64,000 nt of DNA. Origin: Parasphingorhabdus cellanae. GTDB lineage: Bacteria; Pseudomonadota; Alphaproteobacteria; Sphingomonadales; Sphingomonadaceae. Location of the stretch: positions 1,612,001 to 1,676,000 of the forward strand of contig NZ_CP071794.1 in NCBI RefSeq assembly GCF_017498565.1. The letters run 5' to 3'. The position numbers were made by a program, and so were the translations under genes. Positions 1 to 64,000 of this stretch are shown in pieces (positions within the stretch are counted from its first letter, which is position 1; each line of letters opens with the position of its first letter). The notes under the pieces were generated by a model, which made no database searches, was not told where the DNA came from, and saw only the letters and a program-made list of their open reading frames with translations.

Positions 1-969
1 CAATCCGAAGTCGAGCGGCTCTTGCCGGTTGGACCATGTGTTGGCGTTATGCGGCAAGCCATGTCCGCAACGTCCCGCCGCGACGTGACTCTTCCGATCC
101 GGCAATTCATGCCGATACCCGATGCGCCCGGAAAACTGGCAATCATGCCCGGTACATTGGGAGAACCAGCCTGTTTTGGCATCAAGCTGGTTTGCAAATA
201 TGATCGCCCGCATGACGACCCGTTGGGCACCCATGTCGGGATGGTGATGCTATTTGATAGCGTCAAGGGCATTCCGCTGGCGATGATCGAGGGGTCCTCG
301 TTAACCGCGATCCGGACCTCTGCAGCAAGCGCGCTCGCAACGGACATTCTGGCGCGCAAGAACGCAACCAGACTGGCGATTATCGGCAATGGCGAACAGG
401 CGATGCGCCATGTGCATGCCATGTGCGCGGTGCGGGCCGTTGATCATATCAATGTCTGGGGCCGTGATATAGAGCGTGCTCGCACCTTTGCTGCCGCGGT
501 GGCCGATGACACCGGCATTCCAGTTATAGCTTGCAAAAGCGCCGCAGAGGCTGTGGCGGGGGCCGATATCATCTGCACCACGACATCGGCGAAAGAACCG
601 GTGCTGAGTGGCGAGGAGCTGGAGGCGGGCCAGCATGTCAATCTGGTTGGCTCTGCCATCCCTGCTGCGGCGGAAGTTGACGATGTTGCCGTAGAAAGGG
701 CAAGTTTCTACGTGGACTATCGCGACGCGGCGATGGCAGCGGCAGGAGAGCTGCTGGGCGCGATTGAGCGCGGGGTTGTGACGGCCGATCATATCGTTGC
801 GGAAGTTGGCGAAGTGTTGACGGATGAGACACGGGGCCGGAACAATGATGACCAGATTACGATGTACAAATCACTCGGTGTCGCCTCGCAGGATCTCGCC
901 GCCGCGCATGCGATCTGGCGGATGGCCGAGGCCGAAAACAAGGGGATTACCGTTGACCTTATGGACTAG
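1..969 (+). CDS. Ornithine cyclodeaminase / mu-crystallin family enzyme, 5' end outside the window
   Basis: This is an NAD(P)-dependent enzyme of the ornithine cyclodeaminase, ketimine reductase and mu-crystallin family. The frame is open to base 1, and the first visible residues (QSEVERLLP) match the start of the first helix of this family, so only a few N-terminal codons are missing; the TTG at 22 is probably not the start. The Rossmann motif is visible as AIIGNGEQAMRH, preceded by a family-typical segment ending EGSSLTAIRTSAASA. Members act on ornithine, alanine, cyclic imines or diaminopropionate precursors, and the substrate here cannot be read. It is the first visible gene of a plus-strand operon, and the next gene starts inside its last codons. 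Confidence 0.85.
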   Translation, partial: QSEVERLLPVGPCVGVMRQAMSATSRRDVTLPIRQFMPIPDAPGKLAIMPGTLGEPACFGIKLVCKYDRPHDDPLGTHVGMVMLFDSVKGIPLAMIEGSSLTAIRTSAASALATDILARKNATRLAIIGNGEQAMRHVHAMCAVRAVDHINVWGRDIERARTFAAAVADDTGIPVIACKSAAEAVAGADIICTTTSAKEPVLSGEELEAGQHVNLVGSAIPAAAEVDDVAVERASFYVDYRDAAMAAAGELLGAIERGVVTADHIVAEVGEVLTDETRGRNNDDQITMYKSLGVASQDLAAAHAIWRMAEAENKGITVDLMD

Positions 970-2242
970 AACCGCGCACTTCATCCTGCCGCTTGCCATG
1001 GCGATTGGCGGATGCACCATAAAAACGGAAGTTGGCGCAGCCGCACCGCTTGGTAGCGCCGCAAGCACCGGCGCGGCCGACGAAGCGCTCTACATGCAGC
1101 GTTACGAAGCACAACAGAAGGCCGCCATCGCCGGTGGCGGCCTGCCCGCCTACGACCCGCTGGAGCCGGTCCGCGGCGCTTCTCCCTATCAGCCGCTACC
1201 GGAAGGGCCAGCACGCATCAATGCATCGGCCCTGCAAAAGGCAGAGCAATTTGCCAGGGAGCGCAACAGTTCCGCCTTTCTGGTCTGGCATGACGGCGCG
1301 CTGGTCCAGGAAAGCTATTTTGGCGAGGCGGATCGCGATTATCTCATCAACGCAAAATCGCTGGCCAAGCCATTGACCGCGATTATCGTCGGCCGCGCCA
1401 TCCAGCAGGGGCATATTAAATCGCTCGACCAGCCGGTTGCAGACTTCATCACCGAATGGAAAAGCGATCCCGGAAAATCCAAAATCCTGATCCGCCACCT
1501 GCTCGACATGCGCAGCGGGTTGTTGCCGCAGGGTTTTGGAGGCGGCCCGGAAAATGTGCTGAACCGCGCCTATCTCCACCCCCGCCATGACGAAGTGATC
1601 ATCAATGAATATCCCCTGGTGAACGAACCAGGCAGCCGGTACGAATATGCCAATGCCAATTCCGAACTGGTAGCACCGGTTATCGAGCGCGCGACCGGAC
1701 AAAGGTATCACGATTATGTCAGCGACGCGTTGCTGATCCCCATTGGCGCTCAGGGTGGGACGGTCTGGGTCAACAGACCCGGCGGCGTGGCTCATGCCGG
1801 ATGTTGTATTCAACTGCCCGGGCAAACATGGGCCAGATTGGGCATTTTGTTGCTGAACGATGGAATTTGGGAGAGCGAAAGACTGCTTCCAGATGGCTAT
1901 GTCAATGCCATGCGGACCCCGACAAAAGAAAATCCGCATGCCGGCATGGGCGTCTGGATCGCCGGTGACTATGTCAAGGGCCGCGGGCCGCTTCATCCGT
2001 CAATGGAAGCAGGCAAAACCCTGCACAGCGAACCCTATGCCGACAAGGATCTGTTCCTGTTTGACGGCAATGGTAGCCAGGTGGTCTATATTGTCCCATC
2101 GCAAAGATTGATCATTGTGCGAACAGGCGACCGTCCGCCGAAAGACAAACCCTGGGACAACAGCTACATTCCCAATCTTGTCATCAATGCGATTAAGCGG
2201 GGGCCTGACGAACCGCAACCCGTGCCGCAAAAAGGGAAATAG
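953..2242 (+). CDS. Exported serine hydrolase of the beta-lactamase/NylB fold, lipoprotein
   Basis: This is a penicillin-binding-protein-like (class C beta-lactamase, EstB, NylB) serine hydrolase. The catalytic SxxK is read as S-L-A-K in AKSLAKPLTA, and the second motif Y-x-N as YAN in YEYANANSE. I chose the TTG at 953 because AGGGG lies about 9 bases upstream and it gives a signal peptide ending IGGC, a lipobox. An ATG at 824 would add about 40 residues of shadow sequence from the preceding gene. The start overlaps the cyclodeaminase gene by 17 bases. A paralogue lies at 5947-7143 in the same operon. The substrate is unknown: an ester, amide or lactone in the periplasm is plausible, and antibiotic resistance is not implied. 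Confidence 0.8.
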   Translation: MTLWTRTAHFILPLAMAIGGCTIKTEVGAAAPLGSAASTGAADEALYMQRYEAQQKAAIAGGGLPAYDPLEPVRGASPYQPLPEGPARINASALQKAEQFARERNSSAFLVWHDGALVQESYFGEADRDYLINAKSLAKPLTAIIVGRAIQQGHIKSLDQPVADFITEWKSDPGKSKILIRHLLDMRSGLLPQGFGGGPENVLNRAYLHPRHDEVIINEYPLVNEPGSRYEYANANSELVAPVIERATGQRYHDYVSDALLIPIGAQGGTVWVNRPGGVAHAGCCIQLPGQTWARLGILLLNDGIWESERLLPDGYVNAMRTPTKENPHAGMGVWIAGDYVKGRGPLHPSMEAGKTLHSEPYADKDLFLFDGNGSQVVYIVPSQRLIIVRTGDRPPKDKPWDNSYIPNLVINAIKRGPDEPQPVPQKGK

Positions 2243-2248
2243 CAGTTC

Positions 2249-3676
2249 ATGGCGACCATAGCTGAAGCATCCGAGGTCAGGACCAAACAGGCTCTTCCCG
2301 CTTCCCTGAAACTGGGTTGGGGCTCCGGCGCATTCGGTATCGCGCTGCTGATGAATGGCGTTTCCGGGCTGATCCTGCTATTCACCGCCAGTATTTTGCA
2401 GATCGATCCCTGGCTCGCCGGGCTTGTCATCTTTCTCGCCAAACTGATCGACGTTGTCACGGATCCGATCGTTGGCGTTTGGAGTGACCGCTATGAATCG
2501 AGCAAGGGACGGCGCAGGCCCTTTCTGCTCTGGGGCTCAATTACCGGCGCTATCAGCTTTGCCCTGATCTTTACCTCGCCATCATTCGAGAACCAGTATC
2601 TTACCGCCTTTTATATCTTCATCGTCCTGAGTTTCTACGCCATCGCCTACACGATCTACAATATTCCCTATATGTCGATGCCGGCGGAAATGACCGACAA
2701 TTATCATGAACGCTCCTCGATCCATGCCTATCGAATGGTTTTTATCTCGCTCGGGTCTTTCGTAGCGACAGCCGGAGTAAAGGTGGTACTCGAAGCGCTC
2801 GGCAAAACCGAGCCATCAAGCTATGCGGTCGTCGGTGTCGGTTGTGCAGTGCTTATCCTAATCAGCACTATGGTCGCTTATTTCACAACCGCTTCTGCCC
2901 GGTTCACGCAAGGCGCTGAAAAAAGTACCAAAAGCAATGCGGCCCAAGTCGTGCATGAATTTAACGCGGTCCGCAGCAACCGGCATTTTCTGCGCCTGAT
3001 CGGTGTGAAATTTGCGCAATTGCTGGGGGTACAGACCTCTGGCGCTGCCTTTGCCTATTTTTTCGTCCAAAGCCTGGGTCGGGATTTCAACATTCTGGCG
3101 ATTTTCGGCACCACAGTGACAATCTCAACGATTATCTTTGCCCCGTTGCTCGTTAAATTCTCCCAGCGGTTTGGGAAAAAGAATACCTATTATGTTGCGG
3201 CCAGCGTCAATATTTTTTACGCGCTGAGCTGGTCTCTGGCCAGCGAAGGCGAGCCGCTTTGGTCGATTGTCATGCGCGCCGCTTTCGTCGGCATCGCCTT
3301 TACCGGCAATGTGGTCATGGCCATGTCGATGCTCACCGATATCATCAACGCTGATGCCAACCGCACCGGCGTGCGGCGTGAGGGTGCGTTCACCGCGCTA
3401 TATAGTTTCGTGGAGAAGCTGACCGGCGCGGTCGGTCCGCTCATCGTGGGTTTTGCGCTCTCCTTTGCCGGGTTTAACAACAAGCTGCCCTTTGACGTTC
3501 CGCAAGGTGGCAATGTCGACACGGCCCTGCTATTTTCAGTGAGCTGGCTCCCTGCCCTATTTGGGCTCGTCGCCATCTGGATCTTGTCAGGATATAACCT
3601 GACAGAACAGGAATTGCAGGCTGCTCGGGCAGAGAACACTGCCAACAATGAAGTGAACAAACAGGAGAAATCATGA
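2249..3676 (+). CDS. MFS transporter, glycoside-pentoside-hexuronide:cation symporter (GPH) type
   Basis: This 475-residue inner-membrane protein has about twelve hydrophobic segments. The conserved GPH signature after the second membrane segment is visible as DVVTDPIVGVWSDR, followed by a basic cytoplasmic loop (SSKGRRRPF). The family (MelB, XynP relatives) imports sugars, glycosides and other small organic molecules with sodium or protons. The gene starts 6 bases after the serine hydrolase and ends in an ATGA overlap with the methyltransferase, so it is translationally linked. In this operon it probably imports the product released by the exported hydrolases; that is inference. Confidence 0.85.
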   Translation: MATIAEASEVRTKQALPASLKLGWGSGAFGIALLMNGVSGLILLFTASILQIDPWLAGLVIFLAKLIDVVTDPIVGVWSDRYESSKGRRRPFLLWGSITGAISFALIFTSPSFENQYLTAFYIFIVLSFYAIAYTIYNIPYMSMPAEMTDNYHERSSIHAYRMVFISLGSFVATAGVKVVLEALGKTEPSSYAVVGVGCAVLILISTMVAYFTTASARFTQGAEKSTKSNAAQVVHEFNAVRSNRHFLRLIGVKFAQLLGVQTSGAAFAYFFVQSLGRDFNILAIFGTTVTISTIIFAPLLVKFSQRFGKKNTYYVAASVNIFYALSWSLASEGEPLWSIVMRAAFVGIAFTGNVVMAMSMLTDIINADANRTGVRREGAFTALYSFVEKLTGAVGPLIVGFALSFAGFNNKLPFDVPQGGNVDTALLFSVSWLPALFGLVAIWILSGYNLTEQELQAARAENTANNEVNKQEKS

Positions 3677-4713
3677 TGGAATTGCAAAATCCCAATTTAA
3701 AACAGCGTGGCCGTGCCTCGCTCGATTTCCTGGCGCAAATGGGCATGGCTTCTGCACCGGTATCGCAAAAAGTGACCGCTGAAATTAACGATCGACTGGA
3801 CACCGATAATCTGCCGGATGATCTGGATGAACGGGAAGCGGCAATCGACAATGCACTGTCGGACTCCACCGCTTTCGCAACCCAGCGCCTGATGGGGGAT
3901 TGGCACAGCCGCAGCCATGGCCGGATTTCATGGGAAGCCTTTGAGGAAATCAAACCGGAATTGCAGCCGGTTCTGGATGCAACCACCAAGGGACCGGCGA
4001 GCCTTGTGCTTGATCCAGCTCTCAAACTTCCTGCTTATTGGGACGGCGTTCATTTTCACCGTACAGAGGGCGGCTGGGATGCGCATGAGCATATGGGCTA
4101 TGTCCATGGCGAGATTATTCACAAAAAAATGGTCGCGCGTTTCTTCCCGGGCGGGATATTCAAACAAAGGCAAAACGTGGCCGAAATGGCGCCGCGCGAC
4201 AGTTATGACCGGATACTGGACATGGGGTGTTCGAGCGGTCACTTCACCACCGCGCTCGCCAAAACCTATCCGGACGCGCAGATTACCGGTGTCGAGCTCT
4301 CTGCCCGGATGCTGGAGCATGCCCACCGCACGGCCAATGCCAATGGCTGGAACTGGAAACTCTATCAGCGGGCGGCCGAAGATACGGGTTTTGACGATGG
4401 CAGCTTTGATCTTGTCGCGTCCTACATACTGATCCACGAAATTCCCGCTGATGTCGTCGAGCAGGTTTTTGCGGAAGCCCTCCGCGTGCTGGAGCCCGGT
4501 GGCGACATGATCATGTCGGATGCCACCCGCTATGCCGATCTCGACAAGCTCAGTGTGTGGAAAGCCGATCGCAGTGCCAAATATGGCGGTGAGCCCTTCT
4601 GGCGCGAAACCGCCAGCCTTGACCTGGCCGAAATCGCGAGAAAAGTGGGCTTTGTCGATGTTACTGCCGACGGCATATATCCGCATGTTGTCAAAGGGCG
4701 CAAACCGGAATGA
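3673..4713 (+). CDS. Class I SAM-dependent methyltransferase
   Basis: The protein has 346 residues. An N-terminal helical region of about 165 residues resembles nothing I can name. It is followed by a Rossmann methyltransferase domain with motif I ILDMGCSSGHF near residue 175, an acidic motif II end (ITGVELS) and the motif IV-like DLVASYILIHEI. The large N-terminal part suggests a small-molecule methyltransferase with its own substrate-binding domain. Its start overlaps the stop of the transporter (ATGA), and its own stop overlaps the start of the next small gene. The substrate is not known. Demethylation or methyl transfer on an aromatic or carboxylic group would fit a catabolic operon. Confidence 0.85.
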   Translation: MMELQNPNLKQRGRASLDFLAQMGMASAPVSQKVTAEINDRLDTDNLPDDLDEREAAIDNALSDSTAFATQRLMGDWHSRSHGRISWEAFEEIKPELQPVLDATTKGPASLVLDPALKLPAYWDGVHFHRTEGGWDAHEHMGYVHGEIIHKKMVARFFPGGIFKQRQNVAEMAPRDSYDRILDMGCSSGHFTTALAKTYPDAQITGVELSARMLEHAHRTANANGWNWKLYQRAAEDTGFDDGSFDLVASYILIHEIPADVVEQVFAEALRVLEPGGDMIMSDATRYADLDKLSVWKADRSAKYGGEPFWRETASLDLAEIARKVGFVDVTADGIYPHVVKGRKPE

Positions 4714-4999
4714 GCGGGCCGGATCGCGACACACCTACCAGCTTTAACTTCCCGAAGGCGAGCTGCTACTTCCGGAGCAGGTCGACAATCTGGGCCGGGC
4801 CCTGATCAGCCTGACCCGAGAAATCTGCGTGCTGACCGACCGGCAGATGGTGCTGGAAAAAATACTGACGGACAAGGGCATTGACGTGACTGATGCCGTT
4901 GAAAATTATCAGCCCGATGAAACGCTGCAGAGCCGGTTGGATGAACGCACGGGCGCGATTGTCAAAACCATTATCGGTGATCTGACGGGCGCGGAATGA
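4710..4999 (+). pseudogene. Small helical protein gene broken by a one-base frameshift (or a sequencing error)
   Basis: An ATG at 4710 overlaps the methyltransferase stop and reads MSGPDRDTPTSFNF. The frame then fails at the CCC run at 4751-4753. From there the adjacent frame continues as PEGELLLPEQVDN and on to a TGA at 4997-4999, which overlaps the start of the next gene as ATGA. Adding one C to the run would give one open frame of about 96 residues. The overlaps at both ends show that the gene belongs to the operon. The product would be mostly helical, without signal peptide or membrane segment, and I do not recognise the family. The C-terminal half is charged and could bind a partner enzyme. 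Confidence 0.6.
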
Positions 5000-5943
5000 T
5001 CAATCGGCGCAGTCTGTGCCGAGGCATGGCATGGCTCACCATGCTTTTGAGCAGCGGGCCAGCCCTTGCGATGCAGGCCGCGTCGACGATTCCGAATGCG
5101 CCCCCAAAGCTTGTCGTCACCGAAATTCAGACAATGTTGACGACCGAAAGTGGCCACCAATTCCCTCTGACGATATTCGCACCAGACAGATCAGGCACCT
5201 TTCCCCTGATCGTCTTCTCGACCGGTGCCTTTTCAAGCCCGGACCGTTATCTCAACATGCTCCAGCCGATTGCTGATGCAGGATATGTTATCCTTGCGCC
5301 AACTCATTTGGATGCGGAGATATTGGCGCTTGATCCCAAGCCAAAGTCGGAAACAGTATGGAAGACACGCAATGACGAGATTGCGCATCTTGCGGCCGTT
5401 CCGGAACGGGTAGTGGCTCTCCTCAAAAAGCGCGGCATCGATATTGATGCAGGCCAGATCGCCGCAATGGGCCATAGCTATGGGGCCCTGATAGCCCAGA
5501 TTGGTGCCGGAGCAATTGCGATGGAGCCCGATGGCTCTCGTACCAATCGCAAGATCGGCAATGTCGCTGCACTCGTCGCTTATTCTCCGCCCGGCCCGAT
5601 TGCCGAGATGATCGACGCCAAAGGCTGGTCGACTATCGACGTACCAAGTCTGACGGTGACGGGGACAGCGGATGTCCTGCCGGGCTTTATCGACGACTGG
5701 CGGCTCCACAAGGCGGCTTATGAAGCCACCCCTAAAGGCGCGCGGTGGCTGTGGGTCGGGGATGATGTTGATCATTATTTTGACGGGCTTTTCGGGCGGG
5801 GCGGATCCATCCGACCGGAAATCGCAAAGCGCTTCGATCATTCTATCGCGACGACCATCCAGTTTCTCGATCTGCATCTGAAGCCAGAGAAGGTTGCAGA
5901 AGGCCCGGAGCCATTATCCGGCGTTGAAGTCACAAAGGACTAG
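4996..5943 (+). CDS. Secreted alpha/beta hydrolase (dienelactone hydrolase / PAF-acetylhydrolase-like)
   Basis: This 315-residue protein starts with a cleavable signal peptide (basic MINRRS, hydrophobic core, PALAMQ). The nucleophile elbow is G-H-S-Y-G near residue 157. A later Asp in the TGTADVLPGF region and a His in DDVDHYF complete a likely Ser-Asp-His triad. It resembles the DLH-like group that includes platelet-activating-factor acetylhydrolases and polyester-degrading cutinase relatives. The start codon overlaps the preceding stop, and 3 bases separate its end from the next start. An exported esterase or lactonase beside two exported serine hydrolases suggests stepwise extracytoplasmic deacylation of one substrate; the substrate itself is not evident. 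Confidence 0.8.
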   Translation: MINRRSLCRGMAWLTMLLSSGPALAMQAASTIPNAPPKLVVTEIQTMLTTESGHQFPLTIFAPDRSGTFPLIVFSTGAFSSPDRYLNMLQPIADAGYVILAPTHLDAEILALDPKPKSETVWKTRNDEIAHLAAVPERVVALLKKRGIDIDAGQIAAMGHSYGALIAQIGAGAIAMEPDGSRTNRKIGNVAALVAYSPPGPIAEMIDAKGWSTIDVPSLTVTGTADVLPGFIDDWRLHKAAYEATPKGARWLWVGDDVDHYFDGLFGRGGSIRPEIAKRFDHSIATTIQFLDLHLKPEKVAEGPEPLSGVEVTKD

Positions 5944-5946
5944 AGC

Positions 5947-7143
5947 ATGCGAACCATACAAATCACTATAGCGGGCGCATTGCTTTCATCGCTGGCCGCC
6001 TGCATGACGCCAGCGACAGATGCCGTTCTGGAGCGCGATCTGGCCGCCGCAGCAGAGGCTTTGCAAGGCGCGACGGTATTGGATGTCGACCTGTTCCAGC
6101 CAACGATCACCATCGGCGAAAAATGTGATGAACAGAAGCTGCCAGCAAGCGAGGCCGCGATGTCGACCGATCTTGCCGCTGCCATCGCGCAGGCCGATAG
6201 CTATTCCAACGCGCAAAAGGGGGTTGGTCTCGTCATTCTGAAAGACGGGAAAATTTTGCATGAAAGCTATGCTGGCGATGCCGGCGCGGCCACCTCTACC
6301 GACAGCTATTCCATGCACAAATCCGTTCTCGCACTGGTCTACGGGATTGCGATTGCGGAAGGCATTATCGGATCGCTGGATGATCGCGCAGGACAATATA
6401 TCAGCGAATGGAAAGATGATCCGCGCGGTCAGATTACGCTCCGGCAGTTGCTGCATATGGAGAGCGGTCTGAAATTGTACAGCTTTGCCGATGCCGGTGA
6501 GAGATTACGGGAATTGCTTTTTGCGGCCGATATCAACGCGGTCGCGCTGGACTATCCGCTGGCCGATGCTCCTGGTGCAGAGTTTCGCTATAATAATGTG
6601 AACAGCCAGGTGGCCGGCATCGCATTGCAACGCGCCCTTCAGGCAAATGGCTATGACAGCTATGCAGGCTATCTGGAACAAAAGCTCTGGTGTCCGGTCG
6701 GCAATGACACAGCCAGGCTGTGGCTCGACCGGGAGGGCGGTGCTCCGCATTATTATTCCGGCCTGTTCACAAACCCGCATAATTGGGCCCGGATCGGCGA
6801 ACTGATCCGCAATCAGGGCAGATTGCACGGCAAACAGATAGTCCCCGCCGAATGGATCAAGGCCATGGCCCAGTCAGCACCGACCAATCCCAATTATGGC
6901 CTGCATGTCTGGCGCGGATCGCCCTATGTCGCCAAACGCCGCTATAGCCAGCAAAACCCGCTCGCGGTGACCCATGGTGCGCCTTATCTGGCCGAAGATG
7001 TGCTGTTTTTTGACGGGTTCGGCGGACAGCGTGTCTATGTCGTTCCATCCAGCGGCCTGACGATCGTTCGCACAGGCCAAGTGAATTTCGACTATGACGA
7101 CGCAAAAATCGTCAATCTGATATTGGATGGCCTATCCCGCTAA
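5947..7143 (+). CDS. Serine hydrolase of the beta-lactamase/NylB fold, lipoprotein, paralogue of the 953-2242 gene
   Basis: This 398-residue protein begins with a lipoprotein signal (MRTIQ, hydrophobic core, LLSSLAAC). The catalytic S-M-H-K lies in DSYSMHKSV and the Y-N-N motif in FRYNNVNSQ. Close to the C terminus DVLFFDGFGGQRVYVVPS matches the corresponding stretch of the first hydrolase in the operon, so the two are paralogues. The 6-aminohexanoate-dimer hydrolase group is the nearest named relative I can offer. It is the last gene of the operon and ends 7 bases from the converging GST gene, with no room for a separate terminator. Probably it acts in the periplasm on an ester or amide. Confidence 0.8.
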   Translation: MRTIQITIAGALLSSLAACMTPATDAVLERDLAAAAEALQGATVLDVDLFQPTITIGEKCDEQKLPASEAAMSTDLAAAIAQADSYSNAQKGVGLVILKDGKILHESYAGDAGAATSTDSYSMHKSVLALVYGIAIAEGIIGSLDDRAGQYISEWKDDPRGQITLRQLLHMESGLKLYSFADAGERLRELLFAADINAVALDYPLADAPGAEFRYNNVNSQVAGIALQRALQANGYDSYAGYLEQKLWCPVGNDTARLWLDREGGAPHYYSGLFTNPHNWARIGELIRNQGRLHGKQIVPAEWIKAMAQSAPTNPNYGLHVWRGSPYVAKRRYSQQNPLAVTHGAPYLAEDVLFFDGFGGQRVYVVPSSGLTIVRTGQVNFDYDDAKIVNLILDGLSR

Positions 7144-7150
7144 GACGCCA

Positions 7151-7837
7151 TCACTTCTGATTGAACATGGCCTTGAATGATTCCTCCGTAGGATTGCCGA
7201 CTTTAAGGTCATCTTCCATGACCGCAAGGCCGCGCTGAACAGCGGGACGCGCTCCGACGGTGGCTAGCCAGCGCTCGACATTTGGAAATGCGGTGACGTC
7301 GATCCCGTGCAAATTTTGCTGCTTTTCGGTCATCCAGGGAAAAGTCGACATATCAGCGACTGAATAGTCGCTGCCCGCCAGATATTCCTGCTCTCCCAAC
7401 CGTTTGTCGATCACGCCATAAAGCCGCTTTGTTTCGCCGCAATAGCGCTCAATACCATGTTCGACGCGCTCTTTCGCATAGCCGTTAAAATAGCCACATT
7501 GGCCGAACATGGGGCCAACGCTGGCATTCTGGAAAAACAGCCATTGCGTTACGATGGATTGCTGCACCGGTTCTTCCGGCCAGAATTTCCCGGTCTTTTG
7601 CGCAAAATAGAGAAATATGGCACCCGATTCAAAGACCGCGTGGGGCTGGCCAGCGGGACCCTCATGATCAACGATTGCGGGCACGCGATTATTAGGGCTG
7701 ATGGCCAGAAATTCCGGGATATGTTGTTCGCCCTGCAGGATGTTGATGGATATGGTCCGGTAATCGAGTGCGAACTCTTCGAGCGCGATCGATATTTTAT
7801 GCCCGTTGGGCGTCGGCCAGTAATAAAAATCGATCAT
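7151..7837 (-). CDS. Glutathione S-transferase family protein, YfcG/YghU-like
   Basis: This 228-residue protein has an N-terminal thioredoxin-fold domain starting MIDFYYWPTPNGHKISIALE and a helical C-terminal domain. The TPNGHK segment with Asn at the active-site position, and NRVPAIVDHEG with ESGAIFLYFA for glutathione binding, match the Nu-class/YfcG group, which often has disulfide reductase or glutathione lyase activity. It is the last gene of the minus-strand operon, and its ATG overlaps the stop of the preceding GST by 4 bases. In catabolic operons such GSTs remove thioether or halide groups or protect against reactive intermediates; which applies here is not visible. Confidence 0.85.
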   Translation of the reverse strand: MIDFYYWPTPNGHKISIALEEFALDYRTISINILQGEQHIPEFLAISPNNRVPAIVDHEGPAGQPHAVFESGAIFLYFAQKTGKFWPEEPVQQSIVTQWLFFQNASVGPMFGQCGYFNGYAKERVEHGIERYCGETKRLYGVIDKRLGEQEYLAGSDYSVADMSTFPWMTEKQQNLHGIDVTAFPNVERWLATVGARPAVQRGLAVMEDDLKVGNPTEESFKAMFNQK

Positions 7838-8565
7838 CGGGCATGCTCCTTCTGCAAGGCGAGTATGTCCTGCACCGCCTGCTGACAGCGTTTGGCACCG
7901 GTATCGCCTTCAAAATCCTTGTTGTAATGCGACTGCACCGAAGGGCGCTCGATCGCTGCGTCAAACCAGTCCGACAGCGCCGGACGACCATCGCGCCACC
8001 GGAAATCGGGATGGATCGGATCTTTGGCTTCATAAAATTCCGCGCGAAAACCGAGATAGCTGATCGCGTGCAGCAGCGACGCATGGCCAATATCAAAATC
8101 CGTCCAGCTGCCCGCCTGTTGCTCGAGCCCATCCAGGGCGCGGATATATTTCGGCCATAAGGATTCAAAAACCCGCATATTCCATTGCTCGGGCTCCTGC
8201 CATTGTTCGGCCACCATTTGCACCGTCGTTTCAAAAATCGTGTCCCCCAATGCCAGCCGGGTGATCGCATCCCAGCGGGCCGGGCCCGGCGCCGGATACA
8301 TTTTGCGCGCCTTACTGTTGACATCAAAATATTCGCAGATCGCCTGGCTGCCATAAATGACTTGGCCGGTGTCAGTAGCAAGCGTCGGTACCTTACCGAG
8401 CGGGTTGAGCGCCACGATACTGTAAGCATCGCCCTGATCTTCCCCGTCCAGATTCTTGAACGGGAAGGTCGGAACAAAGTCAATATCGTCCCAATGCCCG
8501 CACTCATGCGCGGTGACCAGAACCTTGTGAATGAAGCTGTGAAACGGGGAGTAAAAAAGTTTCAT
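7834..8565 (-). CDS. Glutathione S-transferase family protein
   Basis: This second GST (243 residues from the ATG at 8565) differs clearly from its neighbour. The thioredoxin domain starts MKLFYSPFHSFIHKVLVTA with a Ser near the active-site position. NPLGKVPTLATDTG and GSQAICEYFD are the glutathione-binding cis-Pro and Ser-rich motifs. GAGGAAG lies about 9 bases upstream of this ATG; a TTG two codons earlier is less likely. It sits between the lyase and the other GST in one operon. Two unlike GSTs in tandem suggest different steps, or a heterodimer, rather than redundancy. Confidence 0.83.
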   Translation of the reverse strand: MKLFYSPFHSFIHKVLVTAHECGHWDDIDFVPTFPFKNLDGEDQGDAYSIVALNPLGKVPTLATDTGQVIYGSQAICEYFDVNSKARKMYPAPGPARWDAITRLALGDTIFETTVQMVAEQWQEPEQWNMRVFESLWPKYIRALDGLEQQAGSWTDFDIGHASLLHAISYLGFRAEFYEAKDPIHPDFRWRDGRPALSDWFDAAIERPSVQSHYNKDFEGDTGAKRCQQAVQDILALQKEHAR

Positions 8566-8580
8566 GATCAATATCTTCCT

Positions 8581-9405
8581 CTATTTCAAATAGGCATCAG
8601 CGCCGATGCGATCGATTTTTGACCCACCACCGCGCAGTTCAGGCGCGTTTTTTAGATCCGCAAAACCCCGGTCCAATGCCGCACCGACGGCGCCGAGCGC
8701 CGTGCCGGGGAAAAGCGCGACACTATATCCAATCTGCTGCGCTGTTTTAGCATCGGTCACTTCATCCGTGTCACGGAGCAAGTTATGCAGCAAGTTCGCT
8801 TTGCCGTCCATCTGCCGGACAAGCTCATCCATCTGGGCCCGCGTAGTCAAAGATTCTACGAAGACCATGTCAGCGCCCGCTTCGACATAGGCATGGACAC
8901 GTTCCAATGCACGCTCAAACCCTTCTGTGGTCATGGCATCGCTGCGCGCGCTGATCAGGACGTCCGCGTCGGTTAGCGCATCGCGGGCCGCCTTGATCTT
9001 ATCAACCATGGCTTCCTGACTGATCAACAGGCGGGAAAGCGGATTGTTAGCCGGTTTTACCTCCTGCTGGTCTTCAATCTGAATGGCAGAGGCCCCTGCC
9101 CGTTCCAGCATCCCGACTGTTCTGCCAACAGCAAAGGCATTGCCAAAGCCTTGATCTGCATCAACCAGCATCGGAATCTCGATGCGATCACCAATCCGAG
9201 CAACAATCTCTGCAGTCTCACTCGCGGTCAGCAGCCCTATATCCGGCCGCGCCAAATGGGTAGCAGCCAAAGCAGAACCGGAAACAAATACCGCCTCAAA
9301 GCCTGCGGCTTCAGCCCGATAGGCGCTGAGCGCGTCATATACGCCCGGCGCGATGACAATCTCTCGCTGCTGCAATCGCGTGCGTAATTTTTTAGCCAAA
9401 GTCAC
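8581..9405 (-). CDS. Isocitrate lyase / PEP mutase superfamily lyase
   Basis: This TIM-barrel enzyme has about 274 residues. VIAPGVYDALSAYRAEAAGF near the N terminus and the metal-binding DADQGFGN followed by IEDQQ are hallmarks of the PEP mutase, oxaloacetate decarboxylase, methylisocitrate lyase and 2,3-dimethylmalate lyase group. The KKCGH loop of true isocitrate lyases is absent. I prefer the GTG at 9405, 8 bases after the PhyH-type gene, because the family usually begins directly with this helix; the ATG at 9456 would overlap that gene. It probably cleaves or decarboxylates a C-C bond in a 2-hydroxy or 2-oxo diacid. The operon context suggests the lower part of a degradation route. Confidence 0.8.
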   Translation of the reverse strand: MTLAKKLRTRLQQREIVIAPGVYDALSAYRAEAAGFEAVFVSGSALAATHLARPDIGLLTASETAEIVARIGDRIEIPMLVDADQGFGNAFAVGRTVGMLERAGASAIQIEDQQEVKPANNPLSRLLISQEAMVDKIKAARDALTDADVLISARSDAMTTEGFERALERVHAYVEAGADMVFVESLTTRAQMDELVRQMDGKANLLHNLLRDTDEVTDAKTAQQIGYSVALFPGTALGAVGAALDRGFADLKNAPELRGGGSKIDRIGADAYLK

Positions 9406-9412
9406 AGAAGCT

Positions 9413-10375
9413 TCAGTTCGCAGGCGCCTTGTCCTTGCGGGAAAGCTCCCCGGCATCTTCCTTCACCTTCAATTCCTTGAAGGCCTTATATTCGTTCACG
9501 CCGGCCATTTCCTGCTTTGGCCAGCGCGTCGCGAAGCCTTGCGGGAAATGCGCATCGCTATCCGCACGGCCATCTTCAGACCATAGAAGCGGGAAGTGGG
9601 AGCCTTCGGGCTTTTCGCCTTCGAGCATTTCGTCAAAACTGACCCCGGCCAGATTCACACAATCCGGACGCGGCGCCCAGCGAATATCATCACCGAACAC
9701 CCGTTCCGAGATGGCGACACGCCAGTCATCGGTCGGATTACCGGCGGAATAATGCAGCACCCATGGATGCACAATCAGCAGATCACCAGGGTCCATGTCC
9801 CACGACAGAAAACGCAAATTCGGATCCCCGCGCTTGCTCTCAATTTCCGGATGCGGCACCCGATCATCCGGTTTGATCATCTTTCGCGCGTTAGGTGAAA
9901 ACAGCCAGTAAGGCACATCATCATGCTGCGTGCCCGCTAGAACTTCGAGGCAATTGGCTTTCACAATCGGCGTCAATGGTATCCAGATGGAGGGCACCAT
10001 GTTGCCTTTAACCGGCCAGCCCATCCGGTCACAATGCCAAAGGGTCTTGGCATCAGATTGCGGCGGCTTGGCGAAAAATTCATCGAAGAAAAATCGAATC
10101 TCCTTTGACTGCATGACTTTGCCTGCAACCTCCGCAATCGGTGATTCAAAGACGAACCGGCGATATTCCTCAATGCATCGCGCCATATAACGGCCCGGTA
10201 TAGTTGGCAGCAAACCGACATCCTTTTTGTCGATTATAACCTCTCGGGCAATCGGTTCGAGCAAGTCGATCCAGTCGCGATCCAACACGCTGCGCAGACA
10301 GACGGCACCATCTCTCGCATAATCGTCAATATCCTGTTGCGTGACGTCGCGAAGCGGGCGTTTGTTTAAAGCCAT
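9413..10375 (-). CDS. Phytanoyl-CoA dioxygenase (PhyH) family Fe(II)/2-oxoglutarate oxygenase
   Basis: This 320-residue protein has the cupin-fold iron triad: H114-x-D116 in LWHCDRMGW, and a distal His in IVHPWVLHYSAGN (His203 or His208), followed by the 2-oxoglutarate-binding Arg in DDWRVAISERV. The family hydroxylates unactivated carbons of acyl-CoAs, amino acids and secondary metabolites. It is the first gene of the four-gene minus-strand operon. GAGGACAG lies about 7 bases before the ATG. A 17-bp dyad shared with two other promoters lies about 75 bases upstream. The substrate is unknown, and a hydroxylation preceding the lyase step is a reasonable guess. Confidence 0.85.
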   Translation of the reverse strand: MALNKRPLRDVTQQDIDDYARDGAVCLRSVLDRDWIDLLEPIAREVIIDKKDVGLLPTIPGRYMARCIEEYRRFVFESPIAEVAGKVMQSKEIRFFFDEFFAKPPQSDAKTLWHCDRMGWPVKGNMVPSIWIPLTPIVKANCLEVLAGTQHDDVPYWLFSPNARKMIKPDDRVPHPEIESKRGDPNLRFLSWDMDPGDLLIVHPWVLHYSAGNPTDDWRVAISERVFGDDIRWAPRPDCVNLAGVSFDEMLEGEKPEGSHFPLLWSEDGRADSDAHFPQGFATRWPKQEMAGVNEYKAFKELKVKEDAGELSRKDKAPAN

Positions 10376-10448
10376 GATATTCTGTCCTCTATCAATTCGG
10401 CCCTCTTATAACCAAGCAGACTCGGATCAGGGCTTTCAGAGGGATCAA

Positions 10449-10465
10449 TATCCACTCGACGGATA
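10449..10465. promoter_or_regulatory. 17-bp dyad operator, copy 1 (TATCC-N7-GGATA)
   Basis: TATCCACTCGACGGATA lies in the 199-bp space between the divergent PhyH-type operon and the FAD hydroxylase operon. The same arrangement, a 17-mer with TRTCC and GGAYA arms, occurs at 15121-15137 and 20124-20140. Copies 1 and 3 also share GTTT immediately after the right arm. The repeated spacing at three promoters of one catabolic district argues for a shared repressor or activator site. The regulator is not identifiable in the window. Confidence 0.55.
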
Positions 10466-10574
10466 GTTTTGGCAACGGTGTCACCGCAGTGCGAATAGTA
10501 GAACAGAACAGCGCTCCACGCCCCGTGTAATTGCTTATGGCGCCAAACACACAAACGCTGGAGCAGCAATATAT

Positions 10575-11780
10575 ATGCAGCATCTGAAAACACAGATCGT
10601 AATCGCAGGTGCAGGACCTGTTGGGAGCGTCGCAGCCTATTTCCTGGCAAGTAACGGCATAGACGTTATCCTGTTGGAATCCGGCTGTGATTGCGCACTG
10701 GATTTGCGTGCCTCGACCTTTCATCCCCCAACACTGGAAATGCTGGATCAATTTGGCATCACCGAAAAACTGATCGAAAAAGGCCTGAAAGCGCCGATTT
10801 ATCATTTCAGGGAGCGCCAGACGGGGGAAGTGATCGACTTTGACATGGGTGAGATTTCTGACCACACGCCCTTTCCCTATCGCGTGCAGTGCGAGCAATA
10901 TCATCTCTCTCGCATGTTGTCAGACAGCGTACGCAACTTGCCCGGCGCGGACGTGCGCTTCGCACATCGCGTCGTTGGCTTTGATCAGGACCAGACCGGG
11001 GTCGATGTCTATGCTGAAAATCCGCAAGAGATTGTCCAGATTCGTGCGGACTATCTGATCGGAGCTGATGGATCGAACAGCATCATCCGCAAATGGCTCG
11101 ATACGGATTTTGATGGCTTCACCTACCCGGAAAAATTTCTCTGCTACACCACCACGGAACCGTTGGAACAGAAACTGCCGAATCTATGCCATGTCAATTA
11201 TGTCTCAGATCCCAAGGAATGGATGGTTCTGCTGAGAGTGCCATCGCTCTGGCGGGTGCTCGTCCCTGCCAAGGAAGAACAGCCGGATGAAGAGCTGTTG
11301 GCCGATGAGAAGAAAAACGACGTGTTTGATCGCTTGGTCGGCAATGGCGAAAATGTGGAGACTGCGCATCGCACCATCTACCGTGTACATCAGAGGGTGG
11401 CGAAGCGGTTCATGCATGACCGGGTTGCGATTATTGGTGATGCGGCGCATCTTAATAACCCGATTGGGGGTTTTGGCATGAACAGCGGCATTCACGATGC
11501 ATTTAATTTGTGCGACAAATTTGCGCGCATTTATAACAAAGGCGCGGATGCCGACGAAGCTCTGGGCATTTTCGAACGGCAACGTCATAAAACAACCCAT
11601 GATTTTATTCAGGCACAGACAATCAGAAATATGCAATATCTGGCCGAAGGCGAGAGCGAAGAGCATAAGCGCCGCAAAGAAGAAATGCAGCGTGTCCACA
11701 GTGACCCGGAAGCGCGCGAAGGCTTCCTGTTGCGGCAATCGATGATTGAAAGTCTGAAACAGGAAAAGCTGGTCGCCTGA
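10575..11780 (+). CDS. FAD-dependent aromatic hydroxylase (PheA/TfdB/UbiH-type monooxygenase)
   Basis: This 401-residue flavoprotein has all three group A monooxygenase motifs: GxGxxG as IAGAGPVGSVAAYFL at residues 9-23, the GD motif in YLIGADGSNSIIRKWL, and the FAD ribityl motif in VAIIGDAAHLNNPIGGFGMN. Members hydroxylate phenols or related ring compounds with NAD(P)H and oxygen. The gene overlaps the next one by one base (TGATG). It faces away from the PhyH-type operon across a 199-bp region with a shared dyad. The ring substrate is not identifiable. The C-terminal thioredoxin-like domain of phenol hydroxylases is absent. Confidence 0.88.
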   Translation: MQHLKTQIVIAGAGPVGSVAAYFLASNGIDVILLESGCDCALDLRASTFHPPTLEMLDQFGITEKLIEKGLKAPIYHFRERQTGEVIDFDMGEISDHTPFPYRVQCEQYHLSRMLSDSVRNLPGADVRFAHRVVGFDQDQTGVDVYAENPQEIVQIRADYLIGADGSNSIIRKWLDTDFDGFTYPEKFLCYTTTEPLEQKLPNLCHVNYVSDPKEWMVLLRVPSLWRVLVPAKEEQPDEELLADEKKNDVFDRLVGNGENVETAHRTIYRVHQRVAKRFMHDRVAIIGDAAHLNNPIGGFGMNSGIHDAFNLCDKFARIYNKGADADEALGIFERQRHKTTHDFIQAQTIRNMQYLAEGESEEHKRRKEEMQRVHSDPEAREGFLLRQSMIESLKQEKLVA

Positions 11781-12559
11781 TGCCCCTGAAATCTAATCCA
11801 AAACCCCGCCCTGATCCCGACGCTCTTGGTTATCGCAAATTGTTCGGCGTACTTGGGCCGTCTACCAACACCGTCGTCCAGCCGGATTTTGATGATTTGC
11901 GTGTGCGCGGTGTGACCAATCATTACAGCCGGATTGTCGTGGAAGATGCGCAGGCAATCTCGAATGAAACCTTCATGGCAGGCACGCTGGAAATTTCCCG
12001 CAATACGCTGGATGCGGTGCGCGGTGTCCTGACCTGCAATCCCGACTATCTGGTCATGGGCATGTCCGCTGTTACCTTTTACGGTGGCGCAGAAGGGGCG
12101 CAGAAATGGCGCGAAAATATCGAGAGCGAGGCGGGTCTGAAATTATGTACAGGATCCCAATCGCTGATCGAGGCTTTCAAAGCCTATGGCGGGATCAAAA
12201 AGATTGTCGTGCTCTCGCCCTATTATCCGTCCGCCAACGCCCATGTTGCCCATTTCATGGCCGATCATGGGGTTGAGGTCGTCCGCGATACCTGCCTGCG
12301 CTGTTCCAGCTGGACTTCGATTGCGCAGGTGCCAACCGAGACGTTGCGAGAAGAATTGCACGCTCTTGATGGCGATGATGTTGATGCGCTCGTACAGGTT
12401 GGAACCAACCTGTCGATGACGCGGCTGGCAGCGGCAGCGGAAATGTATCTGGGCAAACCCGTCATCGCGATCAACACCGCAACCTATTGGAACGCGCTGC
12501 GCCAGAATGATATCACCGATCAGGTCAGCGGCTTTGGTCGCCTGATGGAAGAATTCTAG
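11780..12559 (+). CDS. Asp/Glu racemase superfamily protein (maleate isomerase / arylmalonate decarboxylase-like)
   Basis: This 259-residue protein has the repeated alpha/beta layout of the family. GVLGPSTNTVVQPDF opens the first half, KKIVVLSPYYPSAN the second, and QVGTNLSMTRLA with LGKPVIAINTATYW closes it. Maleate isomerase, AMDase and racemases use one or two cysteines in the loops that here read MGMSAVTFYGG (about residues 93-103) and VQVGTNLSM (205-213). Neither loop contains Cys; the cysteines sit at 86, 123, 172 and 175. The reaction may therefore differ from isomerisation or racemisation. It is linked by a one-base overlap to the FAD hydroxylase and by 13 bases to the NodB-fold enzyme. 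Confidence 0.75.
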   Translation: MPLKSNPKPRPDPDALGYRKLFGVLGPSTNTVVQPDFDDLRVRGVTNHYSRIVVEDAQAISNETFMAGTLEISRNTLDAVRGVLTCNPDYLVMGMSAVTFYGGAEGAQKWRENIESEAGLKLCTGSQSLIEAFKAYGGIKKIVVLSPYYPSANAHVAHFMADHGVEVVRDTCLRCSSWTSIAQVPTETLREELHALDGDDVDALVQVGTNLSMTRLAAAAEMYLGKPVIAINTATYWNALRQNDITDQVSGFGRLMEEF

Positions 12560-12572
12560 GAAAGACATACAG

Positions 12573-13490
12573 ATGTTTGATTATGATTATGTCCCGCTGC
12601 CCGAGCGTGCACCGCTGAAATGGCCGAATGGCGCAAAAGTGGCATTGATGTTCACTTTCAATCTGGAAACCTGGGATCTCGTGAAAGACACGGACCAGCC
12701 CTATTATGCCGGTGGCCCTGCCTTGCTGCCCAATGCACTGGCCGGGCGGATACCCGATTATCCCAATTATAGCTGGCGTGAATATGGCCAGCGAATCGGC
12801 ATCTGGCGGATGTTCGATCTGTTTGACGAGCTTGGCGCAAAGGCAGGGTGCACCACAAATGCCGTCACGTTTGAGCGGCGCAAGGCGATGACCGATGCCT
12901 GTCTGGAGCGCGGCTGGGAACTGATCGCCCATAATCATGAGCAGGGCGAACTGCTGACAGACTTCCACGATGATATCGACGCCGAACGCGACATTATTCG
13001 CCGCTCCGTCGAGATGTACGAAAAACATACTGGCAAACGGCCAACAGGCTGGCTGTCCTCGTCGCTGCGCGGGACATTGAACACGCCGACCATATTGGTC
13101 GAGGAAGGTTTCAAATTTTACTGTGACATTATGAATGATGACCAGCCCTATATGATCCGCACGGATGCAGGGCCGATAGTCGCCACACCCTACTCCAATG
13201 TCATCAATGACTTCACCATATTAACCCGCAACGCCCGCACCACTGACGAATATCGCGACCTGCTGATCGAGGAGCTGACGGTGCTGCACAAGGAAGGCGC
13301 CAAAACCGGACGAATCATGAATGTTGGCCTGCATCCCCATGTATCGGGCCGCGCCTATACCATCCGCGCCTTGCGGGAATTTATTGAATATGCGCAGGGG
13401 CTGGACGGCATATGGTGGGCGACAAGAGAAGAGATTGCTGACTGGTATGCCGACAATCACGAAGCCCATTTTCCGGGGCAACTCGGCTGA
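12573..13490 (+). CDS. NodB-fold polysaccharide deacetylase family hydrolase (PuuE/PgdA-like subgroup)
   Basis: This 305-residue cytoplasmic protein has the NodB-type TIM-like fold. Where classical deacetylases have TFDDG, this one has FNLETWDL, and the metal-binding second motif reads IAHNHEQGELL. This is the pattern of the subgroup containing metal-independent allantoinase (PuuE), cyclic imide hydrolases and PgdA relatives, which act on cyclic amides or small amides rather than sugar polymers. SWREYGQRIGIWRMFD is also typical of that subgroup. It ends 4 bases before the converging aldehyde dehydrogenase. Following a ring hydroxylase and a racemase-fold enzyme, opening of an imide, amide or lactone is the most economical role. 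Confidence 0.78.
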   Translation: MFDYDYVPLPERAPLKWPNGAKVALMFTFNLETWDLVKDTDQPYYAGGPALLPNALAGRIPDYPNYSWREYGQRIGIWRMFDLFDELGAKAGCTTNAVTFERRKAMTDACLERGWELIAHNHEQGELLTDFHDDIDAERDIIRRSVEMYEKHTGKRPTGWLSSSLRGTLNTPTILVEEGFKFYCDIMNDDQPYMIRTDAGPIVATPYSNVINDFTILTRNARTTDEYRDLLIEELTVLHKEGAKTGRIMNVGLHPHVSGRAYTIRALREFIEYAQGLDGIWWATREEIADWYADNHEAHFPGQLG

Positions 13491-13494
13491 AGGG

Positions 13495-15009
13495 TCAGAT
13501 GATCGCGCAGACGGTCTTTAGCTCCAGATAGTTTTCCAGTGCAGCCTGCCCGCTATCGCGGCCCCAACCCGACTGTTTCATCCCGCCAATGGGAAGGGAC
13601 GCATCATACATGGCGTGGCCATTGACCCAGACCGTGCCAGCTTTCAGGCGCCCCGCCATACGCATGCCGTTCGAAAGGCCTTCGGTCCAGACGCCGGCTG
13701 CCAGCGCATAGTCGCTGTCGTTCGCAGCAGCGATAATTTCGTCAGTGTCGTCAAACGGGGTGACAACGACCACCGGCCCGAAAATTTCTTCGCGGACAAT
13801 GCTCATATCCGGGGTTACATCCGTGATCACTGTCGGTTCGACAAAACTCTGATTGGGACCACCCGTTTCACCTCCCGACAATATCGAGGCGCCCGCCGAT
13901 TTGCCGTCCGCAATATAGGCGGCAACTTTGGCGCTATGTTCTTTCGAAACCAGCGGTCCCATTTGCGTTTCCGGATCAAGGCCGTGGCCGAGCTTTATCT
14001 GTCCGCCAATGGCGGCAATTCCCTCTGCCACTTTATCCATGATCGACCCGTGGCAATAGAGGCGGGACCCCGCGATACACACTTGTCCGCCATTGAAGAA
14101 TATCGCATTGGCAGCGCCTTGAATGGCGGCATCAATATCGGCATCCGGCATGATGATGACGGGCGACTTTCCGCCAAGCTCCAATGTTATGCGTTTCAAA
14201 TTGCCCTGCGCCGCGTTCATGATCGCGCGGCCGGTTTGCGTCGAACCGGTAAACGCGATTTTATCGACATGTTTATGTTCCGCCAAAGCCGCGCCTGCCT
14301 CATGTCCGAAACCCGTTACCAGATTTATCACGCCGTCGGGCAGCCCGGCTTCCTGCATCAATTCGACCAGCCTGACTGCGGTCAGCGATGTGTTCTCCGC
14401 TGGCTTCAATACTATCGTACACCCGGCCGCCAAAGCGGGAGCGAGCTTCATTGCGGTGAGAACCAGGGGCGAATTCCACGGCACAATCGCACCGACCACG
14501 CCCACCGGTTCTTTTTGAGTATAGGCAAAAACCTCTTTGCCCTCCGGCTGGTAGTTGATCGACGTGGGAATGGTTGCCCCTTCGATCTTGGTCGCCAGCC
14601 CGGCAAAATATCGAAACTGGTTCACTGCACCGGGAATTTCCGCCCAGCGCCCGACATATAATGCTTTCCCCTGATCCAGCGTTTCCAGTTCAGCCAGCTC
14701 GTCAATATTGGCTTCCAACAGGCCCGCTATTTTCCACAGCATCTGGCTGCGTTCCATCGGGGTTATTTTCGACCATCGACCATCTGCAAAAGCGTTACGC
14801 GCCGCATGGACAGCTTTGTCGACATCCTCTGCTCCTGATCGTTGAAGCTTTCCGATCACCTCGCCAGTCGCGGGATCGAGCGTATCGAAGGTTTCACCGC
14901 TCTGACATGACAACCATTCGCCATTTACGAGATTGGAATATATGCCTTTTTCCAGAAACTTTGTCGCAGCCGGACCCGGCTGGGGGATGGAAAGATTGAT
15001 CTCTTGCAT
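13495..15009 (-). CDS. NAD(P)-dependent aldehyde dehydrogenase
   Basis: This is a full-length ALDH of 504 residues. The general base Glu is in ITLELGGKSP, the nucleophile Cys in FFNGGQVCIAGSRLY, the cofactor motif in AFTGSTQTGRAI, and EEIFGPVVVVTPFD is conserved. It oxidises an aldehyde to the acid and resembles the betaine-aldehyde, phenylacetaldehyde and coniferyl aldehyde group without clear specificity. GAGG lies about 7 bases before the ATG. A perfect 19-bp palindrome (15022-15040) sits in its 5' leader, and a shared dyad (15121-15137) in the divergent promoter, so it is probably co-regulated with the E1 enzyme across the gap. Confidence 0.9.
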   Translation of the reverse strand: MQEINLSIPQPGPAATKFLEKGIYSNLVNGEWLSCQSGETFDTLDPATGEVIGKLQRSGAEDVDKAVHAARNAFADGRWSKITPMERSQMLWKIAGLLEANIDELAELETLDQGKALYVGRWAEIPGAVNQFRYFAGLATKIEGATIPTSINYQPEGKEVFAYTQKEPVGVVGAIVPWNSPLVLTAMKLAPALAAGCTIVLKPAENTSLTAVRLVELMQEAGLPDGVINLVTGFGHEAGAALAEHKHVDKIAFTGSTQTGRAIMNAAQGNLKRITLELGGKSPVIIMPDADIDAAIQGAANAIFFNGGQVCIAGSRLYCHGSIMDKVAEGIAAIGGQIKLGHGLDPETQMGPLVSKEHSAKVAAYIADGKSAGASILSGGETGGPNQSFVEPTVITDVTPDMSIVREEIFGPVVVVTPFDDTDEIIAAANDSDYALAAGVWTEGLSNGMRMAGRLKAGTVWVNGHAMYDASLPIGGMKQSGWGRDSGQAALENYLELKTVCAII

Positions 15010-15021
15010 ATAATATCCTCA

Positions 15022-15040
15022 ATTTCTGGTGACCAGAAAT
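15022..15040. promoter_or_regulatory. Perfect 19-bp palindrome in the aldehyde dehydrogenase leader
   Basis: ATTTCTGGT-G-ACCAGAAAT has nine complementary bases on each side of one central base. It begins 13 bases upstream of the aldehyde dehydrogenase start and includes or abuts its ribosome-binding region, so a bound repressor would block transcription or early elongation. The TGGTnACCA core is reminiscent of GntR or MarR type sites, but I cannot assign the regulator. Confidence 0.5.
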
Positions 15041-15120
15041 GGCATCCGCCGCGAGAAAGCGCCATTCCGAAAAGTGACAATAGAGAGCTTCACGCCAACC
15101 GAAACATGCACAATTGATTT

Positions 15121-15137
15121 TGTCCATCAGATGGACA
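15121..15137. promoter_or_regulatory. 17-bp dyad operator, copy 2 (TGTCCAT-N3-ATGGACA)
   Basis: TGTCCATCAGATGGACA is a perfect 7+3+7 palindrome between the divergent aldehyde dehydrogenase and E1 genes. Its length and arm positions equal those at 10449 and 20124, with R for the second base and Y for the second-last. The site overlaps a possible -35 region (TTGTCC) for the E1 gene. Confidence 0.55.
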
Positions 15138-15213
15138 GGGTGCAATTCCTAAGCTGGTGCATAAAGACCATGATGTCTATGTGTAGTTGCAACTCATCTG
15201 GAACGCCGAAATC

Positions 15214-17553
15214 ATGACCACAAAAACGAACACCAAGACATCAAATGAAATGCAGATGCTGGAACTGCTGGAATCACGGTTGCGGTGGCTGTCATCATGG
15301 ACGGTGCACAATGCCAATCACATCCGGGAAAAGCGTGACGGGCTGAAAGTTGGCGGCCACCAGGCGAGCTGTTCATCAATGACCGCGATCATGGCAGCGC
15401 TATATTTTCATGCGTTACGGCCGCAGGACAAAGTAGCGGTCAAGCCCCATGCCGGCCCTGTGCTCCATGCCATCCACTATCTGCTCGGCAATCAGAGCCA
15501 GGAAAAGCTGGAACGCTTTCGCGGCCTCGGCGGCGTGCAAAGCTACCCGTCGCGGACCAAGGACACCATCCCGGTCGATTTTTCCACCGGGTCGGTCGGC
15601 CTTGGTGTGGCGGTGACCGCTTTTTCCAGTTTGATGCAAGATTATCTGATCGCCCATGGTCAAATGGAAGAGAGCGATGCCGGGCGGATGATCGCCCTGA
15701 TGGGTGATGCCGAGCTGGACGAAGGCAATATCTATGAATGCCTGATCGAGGCTTACAAGCATGATATCCGCAATTGCTGGTGGGTGGTCGACTACAACCG
15801 GCAGTCGCTCGACAGCACGACCGCAGACCGCATGTTCCGCCGGTTTGATGATATTTTCGAAACCTGCGGCTGGCGCGTGGTCACCTTGAAATACGGCAAG
15901 CGGCAACAGGCGGCATTCAAGAAACCCGGCGGCAAGACGCTGGAACAATGGATCGACAGCTGCCCCAATGCCGATTTTGCCGCACTGACCTATCAAGGCG
16001 GCGAGGCATGGCGCAAGCGGCTGATCGACGATATCGGCGGCAAGCCCCATGTGAAAAAACTGCTCGCCGGTTTCGATGATGATGCACTTGCCGATCTGAT
16101 GACCAATCTCGGCGGCCATTGTGTCGAAACGCTGTCGGATGCATTTGATGCTTGTGATGATGAGCGACCAACACTGTTCATTGCCTATACCGTGAAGGGC
16201 TTTGGCCTGCCTCTGGCTGGTCACAAGGACAATCATTCCGGCATGATGAACCCGACGCAGATGGAGGGTTATCGCAAGAGCCTGGGAATCGAGCAAGGCG
16301 CTGAGTGGGAAGCCTATGGCGGACTGGGCGATAATGCGGCAGCACAGCTGAAAGCTTTCGTCGAAAAAAGCGCGCTTGCAAGGCAGAAACCGGAACCAAA
16401 GGCCGCTCCGGTCGTCGTCCCGGATCGGTTCGAAGTACCAGCGGGTGCGGAACAATCCACCCAGGCTGCGTTTGGCAAAGTTCTTCTGGATCTTGCAAAA
16501 TCGGGAGAAGAAATCGGCGACCGGATCGTTACGACGGCTCCCGACGTTACCCAGACAACCAATCTCGGTGCCTTTGTGAACCAGCGCGGTCTTTTTCGGC
16601 GTCAGGAAGTGGCTGACGTTTTCCAGCAGGCGAAAATTCCGTCCGCGCAAAAATGGTCCGCACATGGCGCAGGCCAGCATATCGAGCTGGGCATAGCGGA
16701 GAATAATTTCTTCCTGATGCTTACGTCAATGGGGCTGACGGCCCCGCATTTCGGAACGCGTTTATTGCCTGTGGGGACGGTCTATGACCCCTTCATTGCC
16801 CGCGGCCTCGATGCGCTCAACTATGGCTGTTATCAGGATGCCCGCTTTCTGCTGGTCGGAACACCGTCCGGCCTCACGCTGGGACCGGAGGGCGGTGCCC
16901 ATCAGTCTATCAACACGCCATTGATCGGGATAGGGCAACCCGGCCTGATCTATTTCGAGCCGGTCTGGGCTGACGAAGTGGCGTTGATGATGCGCTGGGC
17001 CTTTGATCATATGCAGTGCGAAGACGGCAGTTCCGTTTATTTGCGCCTCAGCACACGTTCGATCGCGCAAATAGAGCGTGAAAATGACAGCTGGGAAGCG
17101 GATGCACTCAAGGGCGCCTATTGGTTACGCAGACCCGCCAAAGGCGCGGAAGCGGCCATTGCCTTTACCGGAGCCATAGCACCGGAAGTGCTGCAGGCTT
17201 ATGACAGTCTGGTCACGGATATCCCCGGATTGGGATTGCTCAACGTGACATCACCCGACCTGCTCCATCGCGGATGGTCACAGCAACGTGCAGCGCGCTG
17301 GCAAGGACAAGATCATAGCGCCTGTCATGCCGGCCTGATGCTGGACGAATTATCACCGGATGCAGGCCTGATCACGGTTCTCGACGGTTCTCCTTCAGCC
17401 CTGTCCTGGCTGGGTGCTGTGCGAGGCATGAAGGTCAGTCCTCTCGGCACTGATCGCTTTGGCCAGACCGGAGACTTGCCTGATCTCTACAATGCCTACC
17501 GGATAGACGAGAACGCGATTATCGATGCAGCGGCTGAACTATTTTTGGGTTGA
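15214..17553 (+). CDS. Thiamine-diphosphate enzyme, AceE-type pyruvate dehydrogenase E1 / transketolase family
   Basis: About 779 residues from the ATG at 15214, the second in-frame start; the TTG at 15187 has no ribosome site. The ThDP-binding motif reads GDAELDEGNIYE (about residue 165) and runs to VDYNRQSLD, very like homodimeric AceE. VGGHQASCSS and KPHAGPVLHAIHYLLG are also shared with E1 and transketolase. It is shorter than AceE (about 890), and no E2 or E3 gene is in the window, so it may use another complex's E2 or act as a ketolase or decarboxylase. It is divergent from the aldehyde dehydrogenase with a shared operator, which suggests a 2-oxo acid or ketol intermediate of the same pathway. 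Confidence 0.82.
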   Translation: MTTKTNTKTSNEMQMLELLESRLRWLSSWTVHNANHIREKRDGLKVGGHQASCSSMTAIMAALYFHALRPQDKVAVKPHAGPVLHAIHYLLGNQSQEKLERFRGLGGVQSYPSRTKDTIPVDFSTGSVGLGVAVTAFSSLMQDYLIAHGQMEESDAGRMIALMGDAELDEGNIYECLIEAYKHDIRNCWWVVDYNRQSLDSTTADRMFRRFDDIFETCGWRVVTLKYGKRQQAAFKKPGGKTLEQWIDSCPNADFAALTYQGGEAWRKRLIDDIGGKPHVKKLLAGFDDDALADLMTNLGGHCVETLSDAFDACDDERPTLFIAYTVKGFGLPLAGHKDNHSGMMNPTQMEGYRKSLGIEQGAEWEAYGGLGDNAAAQLKAFVEKSALARQKPEPKAAPVVVPDRFEVPAGAEQSTQAAFGKVLLDLAKSGEEIGDRIVTTAPDVTQTTNLGAFVNQRGLFRRQEVADVFQQAKIPSAQKWSAHGAGQHIELGIAENNFFLMLTSMGLTAPHFGTRLLPVGTVYDPFIARGLDALNYGCYQDARFLLVGTPSGLTLGPEGGAHQSINTPLIGIGQPGLIYFEPVWADEVALMMRWAFDHMQCEDGSSVYLRLSTRSIAQIERENDSWEADALKGAYWLRRPAKGAEAAIAFTGAIAPEVLQAYDSLVTDIPGLGLLNVTSPDLLHRGWSQQRAARWQGQDHSACHAGLMLDELSPDAGLITVLDGSPSALSWLGAVRGMKVSPLGTDRFGQTGDLPDLYNAYRIDENAIIDAAAELFLG

Positions 17554-17585
17554 GCACAATCGCGGAAACAAGAAATCACAATCAA

Positions 17586-17619
17586 ATTGCCGGACACCTC
17601 CCCCAAGGTGCCCGGCAAT
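17586..17619. terminator. Bidirectional hairpin terminator between convergent genes
   Basis: A 13-bp stem with one A-C mismatch pairs 17586-17598 with 17607-17619 around an 8-base loop. It lies between the convergent E1 (ends 17553) and receptor (ends 17655) genes. In the minus direction the stem is followed by a T-rich tract, so it fits best as the receptor's terminator. Confidence 0.6.
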
Positions 17620-17654
17620 GCGTGACGAAGCCAAAGGCTTTGTGACACAAGCGA

Positions 17655-19994
17655 TTAGAAATTAACTTTGCCTGTCAGGCCAAATGTGCGCCGCTCACCG
17701 AAAAATTCACCATAGGTGGTACCGAAAGGCAGAACCACAACGAAAGCATTCGACACATATTTTTTGTCAAAAGCATTGCGTATCCAGGCATTTACAGAAA
17801 AGTTTCCGAAGGTAACGCCTGCACTGCCATTGACCAGAAAGCGGTCCGGAATTGTCCCGACATTGGCCGTCGATGCGAAAAAGTCGCTTTGATAGCTGAA
17901 ATCCGTCCGTAGATAATAATTGCTATCTCCGGAGCCGATTTCTCCCTCCCACTGGATACCAAAGGATGCCTGGGTCGGCGGTGTACGTTCAATATCATTG
18001 CCTCCAACATCGCCATTGGAGTTACACACCACATCATCACAAGGTGCGGAGATGAAAAAGGGCGTACCCGGCGTACCACGTGTCCGCGCAAAGCGCTGAT
18101 CGATGGTGCCATCATCATATGTTGCCTCGGAATGCGAGAAGGTCGCATCAATGCTCAAGTTGTCGGTTATCTGGTAGAAAGCATCAAGCTCAATACCATA
18201 GATTGATGCACCGCCAAGATTTTGGGCAATTGCGGTGGCATTCGGGTCAGTCGCATCCGGATCGGGAGAATTGATTACGACATCCCGCCAATCCGTGTAA
18301 TATATCGATCCGTTGAGACGAAGATCACCGCCCAGGAAGGTGTTTTTGGAACCAATTTCAAAGGTCCAGTTGGTCTCTTTGTCAAAAACCTGGTTCTCCG
18401 GAGCGAGCGCGGTCGGATTAAAACCACCGGCCTTTGAACCTTTTGCAACCGTTGCAAAAAGAAGACTCTCATCGCTGAGATCATATTCGGCCGTGAAGCG
18501 CGGCGCAAAGTCTTTAAACGTATCGCTTAGTGTCAGAGACCTGCGGTTGTCTATCGCTGTAATCTCTGTCTCGGAATATCTTCCTTCTGCTCCCAGGCGA
18601 AGTGCGCCATTTGCTGATGTCCAGTGAATTTCACCAAAAATCGATTTGATTTCGGTGTCGGTGGTGGTGTCTCCCAAAAGAAAGGCGAATGGATCGCCCG
18701 GAAAAGGATCATCGGCACTTACGATCGGATTTAAATTGTTGCTCGTAAATGTCGTGATGTCCGTACCATCGGAATAATAGACCCCGATTGCTCCCCGAAA
18801 CTGACCCGAATTGTCAAAATTGAGCCGCACCTCATGGGAGTCGTAATCCATGCTGCCGACCGGTGTATTCTGGAAATTACACCGCCCCGCAACAAGCGTT
18901 CCGCAGTTAATCGGCTCCGGTTCGCCGCTGACCGCAATATCAACATCGCCGTTTACGTTGCCGAACAAATAGCTGAATGTCAGCGCATCAGAAACATCAA
19001 TTTCCAGATTGGCCCGGAAAAAGCCGGTCTTTGAATGGACGCCGTAGGCCCGCGGGTCAACAATGACTGAATCTCCCGGTGCAGGCAAATCGCCGCAGAT
19101 TAGCGCAGGATTGGGCCCCACGCCGAAAATGGTGCGATTGGAACCACAATTGAAATCACCCAGAACTTCCGCCAGATAGCGGTTCGCGCGGGCTTCTTCT
19201 TTTCTGTTAAAATGGTTGTAGGACGCTTCCAGGCGAACCCCGTCTAACGGTTTGAACGCTGCTGAAACCGAAATGGCCTGATTGTCCCGGCCACCGACAT
19301 TACCGGATGTACCGCGATCCAAGTCCAGACTGTCGGCGAACGGGTGGTCATTATCCCAAGAGCCATCAAAAGATGAATATTCGTAAGAACCTGCAATGGC
19401 AAACCATTCATTGACCGAGAAGTTTAGAAAACCGCCAATATCATAGCGCTCGTCAGATCCAATTGTGCCCTCGATCTCGCCGGAAATCTCTCCCGTAATC
19501 TCGGCTTTCCTGGGAATATAGTTGATTGCGCCTGCAAAAGCGTTGCGTCCATAGCGCGCGCTTTGCGGGCCCTTGACGATCTCAATACGCTGAAGACTTG
19601 TTGTACCGAGGTCCACAGCCCAAGCACGCGGTATATATATGCCGTCCAAAAAGGTTGAGACATTCGATTCCAGAGCGGTGACGCGTGTCTGGGCCTGCCC
19701 GCGAATAACCGGTGTGCCGATACCGCCGGAGAAATCCTCAAAGCTGAAACCTGGCGTAAAACGCGCAACATCGTCCAATTCCTGAATCGCCTGGCGAGAT
19801 ATATCTTCCGCGTCAAAGGCTGTGATAGCGAGAGGAACGTCCTGAATATTCTCAGCACGATTACGCGCTGTTACGACGATGATATTGCCATCATCGACTT
19901 CGGCAGCCTCAGACGTTTGTGCAACGGCAACGCTTGGAATTACAAAACCAGTGGCTGCGGCCAGAGCCAATAGACTCACTTTTTGAACGCGCAT
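17655..19994 (-). CDS. TonB-dependent outer-membrane receptor (TBDR-1)
   Basis: This 779-residue protein has a signal peptide ending AVAQTSEA and a TonB box-like NIIVVTA. The plug domain contains the family motif VKGPQSARYGRNAFAGAINY, and a 22-strand-type barrel ends RRTFGLTGKVNF with terminal Phe. It lacks an STN signalling domain, so it is a plain transporter. Sphingomonad receptors of this type import aromatic compounds, terpenoids or oligomers as well as siderophores. The dyad at 20124-20140, about 130 bases upstream, links it with the PhyH-type and aldehyde dehydrogenase promoters, so it probably imports the substrate of that district. Confidence 0.9.
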   Translation of the reverse strand: MRVQKVSLLALAAATGFVIPSVAVAQTSEAAEVDDGNIIVVTARNRAENIQDVPLAITAFDAEDISRQAIQELDDVARFTPGFSFEDFSGGIGTPVIRGQAQTRVTALESNVSTFLDGIYIPRAWAVDLGTTSLQRIEIVKGPQSARYGRNAFAGAINYIPRKAEITGEISGEIEGTIGSDERYDIGGFLNFSVNEWFAIAGSYEYSSFDGSWDNDHPFADSLDLDRGTSGNVGGRDNQAISVSAAFKPLDGVRLEASYNHFNRKEEARANRYLAEVLGDFNCGSNRTIFGVGPNPALICGDLPAPGDSVIVDPRAYGVHSKTGFFRANLEIDVSDALTFSYLFGNVNGDVDIAVSGEPEPINCGTLVAGRCNFQNTPVGSMDYDSHEVRLNFDNSGQFRGAIGVYYSDGTDITTFTSNNLNPIVSADDPFPGDPFAFLLGDTTTDTEIKSIFGEIHWTSANGALRLGAEGRYSETEITAIDNRRSLTLSDTFKDFAPRFTAEYDLSDESLLFATVAKGSKAGGFNPTALAPENQVFDKETNWTFEIGSKNTFLGGDLRLNGSIYYTDWRDVVINSPDPDATDPNATAIAQNLGGASIYGIELDAFYQITDNLSIDATFSHSEATYDDGTIDQRFARTRGTPGTPFFISAPCDDVVCNSNGDVGGNDIERTPPTQASFGIQWEGEIGSGDSNYYLRTDFSYQSDFFASTANVGTIPDRFLVNGSAGVTFGNFSVNAWIRNAFDKKYVSNAFVVVLPFGTTYGEFFGERRTFGLTGKVNF

Positions 19995-20443
19995 TTTCTA
20001 CCTCCATGAAATCTGAACCTTTTGGAACAGTTATATTATCAACACGCCTATCCTGACGGTTGTCCCCGAGCTATCATCCAAGCTTGCTCAAATTTTCGCG
20101 GAATGTTGGTTCAATTAAATCCCTATCCACCTATCGGATAGTTTAACATCGTGAGAATCTTTGCTGCCCAATCACTAAAGGCCCCGATCAAGCTTGTGCC
20201 TCTGCCTATCGCCAGAATGACGTTCATTTCCTCTTTGTAGTGACGGCAATCTTTCGGCGCGCGCGCCCTAACATGAACCACCGCATCTACCTTTGCTACC
20301 TTTGCGCCGCCATTAATCGAATAATATCAAAATTTTTTGATAGCGGATGCTAATTAGTTGGGCATCATATGGACACAAAGTACGTAATTTTTGAACGGCT
20401 AACGATCGTCAGCCGGGTATTACCTTGTAACATCAATAGAATC
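19995..20443. other. Promoter region of TBDR-1 and spacer up to the island boundary
   Basis: No gene is supported in this 449-bp stretch. It holds the leader of TBDR-1 and the third copy of the 17-bp dyad. Further right the sequence is AT-rich with scattered stops in all frames and then meets the tRNA-Gly fragment. Confidence 0.5.
20124..20140. promoter_or_regulatory. 17-bp dyad operator, copy 3 (TATCC-N7-GGATA)
   Basis: TATCCACCTATCGGATA lies upstream of TBDR-1; flanking bases C and G extend the arms to CTATCC and GGATAG. Arm sequence, spacing and the following GTTT agree with the copy at 10449-10465, about 9.7 kb away. This supports one regulator for the receptor and the catabolic operons. 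Confidence 0.55.
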
Positions 20444-20490
20444 TGGAGCGGTCGAAGAGATTCGAACTCTCGGCCCCAACCTTGGCAAGA
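20444..20490 (-). other. 3' fragment of tRNA-Gly(GCC): probable attachment site of an integrated element
   Basis: Read on the minus strand, this stretch runs from the anticodon loop (TTGCCAA, anticodon GCC) through the anticodon-stem 3' side, a complete T arm (GAGAG TTCGAAT CTC) and the acceptor 3' strand CGACCGC to T and CCA. The sequence 5' of the anticodon cannot pair with GGTTG, so the 5' half of the tRNA is missing. Such 3' tRNA segments are the standard crossover site of tyrosine integrases, and a decayed integrase gene starts about 115 bases away. It marks one end of an old integrated element. Confidence 0.7.
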
Positions 20491-20603
20491 GATAGATCAT
20501 GATTGGGGGCATTCCCTACGGTACACTACACTCTCACTTATCTATATAAATCGGTACCTTGCTTACACATAGGTTATTTGAGATTGTTGTAAGCGAGATC
20601 ATC

Positions 20604-21840
20604 ATGCCCAAGCTGACAAATCGTTTGATAGATACCTTGAAACCAGACGAAAAGCGCCAGCTTTTTATGTGGGATAACGAGCTACGCGGCTTTGGTGTTC
20701 GGATGTTGCCAAGTGGCTCCGCTGCCTATTTTCTTCATTATCGTAATGAGGAAAAACTGGCGCTCGTCTGCAAGGGCGGTGATCCGATCGAACAACGTAG
20801 AGCCGAGCGCAACGCGCCAACCGTTAGCGAGATTTGCGATTGGTATCTGGAGGCAGCTATTGGGTGGACGACGCCTCCCTATAGCGTCTTCGACTCTGAA
20901 ATTTGATCGCGGCCGGATCGAGCGACACGTCAAGCCTCTGCTTGGTGGTCGTTTGGTGCGAGCATTGACTTTGACCACCTCGAACGCTTTCAGGCAGACG
21001 TTGCCGCTGGCAAAACATCACAGGAAAGACGGGGACGCGGTGGAATCACTACTGGGGCGCCGGCGTTTGGGGGCGCGGGCGTTGCTGGCCGTACCATAGA
21101 TATGCTCCATACGATATTCGATCAAGCAGCGCGCGGGGACCTCATCGATACCAACCCCGCACGAAATGCCCGCAACCTTACTGCTGAGAAGAAGCAGATA
21201 AAACATTTGTCCGTCGAACAGATCAAGCTGATTGGTGATATCATACGCAACAACCCGCAAGAGAATCCCGTGGCATGTGCGATGCCATTCGCTTGGTGCT
21301 GCTCACAGGCTTTAGGCGGACGGAAGCACTAGGATTAAAGCATGACTGGATTGATGAGAAATCAAATTGCGTCTATTTTCCCAGCACCAAGACGGGCAAC
21401 CAAATACGTGTGATCAGCAGCCATGCAATTGCCCTAATAAAAGCGCAGCCTATTATCGGCGACAATCCCCGCATGTTTACTGGCGAACGTGGCGATGGTC
21501 ATTTTGTTGGCATCCCGCGCGTTTTAAAGCGACTATCAGTCGAGACTAAATCGAGGGTCTTACCGCCGATCGGTTGCGTCACAGTTTCGCATCAGTCGCC
21601 GCTGAACTGGGATATTCCGAGCTGACTATCGCATCATTGCTAGGCCACGCATCACGCGGCGTTACCCAGCGTTATGTGCATATCGACAAAGCGGTCTTGC
21701 AAGCGGCGGAACATGTATCTGCACAATTAGCTGAATGGCTGGAACCCAGACGTCCTTCCGGATTTCAACCGATTGGCCTAGAATCGCGACAGAAATGGTC
21801 GAGTGACTGGGTATCCACTAAGGCTGCTACGAACAGGTGA
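20604..21840 (+). pseudogene. Decayed P4-type tyrosine integrase
   Basis: The N-terminal arm-binding domain is clear (MPKLTNRLIDTLKP, then WDNELRGFGVRMLPSGSAAY), but the segment after HYRNEE is shortened. The reading then shifts several times. LKFDRGRIERHVKPLLGGR continues in a second frame and LHTIFDQAARGDLIDTNPAR in a third. The catalytic domain (LVLLTGFRRTEALGLKHDW with the first Arg) is followed by one more shift before RLRHSFASVAAELGYS and LLGHASRGVTQRYVHID, which hold the HxxR-like, His and Tyr residues. No single frame could make an active enzyme. Its position beside the tRNA-Gly fragment is the usual island arrangement. Confidence 0.8.
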
Positions 21841-22269
21841 CTCTAGGGAACGGATTTGATTTTGGACTTGTAAAGTAACTCATAAAGAGCAACTCCGTAT
21901 CTTCCAATCACACCAAAGAAACCGTCATCGGCATGATTTGATATAACCTTCCACGCTCGATTGAACTACCCCCTAGAAGCGAGAATCGGCGGCAATAGAT
22001 GTTTTGGGGTCTAGATCGGTCGCCACACCGATAGCCTGCGCCGTCACTAGCAGCATGCGGGCCCGGACGTCAGAAGCAGAGCAGACTTTACTCGTCTATT
22101 CATCCCCTGATTGGATCGGAAGAATACAACTCCCTGTGCTGCCAAGATTAATAACGGCTTAAAAGTAAGATCGTTAGCCATCATCGAATTTTCTCTGGTT
22201 GGATTTTTGGTAACGCTCGCGAGACGATCGCTACTGCATCTGTCGGCGGCTGAAGGCCTCAGCATATCT
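21841..22269. other. Spacer without a supportable gene
   Basis: This 429-bp stretch lies between the dead integrase and the end of TBDR-2. Short frames exist on both strands, but none has a ribosome site or recognisable content. It is probably eroded island sequence. Confidence 0.4.
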
Positions 22270-24642
22270 TCAGTCAAATCCAACCCGCAAACTCACGCCG
22301 AATATCCGGGGATCGAGCAGGAATGCGCTCCTAAAGCTACCGACCAACTCAGAATTCACTTCGAAAAATGTGATGCTGTCCTGGTTGAGTACATTTTTAA
22401 CAAAGGCGGTTATGCTGAGGTCACGATCCTGACGCGCCAGCTGGAGCGACAGGTCAAATTGTTCCCATCCATCCACCCGGTCGGCCGCCGTATTGAACTC
22501 GCGGCTGTTAAAGCTGGTCTGGCTGTAAAAATCGGCACGGGGGCGGATCGTCCAGTCTGATCCCACCTCTATAGTGTACTCCGCCGCAAGCTTGAGCGTG
22601 CGCTTTGGCGCATTAGGCAGGGTGTTACCCTGAAGCTGGAACGGCGCAAAGCCACGCGACGCGTCCTCGCTCATAAAGTCGCTGCGAATTTCCGTATCGA
22701 GCAGACCCAGTGCCGCTTCGAGCCTTAAGTTCGGAACAGGAGTGGCAAAAGCCTCCAGCTCAAGGCCCTGAACCCGTGAAGACGGAATATTCGTATTCTC
22801 CGCGAGGCCGCCGACAATCTGACCAAAAATCAGGTTCTTGTAGTCATAGCGGAAGATTGCGGCATTCACCGTCAGGCGGCGGTCGAAAAATTCGTTCTTG
22901 CTGCCCAGTTCGTAGGAATCGATAAATTCAGACCCGAATGTCTGGCTGGTGGCGGTAGATCCGGGATTAAATCCGCCAGATTTGAAGCCACGAGAATAGG
23001 TCAGGTAGACGTTATTTTCGGGCGTAGGTTGCCAGGAAATACTGGCACGGCCGGTCCATGCATCGAAATCCTCTTCGCCGACAAAAGGTTCACCCAAGGC
23101 CAAAAAGCCACTGGCCGTGACAATTTGCTTCTCGTCCTTCGTATAACGCAAACCACCCAAAAGACTGATGGTCGGCGTCAGATCATAATAGATTTCACCA
23201 AAAGCGGCATAGCTGACAACTTCTGCCAGGCTGGTATTGCCGCTTGTCAGAAAGCCTAACGTCCGGTTGGCAGGCAGATAGGTATTCACTTCCCCGGTGC
23301 CGTCCGCGTCCAGATAATAGCCGCCGATGAGGAAATTGAACGGGCCTTCGAAATCAGAGGCCAGACGCAGCTCCTGGCTGAACTGCTCCCGCGTGCCAAA
23401 TGCTTCCTGGGCCGTCAGGTAATTTGTTGTCGTTATCGTCTGCCCGTTGCCAATATTATAGGTCAGCACACCATTACCGTTACCATCGTCGGTTACTGTA
23501 AAGGGTGCGCCGAACACAGTAAAATCGCCGGGATTGAAGGCATTAGGCCGCGTGCCCTGATCGAAATCGCGATAGGAACTGTTTTCGCCATCGCGATAAC
23601 CGGTAACCGAGGTGAGACGCAGATTGTCGCCAATATCCTGATTGATCACCAGCGTTGCGAGAAAATCCTCGTTACGCTGGATTGGATCAATATCGATCCG
23701 CACTTCGCGCAGATTGGTGGGGTTATCGCTGAACGTATCAGCCCGTACAATGCCGGGAAGCAATCCGTTGTCGATCGGGAAATTGTTGCTCGGGAAATCG
23801 AAATCAACACTGTCCGGCGAACAGCCCAGCACAGGGTCCGGCGTGCACAAAGACTTGACCGCATTGGCACGATTGCTGTCCTCGCGGAAATAGGTCAGCG
23901 TCAGATCCACCGTGGTGCGCGACGTCGGCTCAAAGCGGGTGCTCGACCGCAGCGTAAACTGGTCACGGCCATCTATGCGGTTACCGTCAAACAGGTTTTT
24001 CGTATAACCGTCGCGTTTCAGGAAATGCGCGGCAAAGCGTTGCGACAGACCATTGGCGATGGGGATGTTTATCGCCCCTTCTGCCCGGATACCGTCGAAA
24101 CGCTCTAGCTGAATGGACGCATAGCCGCCAAATTCATCTTTTGGTTTGGCGGTAACAATGTTGATTGCACCGCCGGTTGTGTTTCGCCCGAACAAGGTGC
24201 CCTGTGGGCCACGCAGAACTTCGATCCGCTCCAGATCAAAAAACTCTCCGAATGTTGAGCCTTGCTGCAGAAATACGCCGTTTTGAAGTATCCCGATATT
24301 GGTGTCATTGGTGCCGCCAAAAGACTGTGAACCGACACCGCGGATTGTGAGGTTGCGGTTTGCCGACAAGACCACATTCGGGGCGTTGAACTGCAAATCA
24401 AGAGCGTCTTCAATTTTCGCCGCCTGCAGGTCATCGCCGCTCAGGGCCGTGATGGCGATTGGAACGTCCTGCAGATTTTCTTCGCGCAGCTGGGCAGTGA
24501 CGATGATCACGTTATCATCATCGTCGGGATCAGCGCCTGCCTCCTGGGCGGCAGCGACACCTGTCGAGCCAGCCCAAGCCAGCGCAACTGCCGACACGCA
24601 TGCTGCTGTTTTCCTGCTTATTTTACGATATTTTCCAGACAT
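22270..24642 (-). CDS. TonB-dependent outer-membrane receptor (TBDR-2)
   Basis: About 790 residues with a signal peptide (MSGKYRKISRKTAA, then a core ending VAAAQ). A TonB box-like DNVIIVTAQ, the plug motif LRGPQGTLFGRNTTGGAINI and a barrel with C-terminal FGVSLRVGFD identify the family. No STN domain is present. AAGGA lies just before the ATG at 24642; a GTG five codons earlier also has a purine-rich site. About 55-80 bases upstream lies the TATTG-N10-CAAT type dyad shared with the 24826-25920 hydrolase/26052 oxidoreductase divergon and the SDR, so this receptor is probably the outer-membrane entry of that module. Confidence 0.9.
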   Translation of the reverse strand: MSGKYRKISRKTAACVSAVALAWAGSTGVAAAQEAGADPDDDDNVIIVTAQLREENLQDVPIAITALSGDDLQAAKIEDALDLQFNAPNVVLSANRNLTIRGVGSQSFGGTNDTNIGILQNGVFLQQGSTFGEFFDLERIEVLRGPQGTLFGRNTTGGAINIVTAKPKDEFGGYASIQLERFDGIRAEGAINIPIANGLSQRFAAHFLKRDGYTKNLFDGNRIDGRDQFTLRSSTRFEPTSRTTVDLTLTYFREDSNRANAVKSLCTPDPVLGCSPDSVDFDFPSNNFPIDNGLLPGIVRADTFSDNPTNLREVRIDIDPIQRNEDFLATLVINQDIGDNLRLTSVTGYRDGENSSYRDFDQGTRPNAFNPGDFTVFGAPFTVTDDGNGNGVLTYNIGNGQTITTTNYLTAQEAFGTREQFSQELRLASDFEGPFNFLIGGYYLDADGTGEVNTYLPANRTLGFLTSGNTSLAEVVSYAAFGEIYYDLTPTISLLGGLRYTKDEKQIVTASGFLALGEPFVGEEDFDAWTGRASISWQPTPENNVYLTYSRGFKSGGFNPGSTATSQTFGSEFIDSYELGSKNEFFDRRLTVNAAIFRYDYKNLIFGQIVGGLAENTNIPSSRVQGLELEAFATPVPNLRLEAALGLLDTEIRSDFMSEDASRGFAPFQLQGNTLPNAPKRTLKLAAEYTIEVGSDWTIRPRADFYSQTSFNSREFNTAADRVDGWEQFDLSLQLARQDRDLSITAFVKNVLNQDSITFFEVNSELVGSFRSAFLLDPRIFGVSLRVGFD

Positions 24643-24695
24643 TGGTCCTTGCGACACTGATCTTCTCCCATCCTGTTGTTTTGCGAAAGATTATC

Positions 24696-24721
24696 TTAAT
24701 TGGAAATAGAGTCAATAATAA
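24696..24721. promoter_or_regulatory. Shared TTGACT-containing dyad, copy 1 (TBDR-2 promoter)
   Basis: Read towards TBDR-2 the site contains TATTGACT, then TTTCCAATT, giving the dyad TATTG-N10-CAAT. The same string with the same spacing stands before the 25920 hydrolase and the 30544 SDR. TTGACT could be a -35 box, but the right arm, in the same place at all three sites, is better explained by a repressor operator. Confidence 0.6.
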
Positions 24722-24825
24722 TTGTCAAATTGGTCAATTAATGCCTCGATGAGCTACAACCGACAGCTTGGTTAGCGAAAAATAGGAGACCTGCGTCAGC
24801 AGACATCTGACCCAATCAAGCAGGT

Positions 24826-25920
24826 TTATGGTTCGCGCTTGCCATCCAGAAAATCGACAATCGCTTGAGTGCCGAGCTCCGGTTTTTCCATTGAGGTCCA
24901 ATGGTTAATCCCGGGCAGACGGACAGTGGTCCAGTCATCCCCGTAATTACTCACTTTTTCGATCAATTCAGGCACAAAAATCTGGTCCGCCTCCCCCCAG
25001 ATAAACAACGTGGGAACTTCGATTCTCGCTTCTGCTCCGGGCCACAGGTCAGCATCACTAATCTCTTCAAAAGGAGGGATATTCGCGCGATACCAGTTCA
25101 TCGCCGCGTTGATTCTTTCCGGATCATTCAGCGCAGCATGAAAAAGGGCAACCTCCCCGACTGTTAGATCACCGCGATCCAGCAGCCCCTGATAGGATCG
25201 TTGGGCAATATTCTTTGCGGCATCGGTTGCGCGCAGCTGGTCCAGCGTGGTTGTCCGCATGACTTGCATATATTGCGACCGTTTTTGCTGTTCCTCGTCG
25301 GTTTTCATATGTTTCAGCAGGGCGTTCAGGGGCGGTGCGCTCATCCCGATGACTTTGTGCAGCCGATTCGGATAGGCCTGCGCATAGGAAAGAGCGAGAA
25401 CAGCACCCCAGTCATGTCCGACAAGCACATATTTCTCATCACCGCCCAAATGACGGGACAGGGCGTCAAGCTGTGCTGCAAGCCTGGCAATGTCATAGGG
25501 GGCAGGATTCTGCGGTTTGGCAGACAGGCCGGAGCCTAGACCATCAACCGCCACGACGCGGTATTCTCCCTTTAACGCCTCCATCTGGTCGAACCAGCTG
25601 TACCAAAAGGATGGAAAGCCATGATAGAAGATGATCAGCGGCCCCTCACCTGCCTCGACGTAGTGAATCCGGTCGTTGCCCTCGCCAAAATAGCCTTCCC
25701 GATAGCCGATATTGCCTGTGCGATTGGCATTAGCAAAAGTTACCGCGGGGTCGGTCACTTGCATATCATTACTGGCAGTGATCGGTGGTGCTGAATTGCC
25801 GGACGTCGCGACCGGCTCATCGCTGCGTGATTCGCCAGTGCAACCCACCAGCAGGCAAGGCGCTATGATGGTAGATGTGAGCTTTCTCAGCCACCTCGTC
25901 TCTCTCACTATCTCTCGCAT
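24826..25920 (-). CDS. Alpha/beta hydrolase lipoprotein, epoxide hydrolase / haloalkane dehalogenase type
   Basis: About 364 residues from the ATG at 25920, which has GGGGAGAGG directly upstream; a longer start at 25950 lacks this. The N terminus is a lipoprotein signal ending LLVGC, followed by a Ser/Asp/Thr-rich linker. The hydrolase domain has HGFP (oxyanion), the nucleophile elbow G-H-D-W-G with Asp instead of Ser, an acid in WGEADQIFVP and the His in INHWTSMEKPE. An Asp nucleophile is typical of epoxide hydrolases and dehalogenases, which are usually cytoplasmic, so a membrane-anchored periplasmic version is unusual. It diverges from the quinohemoprotein gene across one shared operator. 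Confidence 0.85.
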   Translation of the reverse strand: MREIVRETRWLRKLTSTIIAPCLLVGCTGESRSDEPVATSGNSAPPITASNDMQVTDPAVTFANANRTGNIGYREGYFGEGNDRIHYVEAGEGPLIIFYHGFPSFWYSWFDQMEALKGEYRVVAVDGLGSGLSAKPQNPAPYDIARLAAQLDALSRHLGGDEKYVLVGHDWGAVLALSYAQAYPNRLHKVIGMSAPPLNALLKHMKTDEEQQKRSQYMQVMRTTTLDQLRATDAAKNIAQRSYQGLLDRGDLTVGEVALFHAALNDPERINAAMNWYRANIPPFEEISDADLWPGAEARIEVPTLFIWGEADQIFVPELIEKVSNYGDDWTTVRLPGINHWTSMEKPELGTQAIVDFLDGKREP

Positions 25921-25965
25921 TACCTCTCCCCGGTAAATTTGCCATTGCATTGCGCCTACACGCCG

Positions 25966-25990
25966 TTATTGTAAAGATAGTCAACAATAA
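25966..25990. promoter_or_regulatory. Shared TTGACT-containing dyad, copy 2 (hydrolase / quinohemoprotein divergent promoter)
   Basis: TTATTGT and ACAATAA form a perfect 7+11+7 inverted repeat in the 131-bp gap between the divergent hydrolase and PQQ enzyme genes, so one bound protein could control both. On the minus strand it contains GTTGACT followed by TTTACAATAA, aligned with copies 1 and 3. Confidence 0.65.
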
Positions 25991-26051
25991 AATACTGCGC
26001 CTGTCAAATCTTTCCGAGGAGGCAGGGCGTGGAGAGGTATGACTTGATCTG

Positions 26052-27923
26052 ATGCGTTCTATCTTTACCAGTTCTGCTACCATTCTGTTCGCCGCGAGCT
26101 TTTTGGGGGGCTGTGACTCGAGCGGAAAACCGACGCAGCCGGATGACCGGTCAGCGAACACCGTAACAGTCCAGAACGAGGCAGGCAAAGCACTATATCA
26201 GCAATATTGCGCAAGTTGTCACGATAACGGATCCACCGAGGCCCCGACCAAAGCGGCGATCATGATGCAGGGGACGGAAGAAATTGTCCGCGCGCTGAAC
26301 AGCGGCATCATGAAAGAGCAGGCATCCATGCTGCAACCGATGCAGCGGCGGTTAATTGCGGAATATCTTGGCAGCCCCAAAACAGGCGATGCGCTGGTTA
26401 ACGCAAAAGCCAACCAGTGTAGCGGTACCCTGAAGCTCGCATCCTCGCCCTCATGGAACCGTTGGGGCAACGGCCTTCGGAACTCCCGTTATCAGCCAGC
26501 ATCGCTTAGCGGTATCAACCCGCAAACCGCACCAAATCTGAAACTCAAATGGGCCTTTGGTTTCCCCGGTGCAGCAAGAGCACGTTCACAACCGGCTGTG
26601 ACCCGGGAAGCGATTTTTACCGGCAGTCAGAGCGGACTTGTCTATGCCCTGGACACAAAAACCGGATGCGTCTGGTGGACCTTCGAAGCCAAAGCGGAAG
26701 TGCGTAACGCACCCACTATTTCCACGGATAGCGAAGGCAAGCCCAAGACGCTCTATTTTGGTGATCTGGAGGCAAATGTTTATGCTGTCGATGCCGGGAG
26801 CGGCGAACTGCTCTGGACCCGTTCTGTCAGGGATCATCCGGCCGGCACAATTACCGGTTCGATAACGCTGTATAAAAGCCGCCTCTTTGTGCCGATGTCT
26901 TCACTCGAAGTCGTCAATGCCTATAGCCCTGAATATGAATGCTGCACCTTTCGGGGCGGTGTGCTGGCGCTAGATGCCAGAACCGGTGAGACGCGGTGGC
27001 GTTTCTACACGACCGCAAAACCGGAAAAAACCGGCACCAACAGTGTTGGCAGAGACCGGTTTGGTCCTTCTGGCGCACCGATCTGGTCTACGCCCACCGT
27101 CGATCGCAAGCGCAATCTGATCTATGTCGGCACGGGCGAAAACTATTCCTCCCCGGCCAATGATATGAGCGACGCGATCATCGCGCTCGAACCGGATAGC
27201 GGCGCAGTGGTCTGGGTTCAGCAAACCATAGAAGGCGACGCATGGAACGCGGCCTGTGGGCGGCACGGCACGCAGGTAAATTGCCCGGAAGAAAACGGAC
27301 CTGATTTCGATTTTGGTGCGCCGCCCATCCTGACCCGGCTATCCAACGGCAAGGATATCATTCTGGCTGGTCAGAAGTCCGGCATGATTTACGGCATGGA
27401 TCCCGACAATGCAGGAAAAATATTGTGGGAAAAACGCGCTGGTATGGGCGGCTTTAATGGCGGCGTGCATTGGGGCATGGCAACCGATGGCGAAACGCTG
27501 TTTGTCGGTATCGCCGATACGCCGGGCAATGAATTTGCCGTTGGCCCCGCTCGGCAGGGGATGCACGCCTATGATCCGGCCACAGGAAAGGCGTTATGGA
27601 GCAAATATGAACCCGATGTCTGTGACGAGAACAAACATGAATGCCGCACCGCCCTCTCCGCGCCGCCAACGATTACGCCGGGGGTCATATTTTCAGGAGC
27701 GCTCAATGGCATTTTGCGCGCCTATTCGATGGATGGTGGAACAATCTTGTGGAGCACCGATACCCGGCGTGAATATGAAACTGTTAACAACGTAAAGGCT
27801 CGCGGAGGATCAATTGACTCGAGCGGGCCTGTGGTCGCAAACGGCCTGCTGATCGTCAACAGCGGCTATGACAAATTTGGCCAGATACCGGGCAATGTAA
27901 TGCTCGTATATGGACTGGAATGA
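26052..27923 (+). CDS. PQQ- and haem c-containing dehydrogenase, polyvinyl-alcohol-dehydrogenase-like lipoprotein
   Basis: This 623-residue protein has a lipoprotein signal (ending FLGGC), a small cytochrome c domain with C53-A-S-C56-H57, and a PQQ beta-propeller. Propeller blades are recognisable by repeats such as GLVYALDTKTGCVWWTF, ANVYAVDAGSGELLWTR and GGVLALDARTGETRWRF. This order (haem first, propeller second) is that of sphingomonad PVA dehydrogenase; quinohemoprotein alcohol dehydrogenases have the opposite order. It should oxidise secondary alcohols in the periplasm and pass electrons to a cytochrome. Its stop overlaps an ATGA just before the VOC gene, so the two form an operon. Confidence 0.82.
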   Translation: MRSIFTSSATILFAASFLGGCDSSGKPTQPDDRSANTVTVQNEAGKALYQQYCASCHDNGSTEAPTKAAIMMQGTEEIVRALNSGIMKEQASMLQPMQRRLIAEYLGSPKTGDALVNAKANQCSGTLKLASSPSWNRWGNGLRNSRYQPASLSGINPQTAPNLKLKWAFGFPGAARARSQPAVTREAIFTGSQSGLVYALDTKTGCVWWTFEAKAEVRNAPTISTDSEGKPKTLYFGDLEANVYAVDAGSGELLWTRSVRDHPAGTITGSITLYKSRLFVPMSSLEVVNAYSPEYECCTFRGGVLALDARTGETRWRFYTTAKPEKTGTNSVGRDRFGPSGAPIWSTPTVDRKRNLIYVGTGENYSSPANDMSDAIIALEPDSGAVVWVQQTIEGDAWNAACGRHGTQVNCPEENGPDFDFGAPPILTRLSNGKDIILAGQKSGMIYGMDPDNAGKILWEKRAGMGGFNGGVHWGMATDGETLFVGIADTPGNEFAVGPARQGMHAYDPATGKALWSKYEPDVCDENKHECRTALSAPPTITPGVIFSGALNGILRAYSMDGGTILWSTDTRREYETVNNVKARGGSIDSSGPVVANGLLIVNSGYDKFGQIPGNVMLVYGLE

Positions 27924-27934
27924 GGAGAAAGTTG

Positions 27935-29041
27935 ATGATCAGATCTGTCGTTGCCGGGCTGGGCCTTGTCCTGTGTCTCACATCGTGCATGCAACAAAGC
28001 GAAGTTGCTTCCGCGGGTGATGATACCACCCCACAGGCCACTGATGAACCACGGACTGTCCAGTCCGACTTTTTCCGCCCCTCCACCCTGGGTGACACGC
28101 GTATCAAGGGGGTTCGCTTCGTTGGCAAAACCGTGTCCGATATCGATGATACAATCGCTTTCTACCAGCAAGCCGTACCCTATGAATTGGTGCACCGGTA
28201 CCGTATCCCTGCCAGCGAGATTTATCTGCCCGGAATGATGGACCGGAAACATGGCGAGGTCGAAATTGCCCTGATCAAAACGCCGACCGTGTTCCTGCAG
28301 CTGACAGACTTTGATCCTGACGCAAAGGAACCACCATTTGTAAAACCTGTTTACGGCCCGGGCTATACCCATGTCTGTTTCCAGTCCCCTGCTTCCGATC
28401 AAGCCTTCTCTAAGTTCAAGCAAGCGGGACTGGACATCGTCACCATAGGCGGTGAGCTGGTCGATATCGGCGGCTATGGTATCGTCTATGCCTATGGACG
28501 TGATCATGATGGTACGATGATTGAAAATGAAGTCATGGACCGTCCAACACGACAGGAAAAAGCATGGATATCGCATATTGGCGGTGCCACATCCGACGTG
28601 GATCGGATGATTGCTTTCTATACAAAATTTATCGGCTATGGCGCGCGCAGAACCGGTGAATATTCGGGTAACAAAAAGATTGACGCCATTGCGGGCATCG
28701 ATGGACTGGTACTGCGAAGCTCATGGTTTGTGGTGCGCAACCTGCAACTGGAATTCTGGCAATATGTTACCCCGCCGACGCCTGTCCGCGACGCCCCTGC
28801 TATGGTCGACCAGATGGGTTACAATATGACCGCATTCGAGGTCACCGATGCCGATGCGGAACGGAAACGGCTGGCCGCCGAGGGGATCAAGATGATGGGC
28901 CCCGCGATAATGAGCCGCGGCTGGAAAATCTATTATGCGCATGACCCTGACGGCAACATAATCTCCATCCAGCAAAACATGTCGGCTGGAAAAGATGAAT
29001 CTATCGATGCGATGCTATGGATCGATCCAACAACATATTGA
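27935..29041 (+). CDS. Two-module VOC (glyoxalase/dioxygenase fold) lipoprotein
   Basis: About 368 residues. I chose the ATG at 27935 because AGGAG lies 8 bases upstream; the ATG at 27920 overlaps that site. The signal peptide ends CLTSC (lipobox), so the protein is periplasmic and membrane-anchored. Two VOC modules follow: the first from KGVRFVGKTVSDIDDTIAFY, the second from ISHIGGATSDVDRMIAFYTK, with candidate metal ligands in YGPGYTHVCFQSP and the Glu in NLQLEFWQY. VOC proteins are normally cytoplasmic, so export is notable. It could cleave, isomerise or bind the product of the co-transcribed PQQ dehydrogenase. Confidence 0.78.
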   Translation: MIRSVVAGLGLVLCLTSCMQQSEVASAGDDTTPQATDEPRTVQSDFFRPSTLGDTRIKGVRFVGKTVSDIDDTIAFYQQAVPYELVHRYRIPASEIYLPGMMDRKHGEVEIALIKTPTVFLQLTDFDPDAKEPPFVKPVYGPGYTHVCFQSPASDQAFSKFKQAGLDIVTIGGELVDIGGYGIVYAYGRDHDGTMIENEVMDRPTRQEKAWISHIGGATSDVDRMIAFYTKFIGYGARRTGEYSGNKKIDAIAGIDGLVLRSSWFVVRNLQLEFWQYVTPPTPVRDAPAMVDQMGYNMTAFEVTDADAERKRLAAEGIKMMGPAIMSRGWKIYYAHDPDGNIISIQQNMSAGKDESIDAMLWIDPTTY

Positions 29042-29116
29042 GAGCCATGCGGGGCGCGATATACATAGCGAGGGATGACGCTTCATTCCCCACGGACATT
29101 ATGTTAGTCGAATCGG

Positions 29117-29779
29117 ATGAATGAACAAAGTCCAATCAAACAGCGGCGTTACAGCCCGGAAAAGCGCAAGTCCCTGATCCTTGACCACACGGCGAACATT
29201 GTGGCGAGAGAAGGCGTCGCGATGGCGACGATGGACCGTATCGGTAGAGAAGCGGGCATCAGCAAATCGCTGGTTTATACCTATTTTGACAACCAGACCG
29301 ATTTGCTCAGAGTATTGCTCAAAAGAGAGCTTAAAAGGCTGAGAAAACTGCAGGCGAAAGAGGCCAGAGAGGCGGAAACTTTCGAAGGTCTGGTGCGGGG
29401 TGTAACCCACCAGTACCTGAAATATATTGAGGAACGCGGCCTGCTTATCGAACGCCTGCAGGCAGAACCGAGCGTATCGGACGGCCATGACCCGACAGAT
29501 TACAGCCGCGACGATGCAGTCGATTATATTGCCGATATTGTCGTCGACAATTTTAACCTGCCGAGGACGCTCGCCAAAACCGTGATCGATATCTCCTTTG
29601 GTTTACCGGCAACCGCCGGAGCCCATTTCCTGCGCAGTGATGAAAGCCGCCAGGAAATCGAAGATATCACGGTGACCATGATATTGGGTTCGCTCAACGC
29701 AATAGAAAATGATTTTGCCAAAAGGCAGCGGCCTTTGATACGCCAAAAACCGGAAGCTGGCACCAAAGCTGAGGAATGA
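29117..29779 (+). CDS. TetR family transcriptional regulator
   Basis: This 220-residue protein has an N-terminal helix-turn-helix typical of TetR: ATMDRIGREAGISKSLVYTYF followed by NQTDLLRVLLKREL. The C-terminal ligand domain is not assignable. It lies after the quinohemoprotein/VOC operon and converges with the SDR gene at a distance of 6 bases. It is the only TetR regulator in the window, and the 25-bp dyads before TBDR-2, the hydrolase/PQQ divergon and the SDR have the size of a TetR operator. I infer that it represses them and is released by the substrate or a metabolite. Its own promoter lacks an obvious copy of the dyad. Confidence 0.88.
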   Translation: MNEQSPIKQRRYSPEKRKSLILDHTANIVAREGVAMATMDRIGREAGISKSLVYTYFDNQTDLLRVLLKRELKRLRKLQAKEAREAETFEGLVRGVTHQYLKYIEERGLLIERLQAEPSVSDGHDPTDYSRDDAVDYIADIVVDNFNLPRTLAKTVIDISFGLPATAGAHFLRSDESRQEIEDITVTMILGSLNAIENDFAKRQRPLIRQKPEAGTKAEE

Positions 29780-29785
29780 CCCTAT

Positions 29786-30544
29786 TCAACCGGGATGAAT
29801 GGTCTGGCCGCCATCCAGCACCAAAGTCTGCCCGGTCATGAAATTGCTTTTCTGCGAAGCCAGATAGACGGCAATTCCTTCCATATCCTCCAAAGTTCCA
29901 AACTCGCCTGAGCAGGAGCGTCGTTTGCACGCGTCACGAAATGCCTGGGAGGTTTCGCGAGACATCTCTGTCTCGATATAGCCCGGCAAGATAGCATTTG
30001 CCTGTATGCCGGCACGACCCAGTTCGACAGCCAAAGCTCTTGTCAGTCCTGTAACGGCCGCCTTAGTCGTCGAATATCCAGCATGCAAGGGCGTACCCAA
30101 AAGAGCAGCGGCCGAAGACGTGACAACCAGTTTTCCGCCGCTTTTCCGTTCAAGGAAATGGGGGATAACCGCCTTGTACGTGTCCACGACACTCGTCAGA
30201 TTGAGGTCCACAACAGATGACCAATCGCTACCGGACAGCTGGTGCAGCATCGCTGTCGATCCGGAGCCCCCGGCATTGGCAAAGCAGCTGTCGACTTTAC
30301 CAAATCGCTTCAGCGTTGAATCAAATGTCGCCTTGATGTCTTCAGGATCAGTGACGTCACATTGAAAAGCCTCCACATCACCGCCCATATCTTTGAGCGC
30401 AGCAAGGGCATTTTCATTTTTTTCGCTATTGCGGCCCCAGATTGCAACGCTCGCCCCCGCCTTGACCAGGCCCTTTGCCATGGCAAGTCCCAGGCCCCCG
30501 TTTCCGCCGGTAACCAAAGCAACATGGTCGGATAAATCAAACAT
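29786..30544 (-). CDS. Short-chain dehydrogenase/reductase (classical SDR)
   Basis: About 252 residues from the ATG at 30544, where the family N terminus begins (MFDLSDHVALVTGGNGGLG); the longer frame up to 30640 would add non-homologous sequence over the operator. The cofactor motif is TGGNGGLG, with NAG in CFANAGGSG, the catalytic Ser in VTSSAAAL and Tyr-x-x-x-Lys in YSTTK. NAD(H) dependence is likely. It lacks a signal peptide and is cytoplasmic, unlike the other enzymes of the module. The shared dyad (30622-30646) lies about 80-100 bases upstream. It probably oxidises or reduces an alcohol/ketone after import. Confidence 0.87.
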   Translation of the reverse strand: MFDLSDHVALVTGGNGGLGLAMAKGLVKAGASVAIWGRNSEKNENALAALKDMGGDVEAFQCDVTDPEDIKATFDSTLKRFGKVDSCFANAGGSGSTAMLHQLSGSDWSSVVDLNLTSVVDTYKAVIPHFLERKSGGKLVVTSSAAALLGTPLHAGYSTTKAAVTGLTRALAVELGRAGIQANAILPGYIETEMSRETSQAFRDACKRRSCSGEFGTLEDMEGIAVYLASQKSNFMTGQTLVLDGGQTIHPG

Positions 30545-30621
30545 ATATTCAGGCTCCAAGCTCTTCAGGAAAGACTGCTTCCGGACCAAAAATATCACGC
30601 CGGACAAGATCAAGCTGTTAC

Positions 30622-30646
30622 TTATTGCAAAATAAGTCAATAGTGA
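30622..30646. promoter_or_regulatory. Shared TTGACT-containing dyad, copy 3 (SDR promoter)
   Basis: TATTG (30623-30627) and CAATA (30638-30642) form a perfect 5+10+5 dyad. On the minus strand it reads CTATTGACT, then TTTTGCAATAAG, in register with copies 1 and 2. All three copies point the same way relative to a downstream minus-strand gene. Confidence 0.6.
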
Positions 30647-31870
30647 TTTTTCACCAAATATGCTTTATTGGAGGCTGTCATGTGTCACTTGGCTATAACT
30701 TGGATGATTGGAATGAGAGCTTGTGTACTTGAGCCATCGACCAACCTAAAAAGGCAAATTGCAACCCTCGACATTGCAATATCATACGATACTGCGCACT
30801 AACTCGGCATATAAAACGCGAATCTGTTTTTCACCCTGGCCAGCTGTATCTTCTTCATGGGACTGGTCGCCTTTGTTTCATCCGAAACTACCAAAACCTG
30901 CTTTTCTCGTGCGGCTTAAAAGCCTGCGCATGTTAGCGATAGTTTACGTGAGCCAAAGCAAATCCTTGTTCGGTAGTCAGATCGGGCAATCTGAAATGAA
31001 CTGTTCGCGCTACAGGTAAACATTCATCTCGGTCGCGAAACCATCGCTTTCATACACGGTTCGTAATGGATGGACTTAGGCCGTTGTCACGCGCTTTATT
31101 TCGATAGTTTTTGGAAAAACTCTACTTGCGGAGGGTGTAGCGAGTCGGAGGTTCGAATCCTCTCGTCCCGACCAATTTTTCAAGGATTTGCGAAGAAATA
31201 GTGCTTAGCACTGGGATTTTAGTCTGGAGAAGTTTCTCACCTTATTTTCAGAAGGTGACTACCTGTCCAAAATCGGCATGCATTTCTCGAAATAATCGGA
31301 ATTGGGCTTGTTTGAATGTGAATCAGCAAGGTTGCTGGTTGGAATCCCTCAGAACTCACCACTACATGAATGGTTTAATTCGCATCCACAGTTGTAAATT
31401 CAAAATTACAACGGCGTTTAGAACGGTAAAATCGGTATTTAGTGCGTCTCTCTAACTTCAAACTGCAAGTCAAAGCAGGAGGTATAAATCCCGCTTCGTT
31501 CAAAAGAATTTGTTCAGGTGCACAGGAAATACCTAATCTGAACAACAAGTTCATTCGTCAATTCCAATATTTCAGTCATTTGTGACGGATTGTTTCTGAC
31601 ATCGAATTATAATTAACGTTTGTGGATGAAGTGCGTGCAGATAAACATGAAATTTGAATGAGCTTCGAGCCATGAACTATATGCGATCTCGTTTGCGCCT
31701 TAGATTAAGGGCGAGAAACGTGAAAGCTCGATCTAGATTGTTTGTAAATTTGCTCTTTCATTTCCTATTTTATCGCGGAGCAATTCCCGACTACAAGTTT
31801 TTTTGGGATTTTGAGAAACGTCGGTTACGTTGTAAGATCGCCTAAATCAATGGCTTCAGAAACACCAATT
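30647..31870. other. Long AT-rich non-coding stretch with a tRNA-like remnant
   Basis: About 1.2 kb lies between the SDR and Kelch operons. Frames of up to 86 codons exist, but they have no ribosome sites and no recognisable content. The right half is visibly richer in A and T than the neighbouring genes. The only structured element is the tRNA-Pro-like 3' end at 31142-31174. The stretch looks like eroded mobile DNA. Confidence 0.5.
31142..31174 (+). other. tRNA-Pro-like 3' fragment (possible old attachment site)
   Basis: The sequence GGAGG TTCGAAT CCTC is a complete T arm and is followed by TCGTCCCGACCA, one base away from the acceptor end and CCA of proteobacterial tRNA-Pro. Just upstream GGGTGTAGCG resembles the tRNA-Pro 5' region, as if the middle of the gene had been deleted. 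The acceptor arms no longer match fully, so it cannot be functional. No integrase is near. Confidence 0.5.
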
Positions 31871-32893
31871 TCAAGGGGTGGCACTCAGCATTTCAACCGT
31901 GACCACGTCTCCAGCACCGGTCTCTGTCGCACCACCAATAGCGTAAATATTGTTTTCTGTTGCAGCAGCCGCGAGTCCGTGGCGGGGAATATTTAAACTG
32001 GGGATGGGGCTCCACACATCTGTGGAAGGGTCATAGACCCAAGCGTCACCAAAAACCTTTTTGGTAGGAACCCATTGCTCGCCACCGAAAACGTAAAGCT
32101 TACCATCGACCGTCGCCGCAGCCGGAGCACCTGATGCCTTTGGCATTGGCGCCTTTACCGTCCATAATCCGGTTTCAGGGTCGTATACCTCCAAAGAAGC
32201 GACATTGACGTTAGCAGTATTACCGTCAGGTTGATTTAGATATTGGCGACCACCAACGACATATATTTTGCCGCTGATCACAGCGCTAGCGGCGCTATTG
32301 CGAGCCGTAGGTGCATCTGCGCCACGCGACCAACTGCGGGTAGCAGGATCATAGATATCGAGCTGGCTTGTGTCACGATGCTCGTTGAATTTAGCTGCCC
32401 CGCGCGTTCCACCAACCCGGCCGCCAACCACGTAAATCCGCCCCTCAACCACCGCAGAAATATGTTCACCCCGAGCTACTGGCAGATCGGGAAGAACACT
32501 CCACAGACTGGTTTCCGTTGAGTAAGAATAAACGGACGCCTCGGGTTTCCAGTCTGGAAATGCGCCGGAAAAACCACCGATCGCGAAGATCTCGTCATCG
32601 CCAGCTGACAAAGTGACGTGATGGCGTGGTGCAGGTAGATTCGCCAATGTCCGCCAAGTGTCGGTCTGCGGATCGTAAACCAGAAAATCGTCACGTACGG
32701 CAGATGCATTCTCAGTTAAACCGCCAGCGGTGTAGATCAACCCATCGTGCATGGTAGCGTAGATTTCCTGCCGCGGCGACGGCAGCGAAGCAGCATTTGA
32801 CCAATTCGACTGTGCAAAGATGGAACTGCTTATAAATAGCGCACCGATAGCGAAAAGAAATTTCGCACGATTGGCCAATATGTAGATCATCAT
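31871..32893 (-). CDS. Secreted Kelch-repeat beta-propeller protein
   Basis: About 340 residues from the ATG at 32893, which has GAGAG about 7 bases upstream; the longer frame to 32944 adds leader sequence. A signal peptide ends SSSIFAQS. Six Kelch blades are visible by their IY-x-(I/V/A)-GG motifs: LIYTAGG, EIFAIGG, RIYVVGG, KIYVVGG, KLYVFGG and NIYAIGG, each followed by a conserved Trp/Tyr pattern (YDPQTDTWRTL and equivalents). Such periplasmic propellers bind ligands or act as mutarotase/galactose-oxidase-like proteins; no catalytic residues can be named. It is the third gene after the SDR and cupin genes, with a 69-base gap. Confidence 0.85.
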   Translation of the reverse strand: MMIYILANRAKFLFAIGALFISSSIFAQSNWSNAASLPSPRQEIYATMHDGLIYTAGGLTENASAVRDDFLVYDPQTDTWRTLANLPAPRHHVTLSAGDDEIFAIGGFSGAFPDWKPEASVYSYSTETSLWSVLPDLPVARGEHISAVVEGRIYVVGGRVGGTRGAAKFNEHRDTSQLDIYDPATRSWSRGADAPTARNSAASAVISGKIYVVGGRQYLNQPDGNTANVNVASLEVYDPETGLWTVKAPMPKASGAPAAATVDGKLYVFGGEQWVPTKKVFGDAWVYDPSTDVWSPIPSLNIPRHGLAAAATENNIYAIGGATETGAGDVVTVEMLSATP

Positions 32894-32962
32894 TTTACAT
32901 CTCTCTTTTTGGTTTGAAATGAAATTCACGTTATTTTTTTCCACCCCAACCTCCGCCTTTGA

Positions 32963-33478
32963 TCAACGATTTTCAGGGAAGCCTGTCTCAATTGGTCCAT
33001 CGAAAATTACATAAGCGGTGCATCGATCTGCTACACAATTGGCGGCATGAAGTCGCTGACCAGGCTGATGTACGTATGAACCTGGGCGCAGAACTGGTGC
33101 TGTATCCTCGTTGCCTTCTGCATCCCAATGCTTCAATTCGCCCTCAATGAGCCACAGATGATAGTCATGGGTATGAAAATGCAAATTGCCGCTCCCTTTG
33201 TAATCGCGTCCATAACGGAAGAGTGTAAAGGACGGCCCGCTGTCCGGATTGCCGTCGAGTACAGCGATTTGAGGCCCGTCAGGCGATCTAGCATAAAGCG
33301 GGCGAAATGGTCGGTCCAAAGCATCGGCAACCGGCATTATGGTCATCGGCATCAAACGCTCTTGGACGGTGGCTTCAACAATTGACGGTTTCTCGGCTAT
33401 CGAACCCGCCTTTCCCGTGGAAGGCGAGCAAGACAACAAGCAAGTAATGACGGGTAGCAGAAGGAGGTGTTTCGGCAT
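32963..33478 (-). CDS. Cupin-domain lipoprotein
   Basis: About 171 residues from the ATG at 33478, with AGGAGAG 6 bases upstream. The signal peptide ends VITCLLSC (lipobox). The single cupin barrel is marked by GSGNLHFHTHDYHLWLIEGE, which supplies His ligands and a Glu, and PGSYVHQPGQRLHAANC, which supplies the last His. A metal-binding periplasmic enzyme or sugar-binding protein is likely. ChrR-like anti-sigma function is unlikely, because there is no zinc-finger domain and the protein is exported. It starts 13 bases after the SDR gene, so the two are co-transcribed. Confidence 0.8.
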   Translation of the reverse strand: MPKHLLLLPVITCLLSCSPSTGKAGSIAEKPSIVEATVQERLMPMTIMPVADALDRPFRPLYARSPDGPQIAVLDGNPDSGPSFTLFRYGRDYKGSGNLHFHTHDYHLWLIEGELKHWDAEGNEDTAPVLRPGSYVHQPGQRLHAANCVADRCTAYVIFDGPIETGFPENR

Positions 33479-33491
33479 AGTAGCTCTCCTT

Positions 33492-34385
33492 TCAAAGAGA
33501 TGGCGTATTGAAATAGTCAACATTGCGCATATTCGAGATCAGTCCCATCTCTCGGGGTGCCCAACCGGTAGTTTCTTGCGTCCATTCGCTCGATGCAGGA
33601 TTATCAAGCGCAGCAAACATCGCTAACCAACCAAAATGCGATTCAGCCTGATCATTTGGAATACGTTCACAGGGTACACCTAGGCCTTCACCGATGGCTT
33701 CCGCAATTGTGCGAAACGCAATTCCCGTTTCAGCGACAGCGTGATAGCGCGCATCATGACGGCCTTGCTCGACTGCATCGCAAAAAAGCCGTGCCGCATC
33801 GTCGCGGTGGACAGCCGGCCAGCGGTTTGAGCCATCACCGGGATAAGCGGAAACGCCGTGCTCCCTTGCAAGAGCTGTCAGGGCGGGTATGAAAGCGGTA
33901 TCGCCATCTCCGTGCACCGTTGGCGGAAGTCGAACGACGCCAGTCCTGACGCCATCGTCAGCATAGCTTAAAAACGCCTCTGATGAGCTTCGCGGGATCT
34001 GCTCCGAGGCCGCATTCTGCTCCGTAATCGGGCTGCCTGTCCTACCTACGATCGTGGCCGAAGCGGCTATCAGGGTCTTGTTGGCACCGACAAGCTTTCT
34101 GGCCAGCGCATTGAGCAGCTGACCGTCTTCCCGACAACTTGCCGTATAGCGAGAAAAGTCATGATTGAAAGCGGTATGGATGACCGCGTCCACCTCATCT
34201 ACCGCGGAAGTAACGCTTTCAGGATCGGTGATATCGCCGCGATGAACATCCAGTCCGGCATCGAGAAGCGCATCAGCTGAACTCGCACTGCGCGCCAGAC
34301 CGATAGGGTTATGCCGTCGATGGAGCAGCTCTTTGGCTATGGCTCCGCCGATGAACCCTGTTGCGCCGGTAACTAATATTCTCAT
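33492..34385 (-). CDS. NAD-dependent epimerase/dehydratase-type extended SDR
   Basis: About 297 residues from the ATG at 34385 (GGAG about 8 bases upstream). The nucleotide-binding motif is MRILVTGATGFIGGAIAKEL, followed by the typical DVHRGDITDPESV and AVIHTAFNHD. The usual catalytic YxxK is not obvious: the region reads AFLSYADDGVRTG, so it may be a non-catalytic or reductase-type member of the NmrA/epimerase group. It is the first gene of the SDR-cupin-Kelch operon and is divergent from an XRE regulator, an arrangement common for MmyB-type regulators that control a neighbouring SDR. Confidence 0.83.
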   Translation of the reverse strand: MRILVTGATGFIGGAIAKELLHRRHNPIGLARSASSADALLDAGLDVHRGDITDPESVTSAVDEVDAVIHTAFNHDFSRYTASCREDGQLLNALARKLVGANKTLIAASATIVGRTGSPITEQNAASEQIPRSSSEAFLSYADDGVRTGVVRLPPTVHGDGDTAFIPALTALAREHGVSAYPGDGSNRWPAVHRDDAARLFCDAVEQGRHDARYHAVAETGIAFRTIAEAIGEGLGVPCERIPNDQAESHFGWLAMFAALDNPASSEWTQETTGWAPREMGLISNMRNVDYFNTPSL

Positions 34386-34482
34386 TCGCCGTTCTCCATA
34401 TTGCAAATCAACGTATATTCATCCAATATTCTATCCAGTTAAAGATGAGACATTATACAGGTATAAATAATAATAGGGTCGA

Positions 34483-35319
34483 GTGACTTTGAACGAAACG
34501 AATCATCTTGGAGCTTTTCTGAAAGACCGGCGAACGCGGCTCGATCCTATGGCTTTCGGATTTTCGGGAAGAAGACGCACACCGGGCTTGAGACGCGAAG
34601 AAGTTGCGGGCCGGGCCAATATCAGCACCACCTGGTACACGTGGCTCGAACAAGGACGCGGTGGTCCGCCTTCACCGCGCGTTCTGGAGAGTCTTGCCGA
34701 TGCACTGATGCTCACCGAGGTGGAACGCGAGCATCTCTTTCTGGTCGGCATTGGAAAGCTGCCAAGAACCCGCTCTACTTCTAAAGATGCGATAACGCCA
34801 CGCATTCAGCGGTTTCTTGATGCGCTGACCTTTATTCCCGCAATCATTACGACGCCGCAATGGGATATCATTGCCTGGAATGATGCGGCTCGTGCCGCGC
34901 TGACCGACTATCCCGCACTTTCGAAAGCGGAGCGCAATGTATTGCGCAGGATGTTTCTCGACCCCAAAACGCGTGCCGCCCAGGAGGATTGGGAAAGCAT
35001 AGCGCGCTATTTGGTGGCGACGTTCCGCGCGGCAACAGCTCGCGCCGGGGAGGATTCCCTGGCGGCCAAATTAATCTCCGAACTGTCAGCAAAAAGTGCG
35101 GACTTTGCCGCCATGTGGTCTGATAATGACGTGCAGTCGACAGGAGAAGGAATCAAACGCCTCCAACACCCATCGGCGGGTGCCATAGCGTTCGAATTCT
35201 CGTCTTTTGCCGTAGATGGCCGACCGGATCTCAAACTCGTTACCTACAACCCGGCCACGGGAAAAGACGCAGAAAAGATGCAAAAACTTTATCGGCGCTT
35301 TAAAAGTGACAACTCATAA
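34483..35319 (+). CDS. XRE-type regulator with MmyB-like ligand-binding domain
   Basis: This 278-residue protein starts at a GTG with AGGG upstream. The N-terminal helix-turn-helix reads PGLRREEVAGRANISTTWYT and is followed by WLEQGRGGPPSPRVLESLAD, the signature of the MmyB-associated XRE group. The C-terminal domain (WDIIAWNDAARAALTDYPAL onwards) is the PAS-like MmyB ligand-binding domain, which binds fatty acids in characterised relatives. It is divergent from the SDR-cupin-Kelch operon across 97 bases and very probably controls it. Confidence 0.88.
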   Translation: MTLNETNHLGAFLKDRRTRLDPMAFGFSGRRRTPGLRREEVAGRANISTTWYTWLEQGRGGPPSPRVLESLADALMLTEVEREHLFLVGIGKLPRTRSTSKDAITPRIQRFLDALTFIPAIITTPQWDIIAWNDAARAALTDYPALSKAERNVLRRMFLDPKTRAAQEDWESIARYLVATFRAATARAGEDSLAAKLISELSAKSADFAAMWSDNDVQSTGEGIKRLQHPSAGAIAFEFSSFAVDGRPDLKLVTYNPATGKDAEKMQKLYRRFKSDNS

Positions 35320-35604
35320 TTACATCAATACACTGTTTAATATTACTTTGTTATCACGAACCAAGATTAAAATTTTACACTATTCCGTTCAATCTTTTTC
35401 CAGACTATGCGCATATGCGTTATTAGTGTCTGGCAGTCCACGAAGTTCGCGCAAGGATTGCACAAAAAAATCTGGCATTAAATCAATATCGGCAACGCCA
35501 GAAGGCGCATAATCGCTCAAGTCAGAGATACTTACCTTCCCCCAAATAGTGGTCCGATTTGAGGGTTAGAGATACGGCTGTTTATCTTGAGAAAGGAAAG
35601 ATGG

Positions 35605-35883
35605 ATGGCTCGTAAAAGATATACGCCAGAACAGATAATTGGGATGCTTCGGGAGGCCGAAGTTCGGCTTGCGACAGGAGAGAAGACGGGAGCGATATGC
35701 AGGGAGTTAGGCATATCGGAGCAGAGCTACTACCGTTGGCGCCGTGAATATGGCGGTCTGAAGGTGAGTCAGGCACGTCGTCTGAAGGAACTGGAGAAAG
35801 AGAACCAGCGGCTACGCAAGGCGGTTTCCAATCTGACGCTGGATGCGCTGATTTTGAAGGAAGCGGTTGAGGGAAAGTACTGA
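35605..35883 (+). CDS. IS3-family transposase OrfA (helix-turn-helix subunit)
   Basis: About 92 residues from the ATG at 35605, which follows a GAAAGGAAAG ribosome site. RYTPEQIIGMLREAEV and GAICRELGISEQSYYRWRREY form the DNA-binding helix-turn-helix, and the C terminus is a leucine-zipper-like helix (LKELEKENQRLRKAVSNLTL). OrfA ends just where the orfB frame begins, so a frameshift would normally produce the fused transposase. The subunit itself looks intact, but it has no active partner here. Confidence 0.85.
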   Translation: MARKRYTPEQIIGMLREAEVRLATGEKTGAICRELGISEQSYYRWRREYGGLKVSQARRLKELEKENQRLRKAVSNLTLDALILKEAVEGKY

Positions 35884-36771
35884 GCCCTTCCCGTCGCAAA
35901 GACGCCGTGAACCATGTACAGGCGGCGCTCGATTGTTCCGAGCGCCGTGCTTGCCGGGTGGTTGGTCAACATCGTTCTACCCAGCGAAAGCCGAAGATCG
36001 AACCAACCGATGAGAGGCCGCTGACGGCCGAGATCATCCGGCTGGCACAGCAATATCGTCGCTATGGCTATCGCCGGATCACTGCGTAACAGCGGCTGGC
36101 AGGTCAATGCGAAGCGGGTGGAGCGGATATGGCGGCGCGAGGGGCTGAAAGTATCAAAGAAACAACCAAAGCGCGGGCGATTGTGGTTTAACGACGGCTC
36201 CTGCGTCAGGCTCAGACTACAGTATAAGGGTGATGTCTGGAGTTATGACTTTGTCATGGATCGGACTCATGACGGCAAGGCGTTCCGCATGCTCACCGTC
36301 ATCGATGAATATAGCCGGGAGTCTCTGGCAATACATGTTCAGCGCAAATTGAGCAGTGATGATGTGCTGGCTGTTCTCCCCGAGTTGTTCACCCGGCACG
36401 AGCCGCCCGTCCATATCCGCAGTGACCATGGCGCGGAGTTTACTGCACACGCCGTATGAGACTGGCTGGGCCGGATCGGTGTCAAAACGCTCTACATCGA
36501 ACCCGGATCACCATGGGAGAATGGCTATAATGAGAGCTTCAATGGCAAACTCCGCGACGAACTGCTCAACGCAGAAATCTTCTACTCACTGAAGGAGGCG
36601 ACTATCCTCATCGAGCGCTGGAGGCAGCATTACAATACCATCAGACCGCATAGTTCGTTGGGCTATAAACCACCAGCACCAACAACAATCTCGCCTTATC
36701 CACCTGAACTGCCCTACGCTACGCTCCGGGCAGTCCAGGTGGACGGCTTTAACCGCCGTGCTCTAACTTAA
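35880..36771 (+). pseudogene. IS3-family transposase OrfB, broken by a small deletion and a nonsense codon
   Basis: The frame begins SPSRRKDAVNHVQ and runs to YGYRRITA, where a stop follows. The homologous sequence resumes in another frame as LRNSGWQVNAKRVERIWR, so a few bases near 36080 have been lost. The catalytic core then reads YDFVMDRTHDGKAF (first Asp), IRSDHGAEFTAHAV (second Asp) and, after an in-frame TGA at 36457-36459, [19 protein letters not shown] (Glu). The TGA stands where CGA would restore the usual Arg. The DDE residues are present but no full protein can be made. Confidence 0.82.
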
Positions 36772-36800
36772 TAACTGGACCACCTCATGGGGGCAGGTCA

Positions 36801-37095
36801 TCCAAATTGGCGGATCATCATGCAAACAAAAGGTTCCGGTTCAGAACCTAAATTGACACATGAGCATCGACCATATCGAAAACTCTCAAAGCTTCCGTTG
36901 AAGAAGCCTCGGATGGTTCAAAGTTAAACAATGATTGTAGCGTCCGAAAGGCTTGACCGGTCTATTATTAAGATCGCGAGTCACTAACCGTTTTGACCGG
37001 CGATGAGTTGGTTTACAGGCGCACGACCACACTGGAAGAAACCTTAAGCGGATGGCGGATTCGAAAGAACCTGTGAGTGTTATATATGAACGACT
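36801..37095. other. Spacer between the IS element and the AraC-type regulator gene
   Basis: This 295-bp stretch has no supportable gene. It contains a short inverted repeat (AGGTTC-N7-GAACCT near 36829) of unknown meaning. It is downstream of the minus-strand regulator gene. Confidence 0.35.
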
Positions 37096-38850
37096 TTAAC
37101 TTACGGCTTTTATTGACCTAAAGGCTTCGCTAGGTGTCTCATTAAACTCTTTGCTATAAGATTTCGTAAAGTGGCTGACACTTGAAAACCCCGATGCGTT
37201 GGCAATTTCGGTGACCGTATTATATTGCCGGAGCAGGATAAGGTCACGCGCATAGCTTAAACGTATGGACCGAATGAAAGCGGCGGGTGCAAGCGGCTGT
37301 AAGGCCTGCAACCGACGACCAAGAGTTTTCTCCGTGACTCCCAGCTTCTGAGCCAATGCTCTCGCTCCAAAACCCTTCTGCGGAATAGAATCGATCACGC
37401 ATTTGGTGGCTCGGTCCAAAAAACTTTGTTCTGCCGGGCAAGGAATTGACCGTTCAGGATTATCTGCCAAGAGAGCGTTTAATGTCTCAATCCGCAATCC
37501 TGTTATCTTTTGCTCATCCCTATGCGCCAGCTCGGACATCCGGATTTCACTCTGTAACCGGATCGCTGCTGCAATTGCATCCTTTCGCTGGCTCTGCATC
37601 GTATTCATCATGATGGAAATCGCTACCATCATGAAGAGGCCTTCCCCCAAAATTGCAAAAGCATAGCTCAAAGTCAAAGGGTGCATCAAAATGAGCTGCG
37701 AAGCAGAATCTGTCTCTCTTGGTTGGAACGGGAAGAAAAAGCAGTAGTTTATGAAAGACAGGCCTACAAACAGACAGAATAGTGACGCACATACCGGTAT
37801 CGCCTGCCTCAGGCCTTTTCTGATTTTCTGAATCGAGACCAGCAGCAATATGAGCGGGCTGATAAAGAAAAACAGGGTCAAAGGTGTTGCAACACCCTTT
37901 GAATCGACAATAGCAAGCGCAATCACCATCACTCCGATGACGGTGAGCAGCGTAAAAATATGTGAACGCGATTGCTGCCCAAGATGGTTGCCGGTCTCGT
38001 TGGTCGTTAGCAAGATCCGACAATATTGAATATTAGCCAATACGGCAATGCCGGAAAATAGTTCGGTAAGCGGTTCAAACTGTTTCAATGGTATTGAGAC
38101 ATCGAACAATAATGCTGGCCAACCATGATAGAGCAGCGCAAAAATAAAAAGGCTACCAATATAAATCGTATAATATTGATAAAAGCGCGCTTCGATATGC
38201 CGGAACAGAATCAAGCTCGACAAGATCATGAGCAGGCTGAAACCCAGCAGAAGTGCAGACATGATCGTGAAAAGTTCGGTCCAGTCGGGCAAAAGCTCCG
38301 CGGATATGATAATAGGTACGATATTGGGGGCGTAAGCGCCCGACACCCGCATATAGAATAACTTTGTATCACCAGCCTTAATCTTGAACGAAACCGCTGT
38401 TATGAGACCATTTTCGTGATCTACGGTGCCGCGACCGCCGTTCGATACTGCAGTGATACCATCCGCACGATGCTCAAACAAAGTGACATCATCAAAAATG
38501 CCTTCCATAAAAGCGACAGACGCTGTTTGTGTATCATTGCGATCGTTTTTTACTTCGAATCGCAGCCACAGAGCCCCACCCCTTTCGGGCGCTTTGAATA
38601 TTTTTGAGCAAGCAGATGATACGAATTCCTGGGAGGCAATTTGATCTGCGCCGAGAGCAACTCCTGCATTTAGGAAATAGTCAGCTTGAAGCGGTACCGC
38701 TTGTTCCAGATAACCCTTTGAGAATATATTGATCGGACTCTTAAGGGCGACTGCATCAGCACAGGAGTCTTTGACCGCGAGAGCGTTGGCCGGTGAAATT
38801 AGGCCAAATATCACAGCTGCCAGCAGTAAAAACGCACCCGATCGGATCAC
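37096..38850 (-). CDS. Membrane-bound AraC-family regulator with 7TMR-DISM sensor
   Basis: This 584-residue protein starts at a GTG. After a signal peptide, an extracytoplasmic domain of about 150 residues (ALWLRFEVKNDRNDTQTASV region) resembles the 7TMR-DISM extracellular domain. Seven hydrophobic segments follow between about residues 180 and 410, then a short helical linker and a C-terminal AraC helix-turn-helix domain (FGARALAQKLGVTEKTLGRR through EIANASGFSSVSHFTKSYSK). It thus senses an outside ligand and binds DNA from the membrane in one polypeptide. Two direct repeats 21 bp apart lie 90-118 bases upstream, suggesting autoregulation. The neighbouring broken adhesin may have been a target. 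Confidence 0.83.
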   Translation of the reverse strand: MIRSGAFLLLAAVIFGLISPANALAVKDSCADAVALKSPINIFSKGYLEQAVPLQADYFLNAGVALGADQIASQEFVSSACSKIFKAPERGGALWLRFEVKNDRNDTQTASVAFMEGIFDDVTLFEHRADGITAVSNGGRGTVDHENGLITAVSFKIKAGDTKLFYMRVSGAYAPNIVPIIISAELLPDWTELFTIMSALLLGFSLLMILSSLILFRHIEARFYQYYTIYIGSLFIFALLYHGWPALLFDVSIPLKQFEPLTELFSGIAVLANIQYCRILLTTNETGNHLGQQSRSHIFTLLTVIGVMVIALAIVDSKGVATPLTLFFFISPLILLLVSIQKIRKGLRQAIPVCASLFCLFVGLSFINYCFFFPFQPRETDSASQLILMHPLTLSYAFAILGEGLFMMVAISIMMNTMQSQRKDAIAAAIRLQSEIRMSELAHRDEQKITGLRIETLNALLADNPERSIPCPAEQSFLDRATKCVIDSIPQKGFGARALAQKLGVTEKTLGRRLQALQPLAPAAFIRSIRLSYARDLILLRQYNTVTEIANASGFSSVSHFTKSYSKEFNETPSEAFRSIKAVS

Positions 38851-39371
38851 GACAATGATAGCCTTACTTGGAAAACGGTCAAACTTAAAAACTTTGTCGC
38901 TATGCTCAAGAACTGACTTTTCGTAACGGTTTTGTAGATTTCGGACAAAATTGAGCGCTTATCGGACAATTTCGCAGTCGCCTCTTAAACAGCGTGTTAC
39001 GTTAAGTTACGCTATTCCAAATTTAGACCGAACATTCAACAGCCGATATCATCGCTTGAGGGCATAGCGGCGCTGATATTTACGTTGATATCCGTTCAGT
39101 TCATTCGTCGCCGATCAAGCCCATTAGCGCTTGGTGCGGACCAGCTGATGGGGGGGATACAGGCAATGAGATGAAATGTGAAAGCCCGTTTTTTCGTGGG
39201 CACTGTATCCGAGGACTCGATGATATGCCCTGCCCCTATCAGCTGCGTGTCAAAAAAGCCGCTGCCCCTGCCCTATCGAAACGTTCAAAACCCGATATCT
39301 GACTTTACCCCTTGATCGCCAACCGCAGGCCCGGATTTTGATGACCGCGTTTCATATCGAAGGAATAAATA
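38851..39371. other. Divergent promoter region of the AraC-type regulator and the adhesin
   Basis: No gene is supported in these 521 bases. The left part holds the 21-bp-spaced TCGGACAA repeats. Near 39180 GCCC and GGGC flank a T-rich loop. The adhesin start at 39372 has AAGGAAT about 6 bases upstream. Confidence 0.5.
38940..38968. promoter_or_regulatory. Two direct repeats TCGGACAA, 21 bp apart (AraC-type operator)
   Basis: TCGGACAA occurs at 38940-38947 and 38961-38968, a period of 21 bp or two helical turns, as usual for the tandem half-sites of AraC-family activators. The site lies about 90 bases before the start of the regulator gene. Its complement contains TGTCCGA, a string that also appears in the sigma factor and TBDR-3 promoters. 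Confidence 0.5.
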
Positions 39372-42256
39372 ATGCCTCGTCCATTCAATGCCATTTGTTA
39401 CAGCCTTTTCTTCAGCATAAGTATAGCGGCCCTTGTCGTCGCCAGTCCAGCATGGGCGGAAACATGTTTACTCGACCGGGACAATAATGGTGAAGTTGAT
39501 CCCGGAACAGATAATGATGGCGGCGCTAATACGGATGGCAATGATAATAAACTTGCCTGTGGCGTCAATGCGACGGCCGCGGGAAACGCCAGTACTGCCG
39601 TAGGATCAAATAGCCGGGCAACGACCAGCAACAGTACTGCCTCTGGTGCCTTTAGCAATGCGACTGGCAATGCCAGCACGGCAACCGGATCCTTGGCAAC
39701 GGCGAACGCCAACAACAGCACCGCGACGGGATCTTTTAGCAGGGCGACCGGCGGGAACAGCACCGTGACGGGATCGGTCAGTTCCGCAACCGGTGGCAAC
39801 AGCACAGCCACCGGCAGCTACACCACCGCAAGTGGTGAAAGCAGCACGGCCACCGGTCATCTCAGTGAAGCCACCGGTGACAACAGCACAGCCACCGGCA
39901 AGGCCAGCAAGGCCACAGCTTTTGCCAGCACGGCCAACGGTGTCGACAGCCAGGCCACAGGTTTCGGCAGCACGGCCATGGGTTTTGAAAGCGGCGCCAT
40001 CGCTTCGGATACCACGGCAATTGGCGGACGCGCCCGCGCAACTGCCTTCAGAGGCACGGCAGTCGGTGTGGTCAGCGAAGCGACCGGCGAGGCTGCCACG
40101 GCCGTGGGCGTGGCAAGCCGGGCCAATAACGGAGCCAGCACCGCCATCGGTGCTTTCAGCTTGGCAACCGGTTTTGGTGGCACAGCCATGGGTTTTGAAA
40201 GCAACGCCACCGCTGCGGATACTACCGCGATTGGCGGACGCGCCAACGCCACCAATTTCAGGAGCACAGCAGTGGGCGTTGTCAGCGAGGCAAACGGTGA
40301 GGCCGGCACCGCCGTCGGCGTGGCCAGCAAAGCAAACGGGATCAGCAGCACGGCGATGGGCGTTTTCGCGCAAGCCACTGGCGACAATAGCCTTGCAATC
40401 GGGGCCGATGCTGACGGTAGTGGCACCGGTGCGACGGCATCGAACAGCGGTGCGGTGGCGCTTGGTAATGATGCGCTGGCATCGGCCAGCAATGCCGTCG
40501 CGCTGGGCACCGCATCGGTGGCTGATCGGCAGAACACAGTTTCCGTCGGGACTGCTGGTGCGCAGCGACAGATTGTCAATGTCGCGGCAGGCACGCAAAA
40601 TACCGATGCCGCCAATGTCGGTCAGGTGAATATCGTCGCAGCCGCTGCCACTGCTGCGCAGAATAGTGCCAATAACGCACAAAACTCAGCCGATCAGGCT
40701 GCAATCGATGCTGCCAGCGCGCAAACCACTGCCGATACTGCGCGCACCGAAGCGGCCGCTGCCCAAAATACAGCAAACAAGGGCGTGTCTGATGCGGCTG
40801 CGGCGAAGAATAGCGCCGACACTGCGCGGACCGAAGCAGCAGCTGCTCAGAACTCTGCGGACAATGCCCAGCAAACCGCAGACCAAGCTGTCTCCAATGC
40901 TGCCAGAGCCCAAAGCTCAGCAGATAGCGCCCAAACCGCCGCGGATAACGCACAGAATACCGCCAATACGGCTCGTACAGAGGCAGCGGCAGCACAAACC
41001 ACCGCCCATACCGCCCGCAGCGAAGCCGCCGCAGCCCAAGCCCGAGCGGACGAGGCTCTTACCAATGCGGCTTCTGCGCAGTCCACGGCGGATATGGCGC
41101 GAACCGAGGCAGCGGAAGCAAAGGCGGCGGCAAAACAGGCGGGATCGGGGGCTGTCGCGGCACAACAAAAAGCGGAAGTGGCAGAAGCCAAGGCCGATAA
41201 AGCCCAGACAACCGCTGATGCTGCTCGGTCTGAAGCTGCGGCCGCGCAGGGCGATGCGATACAAGCGATGGCCAAGGCAGATACCGCGCAGATTACCGCC
41301 GATACCGCCCGAGCCGAGGCTGCAAAAGCCCAGGCGGACGCCATCCAGGGGCTTGCGGCGGCGAACACGGCACAGGCCACAGCTGATGCCAACAGCAAGG
41401 AACTGGCCTATTTCGACAGCAACAGCAGCGGGCCAAGCGCAAAGGCCAGCGGCAAAATGCCATCGCGATGGGCACAGGCAGCGAAGCCAGCGGGGAAGAA
41501 TCCGTCGCCATCGGCGCAGGTGCAAAAGCCATCAATGGTAAAGCTGTTTCGATCGGTGCAGGTAATGTCGCCTCTGGCAACGGAGCGGTTGCCATTGGTG
41601 ATCCCAATTTTGCTACTGGCGCCGGGGCTGTCGCACTGGGCGCGGATAACCGGGCCACCGGCACGGGTGCTGTAGCGATCGGTAATCTCAACATCGCCAA
41701 TGGTGATGGTGCGGTTGCATTGGGAAATGGTTCTGCTGCCAATGGTAATGGTGCAGTGGCCATTGGACCAAATGCGGTTGCGGATCATGATAATCTGATC
41801 GCTCTGGGTGGGGAAGCGGCGACGGTCAAAATCGCCGGTATTACCTCATCAGCCAGTCAGGCCGCACAACAAGGCCCGTTAAGTTTGATCACCACCGATG
41901 CCCAAGGCAATCTGGGCGCAATGAATATTGATGTTCGGGGGCTGCTGAGCGTCGGAAACCGCATAATGGCATTGGAAGGGCAAGTGACAAAGCTTTTTGA
42001 TCTTGCAAAGATTGAACGACGCGAAACCAACCGGGGTATAGTTGCTGCGATCGCACTGACCACGGCACCGTTTCCCTCGGCGCCCGGCAAGACCAGCTAC
42101 ACCGCCAACGGAGCCGCCTAACGCGGGGAAGTCGGTTTCAGTTTTTCGGTCGCACATCGGCTTGATACCGACAATCCCTTCGCGCTAACTGGCGGCGTAT
42201 CATTTGCGGGCGGAAAAAACACCGCAGCCAAAGTGGGCATCGCCGGAGAATTTTAA
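39372..42256 (+). pseudogene. Trimeric autotransporter adhesin (YadA family), frameshifted and with a nonsense codon in the anchor
   Basis: The intact protein would have about 960 residues. A signal peptide ends AWAETC and is followed by an Asp/Asn-rich stretch (DRDNNGEVDPGTDNDGG). A YadA-like head of 14-residue repeats (STATGS, STAMGF, TTAIGG types) follows to about residue 390. A neck with NVAAGTQNTDAANVGQVN leads to an Ala-rich coiled-coil stalk of about 240 residues, a second short head (NAIAMGTGSEASGEESVAIG) and a C-terminal anchor. The frame shifts at about 41451-41457; one extra C would turn SGK into SGQN and restore it. In the anchor, TAA at 42119-42121 follows ANGAA and precedes RGEVGFSFSV, where Tyr is expected. 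The product cannot be displayed unless these are errors. Confidence 0.8.
39960..40379 (+). repeat. Tandem 210-bp duplication in the adhesin head
   Basis: Two consecutive 210-bp units (39960-40169 and 40170-40379) each encode 70 residues, five 14-residue head repeats. Both contain GF-x-x-TAMGFES, DTTAIGGRA and TAVGVVSEA in the same positions. The units have diverged at many third positions, so the duplication is not recent. Confidence 0.75.
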
Positions 42257-43330
42257 CCTCGAGAGATCAGCACCTTCATGTCTTTGTTCATGGTTTGGAT
42301 AACGTTCGTGTTGATGATGTGGAGAACGGCGTTCATTGAGAGCTTATGAGGACTAAGAGTTGGATGATGACGCCCGTTATCCAATAGGAATGTCTCCTAT
42401 CTTACAATGAAGGAAGAGCCGTTGTTTAGGGTATGCCGAGTGGATCCTTATCGAAGCACTGGTGCAGATCATATCAGCCGTAAAAGTTAGACCAGGCAAT
42501 GGCCCAGTCTGTCCAACTTTTGTTTGACTGATAGGTGGGAGCGTTCGACCAGTTGACAATCTCCAGTTTCTCCGTGGCGGGATATCTCATTCCTCTGACC
42601 ATCCATCCGTAAATATATTCTTTTGAACAACCAGTTCTCAGGTGGGATTATGCTACAACTTCTTTCAACTCACATCCGTCGCGGCAGCGTTGGGCACTGA
42701 ACAGTTTGCTCAGTTCCTTACTAAACTGGTGAACCAAATAAAGATTGCGCGTGAATTATTCCTCTGGAAACCTAATAGAACAATGCGCTGTACATCACAA
42801 AAATTTTTGGACTTACAATCGTTTGGCGGCTTGTTCTGTTGTATGCTCTTTAAAGAGAACATGCGTATGACTTCCAAAAAATACCGCCAAACCAATCCCC
42901 CATTTGCTTGGGGTATTCTAGTTTCAAATCATGTCGAGCGATGCTTTCCAAGACCGATTTTCTTGGCCAAGCCGCTACAGGGATCGAAAATTTATAATCT
43001 AACTTACCCGCTCCCCGCCTCAAGAGTTGGCGGTACTGTCCATAAAATCATACAATCGCCGAAGGGATTGACCTCGGCGCAATTGGGAAGTCTTGCCGTT
43101 TGGAGCTTCTGATGTCGCAGGGCTAAATGACTGACCAGCTGCCATCGAAACAGTGATTTCTTGATTCGTAATCGATTGGTTTTAGATAGAAGTCGACCTC
43201 AGCTTTTTTGTGTCAATAGTAGACTCGGGGGTGCTTGGCAGTGAGTTTGTATTCCTATTTGATTGCTTGTTGATGGAAAATAGACTTGTACCGAAATCGA
43301 CTGTGGAAGTCGGAGCTGAATAGAAATTAC
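42257..43330. other. Spacer between the adhesin remnant and the sigma factor operon, with an IS scrap
   Basis: Apart from the transposase remnant at 42430-42590, I see no supportable gene here. A 156-codon frame (42642-43112) has no ribosome site, repeats no known motif and has an unlikely composition. The sequence is AT-rich and looks eroded. Confidence 0.4.
42430..42590 (-). pseudogene. Remnant of an IS3-type transposase N terminus
   Basis: Read on the minus strand from an ATG at 42590, MRYPATEKLEIV matches the conserved start of a common IS3-group helix-turn-helix (MRYPASEKLEII). After one shift in frame the homology continues as LVERSHLSVKQKLDRLG and then YDLHQCFDKDPLG, again with a shift. 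Only this N-terminal piece can be recognised. It is a different IS3 lineage from the element at 35532. Confidence 0.6.
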
Positions 43331-43355
43331 TGTCCGATTGGCTGTCCGGTGCGTC
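43331..43355 (+). promoter_or_regulatory. Candidate ECF promoter of the sigma factor operon (TGTCC-N16-CGTC)
   Basis: TGTCC at 43331-43335 and CGTC at 43352-43355 are separated by 16 bases. The same elements, the same spacing and nearly the same spacer (GATTG, GCTGTC) occur before TBDR-3 at 44970-44994. The TGTCC/CGTC pair with this spacing has the form of an ECF sigma promoter, and CGTC is a common -10 of such sigmas. Confidence 0.6.
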
Positions 43356-43399
43356 TAACACTGATATGATTGATTTATCAGGCAAGAGGTTTCGACCAG

Positions 43400-43909
43400 A
43401 TGCGTTCGGAAAAAATCAGTGACGAGGTTCAGTTTAGTCGCCGGTGGCGACCCGCTCTGATGTCATTTTTCCTTAGACGTGTTCGGAATCATGCCGAAGC
43501 AGAGGATTTGACGCAAGAGGTGTTTGTCCGCCTGCTGGGGAGCAGCGAGGAAGTAACAAAGTCGCCGGATGCTTATGTGTTTCAGGTGGCGAGTAACCTT
43601 GTGCGTGATCGTGCACGTCGTTCAAAGATACGTTCAGAATACCGCCAAACAACGGCCAGTCTTGATGGCCATGGCATAGAACCGTTCGATCCGCATCGCA
43701 TCATCGCCAGCAGAGATGCGCTTTCGTTATTTGCTCAAGGTTTGGAAGATTTACCCGAAAGGACCCGCAATATTTTTACGCTCTATCGTATAGAAAATAT
43801 GAGTCTCGATCTCATTGCCGAGAGCTTTGGTATTTCAAAAAGTGCCGTCAAAAAGCATGTGACGAAAGCAATGGTGTTCCTCATGGCGCGGACGAGGGAC
43901 AGCCGATGA
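43400..43909 (+). CDS. ECF-type RNA polymerase sigma factor, FecI-like
   Basis: About 169 residues from the ATG at 43400, with AGAGG about 9 bases upstream; the TTG at 43370 lies inside an inverted repeat and is unlikely. Region 2 reads FFLRRVRNHAEAEDLTQEVFVRLL, and region 4 LEDLPERTRNIFTLYRIENMSLDLIAESFGISKSAVKKHV. This is the FecI-like group that works with FecR and a signalling TonB receptor. Its stop overlaps the start of the FecR gene (ATGA). It should transcribe its own operon and the receptor when the receptor is loaded. Confidence 0.9.
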   Translation: MRSEKISDEVQFSRRWRPALMSFFLRRVRNHAEAEDLTQEVFVRLLGSSEEVTKSPDAYVFQVASNLVRDRARRSKIRSEYRQTTASLDGHGIEPFDPHRIIASRDALSLFAQGLEDLPERTRNIFTLYRIENMSLDLIAESFGISKSAVKKHVTKAMVFLMARTRDSR

Positions 43910-44955
43910 CCGGATATATCGCCAATGATGATTTTATGAATGAGGATGAGCAAGCCGCCATTTGGTGCCTGAGGTTAGCCGAAGATAGCCTGTCGGATGA
44001 AGAACGGCAAACGTTCGATAATTGGTATGCAGAACCTCTTAATGCCAGAGCGTTTCGGGAGGCGCTGGTGATTTGGCAAAGCGCGGATGAAGCTGCAGAG
44101 CGTCCAGAACTGATCCATATTCGTTCACAAGCTTTGCAGAGCCTACGCCACGCCAATAGTCGCCGTTGGGCGCGCGGCATTCTTGATCATTGGCGCTGGC
44201 CAGCCGGTCTGGTGGCTGCGATGCTCATCGCTATTTTAACGGGTGTGATGCTGTTTTATACGCCGACCCAGATTTACGAGACCGGCACTGGTGAACGCCA
44301 GGTGATCGCACTGGAAGACGGGTCAAAACTCTCTTTAGACGCTTTGACCAGCGTCGAGGCGCGAATGACTGATGATGGTCGAGAATTAAGACTGCTGACA
44401 GGCCGCGCAAAATTCGATGTGGCTAAAGATTCATTGCGGCCGTTCAGCGTTGCTGCCGGCAATAAAATTGTCGTCGCCACCGGCACGTCTTTCAGTGTCG
44501 AGTTACTGAGCGAACAGGCACGTGTTGTCCTTTATGAAGGCAGTGTTGAGATACTGGATCAAGTAGACGGCACGGCGAAAGCACGCCCGATTGCAATTAA
44601 TAAAACTAGGCTTCAGTCAGATAATATATTGGTGCCCGGCAGTGAGCTTGTTGCACCTCTATCTTCATCCACTGCTGATATCGCCCCAATAGATGTAGAG
44701 CGGTCATTGTCCTGGGAGGCAGGTCAGATCAGTTTTGATAATGAACGTCTTAGCTCCGCAGTCGAACGCATCAACAGATATTCAGATCAGACACTTATCG
44801 TGGGTGATCAATCGGCCGCAAATATTCGATTAAATGGTGTGTTTACCGCAGGCGATACCGAGGCGTTTGTTGAAGCCGTTACAGCGTTGCATGACGTCAA
44901 AGCAGTGCGGGAAACGGGGCGGTTGACATTGAAAAGCGGTAAAACTGCAAAATAA
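43906..44955 (+). CDS. FecR family sigma regulator (transmembrane signal transducer)
   Basis: This 349-residue protein has an N-terminal cytoplasmic DUF4880-like domain (WCLRLAEDSLSDEERQTFDNWYAEPLNARAF), in which anti-sigma contact is expected, and one membrane segment near residues 100-122 (AGLVAAMLIAILTGVMLFY). The periplasmic FecR domain starts TGTGERQVIALEDGSKLSLD, and a C-terminal STN-like part reads LSSAVERINRYSDQTLIVGD. It transmits the receptor signal to the sigma factor. Gene order sigma-FecR-receptor and the 4-base overlap with the sigma gene match the Fec paradigm. Confidence 0.9.
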   Translation: MTGYIANDDFMNEDEQAAIWCLRLAEDSLSDEERQTFDNWYAEPLNARAFREALVIWQSADEAAERPELIHIRSQALQSLRHANSRRWARGILDHWRWPAGLVAAMLIAILTGVMLFYTPTQIYETGTGERQVIALEDGSKLSLDALTSVEARMTDDGRELRLLTGRAKFDVAKDSLRPFSVAAGNKIVVATGTSFSVELLSEQARVVLYEGSVEILDQVDGTAKARPIAINKTRLQSDNILVPGSELVAPLSSSTADIAPIDVERSLSWEAGQISFDNERLSSAVERINRYSDQTLIVGDQSAANIRLNGVFTAGDTEAFVEAVTALHDVKAVRETGRLTLKSGKTAK

Positions 44956-44969
44956 TTGCATTTTGGTGC

Positions 44970-44994
44970 TGTCCGATTGCGCTGTCTGTGCGTC
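44970..44994 (+). promoter_or_regulatory. Candidate ECF promoter of TBDR-3 (TGTCC-N16-CGTC)
   Basis: TGTCC at 44970-44974 and CGTC at 44991-44994, 16 bases apart, repeat the element before the sigma factor gene. It lies in the gap between fecR and the receptor gene, 50 bases before the receptor's ATG, so the receptor can be induced separately at high level. Confidence 0.6.
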
Positions 44995-45044
44995 CTACCT
45001 TTTATGATCGCCAATTGATGGTGGCAATTTTGGGGGGAACCAAA

Positions 45045-48000
45045 ATGAACTTCAGAGCCTTTCGAACCAGTTTTTTATCTGGCAGTGTAGCGTCTGCAGC
45101 CTTGGTGATATTTGCACAAAGCGTTCCAGCTTATGCTCAGCAACAAACCTATACATTTGATATCCCCAGCCAGGAATTGGGGCCGGCGCTCAGAGCATTC
45201 GCAAAAACCGCCAGGCAACAAATCTTGTTCGACGATGCGGATGTGCGCGGCAAGCGCGCTAAGGCTTTGAAGGGCAGTTACACAGCTCGGACCGCACTTA
45301 ACAAATTGCTCGCCGGTACAGCACTTTCCGTCCGACAGGGGCAATCTGGAGTGTTCATCGTTCGCCAATTGACGGCAACGCCAGCTTCCCAAGCTGTTAG
45401 TGGTCCGGTTATTTCGGAAGCTCCGACAAATGATAGCCCAACGGGTATTGTGTCCGGTACGGTGGTCAACAGAACCACAGGTTCTGCGCTGGCGGGGGCG
45501 TTGGTCCGTATTCAAGGAACGGATCTGGAGACTGTTACGGATGATCGCGGTCAGTATTATTTCCCCGCTGTCCCGCGTGGCAGGCGTGTTGTCCGTGTTG
45601 AATATCTGGGTGAGTCGGTAACGACAGTGAATGTTTCGGTATCCGCGGGCTCACGACAAACAGCTAATATCGTACTTGGCGAAATTACCGACGATATCGT
45701 TGTTTTCGGATATCGCAGTTCTATCCAGCAGGCGTTGAATAAACAGAAAAACGCTGACAATAGCGCGACTATCGTTTCTTCGGACCTGCTCGGTGGTTTT
45801 CCAGCGGAAACTGTATCCGAAGCATTGCGCCGGGTTCCAGGCGTTGCCTTTGGCCGTGACGATGCGACAGGAGAGGGATCGCGTATCCTAGTACGCGGGT
45901 TCAGTTCCGAGGCGATTCAGGTTCAACTAAACGGTCTGGATCTTCAAGGAAGTAATCTCGATCGAACCATCGATCTAAGTGGATTTTTAACCGATAATAT
46001 TTCTGAAATCAGAATCCAGAAATCATTGCTCCCGAGCCACGAGGCGAGCGGTTCCGGCGGGTTGATTGAGATAGAAACCAAATCGGGTCTAGATTATGGC
46101 GATTTCGCTTTCAACTTTAGTGTTGAAGGAGAAACAAATACGATTGCATCTTATGGTGGTGAATATCAGGTCAATGCCACGATGGCCAAAAAAATCACGA
46201 ATAATTTTGGCATTGTAGGTAGTATTCAATATCGCAAAACCGACCGGCAGAACTACGATGTCAGCATTTCTGATCGAATACCTAATGTTTTACCTGCCGG
46301 TTTCACTGCCATTTCACAAATTAACGGTGAAGAAAACTTCCCCTTTGAACCTGAATTCGAAGATCGCTTGATCGCCGGTAGCCGCTTTTCCCGCCGGAAC
46401 CGAGATGAAGAAACGCTGACAGCATCAGTGAACCTCGCTTGGGATATTGCTGATCATACGCAACTAAGACTCGATTTGCAGCGCAACATGCGAAATTCAG
46501 TGTTTGAACAGTCGCAGGTTAATGCATCATATAATACGTTCCGCCGGGATGTTTTCGTTCCTGAACTGGATGGAGAAGTGAGACGGCGCAATACCTACGA
46601 CAGTTGGCGACCAACCAATACATTGCGCAATACCGACCAGCGTCTGAACAGCAATATTATCAGTTTTAGGGGCGAGACGGTACTGGATCGCCTGCAATTA
46701 GACTATAAGCTTGGCTATAGTGGATCGCGCACGAAAACCGACAATACGGTCATTTTTCTAGAAGGCGACATAATCAGGTCCGGTGATCTGGACATTATTA
46801 TCAATCCAGCAACAGCAGTTATCAATACTCAGGATAACGCCGCTATGACACCCAAATATGTCGACGGCGGATTCGTAACACTATCCAATGGCCTTATTAT
46901 TCCATCACTAACCGAGGCAGGCTATGACTCGCTCATCAATGCTGAAAAATATGTCGTGCGAAGTGCGAATCGTTCTTTTTCCAACAGCCCTACGGATGCT
47001 TATATCGGCGAGTTTACCGCCACATATGAACCAGATATAGGTGTTATCGACTATCTGAAGGTCGGAGGTAAATATAATCTAAGTATCCGCAAAGCAGCCG
47101 ATGACAGGCCTACTTCCAGCATCGGTAATTTGAAAAAATCACAGGAATATAAGCGGATATTTGGCCGTAACACACCATTGTCCGATATCGGCATTTCCCT
47201 GTTCGATACCGGCTCACTGTCAGATATCGGGGCTGATGATTTGATCGTCTCTTTCTTGCCCGGCAGTTCGGTTGAAGACATATTTAGCGGACTGGACCGT
47301 TTTCTCGTTGATGACCCCAATACCGGAGTAAATGAAGAACGCTTCCGCTTTCGTGACTTTACGGAGCTTAATCCGTTTCTGGAAAGCCTTGGACTTAAAC
47401 CAGCTAAATCCAAAGAAGAGCGCATCGCTGCATTTTTCGAAACAAAAATTAACTTCGGTGATTTTGATGCAGTTGGCGGTGTTCGCATGGAACAGGTGAC
47501 ACGCACCGGCACTACTATAGTCACACCATCCATAAGGACCGACAATGATTTTCAGGAACCGCGTATAACCTTCTTTGACCAAGGTCTTATCGACTTTAAT
47601 GATCTGGCTGGCACTCAACGGACTTGGACGCCCAGCATATTGGTCAATTATCGCCCAACAGACAATATTGTCGCACGGTTTGGATATTTCCGCTCGACCA
47701 TTAATCCCAGCTTTCTGTTATTGAGAAGACCAACAACCTATCAACTTGATATTCGTTCAGCAATCACAGATCAAATTCGCATTAGGGAATCGAATCCCGA
47801 TCTTGTTCCAAGTGTAACCGATAATTTCGATCTCGATATCGCCTATTATTTTCAGGACAGTCCCGGCTTAATTCGAGCCTCGCTCTTCTACAAAAAGATC
47901 AGCAACAACTTTACTGATGTCGTATCGACAGAAAGCGAAAATGCAGATGTCAGACAGCGTGTGCTCGATTATTTAGAGCCGCTAGCGGCTACGCGGCCCG

Positions 48001-48602
48001 ACCTCCTGACATTTGACGATGATGCTGTTTACCTGCTCGAACGACCAGAAAATGGTGTAGGCGGTTCAATTTATGGCTTCGAACTGGAGTTGATCCGTCA
48101 GCTTGATTTCCTCCCGGGCTTTTTGAAAGACTTTGGAGTCCTCGGGAATGTTACATACACGACCAGCGATTTTCCTACCTTGCTCAACGGTGTCGATGAA
48201 AACCGCCGGTTCAAGCAATTTTTGCTCGACCTGCCACTGGAGGACCAAGCGGCGTGGGTTTACAACCTCTCGCTCAACTATGCGCGGGGCGGTTTCGATG
48301 GAAGGGTGATTTACACGCACCAAACCGAAGCGGTGAGTAGTTATAATGTTCATGATCTCAACCAGATCGTACCAGCCTATTCCACTCTTGACCTGAGGCT
48401 TTCCTACACCTTCGATAAGGGTGGTAGCGGATGGACGATTTTCTTCGAAGGGGATGATCTCTTACATGGTCCCCATGATCCGGATATTCGCTCTGGAACA
48501 GGGTCAAATCCGGATCGGAAAGATGCGCGTTATTTCTTTTCTGACTCATTGCAATTTAACGGTGGTCGCACGTTTACAATGGGCATCAAAGGAAGATTCT
48601 GA
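45045..48602 (+). CDS. Signalling TonB-dependent receptor with STN and carboxypeptidase-regulatory-like domains (TBDR-3)
   Basis: About 1185 residues from the ATG at 45045 (GGGGGGAA upstream). Signal peptide to AYAQQQ; STN domain (FDIPSQELGPALRAFAKTAR to GVFIVRQ, residues about 30-105); a carboxypeptidase-regulatory-like beta-sandwich (GIVSGTVVNRTTGSALAGAL to VEYLG, about 135-200); plug domain (AETVSEALRRVPGVAFGRDD, about 260-380); and a large barrel ending GGRTFTMGIKGRF. STN fits signalling to the adjacent FecR. The sandwich domain between STN and plug is typical of Bacteroidetes SusC and of a large sphingomonad/xanthomonad group. The downstream metalloprotease suggests that peptides are the cargo. 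Confidence 0.9.
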   Translation: MNFRAFRTSFLSGSVASAALVIFAQSVPAYAQQQTYTFDIPSQELGPALRAFAKTARQQILFDDADVRGKRAKALKGSYTARTALNKLLAGTALSVRQGQSGVFIVRQLTATPASQAVSGPVISEAPTNDSPTGIVSGTVVNRTTGSALAGALVRIQGTDLETVTDDRGQYYFPAVPRGRRVVRVEYLGESVTTVNVSVSAGSRQTANIVLGEITDDIVVFGYRSSIQQALNKQKNADNSATIVSSDLLGGFPAETVSEALRRVPGVAFGRDDATGEGSRILVRGFSSEAIQVQLNGLDLQGSNLDRTIDLSGFLTDNISEIRIQKSLLPSHEASGSGGLIEIETKSGLDYGDFAFNFSVEGETNTIASYGGEYQVNATMAKKITNNFGIVGSIQYRKTDRQNYDVSISDRIPNVLPAGFTAISQINGEENFPFEPEFEDRLIAGSRFSRRNRDEETLTASVNLAWDIADHTQLRLDLQRNMRNSVFEQSQVNASYNTFRRDVFVPELDGEVRRRNTYDSWRPTNTLRNTDQRLNSNIISFRGETVLDRLQLDYKLGYSGSRTKTDNTVIFLEGDIIRSGDLDIIINPATAVINTQDNAAMTPKYVDGGFVTLSNGLIIPSLTEAGYDSLINAEKYVVRSANRSFSNSPTDAYIGEFTATYEPDIGVIDYLKVGGKYNLSIRKAADDRPTSSIGNLKKSQEYKRIFGRNTPLSDIGISLFDTGSLSDIGADDLIVSFLPGSSVEDIFSGLDRFLVDDPNTGVNEERFRFRDFTELNPFLESLGLKPAKSKEERIAAFFETKINFGDFDAVGGVRMEQVTRTGTTIVTPSIRTDNDFQEPRITFFDQGLIDFNDLAGTQRTWTPSILVNYRPTDNIVARFGYFRSTINPSFLLLRRPTTYQLDIRSAITDQIRIRESNPDLVPSVTDNFDLDIAYYFQDSPGLIRASLFYKKISNNFTDVVSTESENADVRQRVLDYLEPLAATRPDLLTFDDDAVYLLERPENGVGGSIYGFELELIRQLDFLPGFLKDFGVLGNVTYTTSDFPTLLNGVDENRRFKQFLLDLPLEDQAAWVYNLSLNYARGGFDGRVIYTHQTEAVSSYNVHDLNQIVPAYSTLDLRLSYTFDKGGSGWTIFFEGDDLLHGPHDPDIRSGTGSNPDRKDARYFFSDSLQFNGGRTFTMGIKGRF

Positions 48603-48692
48603 TGCAATTTTTACGGATAACTGAAACTTACGCGTCCTAATTTATACATGATTAATTTTCCCTCTCCCCGATTTTATCACAAGGCTTAGAAT

Positions 48693-51371
48693 ATGATCCT
48701 GTTGTTTCGCGTGTTTTCTACCATAGCCTTTTGGTCGGTGCTTATCGTGCCTGTCGCGGCAATAGCGGCTCCCGATATTGAAACAAATGACGCCGCGCCC
48801 TTGCAACAGGACGATGATGAAGAATGTGTCGGCGACGATTGCGAAAATGAAGATGGCGCAGAGGACGGAGAGAAAAAAGAAAAGAAGAAGCCCAAGATCA
48901 AGACGATCGCTGAGTTTATTAAAGGAAAGAAACGGATATCCGGCCTTTTCTCGTTTTACAGGGACCAAGAGACCGGTATTGTCTACATGGAGGTTACCGC
49001 CGAGCAACTCGGACCGGAATATATTTATCATAATTATGTGCACAGTGGCGTTAGTGGGTTTCTGGGAAGGCTGACTGGCTTGCGCTCTGCTGGGGACATG
49101 CTCGACAATTATGTTATCTCAATGCGCAGGCGTTACAAAAGCATCGACATCATCCAGCGTAACACCGGTTATGTATATGATGAAGACAGCACTCTGGGAC
49201 TTGGCGGACGCACCAATATCCCTGATTCCGTGATGGCCACGCTTAGCATTGTCGCAAAAAACAAAAACGACACACGCTTTATCGTGTCAGCAAACGGATT
49301 GTTTAAAGGCAAAGATCTGTTCCGCATCGGTGAGGCCTCTGCACTGCTCTCAATCATCGGGATCGTGCCAAAACTAAACAAACAGAAATCCAATATCCAA
49401 CTGGTCCGTAACTATCCGGAAAACTCAGAGATACTGTCGGAATATATATTTGATTTTTCGAAAGGGGCCCCGCCAACCAGCGTAATTGTCCAACATAGTT
49501 TTGCGCGCATGCCGCCCAAAGGATTTGAACCGAAACAAGAAGATGCAAGGATCGGCTATTTTACGGTCCGGCGCACAAATTTAAGCACAACAAAGGATAT
49601 ACCCTATGAAGATCGGATCCGTCGCTGGCGGTTAGAGAAAAAACAGCCCGAAGCCGCAATTTCTGAGCCTGTCAAACCGATCACTTACTGGATAGAAAAT
49701 ACGACGCCGCATGAATATCGCGATACTATCCGCGAGGCTGGATTAAGTTGGAACCCCGTTTTTGAAGCCGCAGGGATTAAAAATGCGATAGAGATCAAGG
49801 TGCAGCCCGATGATGCGACATGGGACGCGGGCGATATACGTTATAATGTCATCCAATGGGTTTCGTCTCCCAATCCTCTGTATAGTGGCTATGGCCCGTC
49901 AATCGTCAATCCACGTACCGGCGAAATATTGGCCGCGAATATTGTAATCGAACATAATCATGTCCGTCGCAACAAGATGCTCAACGGTATTTTTAATCGC
50001 AGCGGAAAGGCCGCAACAATGTCTGGCGTAGAATTACCCGAGCATTTGCCTGAGCAATTGATCGAGGAGCTTGGCAATGAGAAAAATCTTTTCTCTCATG
50101 CGCTGCTGCAGGTGCAAGATTTTGCGCACCTTATCGCTTTAACCAAGGGAGCGGCTGGCAAAGGGGATGACGGCGACCCGATGGATCGCATCATCAAAGA
50201 CAGTCTCCGTTATATCGTGATGCATGAAATCGGCCATACGCTTGGCCTGACGCACAATATGAAAGCATCCTATTATCGCAGTGTTGAAGAGCTGACAAAA
50301 ATGGATACGTCAATTGGTGAACGAGAGAAAAACCACCCGACTTCGGGTTCGGTCATGGATTATCCTGCTCCTAATATCCTGCCAGAGCAAAATGCCGATA
50401 TGTCCTATTTTCCAAGCGGACCCGGCCCATATGACTATTGGGCGATTAGATTTGGCTATGATGAACGGATGAGGGATGCGGCCTATCGTGCGGAGCATCT
50501 TGCAAAATCGGGCAGCAGTGGCCTTCTTTTCGGTAATGACATGGATGCCATGCGGACGCCGGCTCGCGGTGCTGATCCAAGGATTATGGCTTTTGATATG
50601 TCATCTCAGCCCGTTCTGTTTGCCGTCGGTCAGATGCAATTGATTGATGAGGCGCGCAAAACGTTGGTCGACAAACTCATAAAGCCAGGCGAGCCATGGG
50701 ACGCATTGGTGCGTGCTAATAATATCTTGCACACGATCTATCGGCAGCATGCTGCCACGATCTCACGCTATGTTGGCGGCGTCTATATCGATCGCAGTCC
50801 TAAGGGGCAAAGCGCAGTCGGTCCCAACCCCTTCGTTCCTGTTCCTTTAGAAGAACAGAAATATGCCATGGCGATGTTAGCTCAGCATATTTTCGCGCCA
50901 AATGCCTTGCAACTACCTGAAAATTTATTGCCTTATCTGATGCCGCAACGTCGTGGTCAGAGCGGCATAGAAACACCAGAGGTCCATTCTGACGCTTTAC
51001 AGATTCAATCAAGCGTACTGGACTATTTGCTCCATCAAAAGGTTCTCAGCCGGATCATCGATTCAGCGCAATATGGCAACGGCTATACGTTTGATATCAT
51101 GCTTGATGATTTGACCAGCGCGATATTCGAAGCGGATATGCGTGGACCAGTCAATATTTACCGTCAGAATTTGCAGACGGCATATGTCAATAAACTCCTC
51201 AACATCGTTGAGAAGAAGTCTGGTTATGAAGCCGTTATTGCTGGCACCTACGGGCAAGTAACCAAAATCGACAAGATGATGCGAAGCAAGGCGCGCAGCG
51301 GTGATCCGTCAACGCGCACTCACCGAGAGTATCTGCGTCAAATAATCAAAACAGCATTGGACGGAGATTGA
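48693..51371 (+). CDS. Secreted zinc-dependent metalloprotease (DUF5117/DUF4953-type)
   Basis: This 892-residue protein has a signal peptide ending AIAAPD and then a strongly acidic followed by lysine-rich segment (about residues 30-70). A long N-terminal domain resembles DUF5117. The metzincin-like site is H511-E-I-G-H-T-L-G-L-T-H521, followed by a Met-turn candidate in SGSVMDYPAPN. The C-terminal 300 residues are helical, as in DUF4953. It sits 90 bases after TBDR-3 and probably belongs to the same regulon, digesting proteins at the surface or in the periplasm to supply the receptor's ligand. Confidence 0.87.
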   Translation: MILLFRVFSTIAFWSVLIVPVAAIAAPDIETNDAAPLQQDDDEECVGDDCENEDGAEDGEKKEKKKPKIKTIAEFIKGKKRISGLFSFYRDQETGIVYMEVTAEQLGPEYIYHNYVHSGVSGFLGRLTGLRSAGDMLDNYVISMRRRYKSIDIIQRNTGYVYDEDSTLGLGGRTNIPDSVMATLSIVAKNKNDTRFIVSANGLFKGKDLFRIGEASALLSIIGIVPKLNKQKSNIQLVRNYPENSEILSEYIFDFSKGAPPTSVIVQHSFARMPPKGFEPKQEDARIGYFTVRRTNLSTTKDIPYEDRIRRWRLEKKQPEAAISEPVKPITYWIENTTPHEYRDTIREAGLSWNPVFEAAGIKNAIEIKVQPDDATWDAGDIRYNVIQWVSSPNPLYSGYGPSIVNPRTGEILAANIVIEHNHVRRNKMLNGIFNRSGKAATMSGVELPEHLPEQLIEELGNEKNLFSHALLQVQDFAHLIALTKGAAGKGDDGDPMDRIIKDSLRYIVMHEIGHTLGLTHNMKASYYRSVEELTKMDTSIGEREKNHPTSGSVMDYPAPNILPEQNADMSYFPSGPGPYDYWAIRFGYDERMRDAAYRAEHLAKSGSSGLLFGNDMDAMRTPARGADPRIMAFDMSSQPVLFAVGQMQLIDEARKTLVDKLIKPGEPWDALVRANNILHTIYRQHAATISRYVGGVYIDRSPKGQSAVGPNPFVPVPLEEQKYAMAMLAQHIFAPNALQLPENLLPYLMPQRRGQSGIETPEVHSDALQIQSSVLDYLLHQKVLSRIIDSAQYGNGYTFDIMLDDLTSAIFEADMRGPVNIYRQNLQTAYVNKLLNIVEKKSGYEAVIAGTYGQVTKIDKMMRSKARSGDPSTRTHREYLRQIIKTALDGD

Positions 51372-51414
51372 ATGAAAGCCGCACAGAAAATTGGCTGTTT
51401 GAAAGTCGATGAGA

Positions 51415-51447
51415 TTCAGAAGATCTGCTCCCGGCAGATCTTCTGAA
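51415..51447. terminator. 14-bp perfect hairpin after the metalloprotease gene
   Basis: The arms 51415-51428 and 51434-51447 are perfectly complementary around a 5-base loop (TCCCG), about 44 bases after the protease stop. A T tract does not follow, so this is not a classical intrinsic terminator. It could stabilise the mRNA 3' end or act with Rho. Confidence 0.5.
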
Positions 51448-51591
51448 CAGGGGGCTGGCCGTGCGGATCGCAACCAATCGGTCAGCTATGGAGGCAGGAA
51501 GCAATCCCTAATATGCTTCCTGCCTCTTTGGTTGAATGTTGAAGATGCTCAAAATTATCGTGATTTTGTTTCGACAAGAAGGATATGTTTG

Positions 51592-51888
51592 ATGAATTGC
51601 AGCGATTTCTATCGTGATCTGCCAATCAATTCTGGAACCGCTTCAAAGCGGTTTTCGGACGGTCTATTGAAAGAACTGACATTAATTTATTATCGCTATC
51701 CGGACCGACACGACGCTGCAAAAGCATGCTTGGCTAAGGCCAGAACATTTGCTCTTGGTGACCAAAATAGAATCATATGGGAAGCATGTGCGGAAAATTT
51801 TCGAAAAGGAAAGAGCTTGCCTAGAAGCGATCAACATAAAGACAGGGTTTCTTTCGGGCCTTCGCAGTCAATCACGAGAATATTCTAA
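51592..51888 (+). CDS. Small hypothetical protein
   Basis: This frame of 98 residues starts at an ATG with AGAAGG about 9 bases upstream. It begins MNCSDFYRDLPINSG and contains a helical, positively charged middle (LLKELTLIYYRYPDRHDAAKACLAKARTF). There is no signal peptide, membrane segment or motif I can name. It lies before a small winged-helix gene on the same strand with about 70 bases between them. The coding call rests on the start context and amphipathic composition only. Confidence 0.4.
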   Translation: MNCSDFYRDLPINSGTASKRFSDGLLKELTLIYYRYPDRHDAAKACLAKARTFALGDQNRIIWEACAENFRKGKSLPRSDQHKDRVSFGPSQSITRIF

Positions 51889-51958
51889 CATGTATATGCC
51901 CGCTCTTGTGCCCATAGTGGCCACGAGCATTGTTGTAGAGAAGTAGACGGAGGCGCAT

Positions 51959-52306
51959 ATGCACTGTATTGATGCTGCAAACAATCTTTTAGCAATCGCC
52001 GAAAAGCGAAACCAGACACTGGGTTATGACATATCTGCTCTTGGCGACGACACTTGGCACGTTTTGTTAAAGCTATACATTAATCGGGATGTGAAGCAGA
52101 TTGTGCGAAGAACAACCCTAGAGAGAGTTATGCGGTGCCCAACAAATCTAGATCGCATCTTATCTATACTTTCAAATCGCAATTTGATCACAATCGGAAG
52201 TTCTGAAACCAGCGTCGATCAAGACCTTAGGGTTACAGAAAAGGCTGTATCCCAAATCCAACTAATCCTTGGCGGCGAGCTAAGGGTCAATAACACTATG
52301 CTTTGA
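51959..52306 (+). CDS. Small winged-helix (MarR-like) DNA-binding protein
   Basis: This 115-residue protein has a good ribosome site (GGAGG 5-7 bases upstream). The segment DDTWHVLLKLYINRDVKQI, then LERVMRCPTNLDRILSILSNRNLITIGSS and RVTEKAVSQIQLIL, follows the helix, helix-turn-helix and wing order of the small MarR-like regulators frequent in sphingomonads. The wing is short and no effector domain is present. The target is unknown; the neighbours are a small hypothetical gene and a truncated outer-membrane protein gene. Confidence 0.6.
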   Translation: MHCIDAANNLLAIAEKRNQTLGYDISALGDDTWHVLLKLYINRDVKQIVRRTTLERVMRCPTNLDRILSILSNRNLITIGSSETSVDQDLRVTEKAVSQIQLILGGELRVNNTML

Positions 52307-52685
52307 AAACTTATTCCCGAGGCGAATATTAGAAAACGGTTTTATCTGGTTGATTGATATTGCCAAACGCTCAACAGAATGAAAGCCGCATCTGTCTCAA
52401 ATTATCTGATAACAGACAATCCGAGTAGCAATGAATGGTTCTGGCTCCGAACGCTGTACGGGCAAGTTGGCAAGTGCGAAACACTTCCCGTCCCGATTTT
52501 TTGCGTTCTGTGCAGCAAGGTTGCGAATGTCCCAATCATGGAAAAGCGTGTTTCGTCGCGCCTTCCAGTCTCCATAAATCCTCCACACAATCTCGATCTA
52601 ATCTCGACTGAAAGCAGCGATTTGATTTCCAGCGGTTACGATTCGGTCGGACTGTTTGTGAATTAGCTTCGAAGGACAAAATTCC
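52307..52685. other. Spacer without a supportable gene
   Basis: About 380 bases between the winged-helix gene and the truncated OMP gene. A 95-codon frame starts at 52379, but it lacks a ribosome site and recognisable content. Confidence 0.35.
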
Positions 52686-52862
52686 ATGAAGTCGTCCGCT
52701 ACACCGATGACGGTCAGCTTGCTCGCGGTTCCTGCTGCAACCTCGGCGCAGAGCAACAGTGATAAACATTCTGGGGGCTCTTATGTGAGCGTCGAAGGCT
52801 CTCTCGATTCAAACCAGACTCGCAAACCTTTCTCCTTAGTCCTTTCGCTGTTCAAGCATTAA
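52686..52862 (+). pseudogene. Truncated paralogue of the lysine-rich outer-membrane protein (58 codons)
   Basis: The frame reads MKSSATPMTVSLLAVPAATS, then AQSN, and continues to YVSVEGSLDSNQTRKP before ending in FSLVLSLFKH and a stop. The protein encoded at 55691-56449 has the same plan: MKS, a signal peptide ending AAAAQSND, then FVGIEGSLDANQARNPK. The similarity stops exactly where the first lysine-rich loop of the longer protein begins, so the barrel has been lost. AAGGACAAAA precedes the ATG, so a short exported peptide could still be made. Confidence 0.65.
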
Positions 52863-52935
52863 GGTAGCACCCTTTTGTGTTAAGATGTCCGATCATGATC
52901 GCTTGCAACTGGTCCAAAAATTAAGGTGTCGAAAA

Positions 52936-54186
52936 ATGATTTTCAGGAAATTTCAATTGATCGCTCTCCCTTCGTTTCTTGCCATTGGCTTGGCTGCGTG
53001 TGGCGGCGATTCTTCTGGAAGTGACAGGACCGCGCCGACAGGCGGCGTAACTCTCCCTAGCACCCCGTCTCCTACGCCCAGTCCTACACCGACACCAACA
53101 CCGGCACCAACACCGCCAAAACCCAACGCCCCCCTTGTGTTGCAAAAGGAACCTATCGGAACCTTTGCTAGCCCATGGGCCATTTCGTTTGCTCCCGGTA
53201 CCTCGTTCGCTTTTATCAGCGAAAAAGCTGGCACGATGAAGTTCGTCGACATCAAGAGCGGTCAGACTGGAAACGTGTCGGGGATGCCCAATGTCGATTT
53301 CGGTGGACAAGGTGGACTGGGCGATATCGCCTTTCTTCCCTCAGAGGCTGCGAGTTCGCTGGGCCGCCGTACAATCTATCTGAGCTGGGCTGAGGCTGGC
53401 AGCGGCGACACACGTGGCGCGGCAGTAGGACGAGGAACCCTGGTTTGCGACCAGACCATGGCCTGCAAGATTGAAGCGCTCACCGTCATCTGGCAACAAG
53501 AGCCGAAAGTGGACGGCGCCGGTCACTATTCTCACAAGATCGCCGTCTCGCCGGATGAAAAATATCTGTTCGTAAGTAGCGGAGACCGTCAGAAGCAGAC
53601 CCCGGCGCAAGACAATGGCAACACTCTTGGTACTATTGTGCGTCTGAATCTTGATGGGAGCCCGGCAACGGGAAATCCCTTTGCCAATCGCGGTGGTCCC
53701 GCCAACCAGATCTGGTCGTTTGGGCACCGCAATGTCCTCGGTCTGCAATTCGCGCCAAACGGCAGCTTGTGGGCCGCAGAGCACGGACCGAGAGGGGGCG
53801 ACGAATTCAACAACGTGGAATCCGGTGCCAATTACGGCTGGCCGATCGTTTCGGAGGGTGAACATTATGACGGCCGCGCAATACCTTCCCACAGCTCGCG
53901 CCCCGACTTCAAGGCTCCGACATTGAGCTGGACTCCAGCGATCGCGCCAGGCGATTTCATTTTCTATACAGGTACAGTCTTCAATCCCTGGCGGGGAGAC
54001 GCACTGATTGCGGGTCTAAAGTCCAAGGCCATCATCCAGGTCAAAATTAGCGGAAACACTGCCACTGAAGCGGGGAGGTTCGCTTTCAACAATCGGCTGC
54101 GCGACATTGCTCAGGGGCCCAACGGAAATGTCTACGTGATCGAAGATGGTGATAATGGGCGATTGCTCAAGTTGACACCAAGTTAA
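52936..54186 (+). CDS. PQQ-dependent aldose/sorbosone dehydrogenase lipoprotein (soluble GDH-B fold)
   Basis: About 416 residues from the ATG at 52936 (AAGGTG upstream); an earlier in-frame ATG at 52885 precedes the lipoprotein signal and is unlikely. The signal ends IGLAAC. A Pro/Thr linker (SPTPSPTPTPTPAPTPPKP) leads to the six-bladed propeller of soluble quinoprotein glucose dehydrogenases. Motifs include SYSHKIAVSPDEK-like HKIAVSPD, WSFGHRNVLGL, AEHGPRGGDEFNNV and GANYGWP, which hold the PQQ and calcium ligands and the catalytic His. It oxidises sugars or aldehydes in the periplasm. No PQQ synthesis genes are in the window. Confidence 0.88.
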   Translation: MIFRKFQLIALPSFLAIGLAACGGDSSGSDRTAPTGGVTLPSTPSPTPSPTPTPTPAPTPPKPNAPLVLQKEPIGTFASPWAISFAPGTSFAFISEKAGTMKFVDIKSGQTGNVSGMPNVDFGGQGGLGDIAFLPSEAASSLGRRTIYLSWAEAGSGDTRGAAVGRGTLVCDQTMACKIEALTVIWQQEPKVDGAGHYSHKIAVSPDEKYLFVSSGDRQKQTPAQDNGNTLGTIVRLNLDGSPATGNPFANRGGPANQIWSFGHRNVLGLQFAPNGSLWAAEHGPRGGDEFNNVESGANYGWPIVSEGEHYDGRAIPSHSSRPDFKAPTLSWTPAIAPGDFIFYTGTVFNPWRGDALIAGLKSKAIIQVKISGNTATEAGRFAFNNRLRDIAQGPNGNVYVIEDGDNGRLLKLTPS

Positions 54187-55170
54187 ACTGAGCAGTTCCC
54201 AAATGACGCGAGGATGGCGATATTGCGGAAGGAACGATTATAGCGCCGTGTGAGCAGCTCGCATCCAGCTACATAATCATTATCTGTCTATTGATCGCTG
54301 CCGGGGAACATTCAGTTTGCCGGGCAAATGGCTCCACCTCGCCGCTAATGCGGTCCGTCAGAAAACCGGGGCTTTTCACAGCTGGCGTTTTCCTACCCGA
54401 ACTAAAGCCATAAAGAGGAGAATGGTCCTCATATTCCGTCTTTCTAAATCCATAGAGCCTATAATGCGGATCTGGAACTTGCGCTTAAGCTCTTGTTCGG
54501 ATTCACAAGTATGTTGGATGGTTAATACACCGATACTCTTCTCAATGGATTAAACTGGAACAGACAGCATTATTGCAAGCCGGAACGCCACCATTTTCTT
54601 TTGTACGCGAAAATATCGAGGTTTTTCTAGTCGAACGCGCATAGTTCGGACCGGTCGACGTCGAAATCGGTATACAAAGATTCGCGCAAGGCGGGTCATG
54701 TGCTTAATGGGTGGGAATGGTACATCCTCGACGTGAGCACAACCCGCTTTCGCTGTCGTTTAGTGATGTCTGTGTCGTTGATATAGTTATTCGATCAGCC
54801 TCAGAGTCGGGCGCGCTATGTTTCTGGGGAGCATGTCTAATCGACCAAAGAGGATTCCAAGATAATTGGGGAATGGCGTCGAAGAACGAAGCATCGAGAA
54901 TTGTCATTCTCAGAGCCATTCGTCATTTAGATCATTAGGGAACTAATTGGAGGTGTTAGAATAAAGCTCGCTACGGGCAGAAGCGGACATAGGATATTTA
55001 TTGGCACAACGCACTGGCAATAATTATCTGACGACGGACATTCCACTCCCAAGATATTGTGATCTTTAGGCAATTATTTCAGCTTAGATTTGGTAGCAAT
55101 CCCAATTTGGGCAAAACGCCCGTAACAAACTGTCTTGATATAATCGCAATGGTGCGCAAAAAAGCTGAGA
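54187..55170. other. Long spacer without a supportable gene
   Basis: Nearly 1 kb after the PQQ dehydrogenase gene. Frames of 71-78 codons occur on both strands, but none has a ribosome site, a signal peptide or familiar content, and stops are dense. No repeat or RNA gene was recognised. Confidence 0.4.
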
Positions 55171-55329
55171 TCAAAAACATAATTCGTACACCGCTATGAT
55201 TAAGGCAATTAGACCAGTCCAAAGTGCCGCAGAGATGCTACCGATTATAAGTATGCTTGTTCTTCCGCTAAATTTCTCTTCTAAACTGTTGTCAGTCTTT
55301 CTTTTGTCGGACCCATCAGACCGACTCAT
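55171..55329 (-). CDS. Small single-span membrane protein
   Basis: This frame encodes about 52 residues from the ATG at 55329: a charged cytoplasmic segment (MSRSDGSDKRKTDNSLEEKF) followed by one hydrophobic span (TSILIIGSISAALWTGLIAL) and a short tail. The form, with a polar N terminus ending in a LE-x-(K/R)-FS motif, then a span, resembles small membrane proteins widespread in sphingomonads. The ribosome site is weak, and the frame remains open further upstream, so the start is uncertain. Confidence 0.45.
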   Translation of the reverse strand: MSRSDGSDKRKTDNSLEEKFSGRTSILIIGSISAALWTGLIALIIAVYELCF

Positions 55330-55690
55330 TTTTTCACAATCGTGATTAACTCCCGCATCAACATGAAAATTGATCAAAGGGGAAAGGCTATGATTTCGTG
55401 AGAAAACGGGTGCTGGAACGGCGAAACGCAAAATAATATTTGAGAGGACAAACAGCTTCACGCAAAATATTCTCACAAAATTCACTCCACACTCAGCGAA
55501 ACGCTGGTCGACCAAGGACATGGATTCGACATAAGATTGAAACGTGCAGAACGAACTTACGGTGAAAAAAAACGTCACCGAGCGGGACGATTTACAGATG
55601 CCGCTGAAACATCTGTTGTTTCTCAAAAAGGATCATCGCGCGCAACGCTTCCCACGGAGGAAAGAAGCGCTACGCGCGATGCTTTCTGCC
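55330..55690. other. Spacer before the outer-membrane protein gene end
   Basis: About 360 bases between the small membrane protein and the outer-membrane barrel gene. A plus-strand frame (55544-55885) runs into the antisense of the barrel gene; it is charged and lacks a clear ribosome site, so I do not call it. Confidence 0.35.
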
Positions 55691-56449
55691 TTAGAAGCTT
55701 ACCGTCGCTCCGACAGAAAACTTGTTCTGTTTAAAGTTTTTGCTGAAGTTGGTACGGTTAAATTCAGCGCGCAGTCTGAAGTTTTCGGACACCGCAAATT
55801 CAGCGCCACCGCCATAAGTAAAGCCTTTTTCGGTCACTTTGGTAGTCGTCGTGACTGGTTTGTTATCCTTCATGCTGCCAACTGATTGCTTGGTTTGCAG
55901 CCAGCGATAGCCGCCTCTGCCATATACCAGAAAATTGGGAGATGGCAGAAAACCGATACGAGCTGTGGCATCATAGGTCAGGCCTGGATCAAGTCGGTAT
56001 TCACCTGCGGCAAGTGCAAGTTCCTTTTTGCCTTTTTTCTTTTTGCTGGCAGCTGTTTTGGTTTTCTTTTTGGTCTTTTTCGGCGCTTTTTTCTTTTTAC
56101 CGTTGGCATCGAGTGTCATTGCGCCTGAGGATGTACCGATGCCAGCTTCAACGCCGATAAGGAAACTGTCACCAAGAACGACATCATAACCAGCAAAGAT
56201 GCGTCCACCCATCCCCTGTTCGTGCGGGAATTTTGTCTTGGTTTTCTTCGTTTTCTTCTTACTCGCGGGAGTAGTGGTAGTGGGAGGCGTTTTGGCGGGC
56301 GTCTTGGGATTGCGTGCCTGGTTAGCGTCTAGCGAGCCTTCGATCCCTACGAACGGTCCGTTGAATGGCGACTTGTCATTACTCTGCGCGGCTGCAGCCA
56401 CGGGGAGAGCTAAAACGCAAGCTGCCGTAAAGATTGTAAACGACTTCAT
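55691..56449 (-). CDS. Outer-membrane beta-barrel protein with two lysine-rich loops
   Basis: About 252 residues from the ATG at 56449 (AAGGAT about 6 bases upstream; the frame to 56494 adds leader). A signal peptide ends AVAAAAQSN. Alternating beta-strand sequence (GPFVGIEGSL, GGRIFAGYDVVLGDSFLIGV, ARIGFLPSPNFLVYGRGGYRW) and the terminal FSVGATVSF mark a small OmpA/OmpW-like barrel. Residues about 45-73 and 117-143 are low-complexity and very rich in Lys, Thr, Pro and Ala (ASKKKTKKTKTKF; GKKKKAPKKTKKKTKTAASK). By position they are surface loops. Such polycationic loops could bind LPS, DNA or acidic polymers. A truncated paralogue is at 52686. Confidence 0.8.
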   Translation of the reverse strand: MKSFTIFTAACVLALPVAAAAQSNDKSPFNGPFVGIEGSLDANQARNPKTPAKTPPTTTTPASKKKTKKTKTKFPHEQGMGGRIFAGYDVVLGDSFLIGVEAGIGTSSGAMTLDANGKKKKAPKKTKKKTKTAASKKKKGKKELALAAGEYRLDPGLTYDATARIGFLPSPNFLVYGRGGYRWLQTKQSVGSMKDNKPVTTTTKVTEKGFTYGGGAEFAVSENFRLRAEFNRTNFSKNFKQNKFSVGATVSF

Positions 56450-57256
56450 ATTCTTATCCTTCTTGTTTAATCCTGTTACAGCCCGGTAAACCATGGCTGT
56501 TGGTCGCCTATTTGACTGTTGGCATGGAGCGGTCGTCCACGAACTGTCCAGAAACAGTGGAGACGAAAAGAAAGAGGGTCGTTTTCTGGTAATTTGATAA
56601 TTGAAGACAGGAGCCCGTCGTTATGTTCGTTCTGCGTATACGCTTGATACTCGCAGGATTTAAGATGGTGCTTGCCGCCTGCTATGCTGGTTCAAGCATG
56701 GTCATTGCCGCGGCATGACTGGTGTTAGTGCTGATAACCCACTGTGAGCCATTGTTTCATAAATAGCTCCATGTTGGTCAATCTAGGCGTAGGACTGACG
56801 CTGGATCAGCGCAACCAAATCCACGCAATAGGCTCGATACCGTGCAAAGAGACCTATGCAACGCTCTTCGCCAGCTATCTTGAGTGATAGAATGGCCCGC
56901 TGTTCGAACCCGGTTTTATATGGAAATGGTATTTCACTTTTTACCAGTTAAGTAACGATATGGTGCAAGGCAAAACTATGAACAATATCGTCAAGGCTGT
57001 TTCGCTCAACAACATTGGACGAATTGGGCCGGATCGGATTTGCTTGGCGTCGATGGTTAAAGGATCTTAGCCGGTGCTGCCTATACCAATCTACCGCCCA
57101 ACTCGCCTACCGGGACAGAATTTATCCATATTCTAAAAAGTACCGGCAGTTTTATTATGGTCACCTTTTTTATTTGCTGGTCGGGAAATAAGGGTCAATC
57201 GAGCACCGACTTTCGATTGAATATGATCAACGATAATTTGCAGCTCGGTAAAATAT
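56450..57256. other. Spacer of about 800 bases without a supportable gene
   Basis: This lies between the barrel protein gene and the SH3 protein gene, both on the minus strand. Short frames (up to about 40 codons) on the plus strand lack ribosome sites and motifs. Next to the SH3 gene end, TTGCAGCT (57238-57245) and AGCTGCAA (57259-57266) form an 8-bp inverted repeat overlapping its stop codon, a possible weak terminator. Confidence 0.4.
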
Positions 57257-57796
57257 CTAGCTGCAATCGTAGACTGTATCATAGTCTTCGATAAAACAGA
57301 TGATGCTGCCATCATCTTCCAAAATCACCAGATCATCTGACTCTTCTTCCCAATCTTCCATCCATCCGGGAGGTAGGCCGTCATCTTCCCACACATAATC
57401 GTCCCAATAGTCACGCTCGTCATAAAATTCGTAATCCAAATAATTTTCATGCCAATAATCATCAAGCTCGAACGTAACAATCGGAATTCCCAAATCCAGA
57501 GCATAAGGGGGAATATAAACCGGCTTATCGTCTCGAATCGTGGCCAGATATGCGGCAGATGCCCATCCCCTGCGACCACGCGTACTGATATCACACCAGG
57601 TATAATTCCTGACGCAGCCATGCACATGAACGCCGGTACCCTTGCGAACATATTGAATGGGTGGATATCCCATGCTCGGACCTGCTCTTAAATCAACGGT
57701 ATGAGACGTATAAGCTGCAACTGTCGCATGCGCTGCCTGGGGCAATATTGAAGTCAATGCCAATATGGAAGGCACCAAAATTCTATGAAATTTCAT
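57257..57796 (-). CDS. Exported SH3-domain protein with a very acidic C-terminal tail
   Basis: About 179 residues from the ATG at 57796 (GAGGAT upstream). A signal peptide ends AAHATVAA. A bacterial SH3 (SH3b) domain follows: TVDLRAGPSMGYPPIQYVRKGTGV to RRGWASAAYLATI, with a Cys pair in HGCVRNYTWCDI that may form a disulfide. The C-terminal half is dominated by Asp, Glu, Tyr and Trp (YEFYDERDYWDDYVWEDDG, then MEDWEEESDDLVILEDDGS). SH3b domains bind cell-wall peptides or proteins, and the acidic tail could bind calcium or polycations. It follows the EF-hand gene by 62 bases, probably in one transcript. Confidence 0.8.
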   Translation of the reverse strand: MKFHRILVPSILALTSILPQAAHATVAAYTSHTVDLRAGPSMGYPPIQYVRKGTGVHVHGCVRNYTWCDISTRGRRGWASAAYLATIRDDKPVYIPPYALDLGIPIVTFELDDYWHENYLDYEFYDERDYWDDYVWEDDGLPPGWMEDWEEESDDLVILEDDGSIICFIEDYDTVYDCS

Positions 57797-57858
57797 AACT
57801 AAATCCTCAAATCTATCGCGCGCCGAAATCGGCTGCACAAACTTTGCAACACTAAATT

Positions 57859-58092
57859 TTATCCGTAATTGGCCAGCTCATGAAAAGTCAGGAACCCATC
57901 ATCATTGAAATCCATGTTGAGAAAATCCCGGCGCGGTAAACCGCAGTCCAATGCCTCACCTTCGCTGATGACTTCATCTCCGGAATAATCGCACTGTTCG
58001 ATGGTGCGCCATGCAAAATCCTCGTCCGGCAAAGTGACACAACCAGTTAAAGCCATGGAACATGTCAGTGAAATTGTAACAAAACGGAGCAT
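57859..58092 (-). CDS. Small EF-hand lipoprotein
   Basis: This 77-residue protein starts at an ATG with AAGGAACG upstream. A lipoprotein signal ends MALTGC (Cys18). Two EF-hand loops follow. The second (DFNDDGFLTFHE, residues 61-72) has all canonical calcium ligands. The first (DYSGDEVISEGE, 35-46) has the acidic ligands but lacks the Gly at position 6. A DCGLP segment between them has a second Cys. It is probably a periplasmic calcium-binding protein. It lies upstream of the acidic SH3 protein gene. Confidence 0.75.
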   Translation of the reverse strand: MLRFVTISLTCSMALTGCVTLPDEDFAWRTIEQCDYSGDEVISEGEALDCGLPRRDFLNMDFNDDGFLTFHELANYG

Positions 58093-58152
58093 TGTCTTTC
58101 GTTCCTTTAATATTGTGCATGGTCATTGCCACATCGGATATTCAGAGCCGAG

Positions 58153-58197
58153 GGCATTGCGCGCCGTACAGGGGTCTTGGAGACGGCGCGCAATGCC
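58153..58197. terminator. 15-bp perfect hairpin downstream of the two-component operon
   Basis: The arms 58153-58167 and 58183-58197 (GGCATTGCGCGCCGT and its complement) are perfect and GC-rich, with a 15-base loop. It lies between the end of the histidine kinase gene (58346) and the EF-hand gene start (58092), both minus strand. No T tract follows in that direction (TTT follows on the plus side), so termination is probable but not classical. Confidence 0.5.
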
Positions 58198-58345
58198 TTT
58201 CTGTCCGGAAACGCAACCATGTTCGGACAGAAATCTTATTTTGCTCAAACCCGATATCGAAACTTGGATTGACCAATGAATAATAGCTAGCCCGGCAATA
58301 TGGAGGATTCTTTGCTATCGTGTGGAGAGATCATGGAGATGATTT

Positions 58346-59539
58346 TTAACGGGGAAGGTGCATTGCAAATCTCGTCCCTCCCATAGCGTGATTGCTAAAC
58401 TTTGCTTCTCCGCCATGAGCCTCGACAATGGCGCGAACCACTGCAAGTCCCAGCCCGGATCCTCCAGTATGCCTGGCCCGCGACTGTTCTGCGCGCCAAA
58501 ACCGGTCAAAGGCTCGTTCACTTTGATCCGGCGGAAGGCCTGGGCCATGATCGATGATTTCGAGCACCGCCTCGTTGGCATTGCACCATGTGCTAATCTT
58601 TAACATTCCACTCTCACTCGCATAACGCTGAGTATTGGATAACACCGCTCCGACGACCTGCCTGATCCTGCTGCTATCGGCCGCCACGATGGATGATTGC
58701 AGGTTTAGAGATGGTTGAAGGCCGTTTGCTTCGAGATCTGGCTTGATAGTTACCAGCACGTGCTCAACCTCTTCAGCCAGATCAGTGGGTTTGATATCAA
58801 GGCTCATCTCGTTGGAGTTGACGAGACTCAGCGTTTGAAGATCGCCCACTATTCGGCTCAGTCCTTCAACCTGTCGGATCAGTCCTGTAATTTCTTTTGA
58901 ACCCGGCGAGAAAATACCATCGGCAATCCCGTACAACCGCCCCCGCAATATCGTGAGCGGCGTTCGAAGTTCATGCGCTATAGCAGCCGTTCCGTCGGCC
59001 AATTCCCGTTCAGCGCGTTGTAGCGACGCCGCCATATGATTAAAATCTCCGGCCAGTTTGACTTCTTCTTGCGACGCCAGGACCAGTGGGCGTGCCCGGG
59101 CCGACAGATCGCCTGCCGTGACGGACTGTGCGGCACGCGCTACATTGATATACCCATGCCCCAGTCGCCCGAGAAGGGTGTAGCTGAGCGCGAATGTCAC
59201 TCCTGACCCGGTCAATACACAAATCAATATCCACAAATTCACTTGTGCATCCGGACTATTTTGACTTTCCCGTAATGCTTTGGATTCGACAATCAACGCG
59301 GCAATATCATCTCGCGCCGGGACTTGGTCGCTATTAAAAGCATGATATGCGCGTGCCGCGGATGGCGATAATTCATGAAGAATTTGACGTTCCACAAAAG
59401 GCTCAATAAACTCAACCGCTCCTATGATGAGTGCCGCATTCACGAGCAGGCAAACGGCGAGCACCGATGCGAGCTGCCGCGATAACGGCCAATGTTTCGA
59501 CCAGAATGGGCGATAGAAAGATGCGCTTCTGGCCCTCAC
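58346..59539 (-). CDS. Sensor histidine kinase, BaeS-like
   Basis: About 397 residues from the GTG at 59539, which overlaps the response regulator stop as GTGA; the ATG at 59581 would overlap it by 46 bases. Membrane span 1 (LASVLAVCLLVNAALIIGAV), a short periplasmic loop, span 2 (LWILICVLTGSGVTFALSYT), HAMP, then HisKA with the phosphorylated His in AIAHELRTPLT (about residue 189). The ATPase domain has an N box near QVVGAVLSNTQRYA, G1 DHGPGLP and G2 GGSGLGLAVVRAIVEAHGG. BaeS-like kinases sense envelope stress. The gene order regulator-kinase is normal. Confidence 0.88.
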   Translation of the reverse strand: MRARSASFYRPFWSKHWPLSRQLASVLAVCLLVNAALIIGAVEFIEPFVERQILHELSPSAARAYHAFNSDQVPARDDIAALIVESKALRESQNSPDAQVNLWILICVLTGSGVTFALSYTLLGRLGHGYINVARAAQSVTAGDLSARARPLVLASQEEVKLAGDFNHMAASLQRAERELADGTAAIAHELRTPLTILRGRLYGIADGIFSPGSKEITGLIRQVEGLSRIVGDLQTLSLVNSNEMSLDIKPTDLAEEVEHVLVTIKPDLEANGLQPSLNLQSSIVAADSSRIRQVVGAVLSNTQRYASESGMLKISTWCNANEAVLEIIDHGPGLPPDQSERAFDRFWRAEQSRARHTGGSGLGLAVVRAIVEAHGGEAKFSNHAMGGTRFAMHLPR

Positions 59540-60222
59540 CCGGCAATCAATCTGTATCCAACGCCTCGAACGACAGTACATATGGTTTGAGCACCAGCCT
59601 TGTCGAGTTTGTGCCGTAAATTGCTGATATGACTATCGACCGTACGTTCCAAAGCGTCACCCTCTGGCAGACAGGCATCCACCAACTCTGCGCGAGAGAA
59701 GACCTTTTGCTTCGATGCCAGATGAGCAAGCAGGCGATATTCGGTTAATGTCAGATCAAGCGATGACCGTTCGTCTTCCTGTAATATGGCCGCGCCATAG
59801 CTGCTTTTGTCAATTTCAATATCACCAAAGCGGATCAACGAAGCTTCATGATTGTTGTTTGTTCGCCGTAATACCGCCTTAACCCGAGCGACCACTTCCA
59901 TTGGATTAAACGGTTTGACGACATAGTCATCAGCACCCAATTCGAGCGCCAGTAATTTATCGAGATCCTCTGCCCGCGCGGTGGCCATGATGACGGGTGT
60001 GTCACTATGTTTTCTCATTTCCGTCAATACAGATATGCCATCGCGTTTTGGCATCTGGACGTCGAGCAGAACCAGATCGGGCTTGAGTGACAAATGATGA
60101 GTCAACGTAATATCTCCATCGGCTGCGGTCACAGTGCGATATCCCTCGCGTTCGAGATAGGAGACAAGAATAGCCGAAATCTCGCGCTCATCTTCGGCCA
60201 CCAAGATTAATGAGTTTTCCAT
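59536..60222 (-). CDS. OmpR-family response regulator, BaeR-like
   Basis: This 228-residue protein has a receiver domain with the acidic pocket AEDER, the phosphorylated Asp54 in LVLLDVQMPKRDG, the Thr/Ser region VIMATARAED and the Lys in DDYVVKPFNPMEV. The C-terminal winged helix ends in RTVDSHISNLRHKLDKAG and VRGVGYRL. AAGG lies about 9 bases before the ATG. It is translationally coupled to the kinase. The neighbouring envelope proteins (EF-hand, SH3, barrel) are plausible targets, but no binding site was identified. Confidence 0.9.
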   Translation of the reverse strand: MENSLILVAEDEREISAILVSYLEREGYRTVTAADGDITLTHHLSLKPDLVLLDVQMPKRDGISVLTEMRKHSDTPVIMATARAEDLDKLLALELGADDYVVKPFNPMEVVARVKAVLRRTNNNHEASLIRFGDIEIDKSSYGAAILQEDERSSLDLTLTEYRLLAHLASKQKVFSRAELVDACLPEGDALERTVDSHISNLRHKLDKAGAQTICTVVRGVGYRLIAG

Positions 60223-60994
60223 TTTTTACCTTGCTTAAATTTGTGGATCACCGGTCGCGCGAACCGATTGCGAAATAATTGTGGGAGTTTTACCAAAAGT
60301 TCGTAGAAATTTGGACGGACCGAGGCGATGATCCGCAATGGAAGGGCCTATAAATGTCGCTGTATATGAGATGCTTATCATCTGATTTCACCGAGAATGA
60401 CGGCCACCCCAGATGATCAACCTTGCGAGCCAGTAGGAACAGCGGCAAGGGTCTATTTTAATATGTTCTAGTGACGTCATTTTTTCGGCACCTACAGAAG
60501 TCAGTTGCGATTGACTGTGCTGGCTTGCTAATTCCAACTCAGCGATCGATGCTTCAGCTGTTTGCCGGAAACGGCCCTCCACTGACCTGCTATGTGGCAT
60601 AGCGCGGTTCTTTCTTTTCTTGGCTTTGGAATAGGGGGTGCTGCCGCCGATAGTGCCGATATGTCGCGCGATTTCTTGTTGAGGCGAGACAAGTGCCGGG
60701 TCAGAAATAGTAGCTATTTTAAAAGAGAGGGAAATTACCAGTGGTGCCGAATTCCAATAATCCGACACCACTGGCTTTGCGACCCAGCTTGACCCTGTAA
60801 ATCCCGAAACCTGGTCAAGCAAGGCGCTCGCTTCATCCTCGAGACGCGGGCTTACATCGGGGATGTTTGCGAGCTGCAAGTTGTGACGCGAATAGTTTCG
60901 GTTTGAAGTTGTCACGTCAAAGTTGAATCTATTCGCTATCATACTAAGACAACGTCGCCCTGTCGGGGCATCCGCATCAGACTAAGAATATAAT
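60223..60994. other. Promoter region of the two-component operon and a weakly supported frame
   Basis: This 772-bp stretch separates TBDR-4 from the response regulator gene. Its only long frame is the doubtful one at 60388-60942. No repeat or RNA gene was seen. Confidence 0.35.
60388..60942 (-). CDS. Doubtful hypothetical protein
   Basis: An open frame of 184 codons without an evident ribosome site, signal peptide or known motif. It contains a patch of basic residues (SKAKKRKNRAMPHSR) and a helical stretch (AEASIAELELASQHSQSQL). Amino-acid composition is not clearly that of a coding sequence. I list it because it is the only long frame in the gap; it may be a chance frame. Confidence 0.2.
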   Translation of the reverse strand: MIANRFNFDVTTSNRNYSRHNLQLANIPDVSPRLEDEASALLDQVSGFTGSSWVAKPVVSDYWNSAPLVISLSFKIATISDPALVSPQQEIARHIGTIGGSTPYSKAKKRKNRAMPHSRSVEGRFRQTAEASIAELELASQHSQSQLTSVGAEKMTSLEHIKIDPCRCSYWLARLIIWGGRHSR

Positions 60995-63454
60995 TTAAAA
61001 GTCTGCTTTAAAACCGATTGTGACGGTCAATGGCCGTATCGGCGTAACCTGTTGACGATTGGTAACAGTGAACGGATTGCCTAGGGAAAAACTGTTCGCT
61101 TGGCTGTTAAACAAGTTTGTGACATCTGCAAATATAGTCCATTTTTCTGAGCGCAGTGCGGTACCCAATCCAGCCGTTATATAGTCCCCCTGCTCCAACG
61201 GAAAGAACGGACTGATTCCAAGCTGCGAAGCGCCAACATAACGGAGTTGGGAGTGAACAATCACCTCAAGGGCGTCGGATACGGGCTCTGTAATAAGAAA
61301 ACCGGCATTTGCGCCCACATTTGCGATATTGGGAAGCCGACCGCCTTCGCTTTTCAAGAATTTTGTTTCTGCGTTGGTGACCTCACTGTCATTAAGGAAA
61401 AACTTGCCGGTTACAGTCAATGATGGTGTCAGCTGCCATTCCAACCCCATGGTAATTCCATAAATTGTGCCATCACCGATATTGGCTGTTTCGGAAAACC
61501 CAAATAGATCCACGATATCAGCCTGTATATTCTTCCATCTGGAGTAAAAAATACTGGCGCTCGCAATGACCTGGTCCGAATGTCCTATCTTCGACCGGAC
61601 TCCGGCTTCAACTGTGTCGATGCTATCTGACCGGAAAATCTCAATCCCGCCAACAAGGTCGTCGATTGATATCAGTTCGCTGTTCACAGCTTCTTCTATG
61701 TTTCTGGCACCCGAGCTATCCACATCATTAAGGAAATCTTCGTCGATGCTAAAGCCGCCCGGGCGATATCCTTTTTGATAACGTGCATATATCAAACTTC
61801 TCCGATCGGGCCTCCAACCTAGTGCAATGGTAGGTAAATACCTGACATCCTCCCGATCCAGATCAAGTGCAATCCCCCCCTGCGTGATATTGTTGACATC
61901 AAATCTTGTATAGACAACGCGCGCGCCCACCGTTCCTGTGATGGTACTGGTAAGGGGATGACTGAGTTCGCCGAAAATGGCAGCTTCTCTGGTTCTACCC
62001 AATACATCGGAAAATTGGTTGGGCGAATTTGGGAGGCCAAGACTGCTTGTTAATTGATCTTCGTTATCAATCAGGCTGATCCCGGCCACCCAAGACCGAT
62101 TATTGCTTCCGCTACCAGAAAGTCGGGTCTCGTGACTGATCAACCGTATTTTTCGCCGCTCGTCAAACGCCAACGGCGTGTCGGGGACGGAAGGATCAAA
62201 TTGCAGCAATGCAGTCGCATCATATCGCGTGAGCAAGCGATTGTTGACCAGACCCGTTGCCGATACCAGGTTCAGATTGTTCCACTCCTTCTTAATGGCC
62301 ATCGAATAGGCGGCAAATTCAGATTCGAAAGGCTGCGCGATGGCCGAACGCCTTGTCAATGCGCGCTCGCCCAACTCTGCAAATTGACCATCAAATGTGT
62401 GAATTGTCTGCAAGGCTGCGCTAGCTTCGATGGACCAACTGTCACCAGGCTTGAACAGAAGAGACGCTCTTCCTCCCTTGATCCGGTCTTTGTTGATATC
62501 TTTCAACTTTCGATGCGCATCGTCGATATAGCCACCGTCACTCTGAACATATCCCAACGCCCGTATCGCCAGATCGTCATTGATAGGCATGTTGATCATT
62601 GCTGCTAAAGCAGCGCTGGGTTGGCCATCTTTCGTCAAAGAAATTTGCGCCCACCCACTACCATATAAAGCACTTATATCCGGTTTTTCAGCGATCGTCC
62701 TGATCGCGCCGCCTAACGAGCCGGCACCATAAAGCGTGCCTTGCGGCCCTTCCAGGATTTCAACTCGCTTCACATCATAGAGTCTGAGATCTGGACTGGG
62801 TGAATTGAAAGCAAGCCTGGTATCCCCGAGATACATGGCCAGCGTGGACTGTGATGGGCCGTTGAAACTGCTGTCTGCGATACCGCGCAGGAATATTTTG
62901 TTGCGACCAGAGCCCAGATTTGTCTCAGCCGACGAAGGCAATTGTCGGATAATAGCGTCTATACCTTTCGCCGATGCTGACGACACATTTGCTTCCGGAG
63001 ATATCACTGTAACCGAGCCAGGATAATCGGTAAGCATGGTGCCTTGTTTCGATGCGGTTACAACTATCGTTTCAGTCACAGGCGGAGTGACAGGTCGATT
63101 AGCCTTTGGTGCCTGCACACGCTCTGGTTTTGCTTTCGGCCTGTTGCGACGAGCGGGTTTGTTAAAAATACGAACAGTATGTCTGTCGATAATTTTGAAG
63201 CTAAGATTCGTTCCGCGTAACAACCTCCGCAAGCCTTGACGTAATGTATATCTGCCGCGCACCGGTGAGGTTTTTACGGTGGCGGATTTTACGTTGATGC
63301 CGCCCAGAGAAACACCCGTTTGTCGAGAGAATTGGTTTAATGCTCTGTCTACTTTGGTTGCCGGAATATTAATGTCATAGCGTGGCGAGGCTGCCGCTGG
63401 CGTGCTTACACATAACCCAAAAAGAGTCGCGATCATTAATAAACGAAGTCTCAT
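60995..63454 (-). CDS. TonB-dependent receptor with STN signalling domain (TBDR-4)
   Basis: About 819 residues from the ATG at 63454, 10 bases after the FecR stop, with AAGAAG upstream; the longer frame would overlap fecR. Signal peptide to TPAAASPRYD; STN domain (INIPATKVDRALNQFSRQTG to DRHTVRIF, about residues 25-95); a Pro/Lys/Arg-rich linker (ARRNRPKAKPERVQAPKANR); TonB box-like TIVVTAS; plug with VEILEGPQGTLYGAGSLGGAI; and a barrel ending PLTVTIGFKADF. The STN domain and adjacent FecR make it a signal-transducing receptor. The sigma factor gene should lie beyond the right edge. Confidence 0.9.
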   Translation of the reverse strand: MRLRLLMIATLFGLCVSTPAAASPRYDINIPATKVDRALNQFSRQTGVSLGGINVKSATVKTSPVRGRYTLRQGLRRLLRGTNLSFKIIDRHTVRIFNKPARRNRPKAKPERVQAPKANRPVTPPVTETIVVTASKQGTMLTDYPGSVTVISPEANVSSASAKGIDAIIRQLPSSAETNLGSGRNKIFLRGIADSSFNGPSQSTLAMYLGDTRLAFNSPSPDLRLYDVKRVEILEGPQGTLYGAGSLGGAIRTIAEKPDISALYGSGWAQISLTKDGQPSAALAAMINMPINDDLAIRALGYVQSDGGYIDDAHRKLKDINKDRIKGGRASLLFKPGDSWSIEASAALQTIHTFDGQFAELGERALTRRSAIAQPFESEFAAYSMAIKKEWNNLNLVSATGLVNNRLLTRYDATALLQFDPSVPDTPLAFDERRKIRLISHETRLSGSGSNNRSWVAGISLIDNEDQLTSSLGLPNSPNQFSDVLGRTREAAIFGELSHPLTSTITGTVGARVVYTRFDVNNITQGGIALDLDREDVRYLPTIALGWRPDRRSLIYARYQKGYRPGGFSIDEDFLNDVDSSGARNIEEAVNSELISIDDLVGGIEIFRSDSIDTVEAGVRSKIGHSDQVIASASIFYSRWKNIQADIVDLFGFSETANIGDGTIYGITMGLEWQLTPSLTVTGKFFLNDSEVTNAETKFLKSEGGRLPNIANVGANAGFLITEPVSDALEVIVHSQLRYVGASQLGISPFFPLEQGDYITAGLGTALRSEKWTIFADVTNLFNSQANSFSLGNPFTVTNRQQVTPIRPLTVTIGFKADF

Positions 63455-63464
63455 CGACAACTTC

Positions 63465-64000
63465 TTAAGGAGCAAAATGCCAACCCTCGCCGGTATCTTT
63501 AGTCTGTATACCGAGCAACTGCTCCAATTTTTGAGCCATTGCTTCAGACTCTTCATCGACCAATATCACACCAGTGAAGCGCTGGCCGGCAATTGAATCC
63601 GCAACGCTTATTGTTTTGCCACTCAGTCGCCCCAGATCAGCGGCAATAGCGCTCAGAGGAGCGTTATCATAATGCAGCCGTCCCTCGCGCCAGCCTGCTA
63701 CTGATTCCAGATCAATAGTCCGCAGTACCGGATTCTTTCCTTCCGTTAAGGTTAGCGATTGCCCTGCCTTTACGAGTTGCTGTTCTTCTTCCGGATTGAA
63801 GCGAACAGATCCTTCCGACACCGATACACTAAACAGCTTTTCCACATTTCTGACATTAAAAATCGTGCCTTCGTCCCGCAAAGTAAATGATCCACTTTCA
63901 ACAACAAAAGGCTTAGATTCATCGTGCTTCACAAAAAAGACTGCCTCGCCCCGGTCCAGTCGGGCGAAGCGCGGGTTGGCAGGGTTTGTTGCAACAACGG
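63465..64000 (-). CDS. FecR family transmembrane sensor, 5' part outside the window
   Basis: The frame is open to base 64000 on the minus strand; upstream of the first apparent start it reads RFARLDRGEAVFFVKHDES, so the gene continues beyond the edge. The visible part is the periplasmic FecR domain (VVESGSFTLRDEGTIFNVRN to GQSLTLTEG) and the C-terminal STN-like end (LHYDNAPLSAIAADLGRLSG to GWHFAP). It precedes TBDR-4 by 10 bases and is its signalling partner. Confidence 0.88.
   Translation of the reverse strand, partial: VVATNPANPRFARLDRGEAVFFVKHDESKPFVVESGSFTLRDEGTIFNVRNVEKLFSVSVSEGSVRFNPEEEQQLVKAGQSLTLTEGKNPVLRTIDLESVAGWREGRLHYDNAPLSAIAADLGRLSGKTISVADSIAGQRFTGVILVDEESEAMAQKLEQLLGIQTKDTGEGWHFAP

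Follow-up and report, generated by a model that had tools for sequence, protein, structure and literature searches.

Four candidate operators of a TetR-family regulator at a predicted TonB-receptor catabolic regulon of Parasphingorhabdus cellanae

The stretch of DNA analysed (the window) comprises 64,000 nucleotides of the Parasphingorhabdus cellanae genome. A receptor gene, four enzyme-like genes and a single regulator gene lie together in it with four copies of a 25-bp sequence:

22270-24657, minus strand: TBDR-2, a TonB-dependent receptor (PF00593/PF07715), predicted regulon member
24697-24721, plus strand: operator A (predicted), before TBDR-2, about 40 bp from its annotated GTG start
24719-24743, plus strand: operator A2 (predicted), in tandem with operator A at 22 bp, the weakest of the four
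24826-25950, minus strand: alpha/beta hydrolase lipoprotein (PF00561), signal sequence and HDWG signature recognised by eye
25966-25990, plus strand: operator B (predicted), between the divergent hydrolase and quinohemoprotein genes, kept in orthologous loci where the flanking sequence diverges
26052-27923, plus strand: quinohemoprotein (PF13442 and PF01011), an N-terminal cytochrome c followed by a PQQ propeller
27920-29041, plus strand: VOC-superfamily lipoprotein (PF00903), with a 4-bp overlap with the quinohemoprotein gene
29117-29779, plus strand: TetR-family regulator (PF00440 TetR_N, 36 bits, cut-off 24, residues 21-65), the proposed repressor
29786-30547, minus strand: SDR oxidoreductase (PF13561)
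30622-30646, plus strand: operator C (predicted), before the SDR gene, 75 bp from its likely ATG at 30547, conserved in orthologous loci

The TetR gene falls in the interval between operators B and C (the second and third of the originally noted sites); it follows the quinohemoprotein and VOC genes and shares their direction. Membership of the family is indicated by the N-terminal TetR_N helix-turn-helix, and the palindromic operator expected near the regulator's own gene and its targets was found at the level of sequence. Among the named TetR equivalogs (BetI, FasR, FadR, KstR, AcuR and others), 16 NCBIfam families were matched, none of them at its cut-off; the best score was that of BetI (35.6 bits, cut-off 201.3). 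The gene had been described as the only TetR gene of the window, and no other relative of the subfamily was found among window open reading frames of at least 60 amino acids at E-values up to 1.

The true start of the hydrolase is probably an inner ATG near 25920, and the best PDB relatives of the protein are epoxide hydrolases (3.6e-37). As three of the products appear to be lipoproteins (signal sequences judged by eye), the hydrolase resembles epoxide hydrolases and the quinohemoprotein has a cytochrome domain at its front, the enzyme set would suit an alcohol or epoxide that is oxidised and hydrolysed in the periplasm. The relatives of the SDR, hydrolase, VOC and PQQ proteins were too general for a substrate to be assigned from them.

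The first-pass annotation had reported three intergenic sites that align without gaps, and all three were located: TAATTGGAAATAGAGTCAATAATAA at 24697-24721, TTATTGTAAAGATAGTCAACAATAA at 25966-25990 and TTATTGCAAAATAAGTCAATAGTGA at 30622-30646 (plus strand). The first had been placed correctly with a span one base too long (24696-24721), and the count was incomplete, since a fourth copy, TAATTGTCAAATTGGTCAATTAATG at 24719-24743, had been overlooked. The described minus-strand order of TTGACT, a T-rich centre and CAAT was seen in all three original sites. The proposed arms (T)ATTG-N10-CAAT(A) hold for the first and third sites and fail for the middle one, where this register gives GTTG-N10-CAAT; the perfect TTATTGT/ACAATAA arms described for it are present, with an N11 spacer and a centre 1.5 bp away. 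Over 92 distinct sites, base-frequency symmetry peaked at position 11.0, corresponding to TKGAC-N5-GTCMA (score 4.2), with the originally proposed ATTG-N10-CAAT axis second at position 10.5 (score 3.2). The lead is moderate, and TKGAC-N5-GTCMA is probably the symmetric core of the operator.

The occurrence of the sites was compared with chance expectation. The 25-bp consensus with up to three mismatches occurred twice in the window where 0.00 occurrences were expected, missing the third site, and a broader pattern found exactly the four sites in the 64 kb against 0.02 expected. The pattern WATTGNAAANANAGTCAAYA, which was derived from the three sites themselves, matched only those three at zero or one mismatch across the 3,777,952-base genome; at up to three mismatches it matched 30 places, against 15 with the reversed control. 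The broad family pattern, with up to one mismatch, occurred at five places in the 3.78-Mb genome, namely the four sites and one other (reversed control, 1). The extra match, at G000:257625, lies inside a 427-aa open reading frame and was taken as chance, so that a wider regulon in the host genome was not adopted. TBDR-1 (17655-19994) was likewise rejected as a regulon member, the first matrix (threshold 9) placing no site before it. The same motif lies before every target unit and almost nowhere else in the host genome, as expected of a regulon under a single regulator. Many random matches across the genome had been named in advance as an outcome that would speak against a regulon; the five broad-motif places, four of them in the cluster, favour one.

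Scores from the first matrix placed the fourth site (12.8) below an unrelated window match at 947 (15.9), a match that fell outside the top eight of later matrices. Three matrices were derived exclusively from sites in other genomes (22, 32 and 34 distinct sites), and each of them ranked the four window sites at the top of the 64 kb, with scores of 19.6-30.8. The best scores from 40 shuffles each were 19.9, 17.3 and 22.9, and the fourth site, at 20.1 in the last of these tests, fell below the best shuffle there (22.9). The sites behind these held-out matrices had first been found with a matrix seeded from the window's three sites, and spaced dyads were therefore also counted without any seed. 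Between the genes of nine loci whose TetRs are 54-61% identical, TATT-N12-AATA was the most enriched dyad, followed by TATT-N11-CAAT (the shifted form) and then ATTG-N10-CAAT; since each palindromic dyad scores once per strand, a count of 14 here stands for 7 places. Eleven loci whose TetRs are 36-55% identical gave TTAT-N7-GTCA as the leading dyad. All of these seed-free dyads read as parts of the proposed operator motif.

Orthologues of the TetR protein with 65-74% identity were found at seven loci (L065-L071) from Sphingorhabdus, Parasphingorhabdus marina and uncultured Sphingomonadaceae; the protein of P. marina DSM 22363 is 65% identical. The hydrolase / quinohemoprotein-VOC-TetR order is kept in all seven, and the SDR gene is next in six; in L069 another gene stands there and the site is retained. 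Operator C is conserved either before the SDR gene or, in L069 and L187, before the replacement gene. Over six distinct loci (L066-L068 being left out), pairwise identity averaged 0.87 for operator B against 0.41 and 0.36 in its flanks, and 0.85 for operator C, whether it precedes the SDR or the replacement gene, against 0.27 and 0.29.

The association of motif and regulator was then counted across genomes. Among 32 genomes of the same genus, exact TATTGNANNNANMGTCAAYA was present in 10 of the 10 with a TetR of at least 65% identity, at 19 places that all lie within 10 kb of the TetR orthologue, and in none of the other 22, including four with only a 46-48% identical TetR paralogue (Fisher 1.6e-8). 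At the family level, a TetR homologue (E up to 1e-25) was found in 27 of 397 genomes. The 13 exact matches fell in nine genomes, all of them TetR-positive, and every match was within 10 kb of the TetR homologue; the 370 genomes in which no TetR homologue was found held none (Fisher 7.6e-12). The remaining 18 TetR-positive genomes had no exact match, and those inspected carry motif variants, which in L075 and L082 are weak (up to 19 bits). With one mismatch allowed, 82 of the 397 genomes matched (73 beyond those with exact matches), against about 26 for the reversed control; some of the one-mismatch words outside TetR genomes are identical in several genomes, as expected of conserved coding DNA. 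A narrower scan of 199 family genomes with up to one mismatch matched 15, including one match in G153 more than 100 kb from the TetR orthologue. Since the genomes are related and the clusters move as blocks, the Fisher values, and the Mantel value given below, overstate independence; the locus and family genome sets also overlap (L070/G202 and L071/G153 are the same genomes).

A wider set of 36 loci (696 kb) was selected by TetR alone, so that the other genes vary; L070, L071 and L074 were dropped as duplicates of L186, L072 and L198. In these loci a refined matrix found 129 sites of at least 12 bits, where shuffles would predict about 8 and reversed sequence 14; the 129 are inflated by the near-identical L065-L068, which were kept. 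Upstream positions relative to a gene start account for 116 of the 129, but the refinement retained only hits up to 300 bp before (or 20 bp inside) such a start and therefore biases this proportion. TetR homologues of 36-61% identity stand amid motif variants before TonB receptors and enzyme genes, and relatives of TBDR-2 itself (61-68% identity) adjoin TetR homologues in L075, L188, L189, L190 and L198. The genes with matrix sites include those for TonB receptors, SDR, VOC, hydrolases and PQQ dehydrogenase, and also for a PhyH-type oxygenase, GST, an SSF symporter, a galactose gene and a GH42 galactosidase. Tandem sites 20-28 bp apart recur before TonB receptors, with spacings of 21-24 bp in L188, L189, L198, L200, L204 and L205, and in six of the 36 loci (L078, L188, L189, L196, L204 and L205) the TetR gene itself is preceded by a site scoring at least 18.

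Within one locus, sites that stand at non-homologous genes are more alike than sites belonging to other TetR clades (0.634 against 0.592; permutation p 0.0005; Mantel r 0.28, p 0.002). Operator variants track the TetR clade, also among paralogues of the same genome such as L195/L204 and L194/L205. Where recognition-helix residue 51 is Pro, base 6 of the site is A in 18 of 18 sites, and where it is Ser, base 6 is G in 60 of 85; the link between this residue and this base may go back to one or two events.

These observations suggest that the four sites are very probably operators of the 29117-29779 TetR, which would be an autoregulated, ligand-released repressor of a TonB-receptor catabolic regulon. 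The earlier proposal that TBDR-2, the hydrolase, the quinohemoprotein-VOC unit and the SDR form one regulon under this TetR is well supported: the sites are conserved, motif and TetR co-occur over hundreds of genomes, and the motif recurs at non-homologous genes beside TetR homologues. It is quite improbable that the sites serve a regulator encoded elsewhere, the TetR gene being a mere passenger of the cluster. Motif and TetR move together as one block, and co-occurrence alone therefore cannot tell the TetR from its neighbours; the motif is nevertheless present in the 36 loci that were chosen by TetR alone and have variable neighbours, and its variants go with the TetR clade even between paralogues in one genome. 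The quinohemoprotein offers a further comparison. Homologues occur in 47 of the 397 family genomes; in the 11 with 57-100% identity the gene adjoins TetR, with the exact motif in eight and matrix sites in the other three, whereas the 36 genomes with a 39-48% identical homologue have no exact motif. The latter also argues against a regulator encoded elsewhere, and because these quinohemoproteins are distant, it separates motif from enzyme weakly. One of the 36 genomes (G318) has a TetR homologue on a separate contig.

That the TetR binds these sites and activates, possibly in a ligand-dependent manner, is unlikely. The positions of the sites, which range from about 260 bp ahead of a start codon to 20 bp within the gene, would allow it, but most TetR-family regulators are repressors, as are KstR and MbdR, whose regulons are comparable. 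The repeated elements might instead be shared promoter cores with an incidental dyad, in line with the earlier suggestion that TTGACT doubles as a -35 box, and at 73 of 107 sites TTGAC does point to the closest gene. However, it points away from the gene at 15 of 15 quinohemoprotein sites, -10-like hexamers (5/6) follow it in 7 of 80 distinct segments against 6.8 expected, and no sigma-70-like pair (a TTGACA-like hexamer with a -10 hexamer at 16-18 bp) was found at any of the sites; five genome-wide matches are also far too few for a promoter core. The -35 suggestion was dropped, and the promoter reading is very improbable. The sites are AT-rich, as chance likeness of AT-rich intergenic DNA would have it, yet this explanation is scarcely credible given match counts above expectation, the seed-free dyads, and the observed conservation above the flanks and recovery by held-out matrices.

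Under the repressor reading, we infer the following scheme. Ligand-free TetR, presumably as a dimer, would occupy the tandem pair before TBDR-2, operator B between the divergent genes and operator C before the SDR gene, and would thereby block transcription of the receptor, the divergent units and the SDR. The shared divergent site would serve both the hydrolase and the quinohemoprotein-VOC-tetR unit, so that the TetR would control itself. In the window no site lies directly before tetR, between it and the VOC gene, and autoregulation would therefore act via the divergent site and the quinohemoprotein promoter. A compound imported by TBDR-2, or a product of that compound, would release the TetR and turn on the receptor, the periplasmic enzymes and the SDR jointly.

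TetR repressors that govern a catabolic cluster are a well-known kind of system, and the comparative support for the present case is unusually good. KstR is the TetR-family regulator of the mycobacterial cholesterol and lipid regulon that also represses itself, its palindrome having been revealed by cross-species alignment, often at divergent promoters (PMC1995591). The system proposed here is similar in these respects; unlike it, KstR has the operator TnnAACnnGTTnnA and a regulon of about 80 genes (PMC1995591). The window TetR scores 21 bits against the NCBIfam KstR family (cut-off 280). MbdR, the TetR repressor of the 3-methylbenzoate pathway of Azoarcus and of its own promoter, shares the 4-N10-4 operator form (ATAC-N10-GTAT) and multiple copies per cluster, but the arms here are ATTG-N10-CAAT, and MbdR governs an aromatic CoA pathway with a known inducer (PMC4424350). 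PheR of Sphingobium, a sphingomonad repressor linked to catabolism with TonB receptors among the affected genes, belongs to the IclR family with the minimal motif GCAACG (PMC13273656), and was excluded as the regulator here on account of that family. For the proteobacterial TetR regulons FabR, FadP, LiuQ, PsrA and RutR, the tabulated part of PMC5343134 reports the same comparative method and type of result; none of these is the window regulator. A term search of a review of sphingomonad TonB transporters gave no match for TetR regulators (PMC7142613). Among the matches listed from open-licence PMC text, no publication on this TetR or operator was found by title.

A broader interpretation, to which slightly better than even chances are given, is that a sphingomonad subfamily of TetR repressors runs exchangeable TonB-receptor catabolic modules, with the regulons of paralogues in one genome kept apart by stepwise divergence of an ancestral operator. 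The module would comprise a receptor with SDR, VOC, hydrolase and PQQ dehydrogenase, to which some genomes add a galactosidase, galactose kinase and transferase, a symporter or an oxygenase.

Sphingomonads have many TonB receptors to which no substrate is assigned. The operator would tie one such receptor to enzymes and a regulator, thus giving testable gene sets, and a TetR with a defined operator would allow inducer screening and thereby offer a route to the substrate. The motif would mark genes that cooperate on one nutrient, with relatives using the same switch on partly different gene sets, and the paralogous TetR/operator pairs within one genome would be a natural case of regulators kept separate. 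If the broader interpretation is true, the exchangeable TonB-receptor modules would be a counterpart of polysaccharide utilisation loci, and the motif a genome-mining tag for their substrates.

The window's TetR-family regulator gene (29117-29779, + strand) has three or four homologues in each of genomes G215, G224 and G225, and in G215 and G225 three of these lie within about 31 kb of a single contig. The predicted site of this regulator in the hydrolase/quinohemoprotein divergent intergene, operator B (25966-25990), is followed about 10 bp downstream by the block CCTGTCAAAYCTTTC (26000-26015). When related loci were compared, the block was found to be mostly kept in L065, L069 and L072 and not in L186 and L187; it may belong to the promoter or leader of the quinohemoprotein gene. 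In the quinohemoprotein itself (26052-27923, + strand), presumably similar to polyvinyl alcohol dehydrogenase, a cytochrome c domain precedes the PQQ propeller, the opposite of the domain order in type II alcohol dehydrogenases.

Two possible traces of mobile elements were noted in the window:

20559-21625, between the TonB-dependent receptor genes TBDR-1 and TBDR-2: fragments that we take to resemble a broken phage-type integrase
35587-35883: an ORF presumed to be like part of an IS3-type transposase

These traces raise the possibility of a mobile island here.

In relatives, a GST gene and a PhyH-type oxygenase gene likewise have copies of the operator motif in front of them (positions 9759 and 14280 of locus L065; 19282 of L078), which suggests that additional enzymes of the same pathway are present there. 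Near the TetR homologues of L078, L188, L189 and L198, galactokinase, galactose-1-phosphate uridylyltransferase and GH42 genes form part of the module, joined in L078, L188 and L189 by an SSF symporter gene; their membership suggests that the substrate in those genomes is a galactoside.
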